Shown here: positions 1 through 64,000 of the stretch, piece by piece
Numbering within the stretch: the stretch's first letter is position 1
Layout: each line of letters opens with the position of its first letter
Assembly (NCBI RefSeq): GCF_021631985.1
Contig: NZ_CP070225.1
Location: forward strand, 5,580,001-5,644,000
Origin: Sandaracinus amylolyticus
Lineage (GTDB): Bacteria > Myxococcota_A > Polyangia > Polyangiales > Sandaracinaceae
Direction of reading: 5' to 3'
DNA length: 64,000 bases
Position numbers and translations under genes: made by a program
The notes under the pieces: model-generated
What the model saw: the letters and a program-made list of their open reading frames with translations, nothing else
Databases searched by the model: none
Told to the model about the DNA's origin: nothing

Positions 1-246
1 GACGATCCGCAGCTCGCAGTCGTCCACACGCTCACTCGCGAGTCGCCGCCCGGCTGGTCGGGGCCGCGCGGACGGATCGATGCCGACATGCTGCGAGCGT
101 TCGCCTACGCGCCGGAGCAGCAACCGCGACTCTACGTCTGCGGGCCGACTCCCTTCGTCGAGGCAGTGGCCGACGCACTGGTGCAGCTCGGCCACGCTCC
201 GGAGTGCATCAAGACCGAGCGATTCGGACCGACGGGAGACCGGTGA
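1..246 (+). CDS. FAD/NAD-binding oxidoreductase, C-terminal fragment
   Basis: Open at the left window edge, so only the last 81 residues are visible. They match the NAD-binding half of ferredoxin/flavodoxin reductase-type flavoproteins: a VCGPTPFVEAVADAL stretch is the usual 'CGP..m' nicotinamide-binding loop, and the end KTERFGPTG is the typical C-terminus. Such proteins move electrons between NAD(P)H and a partner such as a heme, Fe-S or oxygenase protein. The stop codon overlaps the start of the next gene (TGATG), so the two are translationally coupled. The partner and substrate cannot be told from this fragment. Confidence 0.75.
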   Translation, partial: DDPQLAVVHTLTRESPPGWSGPRGRIDADMLRAFAYAPEQQPRLYVCGPTPFVEAVADALVQLGHAPECIKTERFGPTGDR

Positions 247-542
247 TGGAACGAACGACTGACGATCTCCGGCTCGATGGGAACGCGGCGGCTGGGCTCC
301 TCGGAGAGATCTTCGCGTTCGAGACCACCACCGCGATCACGATCTGCAGCGGGTGCGATCGGGCGTCACCGGTCGGGACGCTCGTGCTCTATGGCCAGCA
401 CATGGGGGCCGTGCTTCGGTGTCCGGGTTGCGGCCAGGTCATGATGGTCGTGACGAGGCCCCACGGAGAGTGGTGGCTCGACCTGCGTGGCGTGAGGATC
501 ATGCGCGTCGCGGCCGGTCCTTCGCGGGACCAGGCTCGCTGA
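246..542 (+). CDS. DUF6510 family protein (zinc-ribbon-like)
   Basis: A 98-residue protein starting at the ATG that overlaps the upstream stop; a longer reading from 204 exists but would overlap the oxidoreductase by 43 bases. It has two CxxC pairs (CSGC near residue 36 and CPGC near residue 63), a zinc-ribbon pattern, and a WWLDLRGVR tail. The LDGNAAAGLLGEIFA opening matches the DUF6510 family, which is known next to FAD-dependent oxidoreductases. A role as small partner or assembly factor of that enzyme is inferred from coupling and co-occurrence; no activity is known to me. Confidence 0.7.
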   Translation: MERTTDDLRLDGNAAAGLLGEIFAFETTTAITICSGCDRASPVGTLVLYGQHMGAVLRCPGCGQVMMVVTRPHGEWWLDLRGVRIMRVAAGPSRDQAR

Positions 543-549
543 GCGACGA

Positions 550-1611
<1,062 letters not shown>

Positions 1612-1656
1612 GATGCTCGCGACGCTATCACCGGCATCAGGGGGACGGCTGAGAGC

Positions 1657-2520
1657 ATGCGCACCGATCGAACCTTCGTGTGCACCCACTGCCGCGTGCG
1701 CTCGTGGCCGGTCCGTCGATGCCCGGCGTGCGGCGAGACGAAGTCGCTCGTCGATCTCGAGGAGCAGCCGGACGCGATCGCGCGCGGTCCGCGCATCCCG
1801 TCGAGCGAGCCGCCGAGCGGCGCGGCGCTCACGACGATGCTCGGCGGCGCGGGCCTGCTCGGGTCGATGGTCGCGCTCGGGGTCGGCGCGATCGTGGTGA
1901 GCGAGGTCGGGTTCTTCCTCTCGATCCCGCTCGTGGTGATCGGCGCGATGAAGCTGAAGGCCTCGCCCGACGCGCCGCCCGGCGATCTGCGCTACCGCGT
2001 GCTCGAGTCGCCGATCGTGCGCGCGCGCGCCGAGCGTGTGGTGCGCACCGGAACGGTGAAGGCCCGCGCCACGCTGCGCGCGCCGCTCTCGGGACGCGAG
2101 TGCGTCGCGTGGCGGCTCTGGGCGGAGGGGCCCCACGGCGCGATCGACGACGCGATGGCGGTGCCCTTCGCGATCGAGATCGGCGGCGGCGAGCCCGACG
2201 TCGAGGTGGACGCCGCGATCGCGACCATCGACCTGCCCGCGCCCGAGCGCGATCCCGAGCCGCTGCCGCGTGTCGACGCGACGCTCGCGCGATGGCTGCT
2301 CGCGCGCGGCGTGCGCCGTCCCGAGTCGCTGCGCGCGCGCGAGGCGATCCTCGATGCAGGCACGCTCGTCGAGGTCGGCGCGAGCGCGCGCACCGAGACG
2401 AAAGCGGACGGCTACCGCGGCGCGCGCACGCGCGACGTGCTCGCCGACCTGCCCGGCTCACCCCTGATCGTGCGTTGCCCCCCGCCGGTTCTCGCGCGTC
2501 CGCACGCGTCGAACGCTTGA
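1657..2520 (+). CDS. Zinc-ribbon membrane protein, GIDE-like C-terminal half
   Basis: A 287-residue protein divergent from the dehydrogenase. The first 25 residues hold CTHC and CPAC pairs (zinc ribbon). Two hydrophobic segments follow at about 55-95 (MLGGAGLLGSMVALGVGAIV and VGFFLSIPLVVIGAM). The soluble remainder contains a PLSGRECVAW stretch that resembles the GIDE/E3-ligase-like membrane domain, in which a small extracytoplasmic fold follows membrane helices; that assignment is tentative. The start is the only sensible ATG before the ribbon. The function is unknown. Confidence 0.6.
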   Translation: MRTDRTFVCTHCRVRSWPVRRCPACGETKSLVDLEEQPDAIARGPRIPSSEPPSGAALTTMLGGAGLLGSMVALGVGAIVVSEVGFFLSIPLVVIGAMKLKASPDAPPGDLRYRVLESPIVRARAERVVRTGTVKARATLRAPLSGRECVAWRLWAEGPHGAIDDAMAVPFAIEIGGGEPDVEVDAAIATIDLPAPERDPEPLPRVDATLARWLLARGVRRPESLRAREAILDAGTLVEVGASARTETKADGYRGARTRDVLADLPGSPLIVRCPPPVLARPHASNA

Positions 2521-2573
2521 CACCGCGTGACATCCCGGCGAGGTTTCTCACCGAGGCTCCGGGGTCCAAGCGC

Positions 2574-3338
2574 ATGCAAATCGTCGCCGCAGGGCTCTCC
2601 GACGTCGGCCAGCAGCGGGAGCACAACGAAGACAGCTTCGTGATCCTGCCCGAGTTCGACCTCTACATCGTCGCCGACGGAATGGGCGGTCACCGCGCCG
2701 GAGACGTCGCGAGCAAGATGGCCACGCACACCATCGCGTCGTTCTTCCAAGCGACCGCGAAGGAAGATGCGACCTGGCCGTTCCACTTCGATCCGCACCT
2801 GTCGGTCGAGGAGAACCGCCTCATCACCGGCATCAAGGTCGCGAACAAGCGCATCTTCGAGGCATCGACGCGGTATCGCGAGGTGCACGGGATGGGCACG
2901 ACGGTGGTCGGCGCGCTGGTCGCGCGCGAGCGCGGTCGGATGTACGTCGCGCACGTCGGTGACAGCCGCTGCTATCGGGTGCGCGGTGGGCACATCACGC
3001 TGCTCACGCGCGACCACTCGCTGCTGAACGACTACCTGCTCGTGATGCCCGACATGACGCCGGAGCAGCGCGAGGAGCTGCCGAAGAACGTGATCACGCG
3101 CGCGCTCGGCATGCAGGACTCGGTGGTGGTCGATCTGCTCCCCGAGCAGCCGCAGCCCGGCGACGTGTACGTCCTGTGCTCGGATGGGCTCAGCGGGATG
3201 ATCACCGACGAGCAGATCCTCGAGACCGTGCAGAGCGGCGGCGACGACGTCGAGACGGTGTCGCAGCGCCTCGTGCAGCGCGCGAACGAGCACGGCGGCG
3301 AGGACAACGTCACCGTGGTCGTGCTGCGCGTCGCGTGA
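2574..3338 (+). CDS. PP2C-family serine/threonine phosphatase
   Basis: A 254-residue cytosolic Mn/Mg-dependent protein phosphatase that removes phosphate from Ser/Thr. The PP2C motifs are in order: an N-terminal arginine and REHNEDSF, VADGMGGHRAG with the metal-binding aspartate, GMGTTVVG, HVGDSR, LTRDHSL, LCSDGLSGMI and the final EDNVTVVVL. Length is the bacterial minimum (Stp/PrpC type) with no extra domain. It presumably opposes the many Hanks-type kinases of myxobacteria, but none is encoded nearby. Its last 29 bases overlap the convergent LysR gene. Confidence 0.93.
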   Translation: MQIVAAGLSDVGQQREHNEDSFVILPEFDLYIVADGMGGHRAGDVASKMATHTIASFFQATAKEDATWPFHFDPHLSVEENRLITGIKVANKRIFEASTRYREVHGMGTTVVGALVARERGRMYVAHVGDSRCYRVRGGHITLLTRDHSLLNDYLLVMPDMTPEQREELPKNVITRALGMQDSVVVDLLPEQPQPGDVYVLCSDGLSGMITDEQILETVQSGGDDVETVSQRLVQRANEHGGEDNVTVVVLRVA

Positions 3339-4230
3339 TGCGCACCACCTGATCGCGCACGAAGCGGATCGCGGGATCGTCGGCGACGGCGCTCCGCGTG
3401 ATCAGCTCCATCGGCGCGCCGCGCAGCTCGAAGGGGAGCTTCGCGGTGCGCAGCGCGGGGCGCGTGCTGCGGATCTCGCGCGCGACGAGCTCGGGGATCG
3501 TGGCGACGAGCGCGCTGCCCTCGACGATCGCGCCGAGCACGTGGAAGGTCGACACCGAGCAGCGCACGCGGCGCGTGACCGCCGCGAGATCTTCGACGAC
3601 GCCGCGCAGATCGCCGTTGTACGAGACGATCACGTGATCGTGCGCGAGGTACTTCGCGAGCGAGGGGCGCGGGCCGAGGCGCGCGTGGCGGGGATCGAAG
3701 AGCGCGCAGAACCCGCCGTGGAAGAGCGGCTCGCGATGCGTTCCGGCGGGGAGCTCGTCGGCGACGGTGACCGCGAGATCGACGCGGCCCGAGCCGAGCG
3801 CATCGCCGACGGTGCGGAACTGCACCGGGATGACGACCACGCGCATGCGCGGCGCTTCGTCGGCGAGCACACGCAGCAGCGGCGGCAGGAGCGACGCTTC
3901 GTTCGCGTCGGAGAGCCCGAGCCGCACCGTGCGCTCGCTGGTCATCGGATCGAACGAGGGCGGTGAGAGCGCGGCGGCGACCAGCGCGCTCAGGTGCGGC
4001 TTCACCTCGGCGTGGAGCCGCTCGCCGCGCGCGGTGAGCGCGAGGCCTCGCCCTTGTCTCGCGAAGAGCGGCGCGCCGACCGCGTCGGCGAGGCGCTTGA
4101 GGGCGGCGCTGATCGCGGGCTGGGTCAGATAGAGGCGCGCCGCCGCGCTGGTCACGCTGCCGCTCTCCGCGACGACCACGAACACGCGCAACAGGTTGAG
4201 GTCGAGGTCCCTCGCATAAATCTCGTTCAT
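3310..4230 (-). CDS. LysR-family transcriptional regulator
   Basis: A 306-residue regulator with an N-terminal winged helix-turn-helix (LNLLRVFVVVAESGSVTSAA..., then LTQPAISAALKRL) and a type-2 periplasmic-binding-like effector domain. The start at 4230 (MNEIYARD) is preferred; an in-frame ATG three codons upstream is possible. It is divergent from an aldo/keto reductase with only 58 bases between starts, and a dyad lies in that gap, so it probably controls its neighbour and itself. Its 3' end overlaps the phosphatase gene tail to tail. Confidence 0.9.
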   Translation of the reverse strand: MNEIYARDLDLNLLRVFVVVAESGSVTSAAARLYLTQPAISAALKRLADAVGAPLFARQGRGLALTARGERLHAEVKPHLSALVAAALSPPSFDPMTSERTVRLGLSDANEASLLPPLLRVLADEAPRMRVVVIPVQFRTVGDALGSGRVDLAVTVADELPAGTHREPLFHGGFCALFDPRHARLGPRPSLAKYLAHDHVIVSYNGDLRGVVEDLAAVTRRVRCSVSTFHVLGAIVEGSALVATIPELVAREIRSTRPALRTAKLPFELRGAPMELITRSAVADDPAIRFVRDQVVRITRRAARPR

Positions 4231-4240
4231 GGGTCGCATG

Positions 4241-4262
4241 CATCCTATTCGCTGGTTGGATG
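4241..4262. promoter_or_regulatory. Candidate LysR operator dyad
   Basis: Inverted repeat CATCC-N12-GGATG in the 58-base gap between the divergent LysR and aldo/keto reductase starts; extending inwards gives 6 of 7 matching positions per arm. Spacing and position fit a LysR recognition site. It sits within about 10 bases of the LysR start codon, as expected for autorepression. No experimental support. Confidence 0.45.
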
Positions 4263-4288
4263 GGACGCGAACGACCAGGCTGCGGGCC

Positions 4289-5278
<990 letters not shown>

Positions 5279-5330
5279 CCGAGCCGTGCTAGATCGGCGG
5301 TCCGCATCGACGCGAAGTGGAGGGACTGCC

Positions 5331-5840
5331 TTGGCCAAGTTCACGCTGAAGAACATCTTCGAGACCGACAAGGACACGTTCTGGGCGAAGGTGTTCTTCG
5401 ACGAGGAGTACAACCGCCGGCTCTATCTCGAAGCGCTCGGCTTCAAGGGCTACGAGCTGCTCGAGCTGAAGGAGCTGCCCGGCGGCGTTCGCACACGGCG
5501 CATCCGCACCGAGCCGAAGAGCGAGGCGCCCGCGGTCGTGACGAAGCTGATCGGCGGCGACATCAGCTACACGGAAGAGGGCCGCTGGGATCCTTCGACC
5601 AGCATCTGGAAGTACACGATCACGACGTCGAAGCTCAGCGACAAGATCAGCATCGCGGGCACGTTCTGGGTCGAGCCGCGCGGCGACAAGCGCATCGAGC
5701 GCATCTGCGAGAACGACATCCAGGTGAAGATCTTCGGGGTCGGTGGGACCGTCGAGGGCTTCATCGAGAAGACGACGCGCGACAGCTACGCGAAGACCGA
5801 AGCGTTCACGAACGCGTTCATCCGCGAGAAGGGCCTGTGA
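5331..5840 (+). CDS. DUF2505 family protein
   Basis: A 169-residue protein resembling DUF2505, a helix-grip (START/SRPBCC-like) family with unknown ligand. It has no signal peptide or membrane span. A TTG start at 5331 is chosen because GGAGGGA lies just upstream and homologous sequence begins at AKFTLKNIF; an in-frame reading from 5286 adds an unlikely 15 residues. The sequence is lysine-rich compared with its arginine-rich neighbours, consistent with a conserved soluble fold. Lipid or hydrophobic-ligand binding is only suggested by the fold class. Confidence 0.7.
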   Translation: MAKFTLKNIFETDKDTFWAKVFFDEEYNRRLYLEALGFKGYELLELKELPGGVRTRRIRTEPKSEAPAVVTKLIGGDISYTEEGRWDPSTSIWKYTITTSKLSDKISIAGTFWVEPRGDKRIERICENDIQVKIFGVGGTVEGFIEKTTRDSYAKTEAFTNAFIREKGL

Positions 5841-5879
5841 TCGAGTAACCGATCGCGGCGGCACGACGTAGAGCGGCTC

Positions 5880-6248
5880 GTGGCACGTATCTTCCTCGCC
5901 GTGATGGTCGTCTCGTTCGCGGCGGTGTTCGCGCTGCCGCTGCTCTTCGCGCCGCTGCGCTGGGCGCGCGCGTTCCGATGGGAGGTCGGGCCGGACGATC
6001 GGCTCGCGCTCTACTTCGGGCGCTGTCTCGGTGCGGCGGCGCTCGGGCTGCTCTTCGTGATCGGGCGCGGGGTGATCGATCCCGCGCTCACGCCGCTCGC
6101 GCTCGAGCTCGCTGCGGTCGCGGGCGCGCTGCTCGGCGCGGTGCACGTCGCGGGCGCGATCCAGCGCGTGCAGCCTTGGACCGAGGACGCCGAGATCGTG
6201 CTGTACGCGCTCGCGACGCTCGGCGCGCTCGCGCTACGGTTTCTGTAG
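5880..6248 (+). CDS. Small integral membrane protein
   Basis: A 122-residue protein with four predicted membrane segments (about 4-24, 47-64, 73-93 and 104-121) and little else. The likely start is GTG at 5880. It follows the DUF2505 gene by 39 bases and may share its transcript. I do not recognise a family. Confidence 0.6.
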   Translation: MARIFLAVMVVSFAAVFALPLLFAPLRWARAFRWEVGPDDRLALYFGRCLGAAALGLLFVIGRGVIDPALTPLALELAAVAGALLGAVHVAGAIQRVQPWTEDAEIVLYALATLGALALRFL

Positions 6249-6288
6249 CGCCGGGACGCGCGCGGGCGAGCTGCTACTCTGACTCTCG

Positions 6289-8688
6289 ATGCGTTCGCGC
6301 CTGGTGTTCACGGCGCTGTCCTTCTCGGCGCTCGCCGCGTGCGGCGGGGCCCGATCGAGCGCCCCGCGCGCAGAGGACACGACGACGCGGGTCGCGGTCG
6401 AGCCCTCGAGCGTGGAGACCTCCGCCGGCGCCGCGCCGGTCGTGGAGGCTCCCGCGCCGGAGGCTCCTCGCGAGGACCTCGCCGCGATCCGCATCCCGGC
6501 CGACGTCGAGCACGCGATCGACGACGCGGTGCACACCGCCATCACGCAGCGCGCGCTGCCCGGCGCGGTGGTCGCGATCGGTCGCCGCGACGGGCTCGTG
6601 TTCCTCCGCGCGTACGGTGCGCGCGCCATCGATCCCGCGATCGAGCGCAACGATCCGAGCACCATCTACGACCTCGCGTCGCTCACCAAGCCGATCGCGA
6701 CCGCGACGTCGATCGCGCTGCTCGCCGAGCGCGGCGTGCTCTCGTTCGACGATCCCGCGTCGCGCTTCGTCACCGAGCTCGATCCGCGCATCACGATCCG
6801 CCACCTGCTCGACCACACGAGCGGGCTGCCCGCCGCCGATCCGCTCGCGCAGTACGAGGGTGAGACGCGCGAGCAGTCGATCGCGCGCATCGCATCGCTG
6901 CGGCCCGAGCACGCCCCGGGCTCGCGTTTGCTCTACAGCGATCTCGGGTTCGTGCTGCTCGGCGAGATCGTCACCCGCGCGTCGGGCGTGCCGCTCGATC
7001 GCTTCGTCGCGCGCGAGATCCTGACGCCGCTTCGAATGAGCTCGTCGTCGTACCGGCCCGATGCGTCGTGGCTGTCACGCATCGCGCCGACCGAGCGCGC
7101 GGAGCGTCGCGGCGGCGTGCTGGTGCGCGGGGACGTGCACGACCCGCGCGCGTGGCGGCTCGGCGGCGTGTCGGGCAACGCGGGGCTCTTCGCGAGCGCA
7201 CCCGATCTCGCGCGCTTTGCGCGGATGATGCTCGGCGAGGGCGAGCTCGACGGCGTGCGCGTGCTCGCGCCCGAGAGCGTGCGTGCGCTGATCACGGGTC
7301 AGCCGCGCGCGCTCGGATGGGATCGCCGCACCGCGGAGGAAGCGCGCACCCGCGGGCTCGGCGAGGGATCGATCGGGCACCTCGGATGGACCGGCACCGC
7401 GATCCGGATCGATCCCGCGCGCGACGTGTTCGTGGTGCTGCTCTCGAACGACGTGCACCCCGACGGACGCGGCGACGTGCGACCGCTCTTCGCCGAGCTC
7501 GATCGGCTGATCGGGCACAACGTGGATCGTTTCCTCCCCGCGCCCTCGCACGTGGTGCGCACGGGGATCGACGTCGAGCTCGCGAGCGGGATGCCGCACC
7601 TGCGCGGTGCGCGCGCGGTGCTGATCACCCACGACGCAGCGCGCACCCACGACGGTCGCCGCACCCTCGACGTGCTCGCCGAGCGCGAGGATCTCGAGGT
7701 GCTGCGTGTGCTCGCGCCGGAGCACGGTCTGGGATCCGATCGCGAGGGCGCGATCGCCGACGGGCGCGACGCGCGCACCGGCATCGAGGTGCGCGGCGTG
7801 TTCGGCCCGCGACGTCGGCCCGACGACGCGATGCTCGAGGGCGCCGACACGCTGATCGTCGATCTCGTCGACGTGGGCGCGCGCTTCTACACGTACGCGT
7901 CGACGATGCACCAGGTGCTGCTCACCGCGGCGCAGAGCCGCGGGCTGCGTGTGGTGATCCTCGATCGCCCCGATCCGCTCGGCGGTGCGATCGTCGAGGG
8001 CCCCGGGCTCGACGAGGCGCTCCTCTCGTTCGTGAACCACCACACGCTGCCGCTGCGCCACGGGATGACGATGGGCGAGCTCGCGCGGCTGCTCGATCAC
8101 GACCACGGGCTCGCGCTCGGAGAGCAGCTCGTCGTCGTGCAGGCGGAGGGATGGCGGCGCGCGCTCGATGCGTTCGACGTCGGCGCGCGCTGGGTCGCGC
8201 CCTCCCCCAACCTGCCCGACCTCGATGCGGTGGCGCTCTATCCCGCGGTCGCGCTGCTCGAGGGCGCCGACGTCTCGGTCGGGCGCGGCACCGAGCTCCC
8301 GTTCCGCGTGATCGGCGCGCCGTGGATGGACACGACGCGCGTGCTCGAGGCGCTGCGCGCGTCGAGCGTGCCCGGAGTCGCGTTCGAGGAGACGCGCTTC
8401 ACGCCGCGCAGCGCGCGCCATCGTGGTCGTGCATGCCGCGGGATCCGCGTCGCGATCACCGATCGCGCGGCCTATCGCGCGTCGATCACCGGGCTCGCGA
8501 TCGTGCGCGCGGTCGTCGGCGCGCATCGGGATCGTCTCGATCGCACGCGCGTGCTCGCGATGGTCGGTCGCGCCGAGGTGCTCGAGGCGATCGAGCGCGG
8601 TGCTCCCTGGGACGCGGTGCTCGCGCGCGCGGAGGAGGATGCGCGCGCCTTCGAGGCGCGGCGCGCACCCTTCCTGCTCTACGAGTGA
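6289..8688 (+). CDS. Lipoprotein fusion: serine hydrolase + NamZ-type muramidase
   Basis: A 799-residue secreted fusion. The leader ends in a lipobox (SALAAC), predicting outer-membrane or periplasmic anchoring. Residues about 75-400 are a class-C beta-lactamase/PBP-like serine hydrolase with the nucleophile motif SLTK (131-134) and YSD (216-218). From about residue 425 to the end is a DUF1343/NamZ (GH171) exo-beta-N-acetylmuramidase domain, seen in VLAPEHGLGSDREG, LIVDLVDVGARFYTY, ILDRPDPLGG and SVGRGTELPFRVIGAPW. NamZ enzymes release N-acetylmuramic acid from non-reducing ends of wall glycans; the hydrolase half probably trims peptides. Both steps in one chain suggests wall scavenging or recycling, perhaps from prey. 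It overlaps the convergent gene by 10 bases. Confidence 0.85.
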   Translation: MRSRLVFTALSFSALAACGGARSSAPRAEDTTTRVAVEPSSVETSAGAAPVVEAPAPEAPREDLAAIRIPADVEHAIDDAVHTAITQRALPGAVVAIGRRDGLVFLRAYGARAIDPAIERNDPSTIYDLASLTKPIATATSIALLAERGVLSFDDPASRFVTELDPRITIRHLLDHTSGLPAADPLAQYEGETREQSIARIASLRPEHAPGSRLLYSDLGFVLLGEIVTRASGVPLDRFVAREILTPLRMSSSSYRPDASWLSRIAPTERAERRGGVLVRGDVHDPRAWRLGGVSGNAGLFASAPDLARFARMMLGEGELDGVRVLAPESVRALITGQPRALGWDRRTAEEARTRGLGEGSIGHLGWTGTAIRIDPARDVFVVLLSNDVHPDGRGDVRPLFAELDRLIGHNVDRFLPAPSHVVRTGIDVELASGMPHLRGARAVLITHDAARTHDGRRTLDVLAEREDLEVLRVLAPEHGLGSDREGAIADGRDARTGIEVRGVFGPRRRPDDAMLEGADTLIVDLVDVGARFYTYASTMHQVLLTAAQSRGLRVVILDRPDPLGGAIVEGPGLDEALLSFVNHHTLPLRHGMTMGELARLLDHDHGLALGEQLVVVQAEGWRRALDAFDVGARWVAPSPNLPDLDAVALYPAVALLEGADVSVGRGTELPFRVIGAPWMDTTRVLEALRASSVPGVAFEETRFTPRSARHRGRACRGIRVAITDRAAYRASITGLAIVRAVVGAHRDRLDRTRVLAMVGRAEVLEAIERGAPWDAVLARAEEDARAFEARRAPFLLYE

Positions 8689-9284
8689 TCGATCCTGACG
8701 AGGTGCAGCGCGGGGAGCGGGCCGCCGGGGAACTGCACGAGCCGCGCGCCGACCGCGAGCGCACCGAGATCGATCCCGAAGAACCCGAGGCGCGCGATCA
8801 GCCCGCTCACCTCCGCCTTGGCGGCCGCGTCGTCGCCCGAATGGAAGAGCACGCGCTTGCCGCCGTGCCCCGCGGGATCTCCTGCGAGCAGCGGCGGAGG
8901 CAGGTGGTTGAACGCCTTCACCACGCGCGCGCCGGGCACGAGATCCGCGAACACCTCGCTCGAGAGCCGGCCGCCGAGATCGGCGGGCTCGAAGCGCGGC
9001 GCTTCGATCGGATTGTTCGCGTCGACGACGATGCGTCCATTCCACGGTCCGAGATCGCGCAGCGCCGCGGGTAGCTGCGACCACGGCACCGCGACGACCA
9101 CGAGATCGGCGCGCGCCGCGTCCTGAACCATGCCCGCGGTGATGAACGGCGCGAGCGGCGCGATTACGTCGCGCAGCGAGTCGGGCCCACGACGGTTGGC
9201 GAGCATCGCCGGGACGTGCGCGCGGGCGAGCGCCGTCGCGAGCGCCGATCCGATGTTGCCCGCACCGATGATTCCGATGGTCAT
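8679..9284 (-). CDS. NADPH-dependent F420 reductase-like protein
   Basis: A 201-residue Rossmann protein with GIIGAGNIGSALATALAR at the N-terminus, then ANRRGP, VVVAVPW and VVDANNP, the pattern of the F420:NADP oxidoreductase / NADP-oxidoreductase-coenzyme-F420-dependent family. In bacteria without F420 such proteins are small NAD(P)H reductases of uncertain substrate, which is the safer reading here. It follows the SDR gene by 14 bases on the same strand, so they form an operon, probably controlled by the divergent LysR at 10137. Confidence 0.8.
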   Translation of the reverse strand: MTIGIIGAGNIGSALATALARAHVPAMLANRRGPDSLRDVIAPLAPFITAGMVQDAARADLVVVAVPWSQLPAALRDLGPWNGRIVVDANNPIEAPRFEPADLGGRLSSEVFADLVPGARVVKAFNHLPPPLLAGDPAGHGGKRVLFHSGDDAAAKAEVSGLIARLGFFGIDLGALAVGARLVQFPGGPLPALHLVRIDHS

Positions 9285-9298
9285 GGCTCGTGCTCCTC

Positions 9299-10039
9299 TC
9301 AGGCTGTGAAGCCGCCGTCGATCGCGATGTCGGCGCCGGTGACGAACGACGCCTCGGGGCTCGCGAGGTACACGACCGCGCTCGCGATCTCCTCGGGGCG
9401 ACCATAACGTCCGACCGCGATGCCGGGACCGATGACCTTCGACAACGGCCCGCCGTCGGGGTTCATGTCGGTGTCGGTCGGGCCGGGATGCACCGCGTTC
9501 ACGGTGATCCCGCGAGGCCCGAGGTCGCGCGCGAGACCGCGCGTGAAGCCGCTGAGCGCGCCCTTCGTGAGCGCATACAGCGACGCACCGCCGATCGCCG
9601 CGTAGCGCGTCATGGAGCTCCCGATGTGGATCACCCGACCGCCGGTCCGCATGTGCCGCACCGCCTCCTGGGTCGCGACGAACGCGCCGGTCACGTTCAC
9701 CGCGATCATGCGCTGATAGTCCTCGGGCGTGATCGCATCGATCGGCCCTGCGAGCGCGATCGCCGCGTTGTTCACGAGGATGTCGATCCCGCCGAGCTCC
9801 TCGACGGTGCGTGCGACCGCGGCACGCACCGCCTCGGGGTCACCGGCGTCGGCGCGGGTCGCGATCGCGCGTCCTCCCGCCGACTCGATCGCATGCACCA
9901 CCTCGCGCGCTCGCTCCGGCGAAGCGGAGTACGTGATCGCGACCGACGCGCCCTCGGCCGCGAGGTGCTTCGCGATCGCGGCGCCGATCGAGCGCGAGCC
10001 CCCGGTGACGAGGGCGACCTTGCCGTGGAGTCCGTTCAT
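9299..10039 (-). CDS. SDR-family oxidoreductase (3-ketoacyl-ACP reductase-like)
   Basis: A 246-residue classical short-chain dehydrogenase: TGGSRSIGAAIA nucleotide-binding motif, NNAAIAL, catalytic serine region GSSMTRYAAIGG, active-site Y-x3-K (YALTKGAL) and a C-terminal GGFTA. Cofactor is probably NADPH. It leads the two-gene operon with the F420-reductase-like gene and is divergent from a LysR regulator across a perfect dyad. Such LysR/SDR pairs are often induced by a small aldehyde or ketone; the substrate is unknown. Confidence 0.9.
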   Translation of the reverse strand: MNGLHGKVALVTGGSRSIGAAIAKHLAAEGASVAITYSASPERAREVVHAIESAGGRAIATRADAGDPEAVRAAVARTVEELGGIDILVNNAAIALAGPIDAITPEDYQRMIAVNVTGAFVATQEAVRHMRTGGRVIHIGSSMTRYAAIGGASLYALTKGALSGFTRGLARDLGPRGITVNAVHPGPTDTDMNPDGGPLSKVIGPGIAVGRYGRPEEIASAVVYLASPEASFVTGADIAIDGGFTA

Positions 10040-10102
10040 GACGTCTGGTTCCTTCCTGCCGTCGAAGATGGGTCGCCCGGGCCTCGCGGATTAGTGCGGA
10101 AA

Positions 10103-10126
10103 CATACGAAGCGCTTTCAACGTATG
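10103..10126. promoter_or_regulatory. Candidate LysR operator, perfect dyad
   Basis: CATACG-N12-CGTATG, a perfect 6+6 inverted repeat centred on an internal AAGCGCTT palindrome, in the gap between the divergent SDR (start 10039) and LysR (start 10137) genes. Size and position fit the recognition site of the adjacent LysR protein. Confidence 0.6.
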
Positions 10127-10136
10127 CTTGAATGCG

Positions 10137-11099
10137 ATGGAGAGCCTCGCGAACCTCGAGTCGTTCGTGCGCAGCGCGGAGACCGGCAGCTTCTCGGGCG
10201 CGGCGCGACGCCTCGGGCTCACGCCCGCCGCGATCAGCCGGAACGTCGCGACGCTCGAGCGTCACCTCGGGGTGCGCCTCTTCCAGCGCAGCACGCGCAA
10301 GGTGACGCTCACCGAGGCGGGCGAGCGCTTCCTCGCGTCGATCGGTGAGCCTCTCGAGCGCCTGCAGTCCGCGATCGCCGACACCTCGAGCGATCGCGAC
10401 GCGCCCTCGGGTGTGGTGAAGGTGAGCGTGAGCCCGACGCTCGGCGTGGAGCACGTGCTGCCGCTGCTGCCGCGCTTCCGCGCGCTGCACCCGGCGATCC
10501 GCATGGACTGGCAGCTGAGCAATCGACCGGTGGACCTCGTCGCGGAGGGGTTCGACGCCGCGATCGGCGGTGGCTTCGAGCTCGCAGCGGGTGTCGTCGC
10601 ACGCACGCTCGCGCCCGCGCACCTGATCGCGGTCGCCTCGCCGGCGTACGTCGCGAAGCACGAGATGCCGGACGATCCCGAAGGGCTCGCTGCGCTCGAA
10701 GGGATCGCGATGCGATCGTCGCGGACCGGCCGATTGCGCACGTGGACGATGCGCGACGAGCGAGGGCGCGAGGCGGTCGCGCGGATCGATCCGTCGCTCG
10801 TGCTCGACGATGCCGGCGCGATGTGCCGGGTGGCAGCGCTCGGCCTCGGCGTCGCGCTCGTCGCGGTGCCCGACGCGCTCCCCTACCTCGAGCGCGGCGC
10901 GCTGGTGCGCGTGCTGCCGCGCTGGTGGGCGGACGCGGGCAACATCTCGATCTACTACGCGAGCCGGACGCTCCTGCCTGCGAAGACGCGCGCATTCGTC
11001 GCGTTCGTGCGCGAGGCGTTCGCGCGCGAGCGGCTCGCGGAGCGCTTCTCGCAGAGCGCGTCGCGGCCGCGGCCCAAGAGGAAGAAGCTCAGAACGTGA
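10137..11099 (+). CDS. LysR-family transcriptional regulator
   Basis: A 320-residue LysR regulator: N-terminal helix-turn-helix (LESFVRSAETGSFSGAARRL, LTPAAISRNVATLE) and a C-terminal effector-binding domain of the CrgA/DhcR-like group (VVKVSVSPTLGVEHVLPLL). The ATG at 10137 is preferred to an in-frame TTG at 10128. It is divergent from the SDR/F420-reductase-like operon across a perfect dyad, its probable target. The tail is basic (RPRPKRKK). Confidence 0.9.
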   Translation: MESLANLESFVRSAETGSFSGAARRLGLTPAAISRNVATLERHLGVRLFQRSTRKVTLTEAGERFLASIGEPLERLQSAIADTSSDRDAPSGVVKVSVSPTLGVEHVLPLLPRFRALHPAIRMDWQLSNRPVDLVAEGFDAAIGGGFELAAGVVARTLAPAHLIAVASPAYVAKHEMPDDPEGLAALEGIAMRSSRTGRLRTWTMRDERGREAVARIDPSLVLDDAGAMCRVAALGLGVALVAVPDALPYLERGALVRVLPRWWADAGNISIYYASRTLLPAKTRAFVAFVREAFARERLAERFSQSASRPRPKRKKLRT

Positions 11100-11835
11100 T
11101 GCGCAGCGAGCCCGGTCCGATGCGCAGCGCCGTCCCGCTCGGGAGCCGGAGATCAACGAAGTAGAGCGTCCACGCGACCGCGGTGCTCACGCCCGCGATG
11201 ATCGCGGTGACGATCAGCGCGTTGGTCGCGTCGACGAGCTCGGGCGCGCTCGACGCGTCGATCTGCGCGTCGGTGCATCCGAGGTCACCGCAGCGCGCGT
11301 CGAGATCGTCGTACGCGTCGTCCGCTGCCGACCACGTGATCGGCGCGGCGATCGCTGCCGCGATCCCGACGCCCGCGGAGATCCACGCCCAGATCTCGTA
11401 GCCCTCCTGGGGTCGCGGCGCAGGCAGCGGCGGCAGCGCTGCGATCTCGGGCGTCGGCTCGGGCTCGCGCGCCGCGACCTGGGTCCGGAGGATCGCGATG
11501 CGCGCCTCGACGTCCTCGCGGTTCTCCGCGTCGGGCTCGGCCTCGAGGAATCGCTCGAACGCCTCGAGGGCCTCGGCATCGCGCCGCAGGCGATCGAGCA
11601 CGATGCCGATGTTGTAGAGGATCAGCGAGCGCCGGCTGAGCTCGTACGATCTCCGGAAGTCGGCGAGCGCCTCTTCGTAGCGGCCCGACTCGAACGCGAG
11701 GCGGCCCGACTCGAAGCGCGCCTGTGCCTCGAGATCGCGGCGATCGCGCGGCGGCTCCGGCTGCGCGCACGCGGTCGACACCGCGAGCACGAGGGCGATC
11801 GACGCGAGCACGAACGCGACGCAGCAATCACGCAT
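11089..11835 (-). CDS. TPR-containing exported protein
   Basis: A 248-residue protein with an N-terminal signal (about 1-24, ending TACAQ; possibly a lipoprotein), then about two tetratricopeptide repeats (ARFESGRLAFESGRYEEALA and the following LYNIGIVLDRLRRDAEALEA), and two hydrophobic segments near residues 150-170 and 205-230. TPRs usually serve as protein-binding scaffolds. Such TPR plus C-terminal membrane proteins are common and uncharacterised in myxobacteria. It lies 8 bases after the Cys-rich lipoprotein gene, in one transcript with it and probably the antiporter. Confidence 0.7.
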   Translation of the reverse strand: MRDCCVAFVLASIALVLAVSTACAQPEPPRDRRDLEAQARFESGRLAFESGRYEEALADFRRSYELSRRSLILYNIGIVLDRLRRDAEALEAFERFLEAEPDAENREDVEARIAILRTQVAAREPEPTPEIAALPPLPAPRPQEGYEIWAWISAGVGIAAAIAAPITWSAADDAYDDLDARCGDLGCTDAQIDASSAPELVDATNALIVTAIIAGVSTAVAWTLYFVDLRLPSGTALRIGPGSLRITF

Positions 11836-11843
11836 CGGCTTCC

Positions 11844-12515
11844 TCAGTACGTGCAGTGGCCCGTCGCGACGACGCAGGTCTGTCCCGTCGCGCACTGTGC
11901 GTTCGTCATGCAGCTGCAGCGACCGCCGAGGCACTGCTGACCCAGCGGGCACCCCGCGTTCGTGACGCACACGCAGCGCGAGGGCGTCTCGGCGGAGCAC
12001 GACTCCTCTTCGCACGAGAGGCCGCAGCCCGCGCAGTTCCCGCTGTCGCGCAGCATCGAGCAGCGACCGAAACAACAGCGTCCGCCCGCGCAGATCGTCG
12101 CGTCGGGCATCGTGCGGATCGCACGGCACTCGCCGGTGTCCTCTTCGCACGTCGCGACGGTGCATCCGTCGGTCGGGCACTCGACCGGCGTGCCGCGACA
12201 GAGACCGGTGCTGCACACGTCGTTGGAGGTGCAACGAAATCCATCGTCGCAGGGTCGACCGGCGCAGCGCGGATCGGCGCAGTCGGGCGTCGCGCCGGGG
12301 CAGAGCGAGGCCGCGTCCTCCTCGGCCTCGCTCGCGTCGACATCGCCCGCGTCGACGCTCGAATCGATGTCCGTCGCGGCGTCGCGTGTGCTCGCGTCCA
12401 TCGCGTCGCCGCCCCCGTCGCGTCGACCGCGCCGGAGCGCGTCGAAGTCGAGGCTGCACGCCTGGCACGCGACGAGGAGGCAGAAGACGCCGAGCCCGCC
12501 CGAGATCCGACTCAC
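11844..12515 (-). CDS. Cys-rich lipoprotein with D/A-rich linker
   Basis: A 223-residue protein from a GTG start at 12515, chosen because it places a lipobox (LLVACQAC) after a short hydrophobic leader. An Asp/Ala-rich linker (residues about 30-75) is followed by about 20 cysteines in short CxxxxxxC patterns, such as GFRCTSNDVC, CAGGRCCFGRC and GLSCEEESC, typical of myxobacterial disulfide-rich surface proteins. The architecture matches the larger proteins at 16178, 18023 and 21202. Function unknown; probably on the cell surface. Confidence 0.7.
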   Translation of the reverse strand: MSRISGGLGVFCLLVACQACSLDFDALRRGRRDGGGDAMDASTRDAATDIDSSVDAGDVDASEAEEDAASLCPGATPDCADPRCAGRPCDDGFRCTSNDVCSTGLCRGTPVECPTDGCTVATCEEDTGECRAIRTMPDATICAGGRCCFGRCSMLRDSGNCAGCGLSCEEESCSAETPSRCVCVTNAGCPLGQQCLGGRCSCMTNAQCATGQTCVVATGHCTY

Positions 12516-12562
12516 CGAGGCACTGTCGCCGGGGGCAGCGCTCGCGCGCAAGTCCGCGACGT

Positions 12563-14002
12563 TCAGGGCGCGCGTTCTCCCGGTGCGCCGGCGAGCGCGC
12601 GCTCGGGGGCAGGAGCGAGCCGGTTGATCAGCTCGAGGACCGGCGTCGTCGCGAACGTCGTCACGAGCGCCATCAGCACCAGCATCGCGAAGAGCGTCGG
12701 CGAGAGCACGCCCATGTCGAGGCCGACGTTGAGCACGATCAGCTCCATCAGCCCGCGGGTGTTCATGAGGATCCCGAGCGCGCTCGCGTCGCGCCATCCG
12801 AGCCCCGCGAAGCGCGCCGCGACCAACGAGCCGCCGAACTTGCCCATCGTCGCGACGAGGACGATCACGCCGCAGATCAGCCAGTCGGTCGCCCCCGAGA
12901 CCAGCCCGATCTGGGTGCGCATCCCGGTGAACGCGAAGAAGATCGGCACGAGCAGGACCACGACCACGTCCTCGAGGCGCGCGCGGATCTGCTCGGCGAG
13001 CCGCCCGTCGTGCGGGATGACGACGCCGAAGAGGAACGCACCGAAGAGCGCGTGGATGCCGATCGTTTCGGTCGCGGCCGCCGAGAGCAGCAGCATGCCG
13101 AACACGATCGCGAGCGTCGTGATCGACACCGGCTCCTTCGAGCGCTCCTCGCGCTCCGCGAGCCAGCGTGCGAAGGGGCGCACCGCGAGCAGCACGAACG
13201 CGACGTACGCGACGACGAGGCCGATCGTGAGCCACGCCCCATCGAGCTGCGCCGTCGCGACGCCCGACACGAACGCGAGCAGGCACCATGCGCTCGCGTC
13301 GTCCACCGCGGCGCACGCGAGCGCGGTCACACCGAGCGCGCTGCTCTGCATGCGTCGATCGGTGAGGATGCGCGCGAGCACCGGGAACGCGGTGACCGAC
13401 ATCGACACCCCGAGGAAGAGCGCGAACACCGTGAAGTCGATGCCGGCGTGCGAGTAGATCGGATAGATCGCGAGCGCGAGCGTCGAGCCGAGGAGGAAGG
13501 GCGCGATGATGCTCGCGTGAGAGATCGCGAGCGTCGCGTGCGACGAGCCGCGGAGCAGCTTCGGATCGAGCTCCAGGCCCACGAGGAACATGAAGAGCAC
13601 GACGCCGATCTTCGCGACGACGCCGAGCGAGGGCGCGACGCTCGCGGGCAAGAGGAACGACTGCATCTCCGGGGAGATCGCGCCGAGCACCGAGGGACCG
13701 AGCATCAGGCCCGCGACGATCTCGCCCATCACCGCGGGCTGCTTGAGCCAGCGCTGGAACGCGGCCCCAGTGAGGCGCGCGACGATCACCACCACCGCGA
13801 TCGCGAGCAGCACGTGCGCGAGATCCGAGCCGTGGCCTGAGCCCGTGGTGTGCAGCGCCGCGCCCTCGTGCGCCGGCGGTGCGACGAGCGACGCGCCTTG
13901 TGCGCGGATGACGAAGAAGAGCCCGATCGTGATCGCGATCATCACGACGTAGCCGATCAACGTGCGGCCCGTGTTCGTCGTCCCGAGCAGCGTCCTGCTC
14001 AT
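12563..14002 (-). CDS. Cation:proton antiporter, CPA2 family
   Basis: A 479-residue inner-membrane antiporter with 12-13 hydrophobic segments, exchanging H+ for Na+ or K+. Family marks are QPAVMGEIVAGLMLGPSVLG near the N-terminus, LFLGVSMSVTAFPVLARIL, and the ion-binding AAVDDASAW aspartates. No RCK/TrkA domain follows, so it is the short (NapA/GerN-like) form. The ATG at 14002 is favoured by a GAGGAG ribosome site; an upstream ATG at 14035 would add 11 residues. It is first of three genes in the same direction. Confidence 0.9.
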   Translation of the reverse strand: MSRTLLGTTNTGRTLIGYVVMIAITIGLFFVIRAQGASLVAPPAHEGAALHTTGSGHGSDLAHVLLAIAVVVIVARLTGAAFQRWLKQPAVMGEIVAGLMLGPSVLGAISPEMQSFLLPASVAPSLGVVAKIGVVLFMFLVGLELDPKLLRGSSHATLAISHASIIAPFLLGSTLALAIYPIYSHAGIDFTVFALFLGVSMSVTAFPVLARILTDRRMQSSALGVTALACAAVDDASAWCLLAFVSGVATAQLDGAWLTIGLVVAYVAFVLLAVRPFARWLAEREERSKEPVSITTLAIVFGMLLLSAAATETIGIHALFGAFLFGVVIPHDGRLAEQIRARLEDVVVVLLVPIFFAFTGMRTQIGLVSGATDWLICGVIVLVATMGKFGGSLVAARFAGLGWRDASALGILMNTRGLMELIVLNVGLDMGVLSPTLFAMLVLMALVTTFATTPVLELINRLAPAPERALAGAPGERAP

Positions 14003-14149
14003 CGATCGGCTCCTCACCATCCAGCGCGCGCCCATCGCGCTCTGCCGATGCGTGCCGGCACCGGAGCGAGCAGCCTAGCGCGCCGCGCACGGAAAATCTG
14101 GGCTAGTTCGCGCACTGCCGATGAACGATGCCGGCGCGACCATCGAGGT

Positions 14150-14821
14150 TCAACGATGTTGGAGGGGCGCGCCGATCAGCAGACGGTTCTTCGGAGTGAC
14201 CGTTGCGGGGATCGACTGCGTGCGTACGTCGTAGCCGTTCGCACGCAGTCGTGCCGCGCGCGTCACGTCGATCGCGAGCGCGGGATCGAGCCATCCCTCG
14301 AGCCCACCGCGATCGCTGCGATCGACGTCGTGACAGCACGGCAGCACCGCGACGCGCGCACGCGCTGCGATCGCGCGCTCGAGCACGACGTCGGTCAGCG
14401 CGCCGCACGCGTGCGCCGCGACCACGACGTCGTCCTCGTCGAGCGCGACGTCGCCGACGACGCGCTCCTCGAGCGTCACGCGACCCTCGAGACGCGGCCA
14501 CGCGCGCACGATCGCCGCCGCGACGAACGACGCGCTCGGCGGCAGGCGCCGATCGATCGCGAGCGCGCGCGGCGACGAGTCGTCGAGGAGCATCATCAGC
14601 TGCGCGACGAGGCCGTGCCCACACGCGAGATCGACGACGCGCCCTCCGCGGAAGCGACGGCGCACCCGACGCGCGACCTCCCACGACTCGTAGAGCTCCT
14701 TGCGAGGCAGACACTCCGCTTCGCAGAGCACGCGCGCGACGCGATCGAAGAGCGTCTCGCCCGCGAAGAGATGGAGGTCGTGCCGCGTGAGGAAGGAACG
14801 GCGCGAGACGTCGAACGCCAT
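14150..14821 (-). CDS. Class I SAM-dependent methyltransferase
   Basis: A 223-residue protein with motif I VVDLACGHGLVAQLM, an acidic residue after strand 2 (ALAIDRRLP), and motif IV-like VVAAHACGALTD, which together give the class I Rossmann methyltransferase fold. CHACGALTD resembles RNA/tRNA methyltransferases of the DUF2431/METTL25-like group, but the substrate cannot be fixed. The start is supported by AGAGGAG just upstream. It is divergent from the DUF1993 gene with 81 bases between starts. Confidence 0.75.
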   Translation of the reverse strand: MAFDVSRRSFLTRHDLHLFAGETLFDRVARVLCEAECLPRKELYESWEVARRVRRRFRGGRVVDLACGHGLVAQLMMLLDDSSPRALAIDRRLPPSASFVAAAIVRAWPRLEGRVTLEERVVGDVALDEDDVVVAAHACGALTDVVLERAIAARARVAVLPCCHDVDRSDRGGLEGWLDPALAIDVTRAARLRANGYDVRTQSIPATVTPKNRLLIGAPLQHR

Positions 14822-14902
14822 GCTCTCCTCTACCGCGCGAGGGTCCTTGACGCTGCCGTCTCGCGGCAACAGGCCCCGCCGCTCGAACCCCGGAGGAACC
14901 GC

Positions 14903-15415
14903 ATGTCGCTGCATTCCCAGATCGTCCCGCCGATCACGAAGCTGCTCACGAACGTCGAGACGTGGATCGACCTCGCGCACGAGCACGCGAGCAAGAAGTC
15001 GTTCGACCCCGCGGTGCTGCTCGTCGCGCGCCTCGCGCCCGATCAGTTCCCGCTGATCAAGCAGCTCCAGGCGACGTGCGATCACGGGAAGTTCGCGGCG
15101 GCGCGCGTCGCGGGCAAGGAGCCGCCGAAGCACCCCGACACCGAGCAGACGTGGGACGAGATCCGCGCGCGCATCCGCGTCGTGCGCGAGTACGTCGCGG
15201 GCTTCACGCCGGCCGACTTCGAGGGCGCGGAGCAGCGCGTGGTGCCCCTCTCGTTCATGCCGGGCAAGGCGCTGAGCGCGCCGGATTACCTGCATGCCTC
15301 GGCGCTGCCGAACTTCTATTTCCACGCGACGACGGCGTACGCGATCCTGCGCCACAACGGCGTCGAGCTCGGGAAGCGGCACTTCATCGGCTCGCTCCCG
15401 CTTCGCGATCTCTGA
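14903..15415 (+). CDS. DUF1993 family protein
   Basis: A 170-residue cytosolic protein matching DUF1993: MSLHSQIVPPITKLLTN at the start, then PDQFPLIKQLQ, and the C-terminal ASALPNFYFHATTAYAILR helix. The family has a DinB-like four-helix arrangement and no known activity. A GGAGG site precedes the ATG. It is divergent from the methyltransferase. Confidence 0.85.
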   Translation: MSLHSQIVPPITKLLTNVETWIDLAHEHASKKSFDPAVLLVARLAPDQFPLIKQLQATCDHGKFAAARVAGKEPPKHPDTEQTWDEIRARIRVVREYVAGFTPADFEGAEQRVVPLSFMPGKALSAPDYLHASALPNFYFHATTAYAILRHNGVELGKRHFIGSLPLRDL

Positions 15416-15482
15416 TCCGATTCACGGCGAGCGCGGCTCGGGATATCGTGACCAGCGAGACTCTTTTCTCTCGCGGAGCGCG

Positions 15483-16115
15483 ATGCCGAACTGGAAGGTC
15501 CCGAGCCGTGCGATGCCGCGCCCCGCGGGGCAGAGCCCGTTCCGCGTGAAGGGCCACGGCCTGCGCGCGCGCCTCGACGTCTACGATCGTGTGGTGCCGG
15601 GCGGGCGGCGCGCGGTGCTCGACGCGATCGACGACGCCGACGTGCGCGCGTACCTCTCCGGGCCGATCCTCGCGGCGAGCTGGTACGACTTGTTCGCGCA
15701 CGCGTACCTCGACATCGTCGCGGCCGAGCTGCGCAAGATGCCGGCGTCGGAGTCGGTCTCGAGCGCGAGCGCGCTGCAGGCGCAGGCGGACGCGAAGGGC
15801 ATCTACGCGATGCTGCTGCGCCTCGTGTCGCCGCACGTGCTGGTCTCGAAGCTCGGCGCGATCTCGTCGCAGTACTTCGATCACGGCGCGGTGGAGGTCG
15901 AGCGCCTCGACGCGACCCACGCGCGCATGACGCGCGTCGGGATCGCGAACCAGCTCTACTGGTGGTGGGGCGCGATCCTCGAGGGCTACGTGCACGCGCT
16001 CTTCGGGCTCGCAGGCGCGCGCGACGTGCAGATCCACTGCGGCGTGCTGCGCAGCGACGCGCTCGACGATCCGCTGGGGATCGGTCGATTCGCGGTCGAC
16101 GTGCGCTGGGCGTGA
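15483..16115 (+). CDS. TIGR02265-like (DUF2378) protein
   Basis: A 210-residue protein resembling the Myxococcus paralogous family TIGR02265: FRVKGHGLRARLDV near the start, ILAASWYDLFAHAYLD in the middle, and the helix YWWWGAILEGYVHALFGLAG near the end. Family members are lineage-specific and resemble ligand-binding V4R/heme-NO-type folds; activity is unknown. It is soluble with no signal. The start ATG at 15483 excludes a long non-homologous extension. It supports the myxobacterial origin. Confidence 0.6.
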   Translation: MPNWKVPSRAMPRPAGQSPFRVKGHGLRARLDVYDRVVPGGRRAVLDAIDDADVRAYLSGPILAASWYDLFAHAYLDIVAAELRKMPASESVSSASALQAQADAKGIYAMLLRLVSPHVLVSKLGAISSQYFDHGAVEVERLDATHARMTRVGIANQLYWWWGAILEGYVHALFGLAGARDVQIHCGVLRSDALDDPLGIGRFAVDVRWA

Positions 16116-16177
16116 TCGCTCCTACGCTGCGCAACGCAGCGAGGGTCGACGCGATGGGGCGCGTCGGAGGGAGCGAC

Positions 16178-17917
16178 ATGAGAGTGAGAGCTTGGTGGGT
16201 GCCGGGGCTCGCGTGCGCGCTCGGCGCGTGTCTGCCCGACGTCGAGTGCGGTGCGCTCGAGTTCAATCACGAGACTCGATTGTGCCAGTGCCCAATGGGC
16301 GCGCCGTACGACGCGGACGCCGGCGGTTGTGTGCTGCCGGACGGCGGCGTGATCCCGGTCGACGGTGGGATGGGCGAGACCGACGCGGGATCGCCGCCGC
16401 AGACGATCGACGCCTGCGTCGCGCGGCCCGAGCGATGCAACGGCATCGACGACGACTGTGACGGCGAGAGCGACGAATCGGCCGCGAGCGCGGCGTGCGA
16501 GACGGTGAGCGGCTCGACGCGACGCGCTTGCAGCGCGGGCGAGTGCGTGGTCATCGAGTGCGCGAGCGGCACCGACGACTGCGACGACGAGTACGAGAAC
16601 GGATGCGAGTCCGTGCTCGCATCGGACGACGCGCACTGCGGGAGCTGCGGAGCCGCGTGCGCGCCCGGCGAGTCGTGCGAGGACAGCGACTGCGTCGAGC
16701 TCCCGGTGATCGAGTGGATGACGCCGCTCGCCGCGGGCGCGAGGAGCTCGCTCGTCGTCGGTCTCCACGATGCGGGCGACAGCACCTTCTGCGTCGCGGG
16801 CGCGTTCACCGGCAGCTTCCCTCATGGCTTCGGGTTCCGAAGCGCCTGGGGCGATCAGGACCTCTTCGTCGCGCGCGTGAGCCACGCGGGCGCCCTCGAG
16901 TGGCTGACGACGCTCGGGAGCGAAGGTCGCGATGAGTCGTACGGGGTCGTCGCCGGCCCCGAAGGCACGTGCATCATCATCGGACGCGTCACGGGAGCGC
17001 GAGCGTACGTGGGTGGCGCGCTGTTCGACGTGCCAGGGGCCGACTCATACTTCCTCGCGAGGATCGGGCGCGAGGGAGATCCGGCGATCGAGTGGACCGG
17101 CACCCTCTACGTGCGGGGCCCGCTGCGTATCGCCGGCTCGAACCTCCGCACGTTCGGCGACGCGAGCGCCGCAACGAGCGTGCACGGGACATCGGTGGCC
17201 GCCGGGTCTGCGCTCCTGACGTTCGATGCATCGACCTTGCGATTGCGTCGCGCGAGCTCGACGGCCTCCATCGGCGCGATCACCGACAGCGCGGCGTTCA
17301 CGGTCGAGCGGTTCACCAGCGAGACGCGACGAGCAGGGCAGACGTTCGCCCCCGGCGGCGGGGCGGACCTCCTGGTCACGCGCTGGACGCTCGACGGTGT
17401 CGATGAACAGGCGTGGCAGGTGGGACGCGGTGCCGACGACGCGCCGACGATCATCGCCGTCGACGACGGCGGGACGATCCGCGTCGGGGCCACCTCACAG
17501 CGCGAGACCACGAGCGCGCGCGACGCGGTCGTGTGGGTGCTGGCGCCTGGCTCGACGACGGCGCGGATGGACGTCGTCTCGGCGTCCCCGACCTATGCCC
17601 TCGTCGCATCGATCTTCGCGCGGGGCGGCCGCGTCTGGGTCGGTGGAGTGTTCACCGGATCTCTGCCGATCGGGGAACGGATCCTCTCGTCGCTGGGCGA
17701 GACCGACACGTTCCTCAGCCAGTGGAACGAAGAGGGCCAGGTCCTCTGGGCGCGCGCGATCGGGACCGCGGGCCCCGATTGGGCCGGATGGTCGCCGACG
17801 AACGAAGGGCTCGTGTTCGCGGGTGCGTTCGGAGGCGAGCTCACCGCTGCCGGTCGGACGGTGACACCCGGCGCAGACGGGATCGCTGCCTTCGTCCTCG
17901 GCGCGACCGTCGACTGA
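16178..17917 (+). CDS. MopE-motif lipoprotein with beta-propeller-like repeats
   Basis: A 579-residue predicted surface lipoprotein (leader ending ACALGAC). A Cys-rich N-terminal third carries the MopE-type metal-binding motif CNGIDDDCDGESDE and further Cys pairs (CGSCGAACAPGESC). The remaining 400 residues are beta-rich with repeating pieces such as FCVAGAFTGSF, VWVGGVFTGSL and LVFAGAFGGEL, each followed by a D-x-F/L-x-x-x-W/R block, in the style of bacterial SBBP/propeller-like repeats. Calcium or metal binding is likely; a ligand is unknown. GGAGG at 16167 supports the ATG at 16178. Confidence 0.7.
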   Translation: MRVRAWWVPGLACALGACLPDVECGALEFNHETRLCQCPMGAPYDADAGGCVLPDGGVIPVDGGMGETDAGSPPQTIDACVARPERCNGIDDDCDGESDESAASAACETVSGSTRRACSAGECVVIECASGTDDCDDEYENGCESVLASDDAHCGSCGAACAPGESCEDSDCVELPVIEWMTPLAAGARSSLVVGLHDAGDSTFCVAGAFTGSFPHGFGFRSAWGDQDLFVARVSHAGALEWLTTLGSEGRDESYGVVAGPEGTCIIIGRVTGARAYVGGALFDVPGADSYFLARIGREGDPAIEWTGTLYVRGPLRIAGSNLRTFGDASAATSVHGTSVAAGSALLTFDASTLRLRRASSTASIGAITDSAAFTVERFTSETRRAGQTFAPGGGADLLVTRWTLDGVDEQAWQVGRGADDAPTIIAVDDGGTIRVGATSQRETTSARDAVVWVLAPGSTTARMDVVSASPTYALVASIFARGGRVWVGGVFTGSLPIGERILSSLGETDTFLSQWNEEGQVLWARAIGTAGPDWAGWSPTNEGLVFAGAFGGELTAAGRTVTPGADGIAAFVLGATVD

Positions 17918-17930
17918 ACCGAAACGACGA

Positions 17931-17974
17931 GAGCGGAGCGCAGGGGCCTCACGGCTCGCCCCTGCGCTCCGCTC
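17931..17974. terminator. Bidirectional terminator hairpin
   Basis: Perfect 16-bp inverted repeat (17931-17946 with 17959-17974) with a 12-base loop, 14 bases after the stop at 17917 and 49 bases from the stop of the convergent gene at 18023. It is symmetrical and placed to end both transcripts. There is no long T tract on either side. Confidence 0.75.
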
Positions 17975-18022
17975 GCGCTTCATACGGTCAAGCGAAGTAA
18001 GACGTCTGGAGGAAGAAGGAGC

Positions 18023-20317
18023 TCAGTTGCAGCCCGGCGGATTGCCCGCGAGCGCGCAGGGAGCGCAGCGCTCGCCCGTCTGACAGGTCCGCTGCTGCAG
18101 GAGCGGAAGCTGCCAGCTCTCCACGAGGCAGTCGGGCACGCACACGCCGCTGTTCTCCGCCGAGAGCGGCGGGGTGCACTGCGCGAACTCGTGGCTCGGG
18201 TTCGCGAGGAACGGGTTCGGCACACAGATCTGCTGCACGCCGTCACGCGCCGCGCACGCCCGACTCGCGACTTCCAGCGCGTCCTGCTGCTCCATCGTCG
18301 TGAGCTCCGGGGGAACGCAGCGACCGCGTGCGCCCACCGTGTCGTGCACACAGCAGTTCGGGAACGTGAACGCGGGCTCGCTCGGCATGTCGCCGTTCAC
18401 GCGGCACGCGCCGCTCTCCGCGCCCGTGATCGGGTCGAAGCAGGGCGCGCAGCGATGGGTCGCGGGGCAGGTCGACTGCGGGAGACGATCCCCCTGGCTG
18501 CTCACTGCCGGGAGGCAGCTCGGCAGACAGCGTCCCTCCGCGCCCGCGATCGAGTCGCAGGTCATGGGGCGGAACGTGGGATCGGTGAAGTCGTCGGGCG
18601 CGCAGAGGCGCGGCGCGGTGCAGCCCGTCGAGTCGAGCTGCGTGCGCTGCGCGGGCGAGACGAGCTCGGGCGGGACGCACGAGCCGAGGCCACCGCAGCA
18701 GTTCGGGAACGTGTACGCGGGCTCGTCGGGCATGTCGCCGTTGAGCCGGCACGCGCCCGTGTCGTCACCGCTGATCGGGTCGAAGCACGGCGCGCACAGG
18801 TGCCCCGCGTCGCACGTGCCCTGCGACAGACGATCGGCCTGCGCGCCGATCGCCGGGAGACACGCGGGCAGACAGCGTCCCTCCGAGTCGTCGATCGAGC
18901 GGCAGGTCGTGGGCTCGGTCCCCGCGATCAGCGAGTCGGGCGCGCACAACGCGCCGGCGTCGGTGCAGGTGTCGGTGCCCAGCTGCGCGCGCTGCGCCTC
19001 GGGCACCAGCGTCGACGGCACGCACGCGCCGATCCCGCCGCAGCAGCGATCGAACGTGTTCGCGGGCTCGTCGGGCATGTCGCCGTTGAGCCGGCACGCG
19101 CCGGTGTCCTCACCGCTGATCGGGTCGTAACAAGGCGCGCACAGGTGCGCCTCGGTGCACGTGCTCTGCGGGAGTCGATCGGCCTGCTCGGCGATCGAAG
19201 GAAGGCACGAGGGCAGGCAGCGTCCTTCGGCGTCGCCGAGCGAGCGGCAGCTCGTCGGCTCCGCGCCCGCGATCAGCGCGTCGGGCGCGCAGAGCGTGCC
19301 TTCGTCCTCGCAGGTGTCGGTGCCGAGCTGCGAGCGCTGCGCCTCGGGCACCAGCGTCGAGGGCACGCACGCACCGATGCCGCCGCAGCAGCGATCGAAC
19401 GTGGTCGCCGGATCTTCGGGCTCGTCGCCGTTGAGCCGGCACGCGCCGGTGTCCTCGCCGTTCGTCGGGTCGTAGCAGGGCGCGCAGAGCTCACCCGCAT
19501 CGCACGATCCCTGCGACAGACGATCCGCCTGCGCCCCGATCGCCGGGAGACACGCGGGCAGACAGCGCCCCTCCACGCCCGCGATCGAGTCGCAGCGATC
19601 GGGCTGCGACGTCGGATCGATCAGCGCGCTCGGCGCGCAGAGCGTGTTCTCCTCGGTGCACGTGTCGACGCCGAGCTGCTCGCGCTGCGCCTCGGGCACG
19701 AGGTCGGTCGGCACGCACGAGCCCGCGCCACCGCAGCACTCCATGAACATGTCCGGCGGCTCCTGCGGGCCGGGATCGCAGCCGAGGTTGCACACGCCGG
19801 TGCTCTCGCCGGTGCGCGGGTCGTAGCAGGGCGCGCACTCCTCGCCCTCCTGACATCCCTCTTCCGGCAGCATGTCCGCCTGCTCGCTGATCTGCGGGAT
19901 GCAGCGCGACACGCAGCGACCTTCGGCGCCCCCGACCGAGCGGCACGTGGCGAGCAGGAACTCGCCCGTCGTCTCGATGAACGGATCGGGCACGCACTTG
20001 CTGCCCTCGTCGCAGTTCGCGAGCAGCGTGGCCTGCTCCTCCGAGACGAAGCTGTTGGGCACGCAGTGCGCGTCGATGCAGCCCTCGAGGAGGCACGGCG
20101 GTAGGAGGTCGGGCGCGATCGGTGGCGGCATCGCGTTCGGGCACGCGAAGCCGGAGTCACTGCCCGCATCGCCTGGGCCCGCGTCGAACGATGTGCTCGC
20201 GTCCGGCGAGCCGCCGTCGTCGTCGCCGCAGCCTACGAGCGAGGCCGCGACGATGCCCGCGAGCCACCACCTCCAACGCTCGGCCGAAGGCCGTCGCATG
20301 GTGCGCGCCATCACCAT
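18023..20317 (-). CDS. Large Cys-rich tandem-repeat lipoprotein
   Basis: A 764-residue predicted lipoprotein (leader with SLVGC lipobox, then an Asp/Gly/Ser-rich linker). The body is about five tandem repeats of 115 residues with roughly 12 cysteines each. Constant pieces are LCAPDALI, EGRCLPSCLPSI, QADRLPQSTC, LCAPCYDPISGEDTGACRL, DRCCGGIGACVP and LVPEAQRAQLGTDTC. I do not recognise a named family; the fold should be disulfide-stabilised and extracellular. ATG at 20317 has GGAAG upstream, with other in-frame ATGs at 20311 and 20299. It is divergent from a TetR gene, whose upstream repeats probably control both. Confidence 0.75.
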   Translation of the reverse strand: MVMARTMRRPSAERWRWWLAGIVAASLVGCGDDDGGSPDASTSFDAGPGDAGSDSGFACPNAMPPPIAPDLLPPCLLEGCIDAHCVPNSFVSEEQATLLANCDEGSKCVPDPFIETTGEFLLATCRSVGGAEGRCVSRCIPQISEQADMLPEEGCQEGEECAPCYDPRTGESTGVCNLGCDPGPQEPPDMFMECCGGAGSCVPTDLVPEAQREQLGVDTCTEENTLCAPSALIDPTSQPDRCDSIAGVEGRCLPACLPAIGAQADRLSQGSCDAGELCAPCYDPTNGEDTGACRLNGDEPEDPATTFDRCCGGIGACVPSTLVPEAQRSQLGTDTCEDEGTLCAPDALIAGAEPTSCRSLGDAEGRCLPSCLPSIAEQADRLPQSTCTEAHLCAPCYDPISGEDTGACRLNGDMPDEPANTFDRCCGGIGACVPSTLVPEAQRAQLGTDTCTDAGALCAPDSLIAGTEPTTCRSIDDSEGRCLPACLPAIGAQADRLSQGTCDAGHLCAPCFDPISGDDTGACRLNGDMPDEPAYTFPNCCGGLGSCVPPELVSPAQRTQLDSTGCTAPRLCAPDDFTDPTFRPMTCDSIAGAEGRCLPSCLPAVSSQGDRLPQSTCPATHRCAPCFDPITGAESGACRVNGDMPSEPAFTFPNCCVHDTVGARGRCVPPELTTMEQQDALEVASRACAARDGVQQICVPNPFLANPSHEFAQCTPPLSAENSGVCVPDCLVESWQLPLLQQRTCQTGERCAPCALAGNPPGCN
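18290..20000 (-). repeat. 345-bp coding tandem repeat
   Basis: DNA repeat inside the Cys-rich lipoprotein gene. The conserved CAGCAG/CAGCAC anchor (coding Cys-Cys) recurs at 18351, 18696, 19041, 19386 and 19734, giving spacings of 345, 345, 345 and 348 bases. The central copies are nearly identical in DNA, which indicates recent amplification or gene conversion. Confidence 0.85.
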
Positions 20318-20350
20318 CCCCTGTTCTTCCGGCTTCCCAAGCCGGACTGC

Positions 20351-20412
20351 GTGAGCCAAGAAACCGTGTGAGTTAAGACAGCGTGAGTTAACACGCGCAT
20401 TATCGATGCGCG
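20351..20412. promoter_or_regulatory. Direct repeats and dyad, candidate TetR operator
   Basis: The 134-base gap between the Cys-rich lipoprotein (start 20317) and the TetR gene (start 20452) holds three direct repeats GTGAGYYAA at 20351, 20368 and 20383 (the last two identical GTGAGTTAA, 15 bases apart). It also holds a perfect dyad CGCGCAT-TATCG-ATGCGCG at 20394-20412. The AT-rich repeats stand out in this GC-rich window. TetR proteins bind dyads, so 20394-20412 is the better operator candidate; the direct repeats may serve another regulator. Confidence 0.5.
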
Positions 20413-20451
20413 AACATACGTGTCAACGTCATCCCTGATAAACCAGCTCCA

Positions 20452-21147
20452 GTGGAATTCCGCGACAAGATCCTAATTGGCGCCGCCACCGCGTTCGGCG
20501 CGCTCGGCTATGCGAACACGCGCGTGGAGGACATCCTCCAGGAGTCCGGCGTGTCTCGCCCGACGTTCTACAAGCTCTTCGAGAGCAAGGACGACGTGTT
20601 CGAGACGCTCTCCGCGATGCATCACGCGGACGCGCTCGAGCGCATGCACCACGCGCTCGTGACCGCGGAGAACGGCATGGAGCGCCTCGCGTCGGTCATC
20701 GAGGCGTTCCTGCGATGGCGCGCGGGGCTCGGTCGTCTCGGGCGCGTGCTCGACATGGAGACGCGCAGTCCGCACAGCCATCTCGTGCGTCATCGCGAGG
20801 TCGTCATGAAGACGCTGCGCGATCAGTGGCAGCACGAGATGGTCGCGGGCGGACGGCCGCAGGTCGACCCGCTGATCTTCGAGGCGTTCATGGCGGCCGC
20901 CGAGCGCGTCGCCGACACCCTGCCCTTCGATCGCGCGATCACCGAGACCGACATCGCGCGCCGCAAGGCGGTGCTGCTCCGCATCGTGTCCGCGACGCTC
21001 GCCGCGGCCGACGAGCGCACGCCCGCGCTGCCGCTGCACCCCGATCACAACGCGCCGCGCGCGCCGCGCGCGAAGAAGTCGTCGGGCAAACATCGCCGCG
21101 TGGGCGCGCCTCCGCCGCCGCCGGGCGCGACCAGCAGCCGGCGCTGA
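20452..21147 (+). CDS. TetR-family transcriptional regulator
   Basis: A 231-residue TetR regulator: an N-terminal helix-turn-helix (KILIGAATAFGALGYANTRV, then ILQESGVSRPTFYKLFES) and an all-helical ligand/dimer domain with the usual weakly conserved sequence. The C-terminal 35 residues are a basic, proline-rich tail. The start is GTG at 20452, with a possible TGATAA -10 element only 10 bases upstream, so the transcript may have almost no leader. It lies between two huge secreted Cys-rich proteins and probably controls one or both. Confidence 0.88.
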   Translation: MEFRDKILIGAATAFGALGYANTRVEDILQESGVSRPTFYKLFESKDDVFETLSAMHHADALERMHHALVTAENGMERLASVIEAFLRWRAGLGRLGRVLDMETRSPHSHLVRHREVVMKTLRDQWQHEMVAGGRPQVDPLIFEAFMAAAERVADTLPFDRAITETDIARRKAVLLRIVSATLAAADERTPALPLHPDHNAPRAPRAKKSSGKHRRVGAPPPPPGATSSRR

Positions 21148-21201
21148 CGGCAGGTCGCGCGCTCGGTCGTCGTACGATGGGCCCTTCGCCGGAGGTGCCC
21201 G

Positions 21202-24200
21202 TTGCGTCGCGTCCATCTGCTCGCTGCGCTCGCGCTCGTCGCGTGCTCCTCGGAGACGTCGCCCTCGTCGTGCGACGAGCACGAGTGCGACGACCCCGCT
21301 CGCGTGTGCGTCGAGCGCGACGACGGGCTCGCGTGCGTGTGCCGCCCCGGGACCGTCGAGCGCGAGGGCGCGTGCGTCGCGCCGGACGCGTGCAGCGCCG
21401 ACACCTGCAGTCATCACGGCACCTGCGACGACGCGTCGGGCGCACCGATCTGCGCGTGCGAGCGCGGGTACGACGAGCTCGACTGCAGCGGCTGCGCAGA
21501 CGGCTTCCACGACGACGGCGCGGGCGGATGCACCGACCAGGCGTGCGAGCCCGATCCCTGTCCCGCCGATCGCCGCTGCATCGCGAGCCCCGAAGGTGCG
21601 CGCTGCGAGTGCCCTGCGGGCACCCACGACGACGACGGCGCGTGCGTGCCCGACACGACGTGCCTGCCGACGAGCTGCAACGGCCACGGAAGCTGCGACG
21701 ACGCGAGCGGTCGCCCGAGCTGCGCGTGCGAAGAGGGCTGGATCGGCGCGTCGTGCGACGGATGCGACGAGGCGAGCGGCTTCCACGACGACGGCGCGGG
21801 CGGGTGCACGATGGATCCCTGCCTGCCGAATCCGTGCACTGCCCCGAGCCAGAGCGTGTGCGCGGTGATCGAGGGCGGTGAGATCGAGTGCCGGTGCGAC
21901 CCGGGCTTCCACCTCGAGGGCGGGGCGTGCGTGATCGACGAGACGTGCGAGGCGAGCTCGTGCGGCGATCACGGTACGTGCGCGGTCGTCGACGGACGCA
22001 TCGTGTGCACCTGCGAGACGGGCTGGACCGGCGACGCCTGCGATGCGTGCGACGACGGCTACCACGACGACGGCGCGGGCGGATGCACGACGGATGTGTG
22101 CCTGCCGAATCCGTGCACTGCGCCGAGCCAGAGCGTGTGCATCGACGAGGGCGGCACCGCGCGCTGCGAGTGCGATCCCGGATATCACTCCGACGGAGTC
22201 GGCGGCTGCACGGACGACCCGTGCGTGCCGAGCCCCTGCGCCGCGATGGGCATGGCGTGCCGCGTCGTGGGCGGGAGCGCGGAGTGTTACGAGCCGCCGT
22301 GCGACGACGACAATCCGTGCACCGTCGATGCGTTCGACGGCGCGCGCTGCACCCACGCCCCGCGGCCCGATGGCTCGTCGTGCTCGACGACGCTCTGCGT
22401 GCGCGATCAGGAGTGCAGCGCCGGCGTGTGCGGCGGGGGCACGAGCGTGACGTGCGACGACGGAAACCCGTGCACGCGCGACTCGTGCGACGCGATCACC
22501 GGATGCCGCGCGGCGAACGACGACACGCTCGTGCCGAGCGACGGGTTCGCGTGCACGCGGGATCGCTGCAGCGCCGGCGCGCGCGTGCACACGCCCGACG
22601 ACGTCGCGTGCGACGACGGACGTTGGTGCACCGGCACCGCGACCTGTCAGCCGAGCGCGCCGAGCGCGGACGCGAGTGGATGCGTCGTCGCGAACGTGCC
22701 CACGCCTCCGGGGCCCGACGGGCCGTGCCTGCGCTTCGTGTGCAACGACACGACGCGCAGCTTCACGCGCGTGACGTCGACGGTCGGCGCGAGCTGCGAC
22801 GACACGCTCGCGTGCACGACGAGCGATCGCTGCACCACGAGCGGCGCGTGCGCGGGCACGCCCACCACGTCGTGCGGCGACGTCGACGGCGCGTGCACCG
22901 GTGCGCCGTTCGGCACCGGCGTCGACATCCCGCTCGCGCGCGTGATGGGCCGCGTGACCTACCGCGGGAGCGACACGTTCCCCGACACGCGCCGTAGCTA
23001 CGACGTCGGGCTCTGGCTGCGCAACGAGTCGACGGGCGTGTACACGTCGCTCGAGACCGTGCACTTCTCGACCACGTGGGACGGCGACGGCTATCCCGTG
23101 CAGAGCACGTCGGAGAGCGACGATCGTGTGATCGATCTGCCGGTGCTCCCCGGCGTCTACGACGTCGTCTACATGCGCTGGACCTCGCGCGACGACGAGG
23201 GTCGGCGGGTGTTCGGGCACGAGGCGAGCGACCCCTATCCGTTCGCGCTCCACGTGCTGCAGGAAGACGTCGTGATCGGCCCGGGCACGACGCCGCTCGA
23301 CGTCGACGTCGCGCCGGTGCGCGTGACCGGCGCGGTGCGTTACGCGGGCAGCACGACGTTCCCCGACACGCGCCGCAGCTACGACGTCGGCCTCTGGCTG
23401 CGCGATCGCGCGACCGGCGTGTACACGTCGCTCGAGGACGTCGCGTTCTCGACCACGTGGGACGGCGACGGGTACCCCGTGCGCACGAACGACACGAGCG
23501 ACGATCGCGCGATCGACCTCGCGGTGCTCCCCGGTCGCTACGACGTCGTCTACATGCGATGGACCTCGCGCGACGACGCAGGACAGCGCGTGCTCGGTCA
23601 CGAGGCCGCCGATCCCTACCCGTTCGCGATGCACGTGCTGCGCGAGGACGTCGTGATCGGCGCGGGCGCGACCTCGCTCGACGTCGACATCGCGCCGGTG
23701 CGCGTGACCGGCGCCGTGCGATACGCGGGCGGCACCTCGTTCCCCGACACCCGCCGCTCGTACAACGTCGGGCTCTGGCTGCGCGATCGCTCGACCGGCA
23801 TGCACACGTCGCTCGAGGACGTCGCGTTCTCGACCACGTGGGACGGCGACGGCTATCCGATCCGCAGCTCGAGCACGAGCGACGATCGCGCCATCGATCT
23901 CGCGGTGCTCCCCGGTCGCTACGACGTCGTCTACATGCGCTGGACCTCGCGGGACGATGCGGGCCGTCGCGTGCTCGGCCACGAGGCCGCCGATCCCTAT
24001 CCGTTCGCGCTCCACCTGCTGCGCGAGGACGTCGTGATCGGCCCGGGATCGACCTCGCTCGACGTCGACATCGCGCCGGTGCGCGTGAGCGGCGCGATCA
24101 CCTACGCAGGCAGCGCGTCGTTCCCCGACACGCGTCGCTCGTACAACGTCGGGCTCTGGCTGCGCGATCGATCGACCGGGATCCACACGTCGCTCGAGGA

Positions 24201-25188
24201 CGTCGCGTTCTCGACCACCTGGGACGGCGATGGCTATCCGATCCGCAGCTCGAGCACGAGCGACGATCGCGTCGTCGATCTCGCGGTGCTGCCCGGTCGC
24301 TACGACCTCGTCTACATGCGCTGGACCTCGCGCGACGACGAAGGCCGGCGCGTGCTCGGTCACGAAGCGGCTGATCCGTATCCGTTCGCGTGGCACGTGC
24401 TGCGCGAGGACGTGGCGATCGGTGCGGGCTCGAGCGTGATCGACGTCGACATCGCGCCGGTGCGGATCACCGGTGCGGTCACGTTCCGCGGCAGCGCCTC
24501 GTTCCCCGACACCCGACGCTCGTACAACGTCGGGCTCTGGCTGCGCGATCGCGCGACCGGCATGCACACGTCGCTCGAGGACGTCGCGTTCTCGACCACG
24601 TGGGACGGCGACGGCTATCCGATCCGCAGCTCGAGCACGAGCGATGATCGCGTCGTCGATCTCGCGGTGCTGCCCGGCCGCTACGACGTCGTGTACATGC
24701 GCTGGACCTCGCGCGACGACGCGGGCGATCGCGTCTTCGGCCACGAGAGCGCGGACCCCTATCCCTTCGCGCACCACGCGCTGCGCGAGGACGTCGTGAT
24801 CGACGCGGGCGCACGCGCGGTGAGCGTCGATCTCGCGCCGGTGCGCCTCTCCGGCGCGGTCACCTACGCGGGGGGCACGTCGTTCCCCGACACGACGCGC
24901 AGCTACGACGTCGGCCTCTGGATGCGCGATCGCTCGACCGGCATGCACACCTCGCTCGAGGACGTCGCGTTCTCGACGACGTGGGACGGCGATGGCTATC
25001 CGATCCGCAGCAGCGACACGAGCGACGATCGTGTGCTCGACATCCCCGTGTTCCCCGGCACCTACGACGTCGTGTACATGCGCTGGACGTCGCGCGACGA
25101 TGTCGGCCGCCGCGCGTTCGGCCATCAACCGGACGACGCGTATCCGTTCGCGCACCACACGCTGCAGCAGTGCCGCGTGATCGAGTGA
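21202..25188 (+). CDS. Giant lipoprotein: EGF-like region + six 127-residue repeats
   Basis: A 1328-residue predicted surface lipoprotein starting at TTG 21202 (GGAGG just upstream; lipobox ALVACSS). Residues about 20-350 are EGF-like modules with repeated C-x-C-x5-G patterns and conserved GFHDDGAGGCT; 350-575 hold DDGNPCTRDSCD-type Cys motifs. From about residue 578 to the end are six near-identical 127-residue units with FPDTRRSYDVGLWLRD, HTSLEDVAFSTTWDGDGYP, VLPGRYDVVYMRWTSRDD and GHEAADPYPFA. The units are Cys-free and beta-rich. The domain order resembles adhesins; a binding role is inferred. I recognise no family for the repeat unit. Confidence 0.8.
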   Translation: MRRVHLLAALALVACSSETSPSSCDEHECDDPARVCVERDDGLACVCRPGTVEREGACVAPDACSADTCSHHGTCDDASGAPICACERGYDELDCSGCADGFHDDGAGGCTDQACEPDPCPADRRCIASPEGARCECPAGTHDDDGACVPDTTCLPTSCNGHGSCDDASGRPSCACEEGWIGASCDGCDEASGFHDDGAGGCTMDPCLPNPCTAPSQSVCAVIEGGEIECRCDPGFHLEGGACVIDETCEASSCGDHGTCAVVDGRIVCTCETGWTGDACDACDDGYHDDGAGGCTTDVCLPNPCTAPSQSVCIDEGGTARCECDPGYHSDGVGGCTDDPCVPSPCAAMGMACRVVGGSAECYEPPCDDDNPCTVDAFDGARCTHAPRPDGSSCSTTLCVRDQECSAGVCGGGTSVTCDDGNPCTRDSCDAITGCRAANDDTLVPSDGFACTRDRCSAGARVHTPDDVACDDGRWCTGTATCQPSAPSADASGCVVANVPTPPGPDGPCLRFVCNDTTRSFTRVTSTVGASCDDTLACTTSDRCTTSGACAGTPTTSCGDVDGACTGAPFGTGVDIPLARVMGRVTYRGSDTFPDTRRSYDVGLWLRNESTGVYTSLETVHFSTTWDGDGYPVQSTSESDDRVIDLPVLPGVYDVVYMRWTSRDDEGRRVFGHEASDPYPFALHVLQEDVVIGPGTTPLDVDVAPVRVTGAVRYAGSTTFPDTRRSYDVGLWLRDRATGVYTSLEDVAFSTTWDGDGYPVRTNDTSDDRAIDLAVLPGRYDVVYMRWTSRDDAGQRVLGHEAADPYPFAMHVLREDVVIGAGATSLDVDIAPVRVTGAVRYAGGTSFPDTRRSYNVGLWLRDRSTGMHTSLEDVAFSTTWDGDGYPIRSSSTSDDRAIDLAVLPGRYDVVYMRWTSRDDAGRRVLGHEAADPYPFALHLLREDVVIGPGSTSLDVDIAPVRVSGAITYAGSASFPDTRRSYNVGLWLRDRSTGIHTSLEDVAFSTTWDGDGYPIRSSSTSDDRVVDLAVLPGRYDLVYMRWTSRDDEGRRVLGHEAADPYPFAWHVLREDVAIGAGSSVIDVDIAPVRITGAVTFRGSASFPDTRRSYNVGLWLRDRATGMHTSLEDVAFSTTWDGDGYPIRSSSTSDDRVVDLAVLPGRYDVVYMRWTSRDDAGDRVFGHESADPYPFAHHALREDVVIDAGARAVSVDLAPVRLSGAVTYAGGTSFPDTTRSYDVGLWMRDRSTGMHTSLEDVAFSTTWDGDGYPIRSSDTSDDRVLDIPVFPGTYDVVYMRWTSRDDVGRRAFGHQPDDAYPFAHHTLQQCRVIE
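22933..25188 (+). repeat. Six-copy, exact 381-bp coding tandem repeat
   Basis: The anchor GCGCCGGTGC recurs at 23311, 23692, 24073, 24454 and 24835, always exactly 381 bases apart, with no insertion or deletion between copies; the first copy begins near 22933 and the sixth is shortened at the stop. Inner copies are more alike in DNA than the outer ones, as expected from unequal crossing-over. Unit length is 127 codons. Confidence 0.92.
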
Positions 25189-25200
25189 GAGGAGAGCGAC

Positions 25201-25467
25201 ATGGGCATCGTGGTGCGACTGATCGTCCTCGGCCTCTTCGTCCTGGGCGGTCTCGCGCTCTGGGCGCATCGCACCGCGCAGGCGAAGCGCCGCCTCGCGG
25301 AGGTCGACGCCGGCAAGCGCTGCGTCGGGTGCGGCGGCACCGACGTGCGCGTGAACGGCGACGAGGTGCGCTGCGCCGACTGCCTCTACACGACGACGCT
25401 CTCGCGCCTGCGGGCCGAGAAGATCGACGCGTCGGAGCTCTCGCGACTGATGCGCCCCGAAGACTGA
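25201..25467 (+). CDS. Small membrane-anchored zinc-ribbon protein
   Basis: An 88-residue protein: one membrane segment (residues 4-24), then CVGC and CADC pairs 17 residues apart, a zinc-ribbon knuckle facing one side of the membrane. AGAGGAGAG precedes the ATG. It starts 12 bases after the giant repeat protein and is likely co-transcribed. Its stop is 3 bases from the stop of the convergent operon. Function unknown. Confidence 0.65.
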   Translation: MGIVVRLIVLGLFVLGGLALWAHRTAQAKRRLAEVDAGKRCVGCGGTDVRVNGDEVRCADCLYTTTLSRLRAEKIDASELSRLMRPED

Positions 25468-25470
25468 GCG

Positions 25471-27033
25471 TCAGCGCAGGACGAAGCCGAGCGGCGCCTT
25501 GCCCTGCACCTGCGCGTGCTCGTCGCACATCGCGTCGGGCACGCCCGCCGCGCGCATCACGGTCCGCCACACGCGCGCGCTGTCGAGTCGTCCGTCGATG
25601 CCGCGGAACGAGCCGGTCGGCGCGCCGGTCTCGGGATCGGGCGGGTGATAGGTGAACCCGTCGTGCCCGCCCTCGTTCGTCAGCCGGATGTCGCCCCAGT
25701 AGCCGCCGCGGATGCCGCCGCCCGCGAGGATCAGCGTGTTCTTGCCGTCGTTGCCGTAGCTGTTCGCCTTCGGGCTGCGGCTGCCGTCGAGCGTGTACAC
25801 CGCGATCACGGTGCGCTCGTAGAGGCCCGCCTCCTTGAGCTTCGTGATCAGGCGCGCGAGCGGCTTCGAGATCTGCTTCGCCTGGGTGCGCACCGAGAGC
25901 TCGGGGCGGAAGCCGTGCAGATCCATGTAGTCGAACTCGAGCGCGACGGTGCGCGTCACGCCCGCGTTGACGAGCTTGAACGCGTACGCGGTCTGCTCCC
26001 AGATGTGCGCCTTCACGCGATCGTCGGGGCACTCGAAGCTCTCGGTGTCGCCCTCGGTGCACATCTGGTTGGGCACGCCCTCGCTCCAGAACGCGCGCTC
26101 TTCCTCGGTGAGCGGCAGCGAGAGCACGCGCGGCTCGCGCACGTGGAGGATCTCGCGCGCCTCGTCGATCTGCTGCGCATGACCGGTGCGCACGCTGTCG
26201 ACGAACCCACGGCGCGAGAGGAAGCGCTGGTCGAGGCGACCGAGCACCGCGCGCAGCGCGTCGGCCTGCTCCGCGGTGGGCACCACGTTGAGGTCCTCGA
26301 CGAACGCGGGGAACGCGTCGAAGAGCTGCGAGCGCGAGCGGATGCGATCGAGCTCCGCGCCCGGCAGGCCGCCGCCGAAGTGGAAGACGGTGTGGTTCGA
26401 GCGCGAGAGCCCCTTGAACGCGACGCCGTTGCGCAGCGAGGGATCGGCGAGCTTCGCCCAGTGGTTGTGCAGCGACGCGGGCGTCGGGACGCTCGCGTAC
26501 CAGCGCATGTTCCCGCCGTCGGCGGTCGCGGGATCGTTCTCGAACATCGGCATCGCGCCGGCGAGCCGCTCTTCGGCGCGGCCCGGCGAGCGGATCGCGT
26601 TGCCCGCCTCGTGCCCGTGGATCGCGCCGCTCGACGCCTCGCAGTGATCGATCTGCGCGATCGTGTCGAGGTGCGGCTCGAGCTCGTACGAGTCGGCGGT
26701 GAGGTACACGCCGCTCTCGGTGCGCCGGATCTCGCTCTGCTGCGCGAACATCGTGATGCCGTCGCCGGTCTCGCCGCGGCGGACGTCGCCGTAGGTCGCG
26801 ATCCCGGGCGGCACCATCACGTGCATCTGGTCCCACTGATCGCGGAGATCGATCTCGATGAAGATCGTCTCCATCTCGCGGTCCTGCGCGTACGCGGTGC
26901 CGCCGGCCATCTCGTTCGCGGCGAAGCGCAGCGCGCTCGGCACCGCGGGCGCGGCGAGCGCGACGCCGAGGAGCTTCAGGAACGAGCGCCGCTGCACCGC
27001 GCTCATGCGCTCGATCTCGTAGAGCTTCTTCAC
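25471..27033 (-). CDS. Tat-exported DUF1501-type protein
   Basis: A 520-residue protein with a twin-arginine leader (MSAVQRRSFLKLLGVALAA near residue 10). The body resembles DUF1501/DUF1552 secreted proteins of the alkaline-phosphatase-like superfamily, with VALEFDYMDLHGF, YTLDGSRSPKANSYG, NTLILAGGGIRGGYWGD and EGGHDGFTYHPPD. Tat export suggests folding or cofactor loading before export. The start is GTG at 27033, overlapping the stop of the upstream gene (GTGA) with GGAGG in front. Members of these families are often paired with cytochrome-type proteins, as here. The reaction is unknown. Confidence 0.7.
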   Translation of the reverse strand: MKKLYEIERMSAVQRRSFLKLLGVALAAPAVPSALRFAANEMAGGTAYAQDREMETIFIEIDLRDQWDQMHVMVPPGIATYGDVRRGETGDGITMFAQQSEIRRTESGVYLTADSYELEPHLDTIAQIDHCEASSGAIHGHEAGNAIRSPGRAEERLAGAMPMFENDPATADGGNMRWYASVPTPASLHNHWAKLADPSLRNGVAFKGLSRSNHTVFHFGGGLPGAELDRIRSRSQLFDAFPAFVEDLNVVPTAEQADALRAVLGRLDQRFLSRRGFVDSVRTGHAQQIDEAREILHVREPRVLSLPLTEEERAFWSEGVPNQMCTEGDTESFECPDDRVKAHIWEQTAYAFKLVNAGVTRTVALEFDYMDLHGFRPELSVRTQAKQISKPLARLITKLKEAGLYERTVIAVYTLDGSRSPKANSYGNDGKNTLILAGGGIRGGYWGDIRLTNEGGHDGFTYHPPDPETGAPTGSFRGIDGRLDSARVWRTVMRAAGVPDAMCDEHAQVQGKAPLGFVLR

Positions 27034-28244
27034 GGGGCCTCCGGCGACGACGAGAGCTGACGGGCGACCGCGTAGGCGACGCGCGGATGCGCGAGCGCGG
27101 CGACGACGAGGTCGACGAAGGTGGGGCTCGCAGCGCGCGCGCGCGCCGCATCGGCGATGTCGACGAGCAGCTCGCCCTCGACGCCGCGATCGGGATCGAG
27201 ATCGAGCGCGGCCTCGAGCACGCGCTGCGAGGCGCACTCCCAGAACGCATCGCTCTCGGTGAGGGCGGCCATCGCCTCCGACAGGTTCGCGACCTCGCGA
27301 CCGAGCATCTGCGAGGTCTCGTTGGCGCGCCACGGCGGCTCGAGGTGCGAGGCCATGAGCCCGCCGAACGACTCGCCGGGCATGCCGCCCTGGCGCTGCT
27401 CGCCGGTCGCGTCCTCGCGCCAGCGACCGCTCACGTCGAAGCGCACGAAGAGCTGCGCGTGCGCGCCGAACTGACCGTGGCACGCGTAGCAGTGGAACCC
27501 GTTCGCGAGCCCGCTCATCGCGGCCTCGGGATCGGTCTGCTCCTCCGCGCTCAGCGCGCGGAACATCGGCATGAGTCGCTCGCGCTCGAGCGGCGGCTCG
27601 AGCTCGACCGCGAGCGGGTAGTTGCGGCACAGGAACGTGCGCGTGATCGTGCCGGCGCGCGTGAGGTTGAAGCGCCCCTGACGCGCCGCCATGAACGCGC
27701 GCGTCGTGATCACGCCGGCCGCGTAGGGCGCGCCGGTGTCGCACTCGCCGGGCGCACCGCTCGCATCGAAGCACTGCGTGCTCGTGAGGATCTCGGCCCA
27801 CGGGCGACCCTCGCGCACGACGTGCTCGATGATGCGCCCCGGCGCGCCGAAGTCGATGCCGCTCGGATCGACGCCGCCGCTCACGCCGAGCGCGGTCTCG
27901 ACCATCCGTCGTGCGGCGCGCGGCAGGCCGGGCTCGTCGGACCACGACGCGACGACGCTCGGGATCGCATCGCCGCCCATCGTCGCGATCGCGGTGCGCT
28001 CGTCGTCGGTCAGCGTGCGCTCGACGATCACCGGCGCGATCAGCGCGAGGTACGCCTCGGCCTGCGCGGCGGTGACATCGTCGAGCGTCACCTCGCGCTC
28101 CTCGGGCGTGAACGGCTCGGGCTGGCTCGGCTCGCCGGGATCGCGTGGATCGTTGGGGACCGGCGGGTGCGTCATGCCCTCGCCCGGCTCACCGAGCGAT
28201 GCGCTGCATCCTGCGAGCAGCAGCGCGAGCCACACGCGCTTCAC
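27030..28244 (-). CDS. Lipoprotein with one c-type heme motif
   Basis: A 404-residue predicted lipoprotein (ALLLAGCSAS). It has one CxxCH heme-attachment motif, CYACH at residues 252-256, in a helical protein. It resembles the cytochrome-like proteins (DUF1588/1592-type) that accompany DUF1501/1552 proteins, but the domain match is loose. GTG at 28244 overlaps the upstream stop (GTGA), and its own stop overlaps the DUF1501-type gene in the same way, so the three are made in fixed ratio. It probably passes electrons to, or forms a complex with, the Tat-exported partner. Confidence 0.65.
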   Translation of the reverse strand: MKRVWLALLLAGCSASLGEPGEGMTHPPVPNDPRDPGEPSQPEPFTPEEREVTLDDVTAAQAEAYLALIAPVIVERTLTDDERTAIATMGGDAIPSVVASWSDEPGLPRAARRMVETALGVSGGVDPSGIDFGAPGRIIEHVVREGRPWAEILTSTQCFDASGAPGECDTGAPYAAGVITTRAFMAARQGRFNLTRAGTITRTFLCRNYPLAVELEPPLERERLMPMFRALSAEEQTDPEAAMSGLANGFHCYACHGQFGAHAQLFVRFDVSGRWREDATGEQRQGGMPGESFGGLMASHLEPPWRANETSQMLGREVANLSEAMAALTESDAFWECASQRVLEAALDLDPDRGVEGELLVDIADAARARAASPTFVDLVVAALAHPRVAYAVARQLSSSPEAP

Positions 28245-28813
28245 TGGAGCACCGCCTCGCCCGCCGAGAGCACCGCGAGGCACGCGCTCTCGCGCGCCGC
28301 GTCCTCGGGCAGCCCGGCGACCGCGCTCTCGATCTCGGTGCGATCCTCGGCCGTCGCCGCGCGTCCCCACGCCGCCTGGATCAGCGCGTCGAGGTCGGCG
28401 CCCGGCACCGCGGGATAGCGGGTGCGCATCGCGTCCGACTGGCAGACGGGGCGCACCGCGCGGACCCACCCCGCGATGCGCGTCGCGTTCCACGACGAGT
28501 CCGGGAGGATGCCGCGCGAGTGATCGTAGCCCCCGAGCGCGACCGCCTGATCGCGCATCGGCGCGAGCAGCGGATCGCTGGTCTCGATGCCCGCGACCGC
28601 AGCGACGCGCGCGAGGCGCGTCTCGAAGGGCAGCAGGCGCGGGGTCTCGCGATCGAGCGCGAAGGGATCGTCGGGCGTCGTCGGCTCGACGGGGTCGCTC
28701 GGGTCGTCGGGTGGATCGTTCGGTCCGCTCCCGGTCGGACCGGCTGCGCCATCGAGGACGATGCCGCTACAGCCGGCGAGGAGCATCGCGAGGAGGAGCG
28801 CACGAGCACGCAT
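28241..28813 (-). CDS. Lipoprotein of unknown function, first of operon
   Basis: A 190-residue predicted lipoprotein (MRARALLLAMLLAGCSG), with a Pro/Asp-rich linker and a helical C-terminal half holding two cysteines (VCQSDAM and SACLAVL). It is the first gene of a three-gene operon with two successive GTGA overlaps. I recognise no family; a role in the complex with the heme-motif and DUF1501-type proteins is inferred from coupling. Confidence 0.65.
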   Translation of the reverse strand: MRARALLLAMLLAGCSGIVLDGAAGPTGSGPNDPPDDPSDPVEPTTPDDPFALDRETPRLLPFETRLARVAAVAGIETSDPLLAPMRDQAVALGGYDHSRGILPDSSWNATRIAGWVRAVRPVCQSDAMRTRYPAVPGADLDALIQAAWGRAATAEDRTEIESAVAGLPEDAARESACLAVLSAGEAVLQ

Positions 28814-28877
28814 GTGAGGGCGCCAGAGCAGCGCGCGTGCCGCACACGATCCGCTCTGAAACCACGACGGAACGCGA

Positions 28878-28920
28878 GAGGCGCGAGCCCGGAGCAGAAC
28901 ATGCTCCGTTCTCGCGCCTC
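28878..28920 (-). terminator. Terminator-like hairpin
   Basis: Two-part inverted repeat: GAGGCGCGAG (28878-28887) with CTCGCGCCTC (28911-28920) and an inner CGGAGCA/TGCTCCG, separated by an unpaired CC/TT bulge, loop GAACA. It lies 31 bases past the stop of the minus-strand repeat protein at 28952. No long T tract. Confidence 0.6.
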
Positions 28921-28951
28921 GTCGTGGGGTGTGTCGTTCCCTGGGCGTCGG

Positions 28952-29962
28952 TCAGTGACCGCGGCCGCGACCGCGACCGCCGCCGCCACCGCCACCGCGC
29001 ACTTCGACGCCGGCGCTCACCGACACCCGGCCGGGGCTCGGAGGCGCCACGATGACCGCGCCGGGACGGGGAGGCGAGACCACGACGCTCGCCTCGGCCT
29101 CGCGACCACGGCGACCGTACGCGTGCCCGCGGCCACGGCCGGGGTGACCATCACCCTCGACCACGACCACGCCCGGACGCGGCGGCGCGATCACCACCGG
29201 CGGCGGCGGCGGCGCGACCACGACCGTCGCACGGGGCGCGACCGGCGGCGTCACGACGACCGTCGCGCTCGCACGCGGGCGCTCGACCACCACCGCAGCG
29301 CGCGGCGGCTCGGGCGCCTGCACCACCACGGTCGCGCGCGGCGGCTCGGGCGCCTGCAGCACGACCGTCGCGTGCGGCGGCTGCGGCGGCTGCACCACCA
29401 CGGTCGCGCTCGGCGGCTGCGGCGCCTGCACCACCACGGTCGCCTGCGGCGGCTGCGGGCGCTCGACCACCACGGTCGCGCGCGGCGGCTGCGGCGCTCC
29501 GACCACGACGGTCGCGCTCGGCGGCGTCGGCGGCACGAGGATGACCTGCGGCGCGCGCGCGCGGCGCGGCTGACCGCGCACCACGAGCTGCACCTCGGCC
29601 GGCGCGGCGACCGGCGTCACCTCGACGCGCCCCGCGTAGCGGCGCTGGCCTTCGTCCCACGCGAGCGCGACGTCGTGCGGGCGGCCATCGCTGCCCTGCA
29701 CCTGCACCGCCGTCACCTGCGCCTGCGCGTGCGGCATCGGCGCGCCGGTCGCGTCGACGACATAGGCCTCGACCTGTCCGTCTTGCTTCGTGACCAGCTC
29801 GATCCAGGCGTCGTCGCTCGCAGCGACCATCACACCGCCGTGCTGCGCGGTCACCGTCAGCGCGCCCGTTGCGGCCGCGCCCACCGGCGGGGTGGGTTGT
29901 TCACTCGATCCACAGAGCTTCATCAGCGCGAAGAACGCCATCGAGAGCGTCAGAGAGCGCAT
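28952..29962 (-). CDS. VVV/Pro-Pro repeat exported protein
   Basis: A 336-residue protein with a short signal (AFFALMKLCGSS, possible lipobox). A small beta domain (residues 35-125) is followed by about a dozen units of 11-13 residues built as PP-x-ATVVV-Q-AP, then a Gly/Arg-rich end. Alternating beta-strand triplets and Pro-Pro turns suggest a rigid, extended cell-wall or surface stalk. GAGGATCG precedes the ATG at 29962. I know no named family. The repeat occupies about 29160-29550. Confidence 0.65.
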   Translation of the reverse strand: MRSLTLSMAFFALMKLCGSSEQPTPPVGAAATGALTVTAQHGGVMVAASDDAWIELVTKQDGQVEAYVVDATGAPMPHAQAQVTAVQVQGSDGRPHDVALAWDEGQRRYAGRVEVTPVAAPAEVQLVVRGQPRRARAPQVILVPPTPPSATVVVGAPQPPRATVVVERPQPPQATVVVQAPQPPSATVVVQPPQPPHATVVLQAPEPPRATVVVQAPEPPRAAVVVERPRASATVVVTPPVAPRATVVVAPPPPPVVIAPPRPGVVVVEGDGHPGRGRGHAYGRRGREAEASVVVSPPRPGAVIVAPPSPGRVSVSAGVEVRGGGGGGGRGRGRGH

Positions 29963-30138
29963 CGATCCTCCTTGCGTGCGCCGCCAGCGAGGGCCCCGCG
30001 GGAGCCACCGCCCGCACGCTCCGGAGAGCGCGCGGGCCTCGACGTCGGACACCATTTCGTGCGGAGCAGGAGCCCCCGCAGTCGGGCCAGGTTAGCGCCC
30101 CTTCGATGGCCAACTGCACTCGTTTCTTCAAATGAGAA

Positions 30139-30166
30139 AGAGGTGCCACGTCATCGCGGCACCTCT
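30139..30166 (-). terminator. Rho-independent terminator (minus strand)
   Basis: 9-bp perfect stem AGAGGTGCC / GGCACCTCT with a 10-base loop, 51 bases beyond the stop of the di-heme peroxidase gene. Read on the minus strand it is followed by a T-rich TTTCTCATTT, a normal intrinsic terminator layout. Confidence 0.7.
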
Positions 30167-30216
30167 CCCGACGCGTGCTCACATGCACGCGTCCGTCCTC
30201 GCTCGATGGAATTCGA

Positions 30217-31320
30217 TCAGGGCGTCGCCGGCGCCTCGGGCGCGGTCGGCGCAGGTGCGTCCGCGGGCGCCGTCGTGGGCATCCGCGCATGCGCGGGCAG
30301 CTCGCCGGTGAGCGAATTCAGGAACGCGACGATCACGCGCACCTGCTCCGCCTCGAGCTCGCGGCCCAGCTGGTAGCGACCCATCACGCGCACCGTGTCG
30401 TCGAGCGTCTGCTGCGAGCCGTCGTGGAGATACGGCGCGGTCAGCGCGACGTTGCGCAGCGTCGGCACCTTGAACATGTGCCGATCCGCTTCCGCGTGCG
30501 TGACGTTGAAGCGGCCCATGTCCGCCTCGGTGATCGGCGTGCCGCGATCCTCGAAGTACGTGCGGCGCACCAGGCCCATCCGCTGGTACATCGTGCCGCC
30601 GACGTTCACGCCGCGATGGCAGCTCGTGCACCCGACCTGCTGGAACGTCTCGTAGCCGTGGCGCTCGTCGTCGGTGATCGCGCTCTGCTCGCCGCGCAGG
30701 AAGCGATCGAAGCGCGAGGGCGTGACGAGCGAGCGCTCGTACTCCGCGATCGCGTCGGTGATGTTCGCCTGCGTGACCGCGGCCGCGCCCTCGCCACCGT
30801 AGATCGCGGCGAGCTCCCCGGTGACCTCGGCGTCCGCAGCGAGACGCTGCGTGACCTGCTCCCAGGTCGCGCCCATCTCGATCGGGTTCGCGACCGGGCC
30901 CGCGGCCTGCGCCTGGAGATCCGCGGCGCGACCATCCCAGAACTGCACGAAGTTGAAGCCCGCGTTGAGCACGGTCGGCGAGTTGATCGGGCCGATCTGC
31001 CCGCGGATCCCGGTCGAGGTGCGGCGCGGCTCGGCACCGCCGTTGTCGAGCGAGTGGCAGGTCGCGCACGAGAGCGTCTCGTCACCCGACAAGCGCGTGT
31101 CGTGGAAGAGCCGCCGACCCAGCGCGACCTTGCGCGCGTCGGTCTGCACCTCGGGCAGCGGCTCGATCACCGAGGGCGCTGGCGACGGCGTGGTCGGTGC
31201 GCTCGCCGCGGGCGGGGTCTCGGGCGTCGCGCTCGTTGGCGACGACGCGCTCTCGCCGGACCCGCAGGCCGCGATCGAGAGCGCGCTCGTGATGAGAAGG
31301 AAGCGACGGACGTTCGTCAT
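30217..31320 (-). CDS. Di-heme cytochrome c peroxidase (lipoprotein)
   Basis: A 367-residue periplasmic di-heme peroxidase of the CcpA/MauG family, reducing H2O2 with electrons from small carriers. It shows a lipobox leader (LSIAACGSG), a Pro/Thr/Ala-rich linker, heme sites CATCH (85-89) and CTSCH (231-235), the RTSTGIRGQ..SPTVLNAGF stretch after the first heme, and MFKVPTLRNVALTAPYLHDG near the C-terminus. A HiPIP gene lies 5 bases upstream on the same strand, a plausible electron donor. A Pro/Ala-rich tail ends the protein. Confidence 0.9.
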   Translation of the reverse strand: MTNVRRFLLITSALSIAACGSGESASSPTSATPETPPAASAPTTPSPAPSVIEPLPEVQTDARKVALGRRLFHDTRLSGDETLSCATCHSLDNGGAEPRRTSTGIRGQIGPINSPTVLNAGFNFVQFWDGRAADLQAQAAGPVANPIEMGATWEQVTQRLAADAEVTGELAAIYGGEGAAAVTQANITDAIAEYERSLVTPSRFDRFLRGEQSAITDDERHGYETFQQVGCTSCHRGVNVGGTMYQRMGLVRRTYFEDRGTPITEADMGRFNVTHAEADRHMFKVPTLRNVALTAPYLHDGSQQTLDDTVRVMGRYQLGRELEAEQVRVIVAFLNSLTGELPAHARMPTTAPADAPAPTAPEAPATP

Positions 31321-31325
31321 CGTGA

Positions 31326-31646
31326 TCAGCTCCTCGCGACGTAGCTCGAGCAGTAGCCCTGGGGGTTCACGTTGCCGAGGTTCAGCGCGCATCCACCGCA
31401 CTGACCGGCCTGCGCGGGCGCAGTGTAGAAGTTGCAGGTCTCGCAGCGCTGCGTCGGGTTCGGCGAGCGATCGACGTAGCTCAGCGCCTGGCGCTGCTGG
31501 CGCTGCGCATCGGTGAGGCCGGGCGGGTTGGTGCAGTCGAGCTCCGCACCGCCGCACCCGATGCCCGCGCTCGCGCCGATCACCACCAGGCCCAGCACCG
31601 CACCGCGCTCGAGCATGGCGCGACGCGTCAGCTTCTTGGTCTCCAT
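31326..31646 (-). CDS. High-potential iron-sulfur protein (HiPIP)
   Basis: A 106-residue Tat-exported [4Fe-4S] carrier: leader TKKLTRRAMLERGAVLG, then a mature part with CETCNFY, QCGGC and the closing GYCSSYV, the usual HiPIP cysteine pattern (C-x2-C, then two distant C) and aromatic tail. It acts in the periplasm as a one-electron carrier. It is directly upstream of, and 5 bases from, the di-heme peroxidase, so it probably feeds that enzyme. The length matches the family with its leader. Confidence 0.85.
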   Translation of the reverse strand: METKKLTRRAMLERGAVLGLVVIGASAGIGCGGAELDCTNPPGLTDAQRQQRQALSYVDRSPNPTQRCETCNFYTAPAQAGQCGGCALNLGNVNPQGYCSSYVARS

Positions 31647-31795
31647 GTTCCTCGTTCCCTCCGTTGGCGTCGCTTGGGGCCGTTCGCGCCTGCCGGCGAG
31701 CCCACCGAGCACCACGCGTGCCGGCGCACGATGCGCGTTTTGTGCCCTGGATCTGCGTGATTTCGCAAGATCCGCGCAGCCGCCGCGCACCGAAT

Positions 31796-31829
31796 GCGCG
31801 GTGGGCACCGACCGATCGGTGCACCGCGC
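31796..31829 (-). terminator. Terminator-like hairpin
   Basis: GCGCGGTG (31796-31803) pairs with CACCGCGC (31822-31829) and an inner CACCGA/TCGGTG pair encloses a CCGA loop; a GG bulge separates the two stems. It starts 7 bases past the stop of the Hsp70-like gene on the minus strand and precedes the HiPIP/peroxidase operon. Confidence 0.6.
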
Positions 31830-31835
31830 GTCGCG

Positions 31836-32990
31836 TCAGCGAACGTAAGCGGGGTCGAGCAGCGCCGAGAGATCGGGGCGCGCTGCCGCGACGCTCGCGC
31901 CGATCGCGACGACGTGCATCGGATCGAGATCGAAGCGCGCGCGCTTGCCGAAGTAGTTGCGCACGTCGTCGCGCAGCCCGGGGAGCAGCGTGCTGCCGCC
32001 CGCGAGGAACACCGCGTCCACCTCGCGCGCGCGGATGCTCGCGTCGCAGAGCACCTGATCGCAGATCAGGAACGTGCGGCGGATGAGATCCTCCGCCCGA
32101 TCGCGCAGCACGCGCCGATCGATGCCGAGCGTCGTGAGCTGGGTCGGCGCCGCGGGATCGACCACCGCGAGATCGATCGTCGTGTGCTCCTCGACCGCGA
32201 GGCGCAGCTTCGCGCGCTCGGCCTCGATCAAGAGGCGCTGCCACACCTCGTCGTCGGTCGAGAGATCCCAGCCGCTCTCGCGCAGCACGCGATCCGCGAC
32301 CAGCTCCGCGAGCGCGAGGTCGACGTCGTCGCCCCCGAGGTACGCGTCACCGCCGTGCGCGATCACGCGGAAGGGGTACTTCGAGCAGTCGACGATCGCG
32401 ACGTCGAACGTGCCGCCGCCGAGATCGTAGACCACCGCGTACTTCAGGCTGCTGCGCGCGAGGTACGCGATCGCCGTCGCGACCGGCTCTTCGACGACCC
32501 GCGCCTCGGCGAAGCCCGCCGCGCGCACCGCCTCGACGGTCGCAGTGCGCTCCGGCTCCGCGAACGCCGCGGGGACCGAGACGACCGCGGAGAGCCGCGA
32601 GGGATCCATCTGCCCGGCGCGCGCGAGCTCGCGCAGCACGTGGGTCGCGACGTCGACCGGGGTGACGATGCCGGCGCGCGTCTCGAACGCGGTGCCGCCG
32701 TTCGACGTGCGCACCACCGGCACCGCGCTGCGCTCGAGGTAGCGCTGCACCGAGTACGACGAGTACGAGCGCCCGATCACGCGCTTCGCGCTCACGATCG
32801 TGTTCGCGGGATCGTTGCCGCGACGCTCGCGCGCCGCCTGTCCGACGAGCACGCCGCCGGCGGGCGGGAACGCGACGATCGACGGGAGCAACGAGGGGCC
32901 TTTGGCCGAGTCACCGCGCAGCGGGACGATCGAGGCAGTCGCAGCGGCGACGGTGTGCGTGGTCCCGAGATCGATCCCCAGCGTTCGCAT
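31836..32990 (-). CDS. Hsp70-family ATPase domain protein
   Basis: A 384-residue actin-fold protein with all Hsp70 nucleotide motifs: phosphate-1 GIDLGTTHTV, VPAAFAEPER, phosphate-2 VVYDLGGGTFDVAIVD, EPVATAIAY and adenosine motif DAVFLAGGSTLLPGL. It stops after the ATPase domain; the substrate-binding domain and C-terminal lid of DnaK (about 250 residues) are absent. It may be a regulatory ATPase or a chaperone working with a separate binding protein. No DnaJ or GrpE gene adjoins it. Confidence 0.85.
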   Translation of the reverse strand: MRTLGIDLGTTHTVAAATASIVPLRGDSAKGPSLLPSIVAFPPAGGVLVGQAARERRGNDPANTIVSAKRVIGRSYSSYSVQRYLERSAVPVVRTSNGGTAFETRAGIVTPVDVATHVLRELARAGQMDPSRLSAVVSVPAAFAEPERTATVEAVRAAGFAEARVVEEPVATAIAYLARSSLKYAVVYDLGGGTFDVAIVDCSKYPFRVIAHGGDAYLGGDDVDLALAELVADRVLRESGWDLSTDDEVWQRLLIEAERAKLRLAVEEHTTIDLAVVDPAAPTQLTTLGIDRRVLRDRAEDLIRRTFLICDQVLCDASIRAREVDAVFLAGGSTLLPGLRDDVRNYFGKRARFDLDPMHVVAIGASVAAARPDLSALLDPAYVR

Positions 32991-33194
32991 CGGCGCGCGT
33001 GCGCATTAGCACAGGACGCGCTCTCGAGCCGCGAGAAAGTAGGAGCGTGCGGCGACGGACGCGTGCGAAGAGAAGGTGTGTCGGATAGAGTCGCCGCGCC
33101 TCGCGGGACCTAAGAAAAACGAGGCAGATCTCATCGCGCGCGTGACCTGCGCGGCAGGCGCTCGCGACAAAGAAGGCGCGAAGGGGACATCCCA

Positions 33195-34565
33195 ATGATG
33201 AAGGGCGCGGTACCGAGCATCCTCGGCGCGATCGGACACACGCCGATCGTGAAGCTTGAGCGCGTCGCGAACGACGTCGCGGCGAACGTGTACGTGAAGT
33301 GCGAGTTCATGAACCCGGCCGGCTCGATGAAGGACCGGATGGTCATGAACATGATCGAGAGCGCGGAGAAGCGCGGCGAGCTCAAGCCGGGCGGGACGAT
33401 CATCGAGGCGACGAGCGGGAACACCGGCGCCGCCATCGCGATGATCGCCGCGGTGAAGGGCTACAAGTGCATCTTCGTGATGCCCGACAAGATGTCGCAG
33501 GAGAAGATCCTCTCGCTGCGCGCTTGGGGCGCGAAGGTCGTGGTCTGTCCGACCGCGGTCGAGCCGGAAGATCCGCGCTCGTACTACTCGGTCGCGAAGC
33601 GGCTCGCGCAGGAGACGCCGAACAGCTTCTACGCGAACCAGTACCACAACCAAGACAACCCCGGCGGCCACTACCGCTCGACCGGCCCGGAGATCTGGGA
33701 GCAGACCGGCGGTGAGGTCGACGTGCTCGTCGCGGGCCTCGGCACCGGCGGGACGATCACGGGCACCGGCAAGTTCCTCAAGGAGAAGAAGCCGAGCACG
33801 CAGATCGTCGGCGTCGATCCGGTGGGCTCGCTCTACTACGACTACGTGAAGAGCGGGCGCGTGACCCAGCCCTTCACCTACAAGGTCGAGGGCATCGGCG
33901 AGGACTTCTTCCCGAGCACGATCGATCTCTCGATCCTCGACGAGATCATCCGCGTCGACGACAAGGAGTGCTTCCTCATGACGCGCGATCTCGTGCGCCT
34001 CGAGGGCCTCTACGTCGGCGGCAGCTGCGGCGCGGCGGTCGCGGGCGCGCTGAAGTACGCGCGGCAGACCCAGAAGAAGGAGAACATCCTCGTCATCCTC
34101 CCCGACGCGGCGTCGAAGTATCTCTCGAAGATCTTCAACGACGACTGGATGCGCGAGAACGGCTTCCTCGGCGAGAGCAAGCTCGGCGTCGTCGGCGATC
34201 TCCTCAAGCACAAGAGCAACGAGATCATCACCGCGTCGCCGCACGACCGGGTGCGCGACGTGATCGGGCGCATGAAGGCGCACGGCATCTCGCAGCTCCC
34301 GGTGACCGACGGTGGCCGGCTGATGGGCGCGGTCGCCGAGGTCGATCTGCTCCGCTACCTGGTGAGCGGTGAGCACTCGCTCGACAGCGCGGTCGGGCCG
34401 CTGGTCGAGAGCGACTACGCGACGGTCTCGCCGCGCACCAGCATCGAGAACCTGCAGGGCCTGCTCAACGACGCGCGCATGGCGGTCGTGACCGACGACG
34501 ACAAGATCGTCGGCGTGGTCACGAAGATCGATCTGATCGACTACCTCGCGCGCAAGGCGGCGTGA
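33195..34565 (+). CDS. cbs: Cystathionine beta-synthase
   Basis: A 456-residue PLP enzyme that condenses serine (or O-acetylserine) with homocysteine in transsulfuration. The PLP-lysine lies in NPAGSMKDRM, the substrate loop in EATSGNTGAA, and the phosphate cup in GLGTGGTITG. Two CBS domains follow (about residues 335-455: SPHDRVRDVIGRMKAHGISQLPV and SIENLQGLLNDARMAVV), which may bind adenosyl ligands. Bacterial homologues with this layout are mostly cystathionine synthases, but cysteine synthase activity cannot be excluded. The second codon is also ATG; a GGGGA ribosome site precedes. The 204-base gap upstream shows no clear riboswitch. Confidence 0.88.
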   Translation: MMKGAVPSILGAIGHTPIVKLERVANDVAANVYVKCEFMNPAGSMKDRMVMNMIESAEKRGELKPGGTIIEATSGNTGAAIAMIAAVKGYKCIFVMPDKMSQEKILSLRAWGAKVVVCPTAVEPEDPRSYYSVAKRLAQETPNSFYANQYHNQDNPGGHYRSTGPEIWEQTGGEVDVLVAGLGTGGTITGTGKFLKEKKPSTQIVGVDPVGSLYYDYVKSGRVTQPFTYKVEGIGEDFFPSTIDLSILDEIIRVDDKECFLMTRDLVRLEGLYVGGSCGAAVAGALKYARQTQKKENILVILPDAASKYLSKIFNDDWMRENGFLGESKLGVVGDLLKHKSNEIITASPHDRVRDVIGRMKAHGISQLPVTDGGRLMGAVAEVDLLRYLVSGEHSLDSAVGPLVESDYATVSPRTSIENLQGLLNDARMAVVTDDDKIVGVVTKIDLIDYLARKAA

Positions 34566-35537
34566 TCAGAAGCTCGCATCGAGATCCGCGTCGAACGTCG
34601 CGGGATCGGTGAGCAGCGAGAGAACGACCCAGCCGGGCGGCAGATCGTAGAGAGCGCCGGGGCACACACGTGCTCCGGCGTTCTCGTTCCGGGCACGCGC
34701 GCAGGCGCGCCAACCCGCGTCGACCCACGGGACCTCGGCGCGCGCGCGCAGCACGTCGAGGTTGCGGCGGATGCGCGCGCGGATCGCGTCGCGGGCGACC
34801 GCCGCGGACGAGAGCAGCGCGGGCGTGGCGGCGAGCAGCGCGGACGAGAGCGCACCGCGCGCGATCGCGAGCTCGTCGAGCTTCGCGAGCGTGTCCTCGG
34901 CGTCGTGCAGCGGACCGCCGACGCCGATCCACGCGAGCCCGAGCGCGGGCGCGATCTCGAACGACGAGATGGCGAGCGCGAGCGTCTCGAGCGGTCGCGC
35001 GAGCACGCTGGGCACCCGATCGAGCGAGGCATCGAGCGGATAACGCGCGAAGGACTCGTCGACGATCAGCGGCACGCCGAGCGCGCCCAGCGCGTCGTGG
35101 GTCTCCTCGGTGAGCACGACGCCGGTCGGCTCGTGGGGCGCGCTCAGCACGATCGCGCGGGTGCGCTCCGAGATCGCGTCGTAGATCGCGGCGACGTCGA
35201 GCTCGAAGCGCTCGTCGGTTCGCGCGAGCGGGACCTGCGCGACGTGCACGCCCGCGAGGCGCGCGATCGACGTGACGCGTGGAGGTCCGGGCGTGAGCGT
35301 GACGATCTCGTCGTGGGGCTCGCAGAGCGCTGCGATCGCGCGCGCCAGCGCGTCGTCACGACCACACGCGAGCGCGATGCGCGAGGGCTCGATCGACACG
35401 CCGAGGTCCGCCCAGTCCCGTGCGATCGCGGCGCGGGCAGGCGCGTCGTCGGCGCTGCCCAGCGTGGAGAACGCGCGCAGCATCGCGGCATCGTCGCGCA
35501 GCGTCGCGAGCTCGGAGTCGTCGTCGTGTTCGCGCAC
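34566..35537 (-). CDS. Aminotransferase-fold protein lacking PLP lysine
   Basis: A 323-residue protein with the fold-type I aminotransferase layout: LACGRDDALARAI, APHEPTGVVL (in place of the NPxNPTG loop), VDESFARYP with the pyridine-binding aspartate, and SSFEIAPALGLAWIG. In the last, the place of the Schiff-base lysine (SxSK) is Glu194 and the following Gly-x-Arg is Gly-Leu-Ala, so the two most conserved catalytic residues are gone. It is also short (usual 360-400). It is probably not an active transaminase; a binding or structural role is likely. It is divergent, 29 bases apart, from the FlhB homologue. Confidence 0.75.
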   Translation of the reverse strand: MREHDDDSELATLRDDAAMLRAFSTLGSADDAPARAAIARDWADLGVSIEPSRIALACGRDDALARAIAALCEPHDEIVTLTPGPPRVTSIARLAGVHVAQVPLARTDERFELDVAAIYDAISERTRAIVLSAPHEPTGVVLTEETHDALGALGVPLIVDESFARYPLDASLDRVPSVLARPLETLALAISSFEIAPALGLAWIGVGGPLHDAEDTLAKLDELAIARGALSSALLAATPALLSSAAVARDAIRARIRRNLDVLRARAEVPWVDAGWRACARARNENAGARVCPGALYDLPPGWVVLSLLTDPATFDADLDASF

Positions 35538-35566
35538 CGGGTCGTCAAGCTAGCATTCGGCGCGCG

Positions 35567-36640
35567 ATGTCCGAGGAGCGGACCGAAGAAGCGACACCGA
35601 AGGCGCTGCGCGACGCGCGGCGCCGCGGTGACGTGTGGCGCAGCCGCGAGCTCGGCGTGGCGATCGGGCTGCTCACCGGTGCGGCCGTGCTCGGCGCGAC
35701 GGGCGGCGCGATCCTCGATGCGCTCGTCGCGAGCTTCACCCTCGCGCTCGATGCGGCGGCGGGACGCATCGACGCGGCGCCCGGCGCGATCCTCGAGGCC
35801 GCGATCGCGACCGCGGCAGGCGCGATCGCACCGCTGCTCGTCGCGATCGTCGTCGCGGGCACGCTCGCGTCGCTGGTGCAGATCGGACCGCTCTTCGCGC
35901 CCGACGTGGTGAGCTGGAAGCTCGAGCGCCTCGATCCGATCGCGGGCGCACGAAAGCTCCTCCGCGCGCGCACCGCCGTCGAGCTCGTGAAGCTCGTCGC
36001 GCTGCTCGCGCTCCTGACCTACGTCGTGCTCGCGACGCTGCGCGACGGATGGCGCGGCCTCGCGGCCCTCGTCGCCCGCGATGCCCACGCGGCGCTGCAC
36101 GCGGGCGGCACCCTCGTCGAGACGATCCTGCTGCGCGCGGGCCTCGCCGTGCTCGCGATCGCGGTGCTCGACGTGGCCTACCAGCGCTGGCGCTGGCTCC
36201 GCGATCACCGGATGACGAAGCGCGAGGTCGAGCGCGAGCACCGCGAGTCCGAGGGCGATCCCCATCTCCAGCGCGAGCGCGAGCGGGTGCGTCGCGAGCT
36301 CGCGATGCGCTCCGATTCCGAAGCGGTCGCGAGCGCGACCGTGCTCGTCGCCGGCGCCGGCATCGCGGTCGCGCTCTCGTTCGATCGCGAGCGCGACGAC
36401 GCGGTCCCGGAGATCGTCGCGCGAGGCCGCGGTGAGCTCGCTGCGCGTCTGCTGCAGATCGCCCACGCGAGCGACGTCCCGGTGCGCACCGAGCCCGGGC
36501 TCGCGGGCGCGCTCGTCGCGGTCCCGCTCGGTGAGCCGATCCCGCACGCCCACTACGAAGCGGTCGCGCAGCTGCTCCACGCCGTGTGGTCGACGCCGGC
36601 CTTGCCGCGCCCCGACCCGCGTCGCACATCCGCCCCGTGA
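35567..36640 (+). CDS. FlhB/SctU-family export protein lacking NPTH
   Basis: A 357-residue homologue of the type III export switch FlhB/SctU. The cytoplasmic start EERTEEATPKALRDARRRGD, hydrophobic segments (about 28-50, 75-105, 135-155, 185-205), the linker MTKREVEREHRESEGDPHL and the C-terminal PEIVARGRGELAARLLQIA domain are all present. The self-cleaving NPTH is replaced by AGAG (residues 262-265) in an otherwise aligned VLVAGAGIAVAL, so autocleavage and substrate switching should not occur. No other type III or flagellar gene is in the window. Its stop overlaps the priA start (GTGA). Confidence 0.85.
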   Translation: MSEERTEEATPKALRDARRRGDVWRSRELGVAIGLLTGAAVLGATGGAILDALVASFTLALDAAAGRIDAAPGAILEAAIATAAGAIAPLLVAIVVAGTLASLVQIGPLFAPDVVSWKLERLDPIAGARKLLRARTAVELVKLVALLALLTYVVLATLRDGWRGLAALVARDAHAALHAGGTLVETILLRAGLAVLAIAVLDVAYQRWRWLRDHRMTKREVEREHRESEGDPHLQRERERVRRELAMRSDSEAVASATVLVAGAGIAVALSFDRERDDAVPEIVARGRGELAARLLQIAHASDVPVRTEPGLAGALVAVPLGEPIPHAHYEAVAQLLHAVWSTPALPRPDPRRTSAP

Positions 36641-38925
36641 CGACCGACCTGTTCGAGCCCGCGACGCGCTACGTCGACGTCGCGCTGCCGCTGCCGGTCC
36701 GTCGCGCCTTCACCTACGCGCTGCCCCGCGAGCTCGCGTCGCGCGTCGCGCTCGGCTCGCGCGTCGCCGTGCCGTTCTCGAGCCGCAAGCTCCCCGGCAT
36801 CGTCACCCGCGTCGACACCACGCCGGCCGAGGGGGTCTCGCCGCGCCCGATCGCCGGTGTGCTCGAGGAGGAGCCGCTCTTCGATCCCGAGCTGCTCGCG
36901 CTGCTCGTCGAGGCCGCCGACTACTACCTCCACCCGATCGGCGAGGTGCTGCGCGCCGCGGCGCCCGCGTTGCGCGCCGAGGCGGTGCGGGCGCTGCGCG
37001 CGAGCGGCTTCCTCGACTCCGCCACCGAGCTCCCCGGCGCGCGCGTCGCGACGCGCAGCGTGCTGGTCGTGCGCCTCGTGCCCGACGCGCCGCGCCCGGC
37101 ACGGCTCGGTCCACGACAGCGACAGCTCCTCGCGCTGCTCGAGTCACGCGGCGAGGTCACGCTCGAAGAGCTCGCCGATCACCTCAAGGAGCCGCGCGCC
37201 ATCGTGCGCTCGCTCGAGCAGAAGAGCCTCGTCCACACCGAGTCGCGCGAGATCGCGTCCGACCCGTTCTTCCGCGATCCCGTCGCGAGCGATGCGCCGC
37301 CCGAGCCCACGCCCGGTCAGCGGCGCGCGGTCGACGAGATCGTCCACGCGCTGCGCAGCGGCGGCGCCGCGACGTTCCTGCTCCACGGCATCACGGGCTC
37401 GGGCAAGACCGAGGTCTATCTGCGCGCGATCGCGGAGGCGCGGGCCCAGCGCAAGGGCGCGCTCCTCCTCGTCCCCGAGATCGCGCTCACGCCGCAGCTC
37501 GTCGGGCGCTTCCGTGCCCGCTTCGGCGACGCGATCGCGGTGCTCCACAGCGCGCTCACCGAGAAGGAGCGTGCCCTCGCGTGGCGCGCGCTGCGCAGCG
37601 GCGCGGTGACGCTCGCGATCGGCGCGCGCTCCGCGATCTTCGCCCCGGTGCGCGACCTCGGGATCATCGTCGTCGACGAGGAGCACGACCCCTCGTACAA
37701 GCAGGAAGAGGGCTTCCGCTACCAGGCGCGCGACCTCGCGATCCTCCGCGCGCATCGCGCCGGCGCGGTGTGCGTGCTCGGCAGCGCGACGCCCTCGCTC
37801 GAGAGCTGGAGCCTCGCGCGCGAGGGCCGCCATCGCCTCCTCACGCTCGACGCACGTCCCGGTGCGCGCGCGCTGCCGCCGGTCGAGATCGTCGATCTCG
37901 CGCGACACGCCAAGGGCCCTTCGGGCGATCGCCGCATCAGCGCCCCGCTGCACCGCGCGATCGAGCAGACGCTCGCGGCCGGCGATCAGGCGGTGGTCTT
38001 CCTCAACCGCCGCGGCTTCTCACCGAGCCTGCGCTGCGAGGCGTGCGGCGAGGTCGAGACCTGCCCGGCGTGCAGCGTGCCGCTCACCGAGCACCGCCGC
38101 GCCGGGCTCGTGCGCTGCCACTACTGCGACTACGCCGCGCCGATCGGCACCACCTGCCGCGCCTGCGGCCAGCCCGGGCTCGAGCCGCTCGGCCTCGGCA
38201 CCGAGAAGCTCGAGGAGGTGCTCGCGCACGTGTTCGCGCCGGCGCGCGTCGCGCGCCTCGATCGCGACACCGCGACCGGCGCGAGCATCGAGGACGTGCT
38301 CGATCGCGTCCGGCGTCGCGAGATCGATCTCCTGGTCGGCACCCAGATGGTCACCAAGGGACACGACCTGCCGGGCGTCACGCTCGTCGGTGTGATCCTC
38401 GCGGACCAGTCGCTCGCGTTCCCCGACTTCCGCGCGGCCGAGCGCACGTTCCAGCTGCTCACCCAGGTCGCGGGGCGCGCCGGGCGCGGAGAGCGGCCGG
38501 GACGGGTGATCGTCCAGACCTACCAGCCGCATCACCCCGCGATCCGCGCCGCGGCCAAGCACGACTTCCTCGGCTTCGCGGAGAACGAGCTCGAGGATCG
38601 ACGCGAGCTCGCCTACTCGCCCTTCGGTCGCCTGGTCGCGGTGCGCGTCGATCACGGCGATCCCGATCGCGCGCGCGCCGCTGCCGAGCTGCTGGTCGAG
38701 CACGCGCGCGCCCACGAGCTCAGCAAGAGCGGGCGCGTCGAGGTGCTGGGCCCCGCGCCCGCGCCGATCGAGCGGCTGCGCGGACGCTGGCGGTTCCGCG
38801 TGATGCTGCGCGCGAAGGAGCGCCCCCCGCTGCGCCGCGTCGCCCAGAGCGTGATCGCGCGCATCGACGAGGGCCTGCTCGGCGCGCGCGCGTCGGTGGA
38901 CGTCGACCCGGTCTCGATGCTCTGA
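36637..38925 (+). CDS. priA: Primosomal replication protein N' (helicase PriA)
   Basis: A 762-residue replication-restart helicase that rebuilds forks outside oriC and loads DnaB. An N-terminal 3'-end-binding domain (YVDVALPLPVRRAFTYALP) precedes Walker A GITGSGKTEVYL, the DEEH box in IVVDEEHDPSYKQEEGFRY and the aromatic-rich loop RYQARD. The zinc-binding insertion follows, with four CxxC pairs (about 468-520: CEACGEVETCPAC, CHYCDY, CRACG), then helicase motifs V-VI (GTQMVTKGHD and QVAGRAGRG). GTG at 36637 overlaps the upstream FlhB-like stop; an ATG at 36586 is an alternative. Length is normal. Confidence 0.95.
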   Translation: MTTDLFEPATRYVDVALPLPVRRAFTYALPRELASRVALGSRVAVPFSSRKLPGIVTRVDTTPAEGVSPRPIAGVLEEEPLFDPELLALLVEAADYYLHPIGEVLRAAAPALRAEAVRALRASGFLDSATELPGARVATRSVLVVRLVPDAPRPARLGPRQRQLLALLESRGEVTLEELADHLKEPRAIVRSLEQKSLVHTESREIASDPFFRDPVASDAPPEPTPGQRRAVDEIVHALRSGGAATFLLHGITGSGKTEVYLRAIAEARAQRKGALLLVPEIALTPQLVGRFRARFGDAIAVLHSALTEKERALAWRALRSGAVTLAIGARSAIFAPVRDLGIIVVDEEHDPSYKQEEGFRYQARDLAILRAHRAGAVCVLGSATPSLESWSLAREGRHRLLTLDARPGARALPPVEIVDLARHAKGPSGDRRISAPLHRAIEQTLAAGDQAVVFLNRRGFSPSLRCEACGEVETCPACSVPLTEHRRAGLVRCHYCDYAAPIGTTCRACGQPGLEPLGLGTEKLEEVLAHVFAPARVARLDRDTATGASIEDVLDRVRRREIDLLVGTQMVTKGHDLPGVTLVGVILADQSLAFPDFRAAERTFQLLTQVAGRAGRGERPGRVIVQTYQPHHPAIRAAAKHDFLGFAENELEDRRELAYSPFGRLVAVRVDHGDPDRARAAAELLVEHARAHELSKSGRVEVLGPAPAPIERLRGRWRFRVMLRAKERPPLRRVAQSVIARIDEGLLGARASVDVDPVSML

Positions 38926-38928
38926 GCG

Positions 38929-39921
38929 TCACCCTCGCGCGACGCGGGCTCGCCAGCGCGTCGGGGTCGTCCGCTCCCAGCCGCGGAACGCGCGCACGAA
39001 CGAGTTGGGCTCCTCGAAGCCGAGGAGGAACGCGATGTCGATCGGATCGAGATCGGTGTTCGCGAGCAGCCGGCGCGCCGAGGCTCGACGGACCGCGTCG
39101 AGCTCCTCCTGGTAGCTCGTGCGCTCCTCGCCGAGGCGGCGCTGCAGCGTTCGCGCGCTGACGTGCAGCCGGCGCGCGACCTGGTCCACGCTGGGCCTCG
39201 CGCCGCTGCTCATCCTGCGCGCGATCACGATCCGCACCTCGTCGCGCAGCGACCGCGTCCGCGATCGTCCGACGAGCTCCGCCTCGAGCCCGGGCACGAC
39301 GCGCGAGAACGCCTCGGCGTCGGCGGTGACGAAGCGCACCGCGAGGGCGCTCTCGGCGAACGTGATCCGATCGACGGGCGCGCCGAACGAGACGGGGCAT
39401 CCGAGGCGCGCCCGCAGCATCTCGGCGTCGCCTTCGGTGCGCGCCAGCTCGATGCGCAGCGGGCCCACCGCGCCGGCGGTGCCCCGGCGCGCGAGCGAGG
39501 TGAACGAGGCGAACGTGCTGTCGACGAGCAGCCGCGGCACCTCCCTCGTGGCGAGCACCCAGTGGAACCGCACGTGGGCCTCGCCGCGCGCGACCTCGAG
39601 CTCGACCACCTCGGGGCAGGTGAGGCGCTTGTAGCGCGCGAGCGTGTGCAGCGCGCCCGCGAGATCGGGCGCGTGCAGCGCCGCCGCGGACGCGACGCTG
39701 TAGCCGCGCTCCGACGCCTCGGCGCCCACCACCAGCCCGAGATCGCTCCGCGGCGACACCTCCTCGATCGCGCGCCAGAACGCGAAGAACTGCTCGGTCG
39801 AGAGCGAGGTCGTCGCGGCGAGCCCGGCGCGCGCGAGCACCCGATCGGTCGGCGCGCCGAGCGTCTCGAGCCGCTCGAGCAGGCGCGGCGAGATCGGGAC
39901 GATGTCGCGTGCGGTGGTCAC
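38929..39921 (-). CDS. AraC-family regulator with Arabinose_bd domain
   Basis: A 330-residue regulator: the N-terminal ligand domain is of the OruR/ArgR-type (SPRLLERLETLGAPTDRVLA) and the C-terminal AraC helix-turn-helix pair covers about residues 240-330 (VARRLHVSARTLQRRLGEE and IAFLLGFEEPNSFVRAFRGW). The start is GTG at 39921, overlapping the stop of the upstream SDR (GTGA). Being last in an operon with two oxidoreductases, it probably regulates that operon in response to their substrate. Confidence 0.88.
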   Translation of the reverse strand: MTTARDIVPISPRLLERLETLGAPTDRVLARAGLAATTSLSTEQFFAFWRAIEEVSPRSDLGLVVGAEASERGYSVASAAALHAPDLAGALHTLARYKRLTCPEVVELEVARGEAHVRFHWVLATREVPRLLVDSTFASFTSLARRGTAGAVGPLRIELARTEGDAEMLRARLGCPVSFGAPVDRITFAESALAVRFVTADAEAFSRVVPGLEAELVGRSRTRSLRDEVRIVIARRMSSGARPSVDQVARRLHVSARTLQRRLGEERTSYQEELDAVRRASARRLLANTDLDPIDIAFLLGFEEPNSFVRAFRGWERTTPTRWRARVARG

Positions 39922-40730
39922 AGCGTAGGCGTCGATCCGCCGTCGATGCGGACGATGCTCCCGGTCATGAAGTCGCTGAGCGGGCTCGCGACGTAGCAGA
40001 CGTACGCCGCGATGTCCTCGGGTCGGCCGAGGCGGCGCACCGTCTGTCGCGCGACGTTCGTGAGGAGGTGCTCGCGCGCCCGGGCGAGGTCGTCGCCCCA
40101 GCCCTCGCGCGCCGCGATGTCGCGGAGGAACTGCGTGACCTGATCGGTCTCGATCAGCCCGGGCATCACGCCGTTCACGGTGACGCCGGTGAACGCGAGC
40201 TCCTTCGACAGCGAGAGCGTCATGTTGTTGAGCGCCGCCTTCGCGGCGCCGTACGCGGGCATGTTGGCGTAGGGCGAGATCGCGTTGCGAGACGAGATCT
40301 GGATGACGCGCCCCCAGCCGCGCGCCCTCATCGCAGGCACGAGGGCGCGGACGAGGCGCACCGCGGCGAGCGTGTTCGCGTCGTACGCCTCGGACCACTC
40401 GGCGAGCGTGGTGTCGAGCCACGAGCCCTTGCTCGTGTCCGAGCCGCCGACGTTGTTCACCAGGACGTCGACGCGCTCGACCGCCGCGCGCACCCGATCG
40501 AGCACCGCCTTCGCGCCCGCGTCGTCACGCAGATCGCCGAGCGCGACGTGGGCGGTCCCACCCGCCCTCCGGATCCGCTCGACGACCGCCGCGGCGCGCT
40601 CCTCCGAGCGCCCGTGCACGACGACCGTCGCGCCCTCGCGCGCGAGCCCTTCCGCGATCGCCGCGCCGATCCCGGCGGTGCTGCCGGTGACGAGCGCGAC
40701 GCGGCCCTCGAGCTGGAGATCCACGCTCAC
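39918..40730 (-). CDS. SDR-family oxidoreductase
   Basis: A 270-residue short-chain dehydrogenase: TGSTAGIGAAIAEGLA, VNNVGGSD, catalytic ISSRNA serine, and YGAAK (Y-x3-K). GTG at 40730 overlaps the upstream SDR stop; a second GTG two codons later is possible. It ends VRIDGGSTPTL, typical of NAD(P)-SDR. It is the middle gene of a three-gene coupled operon, and the substrate is unknown. Confidence 0.88.
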   Translation of the reverse strand: MSVDLQLEGRVALVTGSTAGIGAAIAEGLAREGATVVVHGRSEERAAAVVERIRRAGGTAHVALGDLRDDAGAKAVLDRVRAAVERVDVLVNNVGGSDTSKGSWLDTTLAEWSEAYDANTLAAVRLVRALVPAMRARGWGRVIQISSRNAISPYANMPAYGAAKAALNNMTLSLSKELAFTGVTVNGVMPGLIETDQVTQFLRDIAAREGWGDDLARAREHLLTNVARQTVRRLGRPEDIAAYVCYVASPLSDFMTGSIVRIDGGSTPTL

Positions 40731-41620
40731 GCCCCTCCGCGCGTCACCGCGCGTCCGAGCTCGGTCGTCGCGAAGGGCGCCATGCCGTCGAAGTCGGTGC
40801 TCGACGCGAGCTCCCTCCATCGTGCGTCCTCGGCGGCGCGCTTCTCCGCGACCCACTCGGCCAGGTAGACCGCGTCGGTGCCGAGCAGCAGGCGGAGCGG
40901 CGGCTCGGCGACCGACGCGATGCGCAGGATCGCCTGCGCGGCCTTCGCGGGATCGCCGCGCATCATGTCGCGCGACTCGCGCGTGTGGTGGTTGTGCACG
41001 CCGACGGTCGCGCGATAGGGCTCGCTCGGCTCCTGCACCTGCATCGACGAGCCGGCCCAGTCGGTCCGCATCCCGCCGGGCTCGACCAGCGTCGTGCGGA
41101 TGCCGAGCGGCGCGACCTCGCGCGCCAGCACCTCGGTCAGCCCCTCGACCGCCCACTTCGCCGACTGGTACGCGCCGAGCCCCGGAGCCCCGAACCTCCC
41201 GCCGATCGACGAGATCTGGATCACGTGGCCCGAGCCCTGTCGCCGCATGAGCGGGAGCACCGCGCGCGTGACGTGGAACACGCCGAAGAAGTTCGTCTCG
41301 ATCTGCGCGCGGAAGTCGTCCTCCTCGACGTCCTCGATCGCCGCCGAGTTGGCGTACCCCGCGTTGTTCACCAGCACGTCGATGCGGCCGAAGCGCTCGA
41401 CCGCGGCGCCCGCCACCCGGCGCGCGTCGTCGGCCCGGGTCACGTCGAGCGCGACCGCGAGCACGCGGTCCGGATCCTTCGCGACGAGGACGTCGAGCGT
41501 GCGCGGATCACGCGCCGTGGCGACGAGCCGATCGCCCGCTGCGAGCACGGCCTCCGCGATCGCCCGCCCCAGGCCGCGCGAGCACCCGGTGACCAACCAG
41601 ACCTTGCCGTTCGTCTCCAT
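40727..41620 (-). CDS. SDR-family oxidoreductase, first of operon
   Basis: A 297-residue short-chain dehydrogenase: VTGCSRGLGRAIAEAVLA, VNNAGYANSA, catalytic serine in ISSIGGRFG and YQSAKWAVEG (Y-x3-K). The extended C-terminal region (VHNHHTRESRDMMRGDPAKA) matches the branch annotated as oxidoreductase/retinol-dehydrogenase-like. The ATG at 41620 has GAGGTG in front. It leads an SDR-SDR-AraC operon in which both junctions are GTGA overlaps. A hexanucleotide satellite begins 72 bases upstream of its start. Confidence 0.88.
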   Translation of the reverse strand: METNGKVWLVTGCSRGLGRAIAEAVLAAGDRLVATARDPRTLDVLVAKDPDRVLAVALDVTRADDARRVAGAAVERFGRIDVLVNNAGYANSAAIEDVEEDDFRAQIETNFFGVFHVTRAVLPLMRRQGSGHVIQISSIGGRFGAPGLGAYQSAKWAVEGLTEVLAREVAPLGIRTTLVEPGGMRTDWAGSSMQVQEPSEPYRATVGVHNHHTRESRDMMRGDPAKAAQAILRIASVAEPPLRLLLGTDAVYLAEWVAEKRAAEDARWRELASSTDFDGMAPFATTELGRAVTRGGA

Positions 41621-41691
41621 GTTCACCTCGCGGAGAGCATGGGGACCGCGCGCCCGGCACCACCAATCCGATCGCGCCAACCTCGCGCCGC

Positions 41692-41791
41692 GAGCGTGAG
41701 CGTGAGCGTGAGCGTGAGCGTGAGCGTGAGCGTGTCGCGTGAGCGTGAGCGTGAGCGTGAGCGTGAGGGTGAGCGTGAGCGTGGGCGGAGC
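41692..41791. repeat. Hexanucleotide satellite (GTGAGC)n, left arm
   Basis: About 16 units of GTGAGC on the plus strand, with a GTGTCGCGT interruption at about 41731-41740 and a GTGAGG variant; degenerate copies with a second GTGTCGCGT continue to about 41820. All frames are open but encode only dipeptide runs (Val-Ser, His-Ala, Leu-Thr), so it is not coding. It is the mirror of the array at 42531. Confidence 0.92.
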
Positions 41792-41913
41792 GGGAGCGTC
41801 TCGCGGGAGCGTGTCGCGTCAGCGTGGCGTGGGCGGAGCCACAGCGGCTGACCGCCATGCTCGGCGGAGACGCGAAGCGCCGGGCGCGACTGCGGCGCCC
41901 GACGCTTCATCGT

Positions 41914-42240
41914 TCATCGCGCTCCGCGGCAGACGCGGACCAGCACGCCCGCGACGTGATCGAGCTCTGCGCGCAGCCGCGCATCGGCGTCGCGCACGTA
42001 GCCGAGGTCCTCTGCGCAATCGAGGCACCCGAGCACCTCGCTCGCGCTCCCGGCTGCGTTCCAGTAGCGCGCGTTGCGATTGCGACCTTGCGACTGCGAG
42101 CCCTCGCGGATGTTGAGCACGATCGACGTCGCCGCGCGCCGCATCTGTCGTGCGAGATCGCTGTCGTGCTTCTCGATCGCGATCGCGACGACGCCGACGC
42201 GACGAAGTGCCTGACGTGCGATGGGATAAATAGCGAGCAT
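41914..42240 (-). CDS. Four-helix bundle protein (S23/bAvd type)
   Basis: A 108-residue all-helical protein of the four-helix-bundle family (TIGR02436), first seen in ORFs inside 23S rRNA intervening sequences and related to the accessory protein bAvd of diversity-generating retroelements. Marks are LARQMRRAATSIVLNIREGS, then YWNAAGSASEVLGCLDCAEDLGY. These proteins form pentameric barrels that bind nucleic acid. The start at 42240 is supported by AGGAGGT five bases upstream. No rRNA or reverse transcriptase is nearby. It sits between two inverted GTGAGC satellites, 123 bases from the left and 290 from the right array. Confidence 0.88.
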   Translation of the reverse strand: MLAIYPIARQALRRVGVVAIAIEKHDSDLARQMRRAATSIVLNIREGSQSQGRNRNARYWNAAGSASEVLGCLDCAEDLGYVRDADARLRAELDHVAGVLVRVCRGAR

Positions 42241-42530
42241 CTGACCTCCTCGCCCTCTCTCGGGCCCACCCCGCCCGCCACGGCGCGCAGGACGTGTCCG
42301 GGACGCGGAGCGAGGACGAGCGCAGCTCGCCCGCAGCGCAGCGCCGCGCGGAGCCGCGCGGAGCCACGCGCAGCGAAGCGAGCATGGCGAGCACGGCGAG
42401 CACGGCGGTCGCGAAGCGACCGTCGTGGACGCGTCCGAGCACCGCGGCACGCTGAGGATCCCGAGAGACGCCCTCCCCTCGCGCTCGAGACGGCAGATCG
42501 CCTCCCGCCACCGAACCGCCGTCGAGCGTC
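42241..42530. other. Gene-free leader upstream of four-helix gene
   Basis: 290 bases between the four-helix start and the right satellite. They hold GC-rich degenerate short repeats (GCGCGGAGCC twice at about 42350; GGCGAGCAC repeated near 42390-42400) and the ribosome site of the four-helix gene. Open frames here show no recognisable protein. The promoter of the four-helix gene should be here, but no clear -10/-35 pair stands out. Confidence 0.5.
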
Positions 42531-42750
42531 CTCACGCTCACGCTCACGCGACACCCTCACGCTCACGCTCACGCGACACGCTCCCGCTCACGCTCCCGCT
42601 CACGCTCACGCTCACGCTCACGCTCACGCTCACGCTCACGCTCACCCTCCCGCTCACCCTCACGCTCCCGCTCACCCTCACGCGACACGCTCACGCTCAC
42701 GCTCACGCTCACGCTCACCCTCACGCGACACGCTCACGCTCACGCTCACC
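42531..42750. repeat. Hexanucleotide satellite (CTCACG)n, right arm
   Basis: About 220 bases of CTCACG/CTCCCG units, the reverse complement of the left array's GTGAGC. ACGCGACAC interruptions occur near 42546, 42571, 42680 and 42723, the complement of the GTGTCGCGT interruptions of the left array, and CTCACC matches the left GTGAGG variant. Shared variants show that both arrays have one origin and lie in inverted orientation around the four-helix gene. Confidence 0.92.
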
Positions 42751-42839
42751 TCTGATAGATTCCCCGCCGCGCGCGAGCGGGTCGGGGCCCCGCGCTCGCG
42801 CTGCACCTCCACAGCGGGGCCCACGGGGGCAGACACATC

Positions 42840-43556
42840 GTGATCACCACACTCTCGCGCGACGAGCTCATCGCGCAGGGCGCCGGCTTGCGCTCGGCGT
42901 ATCTCGTCCAGCAGGCCGGCTACACGCTCGGCGTCGCCGCGCTCGACGAGGCGGGCATCGAGGCGATCGTCGGCGACCGCAGCTTGCTCGAGGACGTCGC
43001 CACCGCGAAGACGCAGGTCGAGACCGCGCGCGCCGACCGCGCGCTGATCGCCGAAGAGGCCAAGGCCCACACCGTCGGGCAGAACGAGCAGGTGCGCGAG
43101 GCGAAGATCTGGCGTCGCAAGATCGCGGCGCGCGCGTCGCGGGTGCGGCGCCAGGGCAAGATCGCGGTGCCCGAGTCGCTCACGCGCATCGGCCGCACCA
43201 CCTCGGTCGCGGCGCTGCTCGCGCAGCTCGCGACGATGATCGCGCACGTCGAAGAGCATCAGGCCGATCTCGGCGGCGCGACCGTGCGCCCGCTGCTCGA
43301 GGAGGGCCGCCGCGTCCACGCCGCCCTCGCCGATGCCGATCAGGCGCAGGAGACGTCGCGCTCCGCCGCCCTCCCGGTGAAGGTCGCCGACTTCTACGCG
43401 GCCAAGGGTCTGCTCTACGTGGGCCTCAAGATCATCCACGACGCAGGCCGCGAGCTCCACGCCGACGACGTCCTCCGCGCCGCGCAGTACAACCTGAACA
43501 TCCTCCACCGGAACCGCGCTCGCGCGAAGCCCGAGCCCGCCGCCGAGAACACCTGA
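42840..43556 (+). CDS. Helical protein of unknown function
   Basis: A 238-residue, mostly helical, charged protein from GTG at 42840 (an alternative start further in cannot be excluded). Stretches such as VETARADRALIAEEAKAHTV and QVREAKIWRRKIAARASRVR look like coiled coil. No signal or membrane span. A TAGATT -10-like element lies at 42756-42761, right at the end of the right satellite, so its transcript would begin beside that array. I recognise no family. Confidence 0.6.
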   Translation: MITTLSRDELIAQGAGLRSAYLVQQAGYTLGVAALDEAGIEAIVGDRSLLEDVATAKTQVETARADRALIAEEAKAHTVGQNEQVREAKIWRRKIAARASRVRRQGKIAVPESLTRIGRTTSVAALLAQLATMIAHVEEHQADLGGATVRPLLEEGRRVHAALADADQAQETSRSAALPVKVADFYAAKGLLYVGLKIIHDAGRELHADDVLRAAQYNLNILHRNRARAKPEPAAENT

Positions 43557-43603
43557 GGTTCCACGAGGTCGTGGGCAGGCACGCAGCGACGGCGTCAGCC
43601 CGC

Positions 43604-43868
43604 TGCGTGCCTGCATCAGGAGCTCCGGCGCCTGCATCAGCGGCTCCGACGCCTGCATCACCTGCTCGTGAGCGTGCATCAGCAGCTCCGACGCCTGCAT
43701 CACCTGCTCGCGCGCCCGCATCAGCAGCTCCGACGCCTGCATCACGAGCTCGCGCGCCCGCATCAGCAGCTCCGACGCCTGCATCACGAGCTCGCGCGCC
43801 TGCATCACGAGCTCACGCGCCTGCATCACGAGCTCACGCGCCTGCATCACGAGCTCACGGCGGTGCAT
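43604..43868. repeat. 21-bp tandem repeat block
   Basis: About 12.5 copies of a 21-base unit around GCCTGCATCACGAGCTC. The copies nearest 43868 are almost identical and those near 43610 are more diverged. Read on the minus strand from an ATG at 43868 the unit encodes ELVMQAR, giving a run of twelve heptads; on the plus strand it encodes LHHELAR. Neither reading continues into recognisable protein. It fills the 332-base gap between the helical-protein gene and the convergent aldo/keto reductase. Confidence 0.85.
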
Positions 43869-43888
43869 CGAGCGCTCGGGAGCGCGAC

Positions 43889-44770
43889 TCAGCCGCGCTC
43901 ACCCGCGGCCGCGAGCCCGTTCAGCGTCTCGAGGTCTTCGGCTCCGAGGACGAGCGACGCGCTCGCCAGGTTCTCTCGGAGATGCGCGATCGACGACGTC
44001 CCGGGGATGAGCAGCACGTTGGGCGAGCGACGCAGGAGCCACGCGAGCGCCACCTGCATCGGCGTCGCCCCGAGCCGCGCGGCCACCGCGTCGAGCACGC
44101 TCGACTGCAGCGGCGTGAACCCCCCGAGCGGGAAGAACGGCACGTACGCGATGCCGAGCGCGGCGAGCTCGTCGATGAGGGCGTCGTCTCGGCGGTGCCT
44201 CAGGTTGTAGTGGTTCTGCACGCACACGATCTCGGTCAGCCGGCGCGCCTCCGCGATCTGCGCGGCGGTGACGTTGCTGAGGCCGATGTGGCGGATCGAC
44301 CCGCGCTGCCGGAGCTCGGCGAGGGCCGTGAGCGGCGCCTCGATCGAGCCCTCCGCCGGGCCCTCGGCGCTGAACATCGCGCGCAGGTTCACGACGTCGA
44401 GCACGTCCAGCCCGAGGTTCCGCAGGTTGTCGTGGACGGCGCGCTCGATGTCGGCGGCCGAGGAGGCGGGCTCCCACGATCCGTTCGGGCCTCGCACGGC
44501 GCCGACCTTCGTCGCGATGACGAGCCCGTCGCGGTACGGATGCAGCGCCTCGCGGATGATCTGGTTCGTGACGTGGGGACCGTACACGTCGCTGGTGTCG
44601 AGATGGTCGACGCCCCGCGCGACGGCCTCGCGGAGCACCGCGACGGCGGCCTTGCGATCCGCGGGCGGGCCGAAGACGCCGGGGCCGGCGAGCTGCATGG
44701 CGCCGTAGCCGAGGCGACGAACGGTGAGGGTGCCGAGGGGATGACGATCCGAGACGGTGATTTCGGGCAT
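43889..44770 (-). CDS. Aldo/keto reductase
   Basis: A 293-residue aldo/keto reductase: LGYGAMQLAGPGVFGPP, HLDTSDVYGPH with catalytic aspartate and tyrosine, IATKVG with the lysine, then GLSNVTAAQIAEA and the cofactor loop LLIPGTSSIAHL. The fourth tetrad position, usually histidine, reads Asn (VVNLR), as in the oxidoreductase-like YdbC/Tas branch. It is divergent from a LysR gene with 91 bases between starts; LysR/AKR pairs of this type usually respond to an aldehyde or quinone. It has a closer functional parallel in the pair at 3310-5278. Confidence 0.9.
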   Translation of the reverse strand: MPEITVSDRHPLGTLTVRRLGYGAMQLAGPGVFGPPADRKAAVAVLREAVARGVDHLDTSDVYGPHVTNQIIREALHPYRDGLVIATKVGAVRGPNGSWEPASSAADIERAVHDNLRNLGLDVLDVVNLRAMFSAEGPAEGSIEAPLTALAELRQRGSIRHIGLSNVTAAQIAEARRLTEIVCVQNHYNLRHRRDDALIDELAALGIAYVPFFPLGGFTPLQSSVLDAVAARLGATPMQVALAWLLRRSPNVLLIPGTSSIAHLRENLASASLVLGAEDLETLNGLAAAGERG

Positions 44771-44816
44771 GGCTTCCTTCCTTCGCCACGCATTCTGGGG
44801 AGGCGCCGCCGCCCGA

Positions 44817-44855
44817 GAATCCGGCGCAATCTGCACGGGCTGTGCGAGATTCCGG
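44817..44855. promoter_or_regulatory. Candidate LysR operator region
   Basis: The 91-base divergent gap has near-identical boxes GAATCCGG (44817) and GATTCCGG (44848) flanking a GCAC-N5-GTGC dyad at 44833-44845. The layout fits a LysR regulatory region shared by both promoters. The match is only moderate. Confidence 0.4.
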
Positions 44856-44861
44856 ACAGCG

Positions 44862-45794
44862 ATGGACGACCTCGCAGACCTCACCGCGTTCCTGACGGTC
44901 GCTCGCGAGGGCGGCTTCCGCAGCGCCGCCCGCGTCGCGGGCACGAGCGCGTCGCGCCTCGGCGACGCGGTGCGCCGACTGGAGGCTCGGCTCGGAGTCC
45001 GGCTGCTCCACCGCACCACCCGCAGCGTCACCCCGACCGACGCGGGAGCGCGCCTGCTCGAGCGGATCACCCCGGCGCTCGGCGAAGTGCGCGCCGCGCT
45101 CGACGTGGTCAACGACTTCCGTGATCGGCCCGCAGGTCGTCTGAGGCTCAACGTGCCGACCGCCGCGGCACGTCTCGTCCTTCCTCACGTCGTGCCCGGC
45201 TTCCTCGCGAAGTACCCCGACATCCGTCTCGAGGTGATCGCGGACGAGCGCCTCGTCGACATGGTCGCCGAGGGCTACGACGCCGGCATCCGGTACGAGG
45301 CGTGGCTCGAGAAGGACATGGTGGCGGTGCCCATCGGCCCGCGCGTCCAGCGCTACGCCGCGGCCGCGTCCCCCGCGTACCTCGCTCGACGTGGTCGCCC
45401 GACCCATCCGCGCGAGCTGCTCGAGCACGACTGCCTGCGGTGGCGCTTCGGCAGCGGCGCGCCGCACCCGTGGGCGCTCGAGCGGGACGGGGAGACGATC
45501 GAGGTCGAGCCGAAGGGCCCGCTGATCGCCGGCTTCGGTGGCGCCACCGATCTCGCGGTGGAGGCGGCGGTGGCGGGCACCGGGATCATCTATTTGTTCG
45601 AGGACTGGCTCCGGCCGTACCTCGATCGCCGGGAGCTGGTGCCCGTGCTGCAGCCGTGGTGGCGGAGCGTCTCCGGGCCCTTCCTCTACTATCCCGGCCG
45701 CCGGCACCTGCCGACGCCGCTGCGTGCCTTCGTGGACTTCGTGAAGTCGATGAAGTGGACGCCGCCGAAGGCACGTCGACGCGCTGCTCGGTGA
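44862..45794 (+). CDS. LysR-family transcriptional regulator
   Basis: A 310-residue LysR regulator: helix-turn-helix region LTAFLTVAREGGFRSAARVA and SASRLGDAVRRLEARLGVRLL, followed by an effector domain of the CrgA/DsdC-like group (LRLNVPTAAARLVLPHVVPG). The ATG at 44862 is chosen because the 35 upstream residues of the longer frame lie in the promoter gap and show no homology. It probably controls the divergent aldo/keto reductase. Confidence 0.9.
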   Translation: MDDLADLTAFLTVAREGGFRSAARVAGTSASRLGDAVRRLEARLGVRLLHRTTRSVTPTDAGARLLERITPALGEVRAALDVVNDFRDRPAGRLRLNVPTAAARLVLPHVVPGFLAKYPDIRLEVIADERLVDMVAEGYDAGIRYEAWLEKDMVAVPIGPRVQRYAAAASPAYLARRGRPTHPRELLEHDCLRWRFGSGAPHPWALERDGETIEVEPKGPLIAGFGGATDLAVEAAVAGTGIIYLFEDWLRPYLDRRELVPVLQPWWRSVSGPFLYYPGRRHLPTPLRAFVDFVKSMKWTPPKARRRAAR

Positions 45795-45901
45795 GTGACG
45801 CTGCACGCCCCGAGCGCGGCTCCCCTCGCGGACCGCGCCCGGCCCGGACTTTCTCGCCCTCCCCCGGCCCCTAGCTACGAGCCGACGGGGAGGTTTCATC
45901 C

Positions 45902-47245
45902 ATGCGTCGTGTGCAAGGTGCTCGTCGAACGCTCGCGCAGCTCGCGATCTGCGCGGCGCTGCTCGGCTGTGATCCCGATGGCGATCCCACGCCCTCCGCG
46001 GGCGGCGGTGTCGACTCCGATCCCGTGTTCGCCAACGCGACGCGCCTGGTCGAGGAAGGACGCGAGACGTTCCGCTTCGACACGTTCGGTGACGAGGCGT
46101 TCTGGGGCGATCAGCTCCAGCTCCACCGCGCGATCGCGGGCGCCGCGAACGGCGGCGTCGGCCCGGGGCTCTCCCCGACCGCCGCGCTCGGGCTCGGCCT
46201 GAAGGTCGACGCCGCGGCGATCCCCGCCGAGGTCGCCGCGAGCATCCAGCGCGGTGAGGTCGATCTCGACGATCCCGCGACCACGCTCGCGCTGCTGCGC
46301 CTCGACGCGGTCGTCGGCGTGACCGGCTTCTTCGCGGACGACGGCTCGCTGCGCTCGGTCGGCATCCAGTGCGCGCTCTGCCACTCGACCGTCGACGACT
46401 CGTTCGCGCCCGGCATCGGCGCGCGCCGCGACGGCTGGCCCAACCGCGATCTCAACGTGGGCGCCATCGCCGCGCTCTCGCCGAACCTCACGCCGTTCAC
46501 CGAGCTGCTGCAGGTCGACGAAGCGACGGTGCGCACCGTGCTCATGAGCTGGGGCCCGGGGAAGTTCGACGCCGAGCTCATCCTCGACGGGCGCGCGTTC
46601 CGGCCCGATGGCCGCAGCGGCGCGACGCTCATGCCCGCCGCGTTCGGGCTCACCGGCGTGAACCTCCACACGTACACGGGGTGGGGCTCGGTGCCCTACT
46701 GGAACGCGTTCGTCGCGGTGCTGGAGATGGGCGGCATCGGCAACTTCTACGACCCGCGCCTCGACGACGCGACGCGGTTCCCGGTCGCGGCGCGCGCCCG
46801 GCTCGGCCACCGCGTGGTGCCGCTGAGCGAGGATCGCGTCACGCCGCAGCTCGCCGGGCTGCACGCGTACCAGCTCTCGCTCCCGGTGCCGACGCCGCCC
46901 GCGGGCAGCTTCGACGCGGCCGCCGCCGAGCGCGGGCGCGCGGTGTTCGAGGGGGTGGCGCGCTGCGCGACCTGCCACGTCCCGCCGCTCTTCACCGAGC
47001 CGGGCTGGAACATGCACACGCCGGCGGAGATCGGGATCGACGACTTCCAGGCGAGCCGCTCGCCCGACGGCCACTACCGCACGACCCCGCTCGGCGGGCT
47101 CTTCACCCGCACGCGCGGCGGCTTCTACCACGACGGGCGGTTCGCCACGCTCGAGGACGTGGTCGCGCACTACGAGAGCGTCTTCTCGCTGGGCCTCGAC
47201 GAGACCGAGCGCGACGATCTGATCGAGTACCTGAAGAGCCTGTGA
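45902..47245 (+). CDS. Di-heme c-type cytochrome lipoprotein
   Basis: A 447-residue predicted lipoprotein (LAICAALLGC) with two heme sites, CALCH (157-161) and CATCH (355-359), and the C-terminal peroxidase-like stretch TPLGGLFTRTRGGFYHDG. It is a distant member of the di-heme peroxidase/MauG-like group, but with a long insertion between the hemes, so a peroxidase reaction is not certain; electron transfer or oxidation of an organic partner is possible. GGGGAGG precedes the ATG. It is followed by a hairpin covering the next gene's start. Confidence 0.8.
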   Translation: MRRVQGARRTLAQLAICAALLGCDPDGDPTPSAGGGVDSDPVFANATRLVEEGRETFRFDTFGDEAFWGDQLQLHRAIAGAANGGVGPGLSPTAALGLGLKVDAAAIPAEVAASIQRGEVDLDDPATTLALLRLDAVVGVTGFFADDGSLRSVGIQCALCHSTVDDSFAPGIGARRDGWPNRDLNVGAIAALSPNLTPFTELLQVDEATVRTVLMSWGPGKFDAELILDGRAFRPDGRSGATLMPAAFGLTGVNLHTYTGWGSVPYWNAFVAVLEMGGIGNFYDPRLDDATRFPVAARARLGHRVVPLSEDRVTPQLAGLHAYQLSLPVPTPPAGSFDAAAAERGRAVFEGVARCATCHVPPLFTEPGWNMHTPAEIGIDDFQASRSPDGHYRTTPLGGLFTRTRGGFYHDGRFATLEDVVAHYESVFSLGLDETERDDLIEYLKSL

Positions 47246-47251
47246 CCGGTC

Positions 47252-47284
47252 GCATCCGCCGGTGATAGATTCACCGGCGGATGC
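47252..47284 (+). promoter_or_regulatory. 13-bp hairpin spanning a start codon
   Basis: Perfect 13-bp inverted repeat (47252-47264 with 47272-47284), 7-base loop ATAGATT. It begins 6 bases after the cytochrome stop and its right arm includes the ATG of the next gene (47281). The loop itself reads as a -10-like TAGATT, nine bases before the ATG. It may be a terminator for the cytochrome gene, a block on translation of read-through mRNA, or both. Confidence 0.6.
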
Positions 47285-49503
47285 CCTCGCGCATCGATCT
47301 CGTCGATCCCGGCCCCGATGGCGAGGCGCTCGCGGCAGGCCTGCGCGCCGCGGGCTTCGACGTGGCGCTGCGCGCGATGCCCGAGGTGCCGCGCACCCAG
47401 GCCGACGTGCTGGTGCTCGCGGGGGACGCGCCGAGCGCGCTCGAGACCCTGCGTGCGCTGCGCGACGACGGCGCCTCGCCGGACACGCCGGTCGTGCTGC
47501 TCGGCACGCCGCTGGGCACGGCCCATCGCGGCGAGGGCGGCGCAGGGTTCGGCGCCCAGGCGGTGCTGCTGCGTCCGATCGCGCTCGGCGCGCTGGTCGA
47601 CACCCTGGGGCGCGTGCTCGCAGCGCCCGAGGAGCCCGGCAGCGACACCTCGCAGCATCGGATCCGCGGCGAGCGCACGCTCGAGCTCGAGGCCCGGACC
47701 GGCGAGAGCGTGCTGCGCGGGGTCTACGCGGCGCGCGTCGACGAAGACGAGGTCGCGCGCGACGACGACGAGCTCCCGGCGCTCGCCAGCGTCGCTCCGA
47801 TGATCCCGATGACGCCGTGGAAGCACGAGCGCACTCCTTCGACCGCGGCAGGGTCGACCGCCGCGGGGTCGACCGCGGGGGGCTCGACCTCGGGCGGCGA
47901 GCCCGGCTCGTCGGCAGGTGTGATCCGCGGCCCGACCGCGGCGATCTCCGAGCGGCTGCGGCTCTTGCTCGAGGCCGCGGATCGCCGGGTGTTCCCCGGC
48001 CGTCCGCCGGTCGATCTCTCGCTGCCGGGCGGCGACGAGCCGGCGATCGAGCTGGTGCCCGCGCACCTGCTCGAGACCGACGACTTCGCGGTCGAGCCGG
48101 TCGCGGCGCCGCAGTCCGACGACGATCCGATCGACGCGTTCACGTTCGTCGGCGGCCCGGTGCTGCCGAGCGGCTCGTCGGCGCACGTCGCGGAGCTGCC
48201 TCCGCCGCCGCGCACCCCGGGCGCGAGCGAGCCTCCTGCCCCGCCCGAGGGCGACGAGGCGCCCCCGCCGAAGACCGCGCCCGGCACCCCGACGAGCCTC
48301 TCGAAGCGCCCGCCGCCGCGCCGCGAGCCGACGGTGCCGCCCCGCTCGTCGCCGCCCTCGGAAGCGCCCGGCACCGGCGTGCACGCCGCGCGACGCACCA
48401 GCGCTGCGCCCGCGGTGCAGGAGCGCGAGTGGCCCAGCGAGGACTCGGTGCTCGGCCGCGCGACGCCCGAGGGTGGTCGTCGGGGCTCGCTCGGCGATGG
48501 AGGCGCGCTGCGGCTGCTGCTGCGCGTGGCGGAGCTGCGCCTCGATGCGCACGCGGTGATCACTCCGTCGAGCGGAGAGGGGCTCTCGATGACGCTCGTC
48601 GCCGGCGAAGTGGCGCGCACGGACACGCCGGTCGCGCGGGCGACCGCGGCGATCCTGCGGCGTCGTGGCGCGAGCGTGGGGCTCGCCGACGACGAGGCGA
48701 GCGCGATCCGTGTGCTCGACGACGCCCAGGAGCGGGGCGCGATCACCCGCTTCGAGCGGACGCGCGCGCAACGCGAGGCCCAGCTGGAGCGGCTCCGCGC
48801 GATCGTCGCGCTGGAGCGTGGCTCGTTCGTGCTGACGCGCCTCGAGCCGAACGAGCTGCCCCCGCCCGCGCCTTCTCCGTTCGGTGCGCCGCTGCGCATC
48901 GCGCTGCTCGACGCGGCGCGCCGGGGGATCGACGCGTCGAGGGCGCGCGCGGTGCTCGGCGGGCTCGTCACCCTGCGCCGCGGCCCGCGCTTCGACGCGC
49001 TGGCGATCGAGGGGCTGATCGCGCCCGAGCTCGCCGAGCTGCTGGTGCAGCACGAAGGCGCGTCACCCGAGCGCCTCGTCGCGGCCGCGCCCGACGAGCC
49101 GGGGCTCCACGGGGCGCTCTGCGCGTTCGTCGCGGCGGGCGCGCTCGTGACCCAGCCCGCGCTCGAGCTCGACCCGGCGCGCGACGAGCACCGCCGGCTC
49201 GCGCGGCGCCTGGTCGAAGAGGCAGCCCGCACCGCCGAGGACGCCGACTACTTCACGATCCTCGGGGTCGCCCACGACGCGACCGCGCGCGATCTCGACC
49301 GCGCCCACACCGCGCGCCGCGACCAGCTCCTCGCGCTGGCGCTCGAGGATCTCGACCTCTCGGCGCTCGAGCCGTTCCGCCGGGCGGCGCTCGAGAGCCT
49401 CGAGGAGGCGTACCGCGTGCTCTCCGATGCCCGCTGGCGCGAGGCCTATGCCCGCGCCCTGTCGCACACCGACCGTCTTGCGACCACGGTGGGTGAGCAC
49501 TAA
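47281..49503 (+). CDS. Multidomain protein: receiver-like, DUF4388-like, J-like
   Basis: A 740-residue cytosolic protein. Residues 1-120 look like a degenerate response-regulator receiver (DVLVLAGD, PVVLLG, AVLLRPIALGALV). A low-complexity Pro/Glu-rich linker (about 240-400) leads to a helical DUF4388-like region (about 405-640). The last 75 residues are a J-domain-like fold (YFTILGVAHDATARDLDRAH and ALESLEEAYRVLSDARWREA). The HPD triad needed to stimulate Hsp70 is absent. Such combinations are typical of myxobacterial motility and signalling proteins, but the function is unknown. No ribosome site; transcription may be leaderless. Confidence 0.7.
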   Translation: MPSRIDLVDPGPDGEALAAGLRAAGFDVALRAMPEVPRTQADVLVLAGDAPSALETLRALRDDGASPDTPVVLLGTPLGTAHRGEGGAGFGAQAVLLRPIALGALVDTLGRVLAAPEEPGSDTSQHRIRGERTLELEARTGESVLRGVYAARVDEDEVARDDDELPALASVAPMIPMTPWKHERTPSTAAGSTAAGSTAGGSTSGGEPGSSAGVIRGPTAAISERLRLLLEAADRRVFPGRPPVDLSLPGGDEPAIELVPAHLLETDDFAVEPVAAPQSDDDPIDAFTFVGGPVLPSGSSAHVAELPPPPRTPGASEPPAPPEGDEAPPPKTAPGTPTSLSKRPPPRREPTVPPRSSPPSEAPGTGVHAARRTSAAPAVQEREWPSEDSVLGRATPEGGRRGSLGDGGALRLLLRVAELRLDAHAVITPSSGEGLSMTLVAGEVARTDTPVARATAAILRRRGASVGLADDEASAIRVLDDAQERGAITRFERTRAQREAQLERLRAIVALERGSFVLTRLEPNELPPPAPSPFGAPLRIALLDAARRGIDASRARAVLGGLVTLRRGPRFDALAIEGLIAPELAELLVQHEGASPERLVAAAPDEPGLHGALCAFVAAGALVTQPALELDPARDEHRRLARRLVEEAARTAEDADYFTILGVAHDATARDLDRAHTARRDQLLALALEDLDLSALEPFRRAALESLEEAYRVLSDARWREAYARALSHTDRLATTVGEH

Positions 49504-49545
49504 ACCCTTCCGTCCCTCTGGCCAAGAAGCCCCGAGGCCCACCCG

Positions 49546-50061
49546 ATGGCGATCCGCACGATCCTCCACTACCCCGACAAGCGCCTCCGCATCCCGGGCG
49601 AGCGCGTGACCGACTTCGGGCCCGAGCTGCAGACGCTCGTGGACGACATGGCGGAGACGATGTACGCGGCGCCCGGCGTCGGCCTCGCGGCCACGCAGAT
49701 CGGCGTCGCGCAGCAGGTGTTCATCATCGACGTCGCGACCGGCGACGACGAGCCGAGCGATCTGCGGGTGTTCGTGAACCCCGAGATCCTCGAGCGGAAC
49801 GGGGAGGTCGTCTGGGAGGAGGGCTGCCTCTCGTTCCCCGGCGTGCACGAGGAGATCGACCGCGCCGAGCGCGTGAAGGTGCGCGCCCAGGATCGGAACG
49901 GGCAGGTCTTCGAGCTCGAGGCGGACGGGCTGCTCGCGGTGGCGATCCAGCACGAGAACGACCACCTCGAGGGCAAGCTGATGGTCGACCACCTCGGCAT
50001 GCTCAAGAAGCGGATGGTTCACCGCCAGATGATGAAGCGCGCCGCCGACGCGGCCGAATGA
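49546..50061 (+). CDS. def: Peptide deformylase
   Basis: A 171-residue metalloenzyme removing the formyl group from new proteins' initiator Met. The three active-site motifs are intact: [19 protein letters not shown] (metal cysteine) and QHENDHLEG (HExxH-type metal site with the catalytic glutamate). Length is that of type I enzymes. It is followed 13 bases later by fmt, the classical def-fmt pair in which one adds and the other removes the formyl group. Confidence 0.96.
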
Positions 50062-50074
50062 TCGCAACAGCGCG

Positions 50075-51046
50075 ATGACGAAGCCGCGCGCGCTCTTCTT
50101 CGGGACGCCGCAGTTCGCCGTGCCCTGCCTCGACGCGCTGTGCGACGTCGCCGACGTCGTGCGCGTGATCTCCCAGCCCGATCGCCCGGCGGGGCGCGGG
50201 CTCGCGGAGCAAGCGCCACCGGTGAAGCAACGCGCGCTCGAGCGCGGCATCCCGGTGATGCAGCCGACCAAGGTGCGCCCGCCGGAGCTGGCAGCGGAGC
50301 TGAAGGCGCTCGACGTCGAGCTGGCGCTGGTGGTCGCGTACGGGCGCATCCTGCCCAAGGGCCTGCTCGAGGCGCCGCGGCGTGGGTGCGTGAACGTGCA
50401 CGGGTCGCTGCTGCCCAGGTGGCGAGGGGCAGCGCCGATCCAGTGGGCGGTCGCCGAAGGCGACGCCGAGACCGGCGTGTGCCTGATGGAGATGGACCAG
50501 GGGCTCGACACCGGTCCGGTGTTCGCGCGCGCGGCCACGCCGATCGGGCCCGACGAGACCGCGGGTGAGCTCGGGCCGCGGCTCAGCGCGATGGGCGCAG
50601 AGCTGGTGCGCGCGGCGCTGCCCCGATGGCTGGCGGGCGAGCTGCGCGCCGAGGCGCAGGACGCGTCGGCCATGACCCTCGCGCGGCTGCTCACGAAGGA
50701 AGACGGCTTCGTCGACCCCGCGTGGAGCGCGCAGCAGGTGCACGATCGCGCGCGGGGGATGCACCCCTGGCCGGGCGCGAGCGCGATGCTGGTCGAGCCG
50801 GGGCGCGCGCCGGTGCGGGTGAAGATGCATCGCACGCGGGTGCTCGATCGCGAGGGCGTGCACGGCGCGCCGGGGACGATCGTGGCGACGGGCGCGAACG
50901 GGATCGAGATCGCGTGCGGCACCGGGCGTCTGGCGCTGCTCGAGCTGCAGCTCGAGGGCCGCAAGAAGCTGGGCGCCGCGGAGTTCCTGGCGGGGCGCCG
51001 TCTCGCCGAGGGCACGCGGCTGGTCCGCGAGGGGAAAGAGCCGTGA
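50075..51046 (+). CDS. fmt: Methionyl-tRNA formyltransferase
   Basis: A 323-residue enzyme that formylates Met-tRNAfMet with 10-formyl-THF. Marks are FFGTPQFAVPCLDAL, VNVHGSLLPRWRGAAPIQWA with the catalytic asparagine/histidine, and MDQGLDTGPVF with the catalytic aspartate; the C-terminal tRNA-binding OB domain covers about 210-320. Between def and the adenosyltransferase gene, whose GTG start overlaps its stop. Confidence 0.96.
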   Translation: MTKPRALFFGTPQFAVPCLDALCDVADVVRVISQPDRPAGRGLAEQAPPVKQRALERGIPVMQPTKVRPPELAAELKALDVELALVVAYGRILPKGLLEAPRRGCVNVHGSLLPRWRGAAPIQWAVAEGDAETGVCLMEMDQGLDTGPVFARAATPIGPDETAGELGPRLSAMGAELVRAALPRWLAGELRAEAQDASAMTLARLLTKEDGFVDPAWSAQQVHDRARGMHPWPGASAMLVEPGRAPVRVKMHRTRVLDREGVHGAPGTIVATGANGIEIACGTGRLALLELQLEGRKKLGAAEFLAGRRLAEGTRLVREGKEP

Positions 51047-51612
51047 AGATCTACACGAAGACCGGCGACGCCGGGCAGACCGGGCTCTTCGGCGGGGATC
51101 GCGTCTCGAAGGCGAGCGCGCGGGTCGAGGCCTACGGCGACGTCGACGAGCTCAACAGCGTGCTCGGGATCGTGCGCGCCGAGGGGGCGATCGGCGGGCT
51201 CTTCGACGAGCTGATCGCGTCGATCCAGAGCCGCCTGTTCGACCTCGGCGCGGAGCTCGCGAACGAGCGCGGCAAGGACCTCGGGATCCCGCTGGTCGAC
51301 GAGGACGACGTGGTCGCGATGGAGCACGCGATCGACCACGCGGAGGGCGAGCTCGCGCCGCTGCGCACGTTCGTGCTCCCCGGCGGCTCGAAGCTCGCCG
51401 CGCACCTGCACCTCGCCCGCACGGTGTGCCGGCGCGCCGAGCGCCGCGTGGTCGCGCTGATGGAGGGCGGCGCGACGGTGCGACCCGAGGTGATCCGCTA
51501 CCTGAACCGGCTCAGCGACCTGCTCTTCGTGCTGGCGCGCCTCGCGAACCATCGCGCGTCGATCGCCGACGTGCCGTGGATCGGACGCGGCACCCAGAAG
51601 CAGTCCGGGTGA
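51043..51612 (+). CDS. Cob(I)alamin adenosyltransferase, PduO type
   Basis: A 189-residue enzyme that transfers adenosyl from ATP to cob(I)alamin, making coenzyme B12. N-terminal ATP loop YTKTGDAGQTGLFGG, EAYGDVDELNS, and the C-terminal RTVCRRAERRVVAL and YLNRLSDLLFVLAR are diagnostic for the PduO (MMAB-like) family. The start GTG at 51043 overlaps the fmt stop (GTGA), so it belongs to the def-fmt transcript. The pairing with formylation genes looks accidental in function. Confidence 0.93.
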   Translation: MKIYTKTGDAGQTGLFGGDRVSKASARVEAYGDVDELNSVLGIVRAEGAIGGLFDELIASIQSRLFDLGAELANERGKDLGIPLVDEDDVVAMEHAIDHAEGELAPLRTFVLPGGSKLAAHLHLARTVCRRAERRVVALMEGGATVRPEVIRYLNRLSDLLFVLARLANHRASIADVPWIGRGTQKQSG

Positions 51613-51697
51613 TCGCGCTTGACCCACCTGGGACGCACGTTCAGTCTTGGCTCACGCGTCCCTCTGTCCGGTTCGAGCAAGGTCAAACGATAAGAAT

Positions 51698-51858
51698 CCC
51701 GTACGACCTTTGATCCTCGGGAGCCACTCTCGGTCGTGGTGAGCAGACCCGGCAAACGTCACCGGGGAGCCTGAAGCGACCGATACCGGCGCCCACCTAA
51801 GAGGCTTCAGGGGTTCTTTCGAGACCGACGGCTGGATGGTACGGACGCGGCTGTTTTT
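51698..51858 (+). ncRNA. ssrS: 6S RNA candidate
   Basis: In the 417-base gap after the adenosyltransferase. The centre carries the 6S RNA signature GGTGAGC...CCGGGGAGCCTGAAGCGACCGA...CCACCT. The outer parts pair into a long interrupted stem: CCGTAC (51699-51704)/GTACGG (51839-51844), then ATCC/GGAT, GCC/GGC and TCGGTC/GACCGA inwards. A T6 run (51854-51859) follows, as for intrinsic termination. 6S RNA binds the housekeeping RNA polymerase by mimicking an open promoter and lowers transcription in stationary phase. Ends are estimated to within about 10 bases. Confidence 0.75.
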
Positions 51859-51859
51859 T

Positions 51860-51880
51860 CGGGGGGCTGCGCGCCCCCCG
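51860..51880. other. 8-bp GC hairpin after 6S RNA
   Basis: Perfect CGGGGGGC / GCCCCCCG stem with loop TGCGC directly after the T run. It lacks a T tract on either strand past the stem; it may support termination of the 6S RNA or of the convergent minus-strand gene ending at 52030. Bases 51881-52029 contain GC-rich sequence with no gene I can support. Confidence 0.45.
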
Positions 51881-52029
51881 TACCCCCGAGCTGCGCGCGG
51901 GTCCCCAACCCGCTTGCGATCTCGAGCGGCGGGCGGGGTGCCGAGACCGCTGGCTTCGGACCCGCTCCCGGATCCCGACCCGGCGGACCCGCTCGGGGAC
52001 GCGATCCCGACCCCGCCCGGGTCCCTCCG

Positions 52030-53904
52030 TCAATCGCGGATCGGCGTCGCCTTCAGCGCGGCCTTGCCGTCCTTCACGTAGACGGTGAAGCGGACCTTCG
52101 CGGCGTCGTGGCGTTTGAGGATCTGGTCGCGGTTCTTGCGCAGCGTGACGACGAACTTGTCGTACGTGAGGCCCGCCGTGGGCTCGCCGCACTCCTTCTT
52201 CGTCGCGAGGAACTGCTCGAACACTTCCCTGAAGTGCGCTTCCTGCTCGGCGTCGCTGTCGCCGCCGCCCGCTGCCTTGGCGAGGAGCTCCTGGGGAACG
52301 CGCGCGACCATCGTCGCGCCGTCCTCGTCGTCCGGCTCCTCGGGGCCGAGCCCCAGGGCGGGCGGAGGCGCCTCGATCTTGCGGGGCGCCTGGACCGGAC
52401 CGCTGCCCGCGGCGACGGGCTCGGCCGGCATGCCCAGCAGCGTGCTGCCGAGCGACGGCGCGGGGGTGGCCGCCTGACCCGGCGGCGGCTTCGGCGGCGG
52501 AGGCTTCGGCCCCGCGGCGGGCACCGGCGGCTTGGGCGGCGGAGGCGCGGGCTTCGGTTCCTCCTTCGCCACGCTCGGGGGCGGGGCCGGCTTCGGCGGC
52601 TCCGGCGCGGCGGGCGGCGCAGGCGGGATCTCCGCGGCCTCACCACCACCACCCCCCGCGAACCCGAAGAACGCGGGCGACGACTGCTCCGGCACCGGCC
52701 CGAGGATCTCGTCGAGATCCGCCGCGCGACGCTTCGGCGCGGTCGCCGCGGTGGCCTCGATCTTCTCGATCGTCTCGTTCACGTGCGCCGCGGCCGTGCG
52801 CAGCTGACCCGCGAACTCGACCGGGATCAGCTTGTCGACCTCGCGCTTCGCGAGCCGCGCCGTCGCGTCGCGGAACTTCCCAATCGGACGATCGTGCTCC
52901 AGCCACACGAACAGCAGTCCGATCAGGAACGCGAGCAGCCCGAGCGCGATCACGCCCATGCCGAGGCCGCTCCCGAGGAACTCGGTCCAGTCCTGCGACG
53001 ACGGCAGCGAGAAGATCGCGAGCGGCGACCCCGTCGTCGGCACCGGGCGCGCGATCGCGTACCCGACCTGCGCCTGCCCCGCGCTGCCCACCACGAACGA
53101 GTAGACCGCGAGCCCGCCGGTCGGCAGCTCGGTCGGCTCGCTGCGATCCCCTTCGGCGAGCTCGCCGAGCACCGTCTCGAGCGGCGCTGCGATGTCGTCC
53201 TGGCGCGGCGCGCTCGTGCCCGGGGGCAGCAGCTCCTGCCCCGCCATCGCGCTCGCGAACACCTCGGGCCCGCGGAAGAACGCGACGCTCGCGCCCGCGA
53301 TGCGGCTCGGCCCCGCGAGCAGCTGCGCGAACTGCGCGTCGATGCGCTTTCCGTGCACGATCGCGCCGACGTACTGGCCGCCGTCGATCACCGGGCGAGC
53401 CGCCATCCGGTAGACCTCGCCGTTGAAGATCCACACGTCGTCGCGCACGTAGCCGTCGAGCGCGCGGCGCACGAGCGGGAAGCCGCCCACGCCCGCGCCT
53501 CGCGGCACCGCCGGTCCGCCGAGCTGGCCGACGATGATCCCGTTCGCGTCGGTCGCGATCACCAGGTCGCCCGCCATGCCCTCGAGCTGCCGGTTGAGCT
53601 CGGTGAGGCGCGTCGTCAGGCGCTGCACGACCGCGGCGTCGATCTCCTGGCCCTCGCGGCGCCCCGTCGCCTCGCGCAGCGCGCTCCGCACGTCGCCGTG
53701 GGCCGCGAGCGGCGCCATGGCGTCGATGCGCGAGCGGGCGTCGAGCTTGAGGATCGCCTCGAGCTCGAAGCGATCGCGGCGGAGCGAGTCGCGCACCGCC
53801 TCTTCGCTGCGCTCGTCGAGGAGCCGCACCGAGACCATCGCGAACGCGAGGCCCATCACCGCCGCGATCGCGAGGAGCAGGTACCAGACACGGGAAAGGA
53901 TCAT
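52030..53904 (-). CDS. MXAN_5187-like membrane sensor-type protein
   Basis: A 624-residue inner-membrane protein. N-terminal segment (about 6-24), then an extracytoplasmic Cache-like domain (35-280: VIATDANGIIVGQLGG, DGGQYVGAIVHGKRIDAQFA), a second membrane segment (about 300-325), a HAMP-like stretch (DRPIGKFRDATARLAKREVD), and a long Pro-rich linker. The C-terminal 75 residues (EQFLATKKECGEPTAGLTYD and FTVYVKDGKAALKATPI) match the Myxococcus MXAN_5187 C-terminal domain. No kinase or output domain is present, so it may sense and signal through that domain. Confidence 0.65.
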   Translation of the reverse strand: MILSRVWYLLLAIAAVMGLAFAMVSVRLLDERSEEAVRDSLRRDRFELEAILKLDARSRIDAMAPLAAHGDVRSALREATGRREGQEIDAAVVQRLTTRLTELNRQLEGMAGDLVIATDANGIIVGQLGGPAVPRGAGVGGFPLVRRALDGYVRDDVWIFNGEVYRMAARPVIDGGQYVGAIVHGKRIDAQFAQLLAGPSRIAGASVAFFRGPEVFASAMAGQELLPPGTSAPRQDDIAAPLETVLGELAEGDRSEPTELPTGGLAVYSFVVGSAGQAQVGYAIARPVPTTGSPLAIFSLPSSQDWTEFLGSGLGMGVIALGLLAFLIGLLFVWLEHDRPIGKFRDATARLAKREVDKLIPVEFAGQLRTAAAHVNETIEKIEATAATAPKRRAADLDEILGPVPEQSSPAFFGFAGGGGGEAAEIPPAPPAAPEPPKPAPPPSVAKEEPKPAPPPPKPPVPAAGPKPPPPKPPPGQAATPAPSLGSTLLGMPAEPVAAGSGPVQAPRKIEAPPPALGLGPEEPDDEDGATMVARVPQELLAKAAGGGDSDAEQEAHFREVFEQFLATKKECGEPTAGLTYDKFVVTLRKNRDQILKRHDAAKVRFTVYVKDGKAALKATPIRD

Positions 53905-53968
53905 CGGGTGACCTCGACCTGGTCAGCGCCAGGGCAGCAGGGCTCGGAGCTCGACGGGCGCGCTCGCA

Positions 53969-54760
53969 TCAGGGCGCGGCCGCGCCCTGCGGCGGAGAAG
54001 AGGACAGCGGGATCGCCGGCACGGTGAGCTGCCCGCCCTCGGGCACGACGATCTCCTGGGTGTGGAGCTCGCGCGGGCCCTGGAACACGTGCAGCTGGTA
54101 CGTGCCGGGCGCGACGCCGCGGAAGGTGTACGCACCGTTCGGCTCGACGAAGCCTCGCGCGACGAGGTCCGGGATCGCGTGCAGGTGCCCGCGGATGTGC
54201 GGGTGCACCCGATCGCGCACCGGCCAGTTGCCGGGCTGCGGCACCGTCACCGGCCGTGCGTTGCCGGGCGCCGTCTGGATCGCGCCGAAGTCGGAGAGCC
54301 CTTCCGCGAAGAGCTCGTAGGCGACTCCGTCCTCGTTGCGGATCTGGATCGCGGTGCCGGCCCGGACGACGAGCGTCGCGGGCGCGAGCGCGCCGTTGTG
54401 CACGCGATACGGGGGCTGCTCGCCCTCGGACGGCGCACCCGGCCCGGTCAGCACCACCGCGATCTCGCGCGGCACGTCGATGCGCGTCGGGCGCGGATCG
54501 AGCACGCCGTTCCACTCCTCCCAGTACCTCGCGCGAGCACGCTGCGCGTCGGTCTCGACGGGCGTGGTCTGCGACGCGAGGTCGGAGGGGACCGTCAGCG
54601 TGCCGCGCACGTCGACCGCGAGGACGACGGCGGGAATGCCCAGGATCGCGAGCACCACGGGAATCGCGCGCAGCCCTCGTCGGGCGCTCCGTCCTCGACC
54701 CTCGGGATGTCGGACCTCGTGCGCGCTCCGATCGTCGGAGCGCCGGACCGTTCCTCTCAT
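53969..54760 (-). CDS. Exported protein with carboxypeptidase-regulatory-like fold
   Basis: A 263-residue protein with an N-terminal basic region then a signal/anchor (VVLAILGIPAVVLAVDVRG at about 34-52). The C-terminal 60 residues (FVEPNGAYTFRGVAPGTYQL) form a carboxypeptidase-regulatory-like beta sandwich, and the middle RAGTAIQIRNEDGVAYELF resembles cupredoxin-like plastocyanin edges, though no copper ligands are obvious. 64 bases upstream of the MXAN_5187-like gene on the same strand, so probably co-transcribed. Confidence 0.6.
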   Translation of the reverse strand: MRGTVRRSDDRSAHEVRHPEGRGRSARRGLRAIPVVLAILGIPAVVLAVDVRGTLTVPSDLASQTTPVETDAQRARARYWEEWNGVLDPRPTRIDVPREIAVVLTGPGAPSEGEQPPYRVHNGALAPATLVVRAGTAIQIRNEDGVAYELFAEGLSDFGAIQTAPGNARPVTVPQPGNWPVRDRVHPHIRGHLHAIPDLVARGFVEPNGAYTFRGVAPGTYQLHVFQGPRELHTQEIVVPEGGQLTVPAIPLSSSPPQGAAAP

Positions 54761-54980
54761 GGACCTCCCTGCCCTCGTCGCCCTGTCCTCCGGAGCTCCG
54801 GCACGACGGTGCCTTCACGCCGGGCTCGACACGCGCCAGACGCGACGCGCGGTACGACACGCCGCGCTGGACGGCACCGCGACGACGAGCCCGGAGCACC
54901 GTGAGCGACCTCGCGAAGCGTAACGAACGCCGGCGCGCAGGGTCAACGACGAACGAGATTCCGTCCCTGGCGGATCGGGG

Positions 54981-55025
54981 GATCGGCACCGCGATCCCCG
55001 GTGGGGATCGCGTCCGGCGCCGATC
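54981..55025 (-). terminator. Nested hairpin terminator (minus strand)
   Basis: 9-bp perfect inner stem GCGATCCCC / GGGGATCGC (54991-54999, 55003-55011) with a three-base loop, inside an outer GATCGGC / GCCGATC pair (54981, 55019). It starts 10 bases past the stop of the 55035 gene and should end that transcript. Confidence 0.6.
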
Positions 55026-55034
55026 GGGAACCGA

Positions 55035-55361
55035 TCAGAACAGATCGCGGAGGGTGATCTCCGACTTCTTCTTCTGCACGAGGACGGCGTTCACCGCCTT
55101 CACGATGCGCGTCTTCACGGGGCCGCTGATGGTCTGGCCGCCGAGCGCCTTCGTCATCGCGGCGCCGGTGACCGGACGGCCGGAGCGCGGCTTCTGCTTC
55201 AGGACCGCCTCGTCCTTCTCCGCCTTGCCGTCCTTCATCGCCTTCTTCGTGGCGACGAGCTTCCGGTCCTCTTCGGTGCGCTGCTCGAGATCCTGCGAGG
55301 CGAGCACCACGCGGCGCGAGTCGATCTTGTTCGTGCTGAGGAAGTCGCTGAGCTTCGACAT
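55035..55361 (-). CDS. Small basic protein of unknown function
   Basis: A 108-residue, highly charged protein (MSKLSDFLSTNKIDSRRVV...), rich in Lys, Asp and Glu, with a KKAMKDGKAEKDEAV segment and a C-terminal VNAVLVQKKKSEITLRDLF. It is probably cytosolic and DNA- or protein-binding by charge, but no family is recognised. The start at 55361 is preferred over longer readings. The 274-base gap on its downstream side holds a nested hairpin. Confidence 0.6.
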   Translation of the reverse strand: MSKLSDFLSTNKIDSRRVVLASQDLEQRTEEDRKLVATKKAMKDGKAEKDEAVLKQKPRSGRPVTGAAMTKALGGQTISGPVKTRIVKAVNAVLVQKKKSEITLRDLF

Positions 55362-55432
55362 GTGTGCTTCGATTCCGGGTTTTGCGGGGCCGAAGTAGTA
55401 GACGAAGCGCGCCGGCACCGCAAACGGCCGGC

Positions 55433-56038
55433 TCACGACGCGATCGGCGCGGGCGGGACGGCGGTGTCGGGCGTCAGATCGGGGCGGTCCTCCGGGACCT
55501 CCGGCGTCGGCGCGACGCGGGCTTCGGGGCACGGCGCGGTCACCCGGTGCGCGAGGCCGAGCACGGCATCGGTGACGAGCCCGAGCGCGAGGTGCGAGAC
55601 CAGCCCGCGCGCGTGCGCCTGCCACGGATAGGCGCGCGGCTTTCCCGCGAGGCCGAGCGCGGTGTTGAGCGCTTCGTCGTTCACGACGAAGAGCCCGAGC
55701 CCGAGCGCCGCGCCGGCGAGCGGTGAGGCACCTCGCCCCGCGCGCGCGAGCCCGTAGAGCGCACCGGGGACGACGCCGAGCGCGTAGTGAACGACGAGCG
55801 CCGGCTGATCGCGCGCGTCGCCGGTGAGCGTGATGCCGCGCGCCTCGGCGACGCGCGTCACGAGGTTCCGGGTGGGATCGAGCCCGCGCGGTCGCGCGCG
55901 CTCTTCTCGCTCGCGCACCTCGTCGCGCTCGCGCTCGTAGAGGACCGTCGAGAGGCGATCCATCACCCACACGCCGATCGCGCCCGCGATCGCGCCCTTC
56001 AGCATCGCGCCCACCACGCTCACCGCACCTCGCTGCAT
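55433..56038 (-). CDS. Integral membrane protein
   Basis: A 201-residue protein with about four hydrophobic segments (about 7-25, 80-100, 105-125, 145-165) and a charged ERERDEVREREERARPRG loop after the first. GAGGAG precedes the ATG at 56038. It resembles DUF1440-type/YagU small membrane proteins loosely; no activity known. It ends 71 bases upstream of the small basic protein. Confidence 0.55.
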   Translation of the reverse strand: MQRGAVSVVGAMLKGAIAGAIGVWVMDRLSTVLYERERDEVREREERARPRGLDPTRNLVTRVAEARGITLTGDARDQPALVVHYALGVVPGALYGLARAGRGASPLAGAALGLGLFVVNDEALNTALGLAGKPRAYPWQAHARGLVSHLALGLVTDAVLGLAHRVTAPCPEARVAPTPEVPEDRPDLTPDTAVPPAPIAS

Positions 56039-56409
56039 CGTCGGCTCCTCGTCGCGACATACGAGCAAGACGCATGCGTGAACGCGGAAGTGCGAGCAGT
56101 GACTTGCGTTCGGCGACCCACGTGGCGAGATGCGTGAATCCGCATCGTGCCCTTCCCGCGACTCCACCCATGCTCGGCCGTTCGTCCCGTTTCCGATGGG
56201 CCCTGCTCGCGCTGCTCGCGCGCGGCGGGGACGAGCGCGCCCAGCACGCGTCGATCGAGATCGACAGGTCGCGCGACGTCGTGGGTTGGCGGCGACGACC
56301 GCGCCCGCGCATCCGCGCACCACCACGTCCTCCTCGGACGCGAGGGGCACGCACGAGCGCGACCGCGCTTGGCCCCGTGCCCGATCCGCCTCAGGATGGA
56401 GGTCCACCG
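56039..56409. other. 371-base gap upstream of response regulator
   Basis: Divergent space between the membrane protein and the first response regulator. Only arginine-rich readings that look like high-GC shadows occur; none carries family sequence. It should contain both promoters, but I see no convincing -10/-35 pair and no strong dyad. Confidence 0.5.
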
Positions 56410-56811
56410 ATGACGTCCTCGCCCATGACGGTCGTCGTGATCGAAGATCACGCGGACTCGCTCGAGATGATCTGCGAGGTGCTCGAGCTCCGTGGGCTCG
56501 TCGCGCACGGATTCTCCTCGGGGCACGCCGCGTGGGCTGCCATCGCGCAGTGCGCGCCCGACGTCGTGATGACGGATCTGCGCATGGGGACGATGAGCGG
56601 GATCGAGCTCGCGCGGCTCGTGCGCAACGATCCCGCGCTCGATCGCGTCGCGCTCGTGGCGCTCTCGGGCGACGTCCCGGCGCTGCAGCGACATCAGTCC
56701 GACGGGCTCTTCGACATGCTGCTCGCGAAGCCGATCGATCTGGTCGAGCTCCCGCAGCGGCTCGAGGAGCTGCGCGGCCGTCGCGCGGCGCGTGTGGCGG
56801 AGGCGCGATGA
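56410..56811 (+). CDS. Single-domain response regulator
   Basis: A 133-residue CheY-like receiver: acidic pair VVIEDH, phospho-acceptor aspartate in VVMTDLRMGTMSG, threonine/serine switch VALSGD and the lysine in LLAKPID. No output domain; a basic tail follows. GGAGGT at 56397 precedes the ATG. Its stop overlaps the start of a second receiver (ATGA), so the two are made together, as in phosphorelays. No kinase is adjacent. Confidence 0.9.
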   Translation: MTSSPMTVVVIEDHADSLEMICEVLELRGLVAHGFSSGHAAWAAIAQCAPDVVMTDLRMGTMSGIELARLVRNDPALDRVALVALSGDVPALQRHQSDGLFDMLLAKPIDLVELPQRLEELRGRRAARVAEAR

Positions 56812-57164
56812 GCGTCCTCGTCGTCGAGGACAACGACGACGTCCGCGAGCTGGTGGCGATGGTCCTCGCCGACGCGGGGTTCGACGTGCTCGAGGCATCC
56901 GACGGCGCGCGCGCGCTCGAGATGCTGCGCGATGCGCCGGAGCCGCCGTGCATCGTGCTGCTCGACGTGATGATGCCGCGGCTGGATGGCTACGGCGTGG
57001 TCGAGGCGCTGCGCGACGAGCCCCGCTTCGCGCAGATGCCGGTGGTGTTCGTCACCGCGGATCAGCACGCGCGCGAGGTCGAGGGCGTGCGCGAGGTCGT
57101 GCGCAAGCCGGTCGCGCCGTCGACGCTCGTGGATCTCGCGACGCGCTTCTGTCGCTGCTGCTGA
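56808..57164 (+). CDS. Single-domain response regulator
   Basis: A 118-residue receiver: VLVVEDNDDVRELV, phospho-acceptor in IVLLDVMMPRLDGYG, VVFVTAD and the lysine in VVRKPVAPS. It carries no output domain and overlaps the upstream receiver by four bases. It ends 4 bases before the stop of a third, convergent receiver. It ends CRCC. Confidence 0.92.
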   Translation: MSVLVVEDNDDVRELVAMVLADAGFDVLEASDGARALEMLRDAPEPPCIVLLDVMMPRLDGYGVVEALRDEPRFAQMPVVFVTADQHAREVEGVREVVRKPVAPSTLVDLATRFCRCC

Positions 57165-57168
57165 GCGC

Positions 57169-57543
57169 TCACGCGATCGACGCGAGCAGCTCGAGCAGCG
57201 CGTCGAAGTCGAGCGGCTTCGTGAGCACGTGCGCGCAGCCCGCGTCGCGCGCCTGCTCGAGCTCGCTGGGGCGCGAGTACGCGGTGCACGCGACGATGAT
57301 CGCGTCGCGGGTCGTGGGATCGTCGCGCAGCACCCGCGCGACGTCCCACCCCGACACCACGGGCAGCCCGAGGTCGAGCAGCACGACGTCCGGTCGCACC
57401 TCGCGCGCGAGCGCGATCGCCTGCTCGCCATCGCTCGCCTCGACCGTGTGATAGCCGCGCGCCTCGAGCAGCGTGCGGAGCAGCGCCCGGGCGTCAGCGA
57501 AATCGTCGACGATCAGCACCGTCGGCGGCGAGGTGCGGCTCAC
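57169..57543 (-). CDS. Single-domain response regulator
   Basis: A 124-residue receiver: VLIVDDFADARALL, phospho-acceptor in VVLLDLGLPVVSGWD, VACTAY and the lysine in VLTKPLDF. From a GTG start at 57543, chosen because it begins the receiver directly. It is convergent with the two coupled receivers, so three separate receiver proteins are made in one 1.1-kb stretch with no kinase. Confidence 0.9.
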   Translation of the reverse strand: MSRTSPPTVLIVDDFADARALLRTLLEARGYHTVEASDGEQAIALAREVRPDVVLLDLGLPVVSGWDVARVLRDDPTTRDAIIVACTAYSRPSELEQARDAGCAHVLTKPLDFDALLELLASIA

Positions 57544-57659
57544 GGTGACTCCGCATCTGGGACCCCTCGCGACAGGGCGCAAGCGCGGGAGCGCACGACG
57601 CGCTGCGTCAGAGATGCGAGCAGCGAGTCGGCGTGTTCGATGCGATCGTGCTCCCCGGA

Positions 57660-58850
57660 ATGGACGACGGAGCACGACGCGCGCGCCCGGTGGTGAGGCT
57701 CGTCCTGCTCACCGTGTTCCTCGACATGATCGGGTTCGGGATCGTGATCCCGCTGCTGCCGCTCTACGTGCGCTCGATGGGCGGCGACGCGCAGACCGTG
57801 GGCACGCTGCTCGGCGCGTTCTCGCTCACGCAGCTGCTCGCGACGCCGCTCCTCGGCCGGCTCTCCGATCGCGTCGGACGCCGGCGCGTGATCGCGGTGA
57901 GCTTGTTCGGCAACGCGCTCTCGATGATCGTGTTCGCGCTCGCGGCGTGGCGCGAGATGCTGCCGCTGCTCTTCGCGTCGCGCATCCTCGCGGGCGCGAC
58001 CGCGGGCAACCTGAGCGCGTGTCAGGCCGCGGTCGCCGACGTCACGCCGGAGCGCGATCGTGCCCGCGCGATGGGCGTGGTGGGCGCGGGCATCGGGCTC
58101 GGGATGGTGCTCGGCCCGGTGCTGGGCGGCGTGCTCAGCGAGCACGGGGCGTGGGTGCCGCCGCTCGTCGCGGGCGTGCTCGCCGCGATCGATCTCGCGC
58201 TCGTGCTCGTGCTGATGCCGGAGACCCACGCGCACGCGGCGCGAGAGGAGGTGTCGCACGAAGGTGTGGTCGCGCGGGCGCGCGCGACGATCACGCGTCC
58301 CGGGGTGCCGCGCGTGCTCGCGCTCTACTTCCTCGTGTTCCTCGGGATGACGAACGTGCAGGTCGCGCTGCCGCTGCTCGTGGGTGCGCGCTTCGGATGG
58401 GACGCGACCGAGGTCGGGCACGTGTTCGCGCTGCTCGGGCTCGCGACGTTGATCACGCAGGTGTTCTTGATCGGGCGGCTGTCTCGTGCGCTCGGTGACG
58501 CGCTGCTGCTCGCGCTCGGTGCGGGGCTGCTCGGTGCGGGGCTCGCGACGATCGCGCTCGGCGCGGTGCCGCTCGTGTTGCTGGGCGGAGTGCTGGCGAT
58601 CGGGCTCGGGCTCGGCATGACGAACCCCGCGCTCGGTGCGCTCGCGGCGCGTCTCGCGCCTGCCGAGGCGCGCGGTGCGGTGCTCGGGCTCGCGCAGTCG
58701 AGCGGCGGCCTCGCACGCACGATCGGGCCGGTGTGGAGCGGGATGCTCTTCGCTCGCCTCGCGCCGTCTGCGCCGTTCCTCGCGGGCACGGCGGCGGCGG
58801 CGATCGCGATCGTGCTCGCGCTCGCGCTGCGGCCGCGCAGCGGCCCGTGA
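57660..58850 (+). CDS. MFS transporter
   Basis: A 396-residue major-facilitator protein with 12 predicted helices. LDMIGFGIVIPLLPLYV in helix 1 and the loop 2-3 signature GRLSDRVGRRRVI place it in the DHA1 drug:H+ antiporter (TetA-like) group; RILAGATAGNLSACQA and MGVVGAGIGLGMVLGPVLGG are also typical. The substrate is unknown. The ATG at 57660 is preferred to a GTG at 57633 because the extra residues are not family sequence. Confidence 0.9.
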   Translation: MDDGARRARPVVRLVLLTVFLDMIGFGIVIPLLPLYVRSMGGDAQTVGTLLGAFSLTQLLATPLLGRLSDRVGRRRVIAVSLFGNALSMIVFALAAWREMLPLLFASRILAGATAGNLSACQAAVADVTPERDRARAMGVVGAGIGLGMVLGPVLGGVLSEHGAWVPPLVAGVLAAIDLALVLVLMPETHAHAAREEVSHEGVVARARATITRPGVPRVLALYFLVFLGMTNVQVALPLLVGARFGWDATEVGHVFALLGLATLITQVFLIGRLSRALGDALLLALGAGLLGAGLATIALGAVPLVLLGGVLAIGLGLGMTNPALGALAARLAPAEARGAVLGLAQSSGGLARTIGPVWSGMLFARLAPSAPFLAGTAAAAIAIVLALALRPRSGP

Positions 58851-58869
58851 GCGGAACGCTGCGTTCCGC
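58851..58869 (+). terminator. Terminator-like hairpin
   Basis: GCGGAACG / CGTTCCGC, 8-bp perfect stem with a 3-base loop, starting immediately after the MFS stop codon. No T tract; weak but well placed. Confidence 0.5.
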
Positions 58870-58916
58870 AGGACGGCGTTGTGATGCGGGCGCGGTCGGA
58901 GCACGCTGGAGCCCGC

Positions 58917-60050
58917 ATGCGTCCGACGCGTCGAGAAGTGCTGAAGGTGATCGCGACCGCGAGCGCGGCGGCGGCGACCGGCTGTGCGCCGGCTTCGAGC
59001 GGCGCGACCCACCGCGCGGCTCGCAGCACCACGCGCGAGCCCGCGCTGGTGTCGGTGAGCCCGCTCGGCGCGCTGTGGGAGACGCGCGATCCCTTCCTCT
59101 TCTGCGCGCACCACGACGATCGTTATCCCGCGGGGAACGAGGGGCTCGGGCCTGCAGCGTCGCTCGCGGGGCACGACATCGGCAGCGACTTCGAGGGCGT
59201 CGACGGCTGGCGCATGTACCACGGCGACGTGGTGCCCGGGTTCCCCGAGCACCCGCATCGCGGGTTCGAGACCGTGACGGTCGTGCGCGAGGGAATGCTC
59301 GACCACTCGGACTCGATGGGCGCGACCGCGCGCTACGGCGCGGGCGACGTGCAGTGGCTCACCGCGGGCCGCGGCATCGAGCACGCGGAGATGTTCCCGC
59401 TGCTCGAGCGCGAGGGGCCGAACCCGCTCGAGCTCTTCCAGATCTGGCTGAACCTCCCGAGCGCCGACAAGATGACCGCGCCGCACTTCTCGATGCTGTG
59501 GGACGATCGCATCCCGCGGCACGTCGCGCGCGACGAGGAAGGACGCGAGACGCGCGTCACCGTCGTCGCGGGAGCGCTGGGCAGCGCGCGTCCGCCCTCC
59601 CCTCCGCCGAGCTCGTGGGCGTCGCGCGAGGGCTCCGACGTCGCGATCTGGACGATCGAGCTCGCGCCGCACGCGCGGTGGACGATGCCCGCGGCGCAGC
59701 GCGGATCGAACCGCGACGCGTACTTCTTCGAGGGGAGCACGCTGCAGATCGACGGTCGCGAGGTCGCGCGCGGGCACCGCATCGAGCTGCGCGCCGAGCT
59801 CGCCGCGACGATCGAGAACGGGCCCGCTCGCAGCGAGCTCCTGTTGCTGCAAGGGCGCCCGATCGGCGAGCCGGTCGTGAAGCACGGCCCCTTCGTGATG
59901 AACACGCGCGACGAGATCCGACAGGCGATCGCCGACTACCAGCGCACGCGATTCGGTGGTTGGCCGTGGGCACGTCGAGATCCGGTGCACGCGCGCGAGC
60001 AGGGCCGCTTCGCTCGTCACGCCGACGGACGCATCGACCGTCCCGCCTGA
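58917..60050 (+). CDS. Exported pirin-family protein
   Basis: A 377-residue bicupin pirin. HPHRGFETVTVV and MLDHSDSMGATARYGAGDVQ with AGRGIEHAEMF carry the usual metal-binding His/Glu set in the N-terminal cupin; the C-terminal cupin is degenerate. Pirins are usually cytosolic or nuclear metal proteins with quercetinase or regulatory roles. Here a leader with twin arginines (MRPTRREVLKVIATASAAAA, then TGCAP) indicates Tat export and possibly lipidation. The ATG at 58917 is chosen so the RR motif lies at residues 5-6; an upstream ATG at 58881 is possible. Confidence 0.85.
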   Translation: MRPTRREVLKVIATASAAAATGCAPASSGATHRAARSTTREPALVSVSPLGALWETRDPFLFCAHHDDRYPAGNEGLGPAASLAGHDIGSDFEGVDGWRMYHGDVVPGFPEHPHRGFETVTVVREGMLDHSDSMGATARYGAGDVQWLTAGRGIEHAEMFPLLEREGPNPLELFQIWLNLPSADKMTAPHFSMLWDDRIPRHVARDEEGRETRVTVVAGALGSARPPSPPPSSWASREGSDVAIWTIELAPHARWTMPAAQRGSNRDAYFFEGSTLQIDGREVARGHRIELRAELAATIENGPARSELLLLQGRPIGEPVVKHGPFVMNTRDEIRQAIADYQRTRFGGWPWARRDPVHAREQGRFARHADGRIDRPA

Positions 60051-60224
60051 CGCCGTGCGCCTCGCGCGCAGGGCGCGATCGTGGCGCGGCACCTCTGACC
60101 GCGAGCCCGGGCACGAGGGCTTGGCGCGCGTTGTGGGCCGAGTCCGTCCTCGAGCGGTCGCGGCACGCGCGTCGCAGTCCTCGGCCGCGCCGCGACGAGG
60201 CGCGGCGAGGGAGAGCGAAACGTC

Positions 60225-60422
60225 ATGAAGAATTACTGGTGGGTGTTCGCGATCGCGCTCGCGCTGCCGCCCCTCGCGGGCTGCGAGGATCGCCGGGGCA
60301 CCGGCATGGGCGTCGGCGAAGAGGAAGAAGAGGTCGAGGTCGAGAAGCCGAGCGGTGGCGTCGAGTACGAGGAGGACATCGAGGAGTACGACGTCGAGCG
60401 TGAGCCCGGCGGCGGGCTCTGA
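60225..60422 (+). CDS. Small acidic lipoprotein
   Basis: A 65-residue protein: signal with lipobox (ALPPLAGCED) then a short, very acidic tail (EEEEEVEVEKPSG, EDIEEYDVE). Such tiny acidic lipoproteins may bind cations or basic partners at the membrane. No family. It is bracketed by gaps of 174 and 139 bases, and the latter holds a strong hairpin, so it is transcribed alone. Confidence 0.6.
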   Translation: MKNYWWVFAIALALPPLAGCEDRRGTGMGVGEEEEEVEVEKPSGGVEYEEDIEEYDVEREPGGGL

Positions 60423-60449
60423 TTCTCGCGCTCGGGATTGCGATTGCGC

Positions 60450-60500
60450 AGCACGGGAGTCGAGCGTGCCAGTCGGATTGGCACTCTCGACTCCCGTGCT
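60450..60500 (+). terminator. Strong 15+5 bp hairpin
   Basis: AGCACGGGAGTCGAG (60450-60464) pairs perfectly with CTCGACTCCCGTGCT (60486-60500); inside, after a two-base mismatch, TGCCA/TGGCA encloses a 7-base loop. It lies 27 bases after the acidic lipoprotein stop and is the most stable hairpin seen in this part of the window. No T tract follows. Confidence 0.7.
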
Positions 60501-60561
60501 CGTGCATGCCGACCTGCGCCCGAACCGGCGATCACGGCATGAAACGAGCATCTTCGAGAGC

Positions 60562-60909
60562 ATGCGCCCGAACGAACCGGACGAGGTCCCCGCTGCCGCG
60601 GCGTTCCATCCCGACGCGCGCACGAAGCAGCGATGTGCCGAGTACGAAGTCGCGCTCGGCGAGGCCCTACGACGCGAGATGGAGCTCGACGCGTGCCTCG
60701 ACGAGGCGCTCCTGCTCGAGGTCGCTCCGCACCCCGACGTCACGTCGGTCCTCGTCGTCGTCGTGGCGCCGGCGTCGCGTCACGTGCTCCTCCGCGACGC
60801 GCTCGAGCGGGCCCGCGAGCGCATGCGACAGGCGATCGCCGCGCGCATCGCGGGAGAGCCGCCCGAGCTGACGTTCGCGGTCATGCCGCCGCCCGACGTG
60901 AGCTCCTGA
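60562..60909 (+). CDS. RbfA-like protein
   Basis: A 115-residue protein resembling ribosome-binding factor A in layout: EYEVALGEALRREM, a beta strand TSVLVVVVAP, the helix ALERARERMRQAIAARIAG and the closing PPELTFAVM, equivalent to RbfA's 'PeLrF'. RbfA is a KH-fold cold-shock factor of 30S maturation, normally beside infB/truB; here the gene is alone, so it may be a diverged paralogue. The start at 60562 is approximate. Confidence 0.5.
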   Translation: MRPNEPDEVPAAAAFHPDARTKQRCAEYEVALGEALRREMELDACLDEALLLEVAPHPDVTSVLVVVVAPASRHVLLRDALERARERMRQAIAARIAGEPPELTFAVMPPPDVSS

Positions 60910-61005
60910 TCGGGCGCACCTGCACGCACCTGCGTGACGTGGCGACGTGCCGCACGTGCGACACGGATTCGCAACCGAGCGTGCGCGCGACTAGGATGCG
61001 GCGTC

Positions 61006-61353
61006 ATGGAACGGGACATCGAAACGCTCATCCGCAGCTTCACGCTCGATCTCCAGCGCCTCACCCGCTCAGCCGTGGTCGAGAGCGTCGCGAGCGCGCT
61101 CGGATCCAATGGCGCGCCGGCGCGTCGCGCGGCCGCACCGGCGCTCGGAGCGCCGAGGGCCTCCGCGAAGGGCGATCACACGGTGCGGGTCCTCGAGCAG
61201 GTCCGCGCGACGCCGGGGATCCGCGTCGAGCAGCTCGCGGAGAAGCTGGCGCGGCCGAGCGCCGAGCTGAAGCCCGTCGTGGCGAAGCTCGTGGCGTCGG
61301 GTGATCTGCGCAAGCAGGGCCAGCGTCGCGGCACGCGCTACTACGCGCGCTGA
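61006..61353 (+). CDS. Small winged-helix protein
   Basis: A 115-residue protein with a helical N-terminus (IETLIRSFTLDLQRLTRSAV), an Ala/Pro-rich linker and a C-terminal winged helix (ATPGIRVEQLAEKLARPSAE, then LVASGDLRKQGQRRGTRYYA), probably DNA-binding. A TAGGAT element lies 9 bases before the ATG, so the mRNA may be leaderless. The layout matches small HTH proteins common in myxobacteria. Confidence 0.65.
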   Translation: MERDIETLIRSFTLDLQRLTRSAVVESVASALGSNGAPARRAAAPALGAPRASAKGDHTVRVLEQVRATPGIRVEQLAEKLARPSAELKPVVAKLVASGDLRKQGQRRGTRYYAR

Positions 61354-61366
61354 GGATCGACGCGTC

Positions 61367-61816
61367 TCACGCCTTCGGTCGCGGCCGGACGATCGCCTCG
61401 CCGGAGGTCGTCACCGCGCTGCGTCGCGCGCGCTCCTGCGCGTACATCGCCGCGTCGGCCTCCTGCACGACCGCTTCGAGATCCTTGCCGTCCTGCGCGC
61501 GCCAGAGCGCCGAGCCGACGCTCAGCGACACGCGGAAAGGACGCGCTCCGCGCGCGTTGTGGGCGCGCACGAGCTCGCGCAGCCGGCCGTCGAACGCGCC
61601 GGCCGCGTCCTCGTCGCGCACCATCGCCGCGACGACGAGCTCGTCGCCGCCGAGCCGCGCGACCACGTCACTCTCTCGCGTGCACACGTACGAGAGCGCT
61701 GCGAGCGCGAGCAACGAGCCGATGCTGGTGAAGGCGACGACGAGCGCCTGGCGGATCAATCGGGCGCGCGCACCGCGCGGATGCGTGTCGGTCCAGTCGT
61801 GAGTACCGCCGCTCAC
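61367..61816 (-). CDS. Truncated GGDEF-domain membrane protein
   Basis: A 149-residue protein: one membrane segment (about 20-44) runs straight into the second half of a diguanylate cyclase domain, starting at VVARLGGDELVVAAMV and continuing through FRVSLSVGSALWR and ADAAMYAQERARR. The first half of the domain, with the first metal-binding aspartate and the nucleotide-binding FKxxND loop, is missing. The active-site loop reads GGDEL rather than GGDEF. It should not make c-di-GMP; it may be an internal-deletion relic or a binding protein. Confidence 0.75.
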   Translation of the reverse strand: MSGGTHDWTDTHPRGARARLIRQALVVAFTSIGSLLALAALSYVCTRESDVVARLGGDELVVAAMVRDEDAAGAFDGRLRELVRAHNARGARPFRVSLSVGSALWRAQDGKDLEAVVQEADAAMYAQERARRSAVTTSGEAIVRPRPKA

Positions 61817-61849
61817 GCGGTCGATGGCATCGATCGCCCTCGGGCGACG

Positions 61850-63415
61850 TCACCAGGTGTCGACCACCCGGCGGCGCCCTTCGCGCGGCGGCGTCGGCAC
61901 GGATCGCAGGCCTCGCAGGATCCACGCGCGGGTGTCGGCCGGATCGATCACGGCGTCGAGCTCGAGCAGCGACGCCATGTTGATCGCGCTGCCGCGCCGC
62001 TGCGCCTCCGCGATCATCGCCTGCGCGGTCTGCTCGCGCGCCGCGGGATCCTCGATCGCCTCGAGCTGCTTGCGCATCCCGATGCGCACCGCGCCCTCGA
62101 GGTTCATCCCGCCGAATTCGCCAGTGGGCCACGACACCGTGAAGACCGATGCGTGGAAGTGCCCGCCGGCCATCGCCTGCGCGCCGAGCCCGTAGCCGCG
62201 CCGCAGCACGACCGTGAAGTACGGCACCGAGAGGCTCGCTGCCGCGACGAACATGCGCGAGACGTGACGCACCAGCGCGGTCTGCTCGGCCTGGGGGCCG
62301 ACCATGAACCCCGGCGTGTCGACGAGCGAGACGATCGGGAGCGAGAACGCGTCGCAGAGCTGGAAGAAGCGCGCGGCCTTGTCCGCCGCGTCGGCATCGA
62401 TCGCACCGCCGAGGTGCCCGGTGTCGCTCGCGACGATGCCGAGCGGAATGCCCTCGATGCGCACGAGCGCGGTGACCAGGCTTCGACCGAACTCGCGACG
62501 CAGCTCGAGCACCGATCCGGTGTCGGCGATCGTGTCGACGATCGGCCGCACCTTGTAGCCACGACGACGGCTCGCGGGCATCGCGTCGCGCAGCGTCTCC
62601 TGCGGCGCGCACGGCCCCGGCGCGATCGGGCCCTGGAAGTACGAGAGGTACTTCTTCGCGATCGCGACCGCCTCGGCCTCGTCGCGCACCCGCACGTCGA
62701 TCACGCCGTTCTTGGTCTGCACGTCGGCGGGGCCGATCTCCTCGGGCGCGAACTTCCCGAGGCCTCCCGCCTCGATCATCACCGGGCCGGCCATGCCGAC
62801 GTTGCTGTCGTCGGTCGCGACGATCACGTCGCAGCACCCGAGCAGCGCGGCGTTGCCCGCGTAGCAGCGACCCGAGACGATGCCGACGCGCGGCACGAGC
62901 CCCGAGAGCGCGGCGAACGCGTGGAAGCTCGTGGTGTCGAGCGCCGCGACGGTGTGCGTGTCGGTGTCGTTGGGGCGCCCGCCGCCGCCCTCGGCGAAGA
63001 GCACGATCGGCACGCGGTGCTGCGCGGCGAGCGCGAGCATGCGATCGAGCTTGCGGTGCGAGGCGAGGCCCTGGGTCCCCGCGAACACCGTGTAGTCGTA
63101 GGCGAGCACCATCGTGCGCGCGCGCTCTTCGCCGACCAGCGCGCGATTGATCGTGCCGATGCCGCAGACGATGCCGTCGGCGGGGCTCGCTCGCACGAGA
63201 TCGTCGACGGTCCGCGTCGATCGCTGCGCGGCGAGCGCGAGCGCCCCGTACTCGACGAAGCTCCCCTCGTCGACGAGGTCCGCGACGTTCTCGCGCGCGG
63301 TGCGCTGCCCGGTCTTGCGCCGCTTCGCGACCGCGTCGGGGCGCGCCTCGTCGGTCGTCGCGTGCAGCCGCGCGCGCAGCTCCGCGAGCTCCGGTCGTTC
63401 GTCGCGCTCGCTCAT
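61850..63415 (-). CDS. Acyl-CoA carboxylase carboxyltransferase subunit
   Basis: A 521-residue carboxyltransferase (methylmalonyl/propionyl/methylcrotonyl-CoA type) that moves CO2 from carboxybiotin to acyl-CoA. Both crotonase-like halves are present: N-terminal [20 protein letters not shown] and [15 protein letters not shown]-terminal [19 protein letters not shown] and [18 protein letters not shown]. The biotin carboxylase/carrier subunit is not in the window. The ATG at 63415 overlaps the stop of the acyl-CoA dehydrogenase gene (ATGA), suggesting branched-chain amino acid or fatty acid breakdown. Exact acyl group unknown. Confidence 0.88.
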
Positions 63416-64000
63416 CGGGAGACGCCGCGCTTCATGAGCTCGATGCGCGCGATCACGCCCTTGTGCACCTCGTCGGGCCCGTCGGCGAGACGCAGGCTGC
63501 GCGCCTGCGCGAAGAACCCGGTGAGCGGCGTGTCGTCGGACATGCCGGCGCCGCCGTGGATCTGGATCGCGTCGTCGACGACCTTCTGCAGCACGTTGGG
63601 CGCGACCACCTTGATCGCCGAGATCTCGGTCATCGCGCCGAGCGCGCCGACCTGATCGAGCTTCCACGCGGCGTAGAGCGTGAGCAGCCGCGCCTGATCG
63701 ATCGCGACGCGCGCGTCGGCGACGCGCTCGCGGTTGCCGCCCAGGTTGATGAGCGGCTTGCCGAACGCGGTGCGCGACGCGCCGCGCGTGATCATCAGCT
63801 CGAGCGCGCGCTCCGCCGCGCCGATGCAGCGCATGCAGTGGTGGATGCGCCCCGGGCCGAGCCTGCCCTGCGCGATCTCGAAGCCCATGCCGAGCCCCGC
63901 GATCACGTTCGAGCGCGGGACACGCACGTTCGTGAAGTGCACCTCTCCGTGCCCGTGCGGCGCGTCGTACGCGCCGTAGACCGGGAGCATTCGCTTCACC
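63412..64000 (-). CDS. Acyl-CoA dehydrogenase, C-terminal part (cut by window)
   Basis: Runs off the right edge; about 195 C-terminal residues are visible. Flavin-site and tail sequence [68 protein letters not shown] and [20 protein letters not shown] identify the family (FAD-dependent, the last strands of the CaiA/ACAD10-11-like branch). It oxidises an acyl-CoA to the enoyl-CoA. Coupled by ATGA overlap to the carboxyltransferase gene. Confidence 0.92.

Follow-up and report, generated by a model that had tools for sequence, protein, structure and literature searches.

The window analysed here, a stretch of 64,000 nucleotides from Sandaracinus amylolyticus, contains a gene for a predicted lipoprotein of 1328 aa (Table 1). 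The assignment as a bacterial lipoprotein is based on sequence motifs, namely a signal peptide (LRRVHLLAALALVAC) with a lipobox Cys; a lipobox was also called by script in many of the relatives. The N-terminal part contains EGF-like domains, with several Pfam models scoring above their respective cut-offs (hEGF with 33.9 bits, EGF_Teneurin with 32.5, EGF with 24.8, and EGF_2 with 24.7). This part is followed by a Cys-rich linker with the motif CDDGNPCT, which is about 216-219 aa long where complete, has 50-58% identity to a reference row across the relatives, and scores slightly below the Pfam cut-off for Dicty_CTDC (26.2 versus 27 bits). Outside the EGF part, nothing above cut-off was obtained when the window protein was searched against Pfam and NCBIfam.

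Table 1. Features of the repeat-containing gene and its protein. Positions refer to the window.
Feature	Position	Strand	Basis
Shine-Dalgarno-like GGAGGT, 5′ of the TTG start	21190-21195	+	read directly from the sequence
Gene, predicted lipoprotein of 1328 aa	21202-25188	+	ORF read from the sequence
Predicted signal peptide LRRVHLLAALALVAC, lipobox LVAC (Cys at 21244-21246)	21202-21246	+	sequence
Cys-rich EGF-like region (putative stalk)	21268-22281	+	Pfam EGF models above cut-off
CDDGNPCT Cys-rich linker	22282-22929	+	comparison with relatives
Final Cys ahead of the array, putative partner of the C-terminal Cys	22894-22896	+	sequence; nearly invariant column (A3); Cys parity
Orphan strand VDIP ahead of unit 1, motif as at the end of complete units	22921-22932	+	tabulated for 30 arrays
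Unit 1, 127 aa	22930-23310	+
Unit 2, 127 aa	23311-23691	+
Unit 3, 127 aa	23692-24072	+
Unit 4, 127 aa	24073-24453	+
Unit 5, 127 aa	24454-24834	+
Unit 6, 117 aa, without final strand	24835-25185	+
Conserved Cys, at the fifth position counted from the C-terminus	25171-25173	+	comparison with relatives

At its C-terminal end the gene codes for six units of 127 aa with an exact period of 381 bp, as had been claimed in an earlier note on this DNA. An offset scan of positions 22801-25188 gave 80.8% nucleotide identity at an offset of 381, while the other offsets between 370 and 391 stayed at or below 37%. Tandem Repeats Finder reports 5.9 copies with a period of 381 at 22920-25165, and the motif STTWDGDGYP occurs six times with a spacing of exactly 127 residues. 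The earlier note called the inner copies nearly identical, which is too strong: units 2-5 are alike, but their pairwise identity is 80-88% at the protein level and 81-89% at the DNA level. Units 1 and 6 share 67-77% protein identity with the other units. The unit had also been described as Cys-free, which is correct except for one Cys in the last unit, and as beta-rich and placed behind an EGF-like region, with which both structure models (all-beta) and the position of the EGF matches agree.

The structure model of two units is all-beta (pLDDT 76.9, pTM 0.74), with pLDDT values below 50 for residues 47-63, which belong to the loops with the highest similarity within arrays. DUF3823, DUF4876, NOMO, Mfa3, and a region of teneurin-2 are among the fold matches listed (Z 5.2-6.9). 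These matches support a transthyretin-like (prealbumin/CnaB-like) beta-sandwich but do not prove it, because all Z-values are below 8 and the Foldseek TM-scores of the two-unit model are low (at most 0.28 by query length among the matches listed). Profile matches of two divergent relatives, L094 and L092, agree with this fold. The unit is thus probably a transthyretin-like beta-sandwich, the nearest domains being those of DUF3823, NOMO, and fimbrial adhesins. The view that it is unlike any family holds for Pfam and NCBIfam, where no match of the unit in the window protein exceeded the cut-off, but not for the fold, which resembles known domains. A CARDB or Ig-like family, which had been named as a potential refutation, was not matched in Pfam at E-values up to 1, and a PDB sequence search with the window array gave no credible match. 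When the unit profile was compared to the PDB, WD40 repeat proteins and WRAP-T chains were matched with E-values down to 7.7e-08; these were rejected, since the match covers roughly half of a unit, whose predicted fold is a different one.

Related arrays, of an EGF type and a short type, were found in other Myxococcota. Six units are present in 26 of 31 EGF-type arrays and in 42 of 46 short-type arrays, together 68 of 77, where the counted arrays are related to each other and hence represent non-independent events. All nine arrays from genomes of one or two contigs have six units (EGF type: G000, G280, G385, and two each in G297 and G436; short type: G294 and G295). The nine deviating counts (5, 5, 5, 5, 4, 3, 3, 2, 2) are all from multi-contig assemblies. 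Five units were counted in L048, L100, L196, and L229, and four in L238; L231, with three units by HMM and six when read by eye, was entered as not six. The EGF-type count consists of 30 arrays plus L100; those truncated at contig ends (L041, L042, L049, L098, L099, L101) were left out, and L045, where the linker is cut and the array is whole, was kept. The short-type count consists of a first set of 34 arrays (33 with six units, and L196) and 12 arrays from weaker genomes (nine with six units, L229, L238, and L231). As arrays were drawn from search matches and do not represent every array per genome (G141 and G157 were left out), more arrays than were counted may exist in genomes that have several. 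A 284-aa open frame in G297 with a single unit (L223) was also left out.

The length of the unit differs between arrays (110-129 aa in the EGF type) and matches within them. We predict that the members of this family are myxobacterial surface lipoproteins; in most of them, a small beta-sandwich domain occurs exactly six times. Copy number had been expected to vary between strains; between species it is mostly fixed at six. A scan of named genomes with the linker and unit 1, using CDD.NPCT linker patterns, retained 80 loci, and units were present only in L097-L101; no locus had been confirmed in an earlier scan of named genomes with the six units as query. No second copy was detected in the own genome, where two weak extra matches were obtained (E 0.26 and 0.90), one of which (L051) was read and no unit was seen. 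Genomes G012 and G030, which are from the same genus, were without a match. No conserved neighbour gene was found when 22 relative loci were compared with the ORFs of window positions 1-45000; apart from the gene itself and antisense shadows, L047 and L048 alone matched ORFs in other parts of the window, and these matches were weak. A literature search, with subscription journals mostly outside its reach, found no paper on such arrays.

The arrays end short of six full periods, with a length of 5.89-5.93 periods in all 26 six-unit arrays of the EGF type. The stretch ahead of unit 1 carries the motif found at unit ends, including letters that are specific to the array (IDF in G168 and G034). 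Most of the PDB domain matches span the unit from residue 1 to about 129, and thus the strand missing from unit 6 belongs to the fold. Cys were counted in 28 proteins that are complete and have a called lipobox (proteins without one, or cut by contig ends, are excluded): their number ahead of the array is odd in 25 and the total number is even in 24, the odd totals being those of L043, L044, L192, and L193; in these parity counts the lipobox is misplaced in L039, L044, and L086, and the parity of L190, L192, and L193 is arbitrary due to a second Cys beside the lipobox. A model of the full array, computed from three sequences, is all-beta (pLDDT 54.8, pTM 0.52). In 7b5i_AB, a stretch of 79 contiguous residues could be aligned to residues 18-779 of this weak model (75 residues, rmsd 3.2); the limits are those of the outermost aligned residues, and strays may be included. 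This alignment suggests that both ends of the head come together in the model.

The sequence of the unit has been rewritten in concert in each lineage. At unit positions 41-64, identity is 0.86-0.93 within arrays versus 0.17-0.22 between arrays, with columns 49-64 being occupied in only about half of the units. Conservation within arrays and conservation between arrays are uncorrelated (rho 0.05, 119 columns; 11 of 30 arrays were dropped as near relatives or as arrays of two or three units).

We propose that the protein is held at the cell surface by its N-terminal lipid anchor, that the EGF-like and CDDGNPCT regions would form a stalk, and that six transthyretin-like beta-sandwich domains would form the head. 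The orphan strand before unit 1 would complete the strand-deficient unit 6, and a disulfide may connect the Cys before the array with the C-terminal Cys. Clasped in this way, the six domains would be closed as a ring or a tight loop which displays six copies of one surface. This surface, lineage-specific and alike in all six domains, would fit multivalent binding to a ligand that is itself repeated, possibly a glycan, or a protein of the same kind on an adjacent cell. We assign a probability of roughly 50% to this reading, in which six like domains form a stalked head and are clasped end to end, probably as a ring, for multivalent recognition. Against it stand the arrays with fewer than six units, all from multi-contig assemblies; a true two-unit array would hardly be compatible with a ring.

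Alternatively, the head may be an open rod with six domains in a row, the protein being a stalked adhesin whose six units were inherited and whose C-terminal Cys binds another molecule or a local partner. The nearest folds include CnaB-like pilins and fimbrial adhesins, which function as open chains, and arrays of five and four units do occur. However, neither the odd number of Cys before the array nor a last unit that lacks one strand while a matching orphan strand precedes the array is expected of a free rod, and the same applies to the prevalence of six units. We consider an open rod possible but rather doubtful.

Another alternative is a young array, formed by recent duplication of units and with drifting copy number; variation in copy number had been expected in the earlier note. 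The units of an array form a single clade in 19 of 30 arrays, and inner units of one array can resemble each other more closely than units in the same position do between two species. In the core of the window array, synonymous codon identity is 0.75 versus 0.59 expected from the array's own codon use, and thus duplication or gene conversion contributes there. However, copy number is mostly without drift between species, and in close species units at the same position match better on average than units at other positions. In G350, which has three arrays, the unit core is 0.78-0.90 identical although synonymous codon identity is near random (0.41, 0.42, and 0.49 versus 0.39, 0.40, and 0.43 expected, calculated likewise). 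Judged by their synonymous sites these units are old, but their protein sequences are alike, and thus selection keeps them so. Between species, recent recombination as the explanation is largely refuted and we regard it as improbable.

Our proposal of a clasped six-domain head can be compared with several known systems. The N-terminal domain of DUF3823 (PF12866; 4fxt, 4yok, 4eiu) and CarboxypepD_reg (PF13620) are similar beta-sandwiches (Z 6.9, 6.5, 5.3). The divergent short-type relative L094, which has six units, is above the cut-off for DUF3823 (31 versus 27 bits) and below that for CarboxypepD_reg (22.7 versus 32.3); at these cut-offs, the window protein matches neither model and unit 1 does not match DUF3823. 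Proteins of this kind are not known to form six-unit arrays with a clasp. The transthyretin-like domains of NOMO (BOS complex, 9c7u) match with Z 6.2, and relative L092 scores 26.8 against NOMO_5th (cut-off 27). NOMO is also a long chain of such domains, but is a eukaryotic ER membrane protein with a different domain number and without an EGF stalk. The Mfa/Fim fimbrial adhesins of Bacteroidales (Foldseek matches 3pay, 4h40, 5cag; Mfa3 with Z 5.6) are two-domain pilins that polymerise by strand exchange rather than six fused repeats. In the MG ring of alpha-2-macroglobulin and complement C3, six beta-sandwich domains form a ring, but these differ from one another; matches of alpha-2-macroglobulin to the array are weak (7s62 with Z 5.0; 7s64 with Z 4.7 and rmsd 22.3). 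In the velcro closure of beta-propellers, an N-terminal strand completes the last repeat; here, the repeat is a whole domain and not a blade, and closure is inferred.

It is very unlikely that the protein is a teneurin-like toxin or toxin-delivery protein. EGF_Teneurin is matched in Pfam, the teneurin-2 region is among the fold matches (Z 5.2), and the order of EGF, Cys-rich region, and TTR domain is shared with teneurins as described in PMC13018210, the window protein having six TTR-like units instead of one. However, the protein ends with the sixth unit, and Pfam gave no match to a toxin family or, at E-values up to 1, to the FN-plug, NHL, and YD-shell of the teneurin superfold. Still less credible is an assembly artefact in the window: repeats are generally prone to mis-assembly, but the genome has two contigs, the six units are distinguishable, and six units also occur in other genomes.

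In a wider and somewhat more tentative version of the clasped-head proposal, single-chain six-domain rings would occur throughout the myxococcal phylum as pseudo-sixfold transthyretin-like toroids that are closed by strand complementation and a disulfide, with the window type carried on an EGF stalk. Selection would rewrite the recognition surface six times per lineage, so that the number is held while specificity turns over. The number of tandem repeats in bacterial surface proteins is often variable. Here, six units prevail across the phylum, whereas the sequence and the length of the unit change; in one genome, the units are still alike where their synonymous sites no longer show it. Should the head form a closed ring of sixfold symmetry, it would represent a naturally occurring symmetric scaffold made from a single chain, and would be a candidate for mediating lineage-specific surface recognition in these predatory, social bacteria.

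The exact six-fold repeat described in the earlier note is real. Among offsets of 370 to 391 in a scan of the repeat region, 381 gives 80.8% identity and no other more than 37%; an anchor motif occurs six times with a spacing of exactly 127 residues. The gene starts with TTG downstream of GGAGGT. In its protein, a lipoprotein-type N-terminal signal (LRRVHLLAALALVAC) is followed by an EGF-like region and then by a CDDGNPCT linker rich in Cys. Units 2-5 share 80-88% protein identity; units 1 and 6 are more distant. No second copy of the unit was found when the window's genome (10.96 Mb, two contigs) was searched.

Repeat-bearing gene and other features of the window
Feature	Position	Strand	Remarks
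Repeat-bearing gene	21202-25188	+	repeat is the C-terminal half
Long ORF	20473-25269	-	opposite to the repeat gene; apparently a shadow ORF of the G+C-rich (72%) sequence
Divergent neighbour gene	18023-20359	-	778 aa; own Cys-rich repeat of ~115 aa; no Pfam/NCBIfam match at E up to 1
TRF repeat in the divergent gene	18362-19738		period 345, 4.0 copies
DUF1501 and DUF1588-like proteins	25486-28241	-	side by side; DUF1588 match falls below cut-off
ORF of 367 aa	28952-30055	-	36-bp repeat of PPQPPRATVVV type (TRF 29198-29532); no Pfam match
Hexanucleotide array GAGCGT	41692-41839		24.7 copies
Hexanucleotide array CTCACG	42531-42749		35.8 copies
21/42-bp repeat array	43609-43869		21-bp unit, 12.4 copies

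Within the order, a profile of the six units matched 11 of 96 genomes (E 0.001). A profile of 20 diverse units matched 24 of 317 genomes in the class (E 1e-5) and 18 of 377 sampled from the phylum (E 1e-4). These genome sets overlap, and each of these counts includes the window's genome. The relatives show two architectures. In the EGF type, that of the window, open frames with six units measure 1236-1506 aa. The short type is 554-999 aa long and has at most one Cys-rich stretch, EGF-like or otherwise. A profile of short-type units matched 51 of the 317 class genomes (E 0.001), the window's genome not among them; some of the 51 are cross-matches to the EGF type. The gene is accessory, as two further genomes of the genus had no match to either the six-unit or the 20-unit profile. 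No conserved gene neighbour was found among the relative loci compared with the window ORFs.

Arrays were cut out and their units counted, by HMM for the short type. Six units occur in 26 of 31 EGF-type arrays (exceptions: five in L048 and L100, three in L193, two in L045 and L046) and in 42 of 46 short-type arrays (exceptions: five in L196 and L229, four in L238 and three in L231, which has six by eye). Copy number had been expected to vary between strains; between species this expectation does not hold, with six units in 68 of the 77 arrays. All nine deviating counts come from multi-contig assemblies, in which near-identical repeats can collapse, most likely those of the EGF type, and the exceptions may be either collapsed or true. 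In one- or two-contig genomes, all nine arrays counted have six units (EGF type: G000, G280, G385 and two each in G297 and G436; short type: G294 and G295). Many short-type units have diverged even inside one protein, and six is thus not merely the outcome of recent duplication. The two-contig genome G297 also holds a short-type relative with one unit in a 284-aa open frame (L223), possibly a broken gene. In genome G350, two six-unit paralogues with differing cores adjoin in locus L191 (2777-6658 and 6610-10509), and there are further arrays of six (L192) and five (L100) units.

While the number is held, the sequence is array-specific. Each EGF-type array has one unit length, or nearly so, ranging from 110 to 129 aa across arrays. 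A quick tree built on 168 units places the units of one array in a single clade for 19 of 30 arrays (support 58-100); the remaining 11 arrays come from three genera that are represented by more than one array. Between close species, units at the same position are on average closer than those at other positions; likeness among the inner units of a single array is often higher still. Per column, conservation inside arrays does not correlate with conservation between them (rho 0.05 over 119 columns, from 19 of the 30 arrays). Likeness within arrays peaks at unit positions 41-64 (0.86-0.93), which are among the least alike between arrays (0.17-0.22); positions 49-64 are occupied in roughly half of all units and fall largely in a low-confidence loop of the model. 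Likeness within arrays is lowest at the unit edge, 113-120 (0.49). Synonymous codons, too, are shared more often than expected in the window and in most relatives of high G+C, and duplication or conversion has therefore acted. The three G350 arrays have core identities of 0.82, 0.78 and 0.90 over all unit pairs, with synonymous codon identity close to expectation (0.41 v 0.39, 0.42 v 0.40, 0.49 v 0.43). Here selection can thus be told apart from recent copying, and each of these arrays has its own core, kept in six copies.

The fold of the unit, as modelled, is already known. A two-unit model built on 22 sequences is of fair quality (pLDDT 76.9, pTM 0.74), with pLDDT below 50 for residues 47-63 and for most of 173-191. 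Its best structural matches (Z 6.9 to 5.2, not decisive alone below 8) include DUF3823 domains, a DUF4876 protein, NOMO in the BOS complex, fimbrial adhesins and a teneurin-2 region. Foldseek placed Bacteroides adhesins near the top with low TM-scores, and immunoglobulins lower down. One divergent six-unit relative passes the DUF3823 cut-off (31 bits against 27), and another falls just short for NOMO_5th (26.8 against 27).

Most structural matches span unit residues 1 to about 129, so that the unit-end strand LDVDI is part of the domain. The last unit lacks this strand: six-unit EGF-type arrays measure 5.89-5.93 periods, and shorter ones 4.92, 2.91, 1.92 and 1.92. An LDVDI-like motif precedes unit 1 in all 30 arrays tabulated, in array-specific letters (e.g. 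IDF in G168 and G034). A Cys lies near the C-terminus in 31 of 31 EGF-type proteins and within the last 14 residues in 44 of 46 short-type proteins (the exceptions are L216, with no Cys in that stretch, and L228, with its Cys 18th from the end). Of the 28 complete proteins for which a lipobox was called, 25 have an odd number of Cys ahead of the array and 24 an even total; the lipobox call was misplaced in L039, L044 and L086, and in L190, L192 and L193 a second Cys next to the lipobox lets the parity be read either way. L092, L096, L194 and L195 have exactly one more Cys after the six in their EGF-like stretch; this singles out a putative partner of the C-terminal Cys. The array of L186 has 13 Cys, a pair per unit and one near the C-terminus; in seven short-type proteins (L227, L230, L233, L235-L238) most units have their own pair, and one additional Cys lies ahead of the array and another close to the C-terminus.

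In the weak full-array model (pLDDT 54.8), a 79-residue stretch of 7b5i_AB aligns to residues 18..779, which suggests that the array ends may meet. Strand, Cys and model lines thus agree on head-to-tail closure, which would bring the six domains into a ring or tight loop. We infer that the orphan strand before unit 1 would complement the strand-deficient last unit, and that a disulfide would join the pre-array Cys to the C-terminal one. Such a six-domain clasped architecture was absent from the literature searched.

The fold neighbours of the unit include adhesins and putative carbohydrate binders. Together, the lipid anchor, the stalk and a head with one lineage-specific surface in six copies suggest multivalent recognition as the predicted function. 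The interest of the family lies in a number that is held while the sequence turns over, and in a ring that is open to test.
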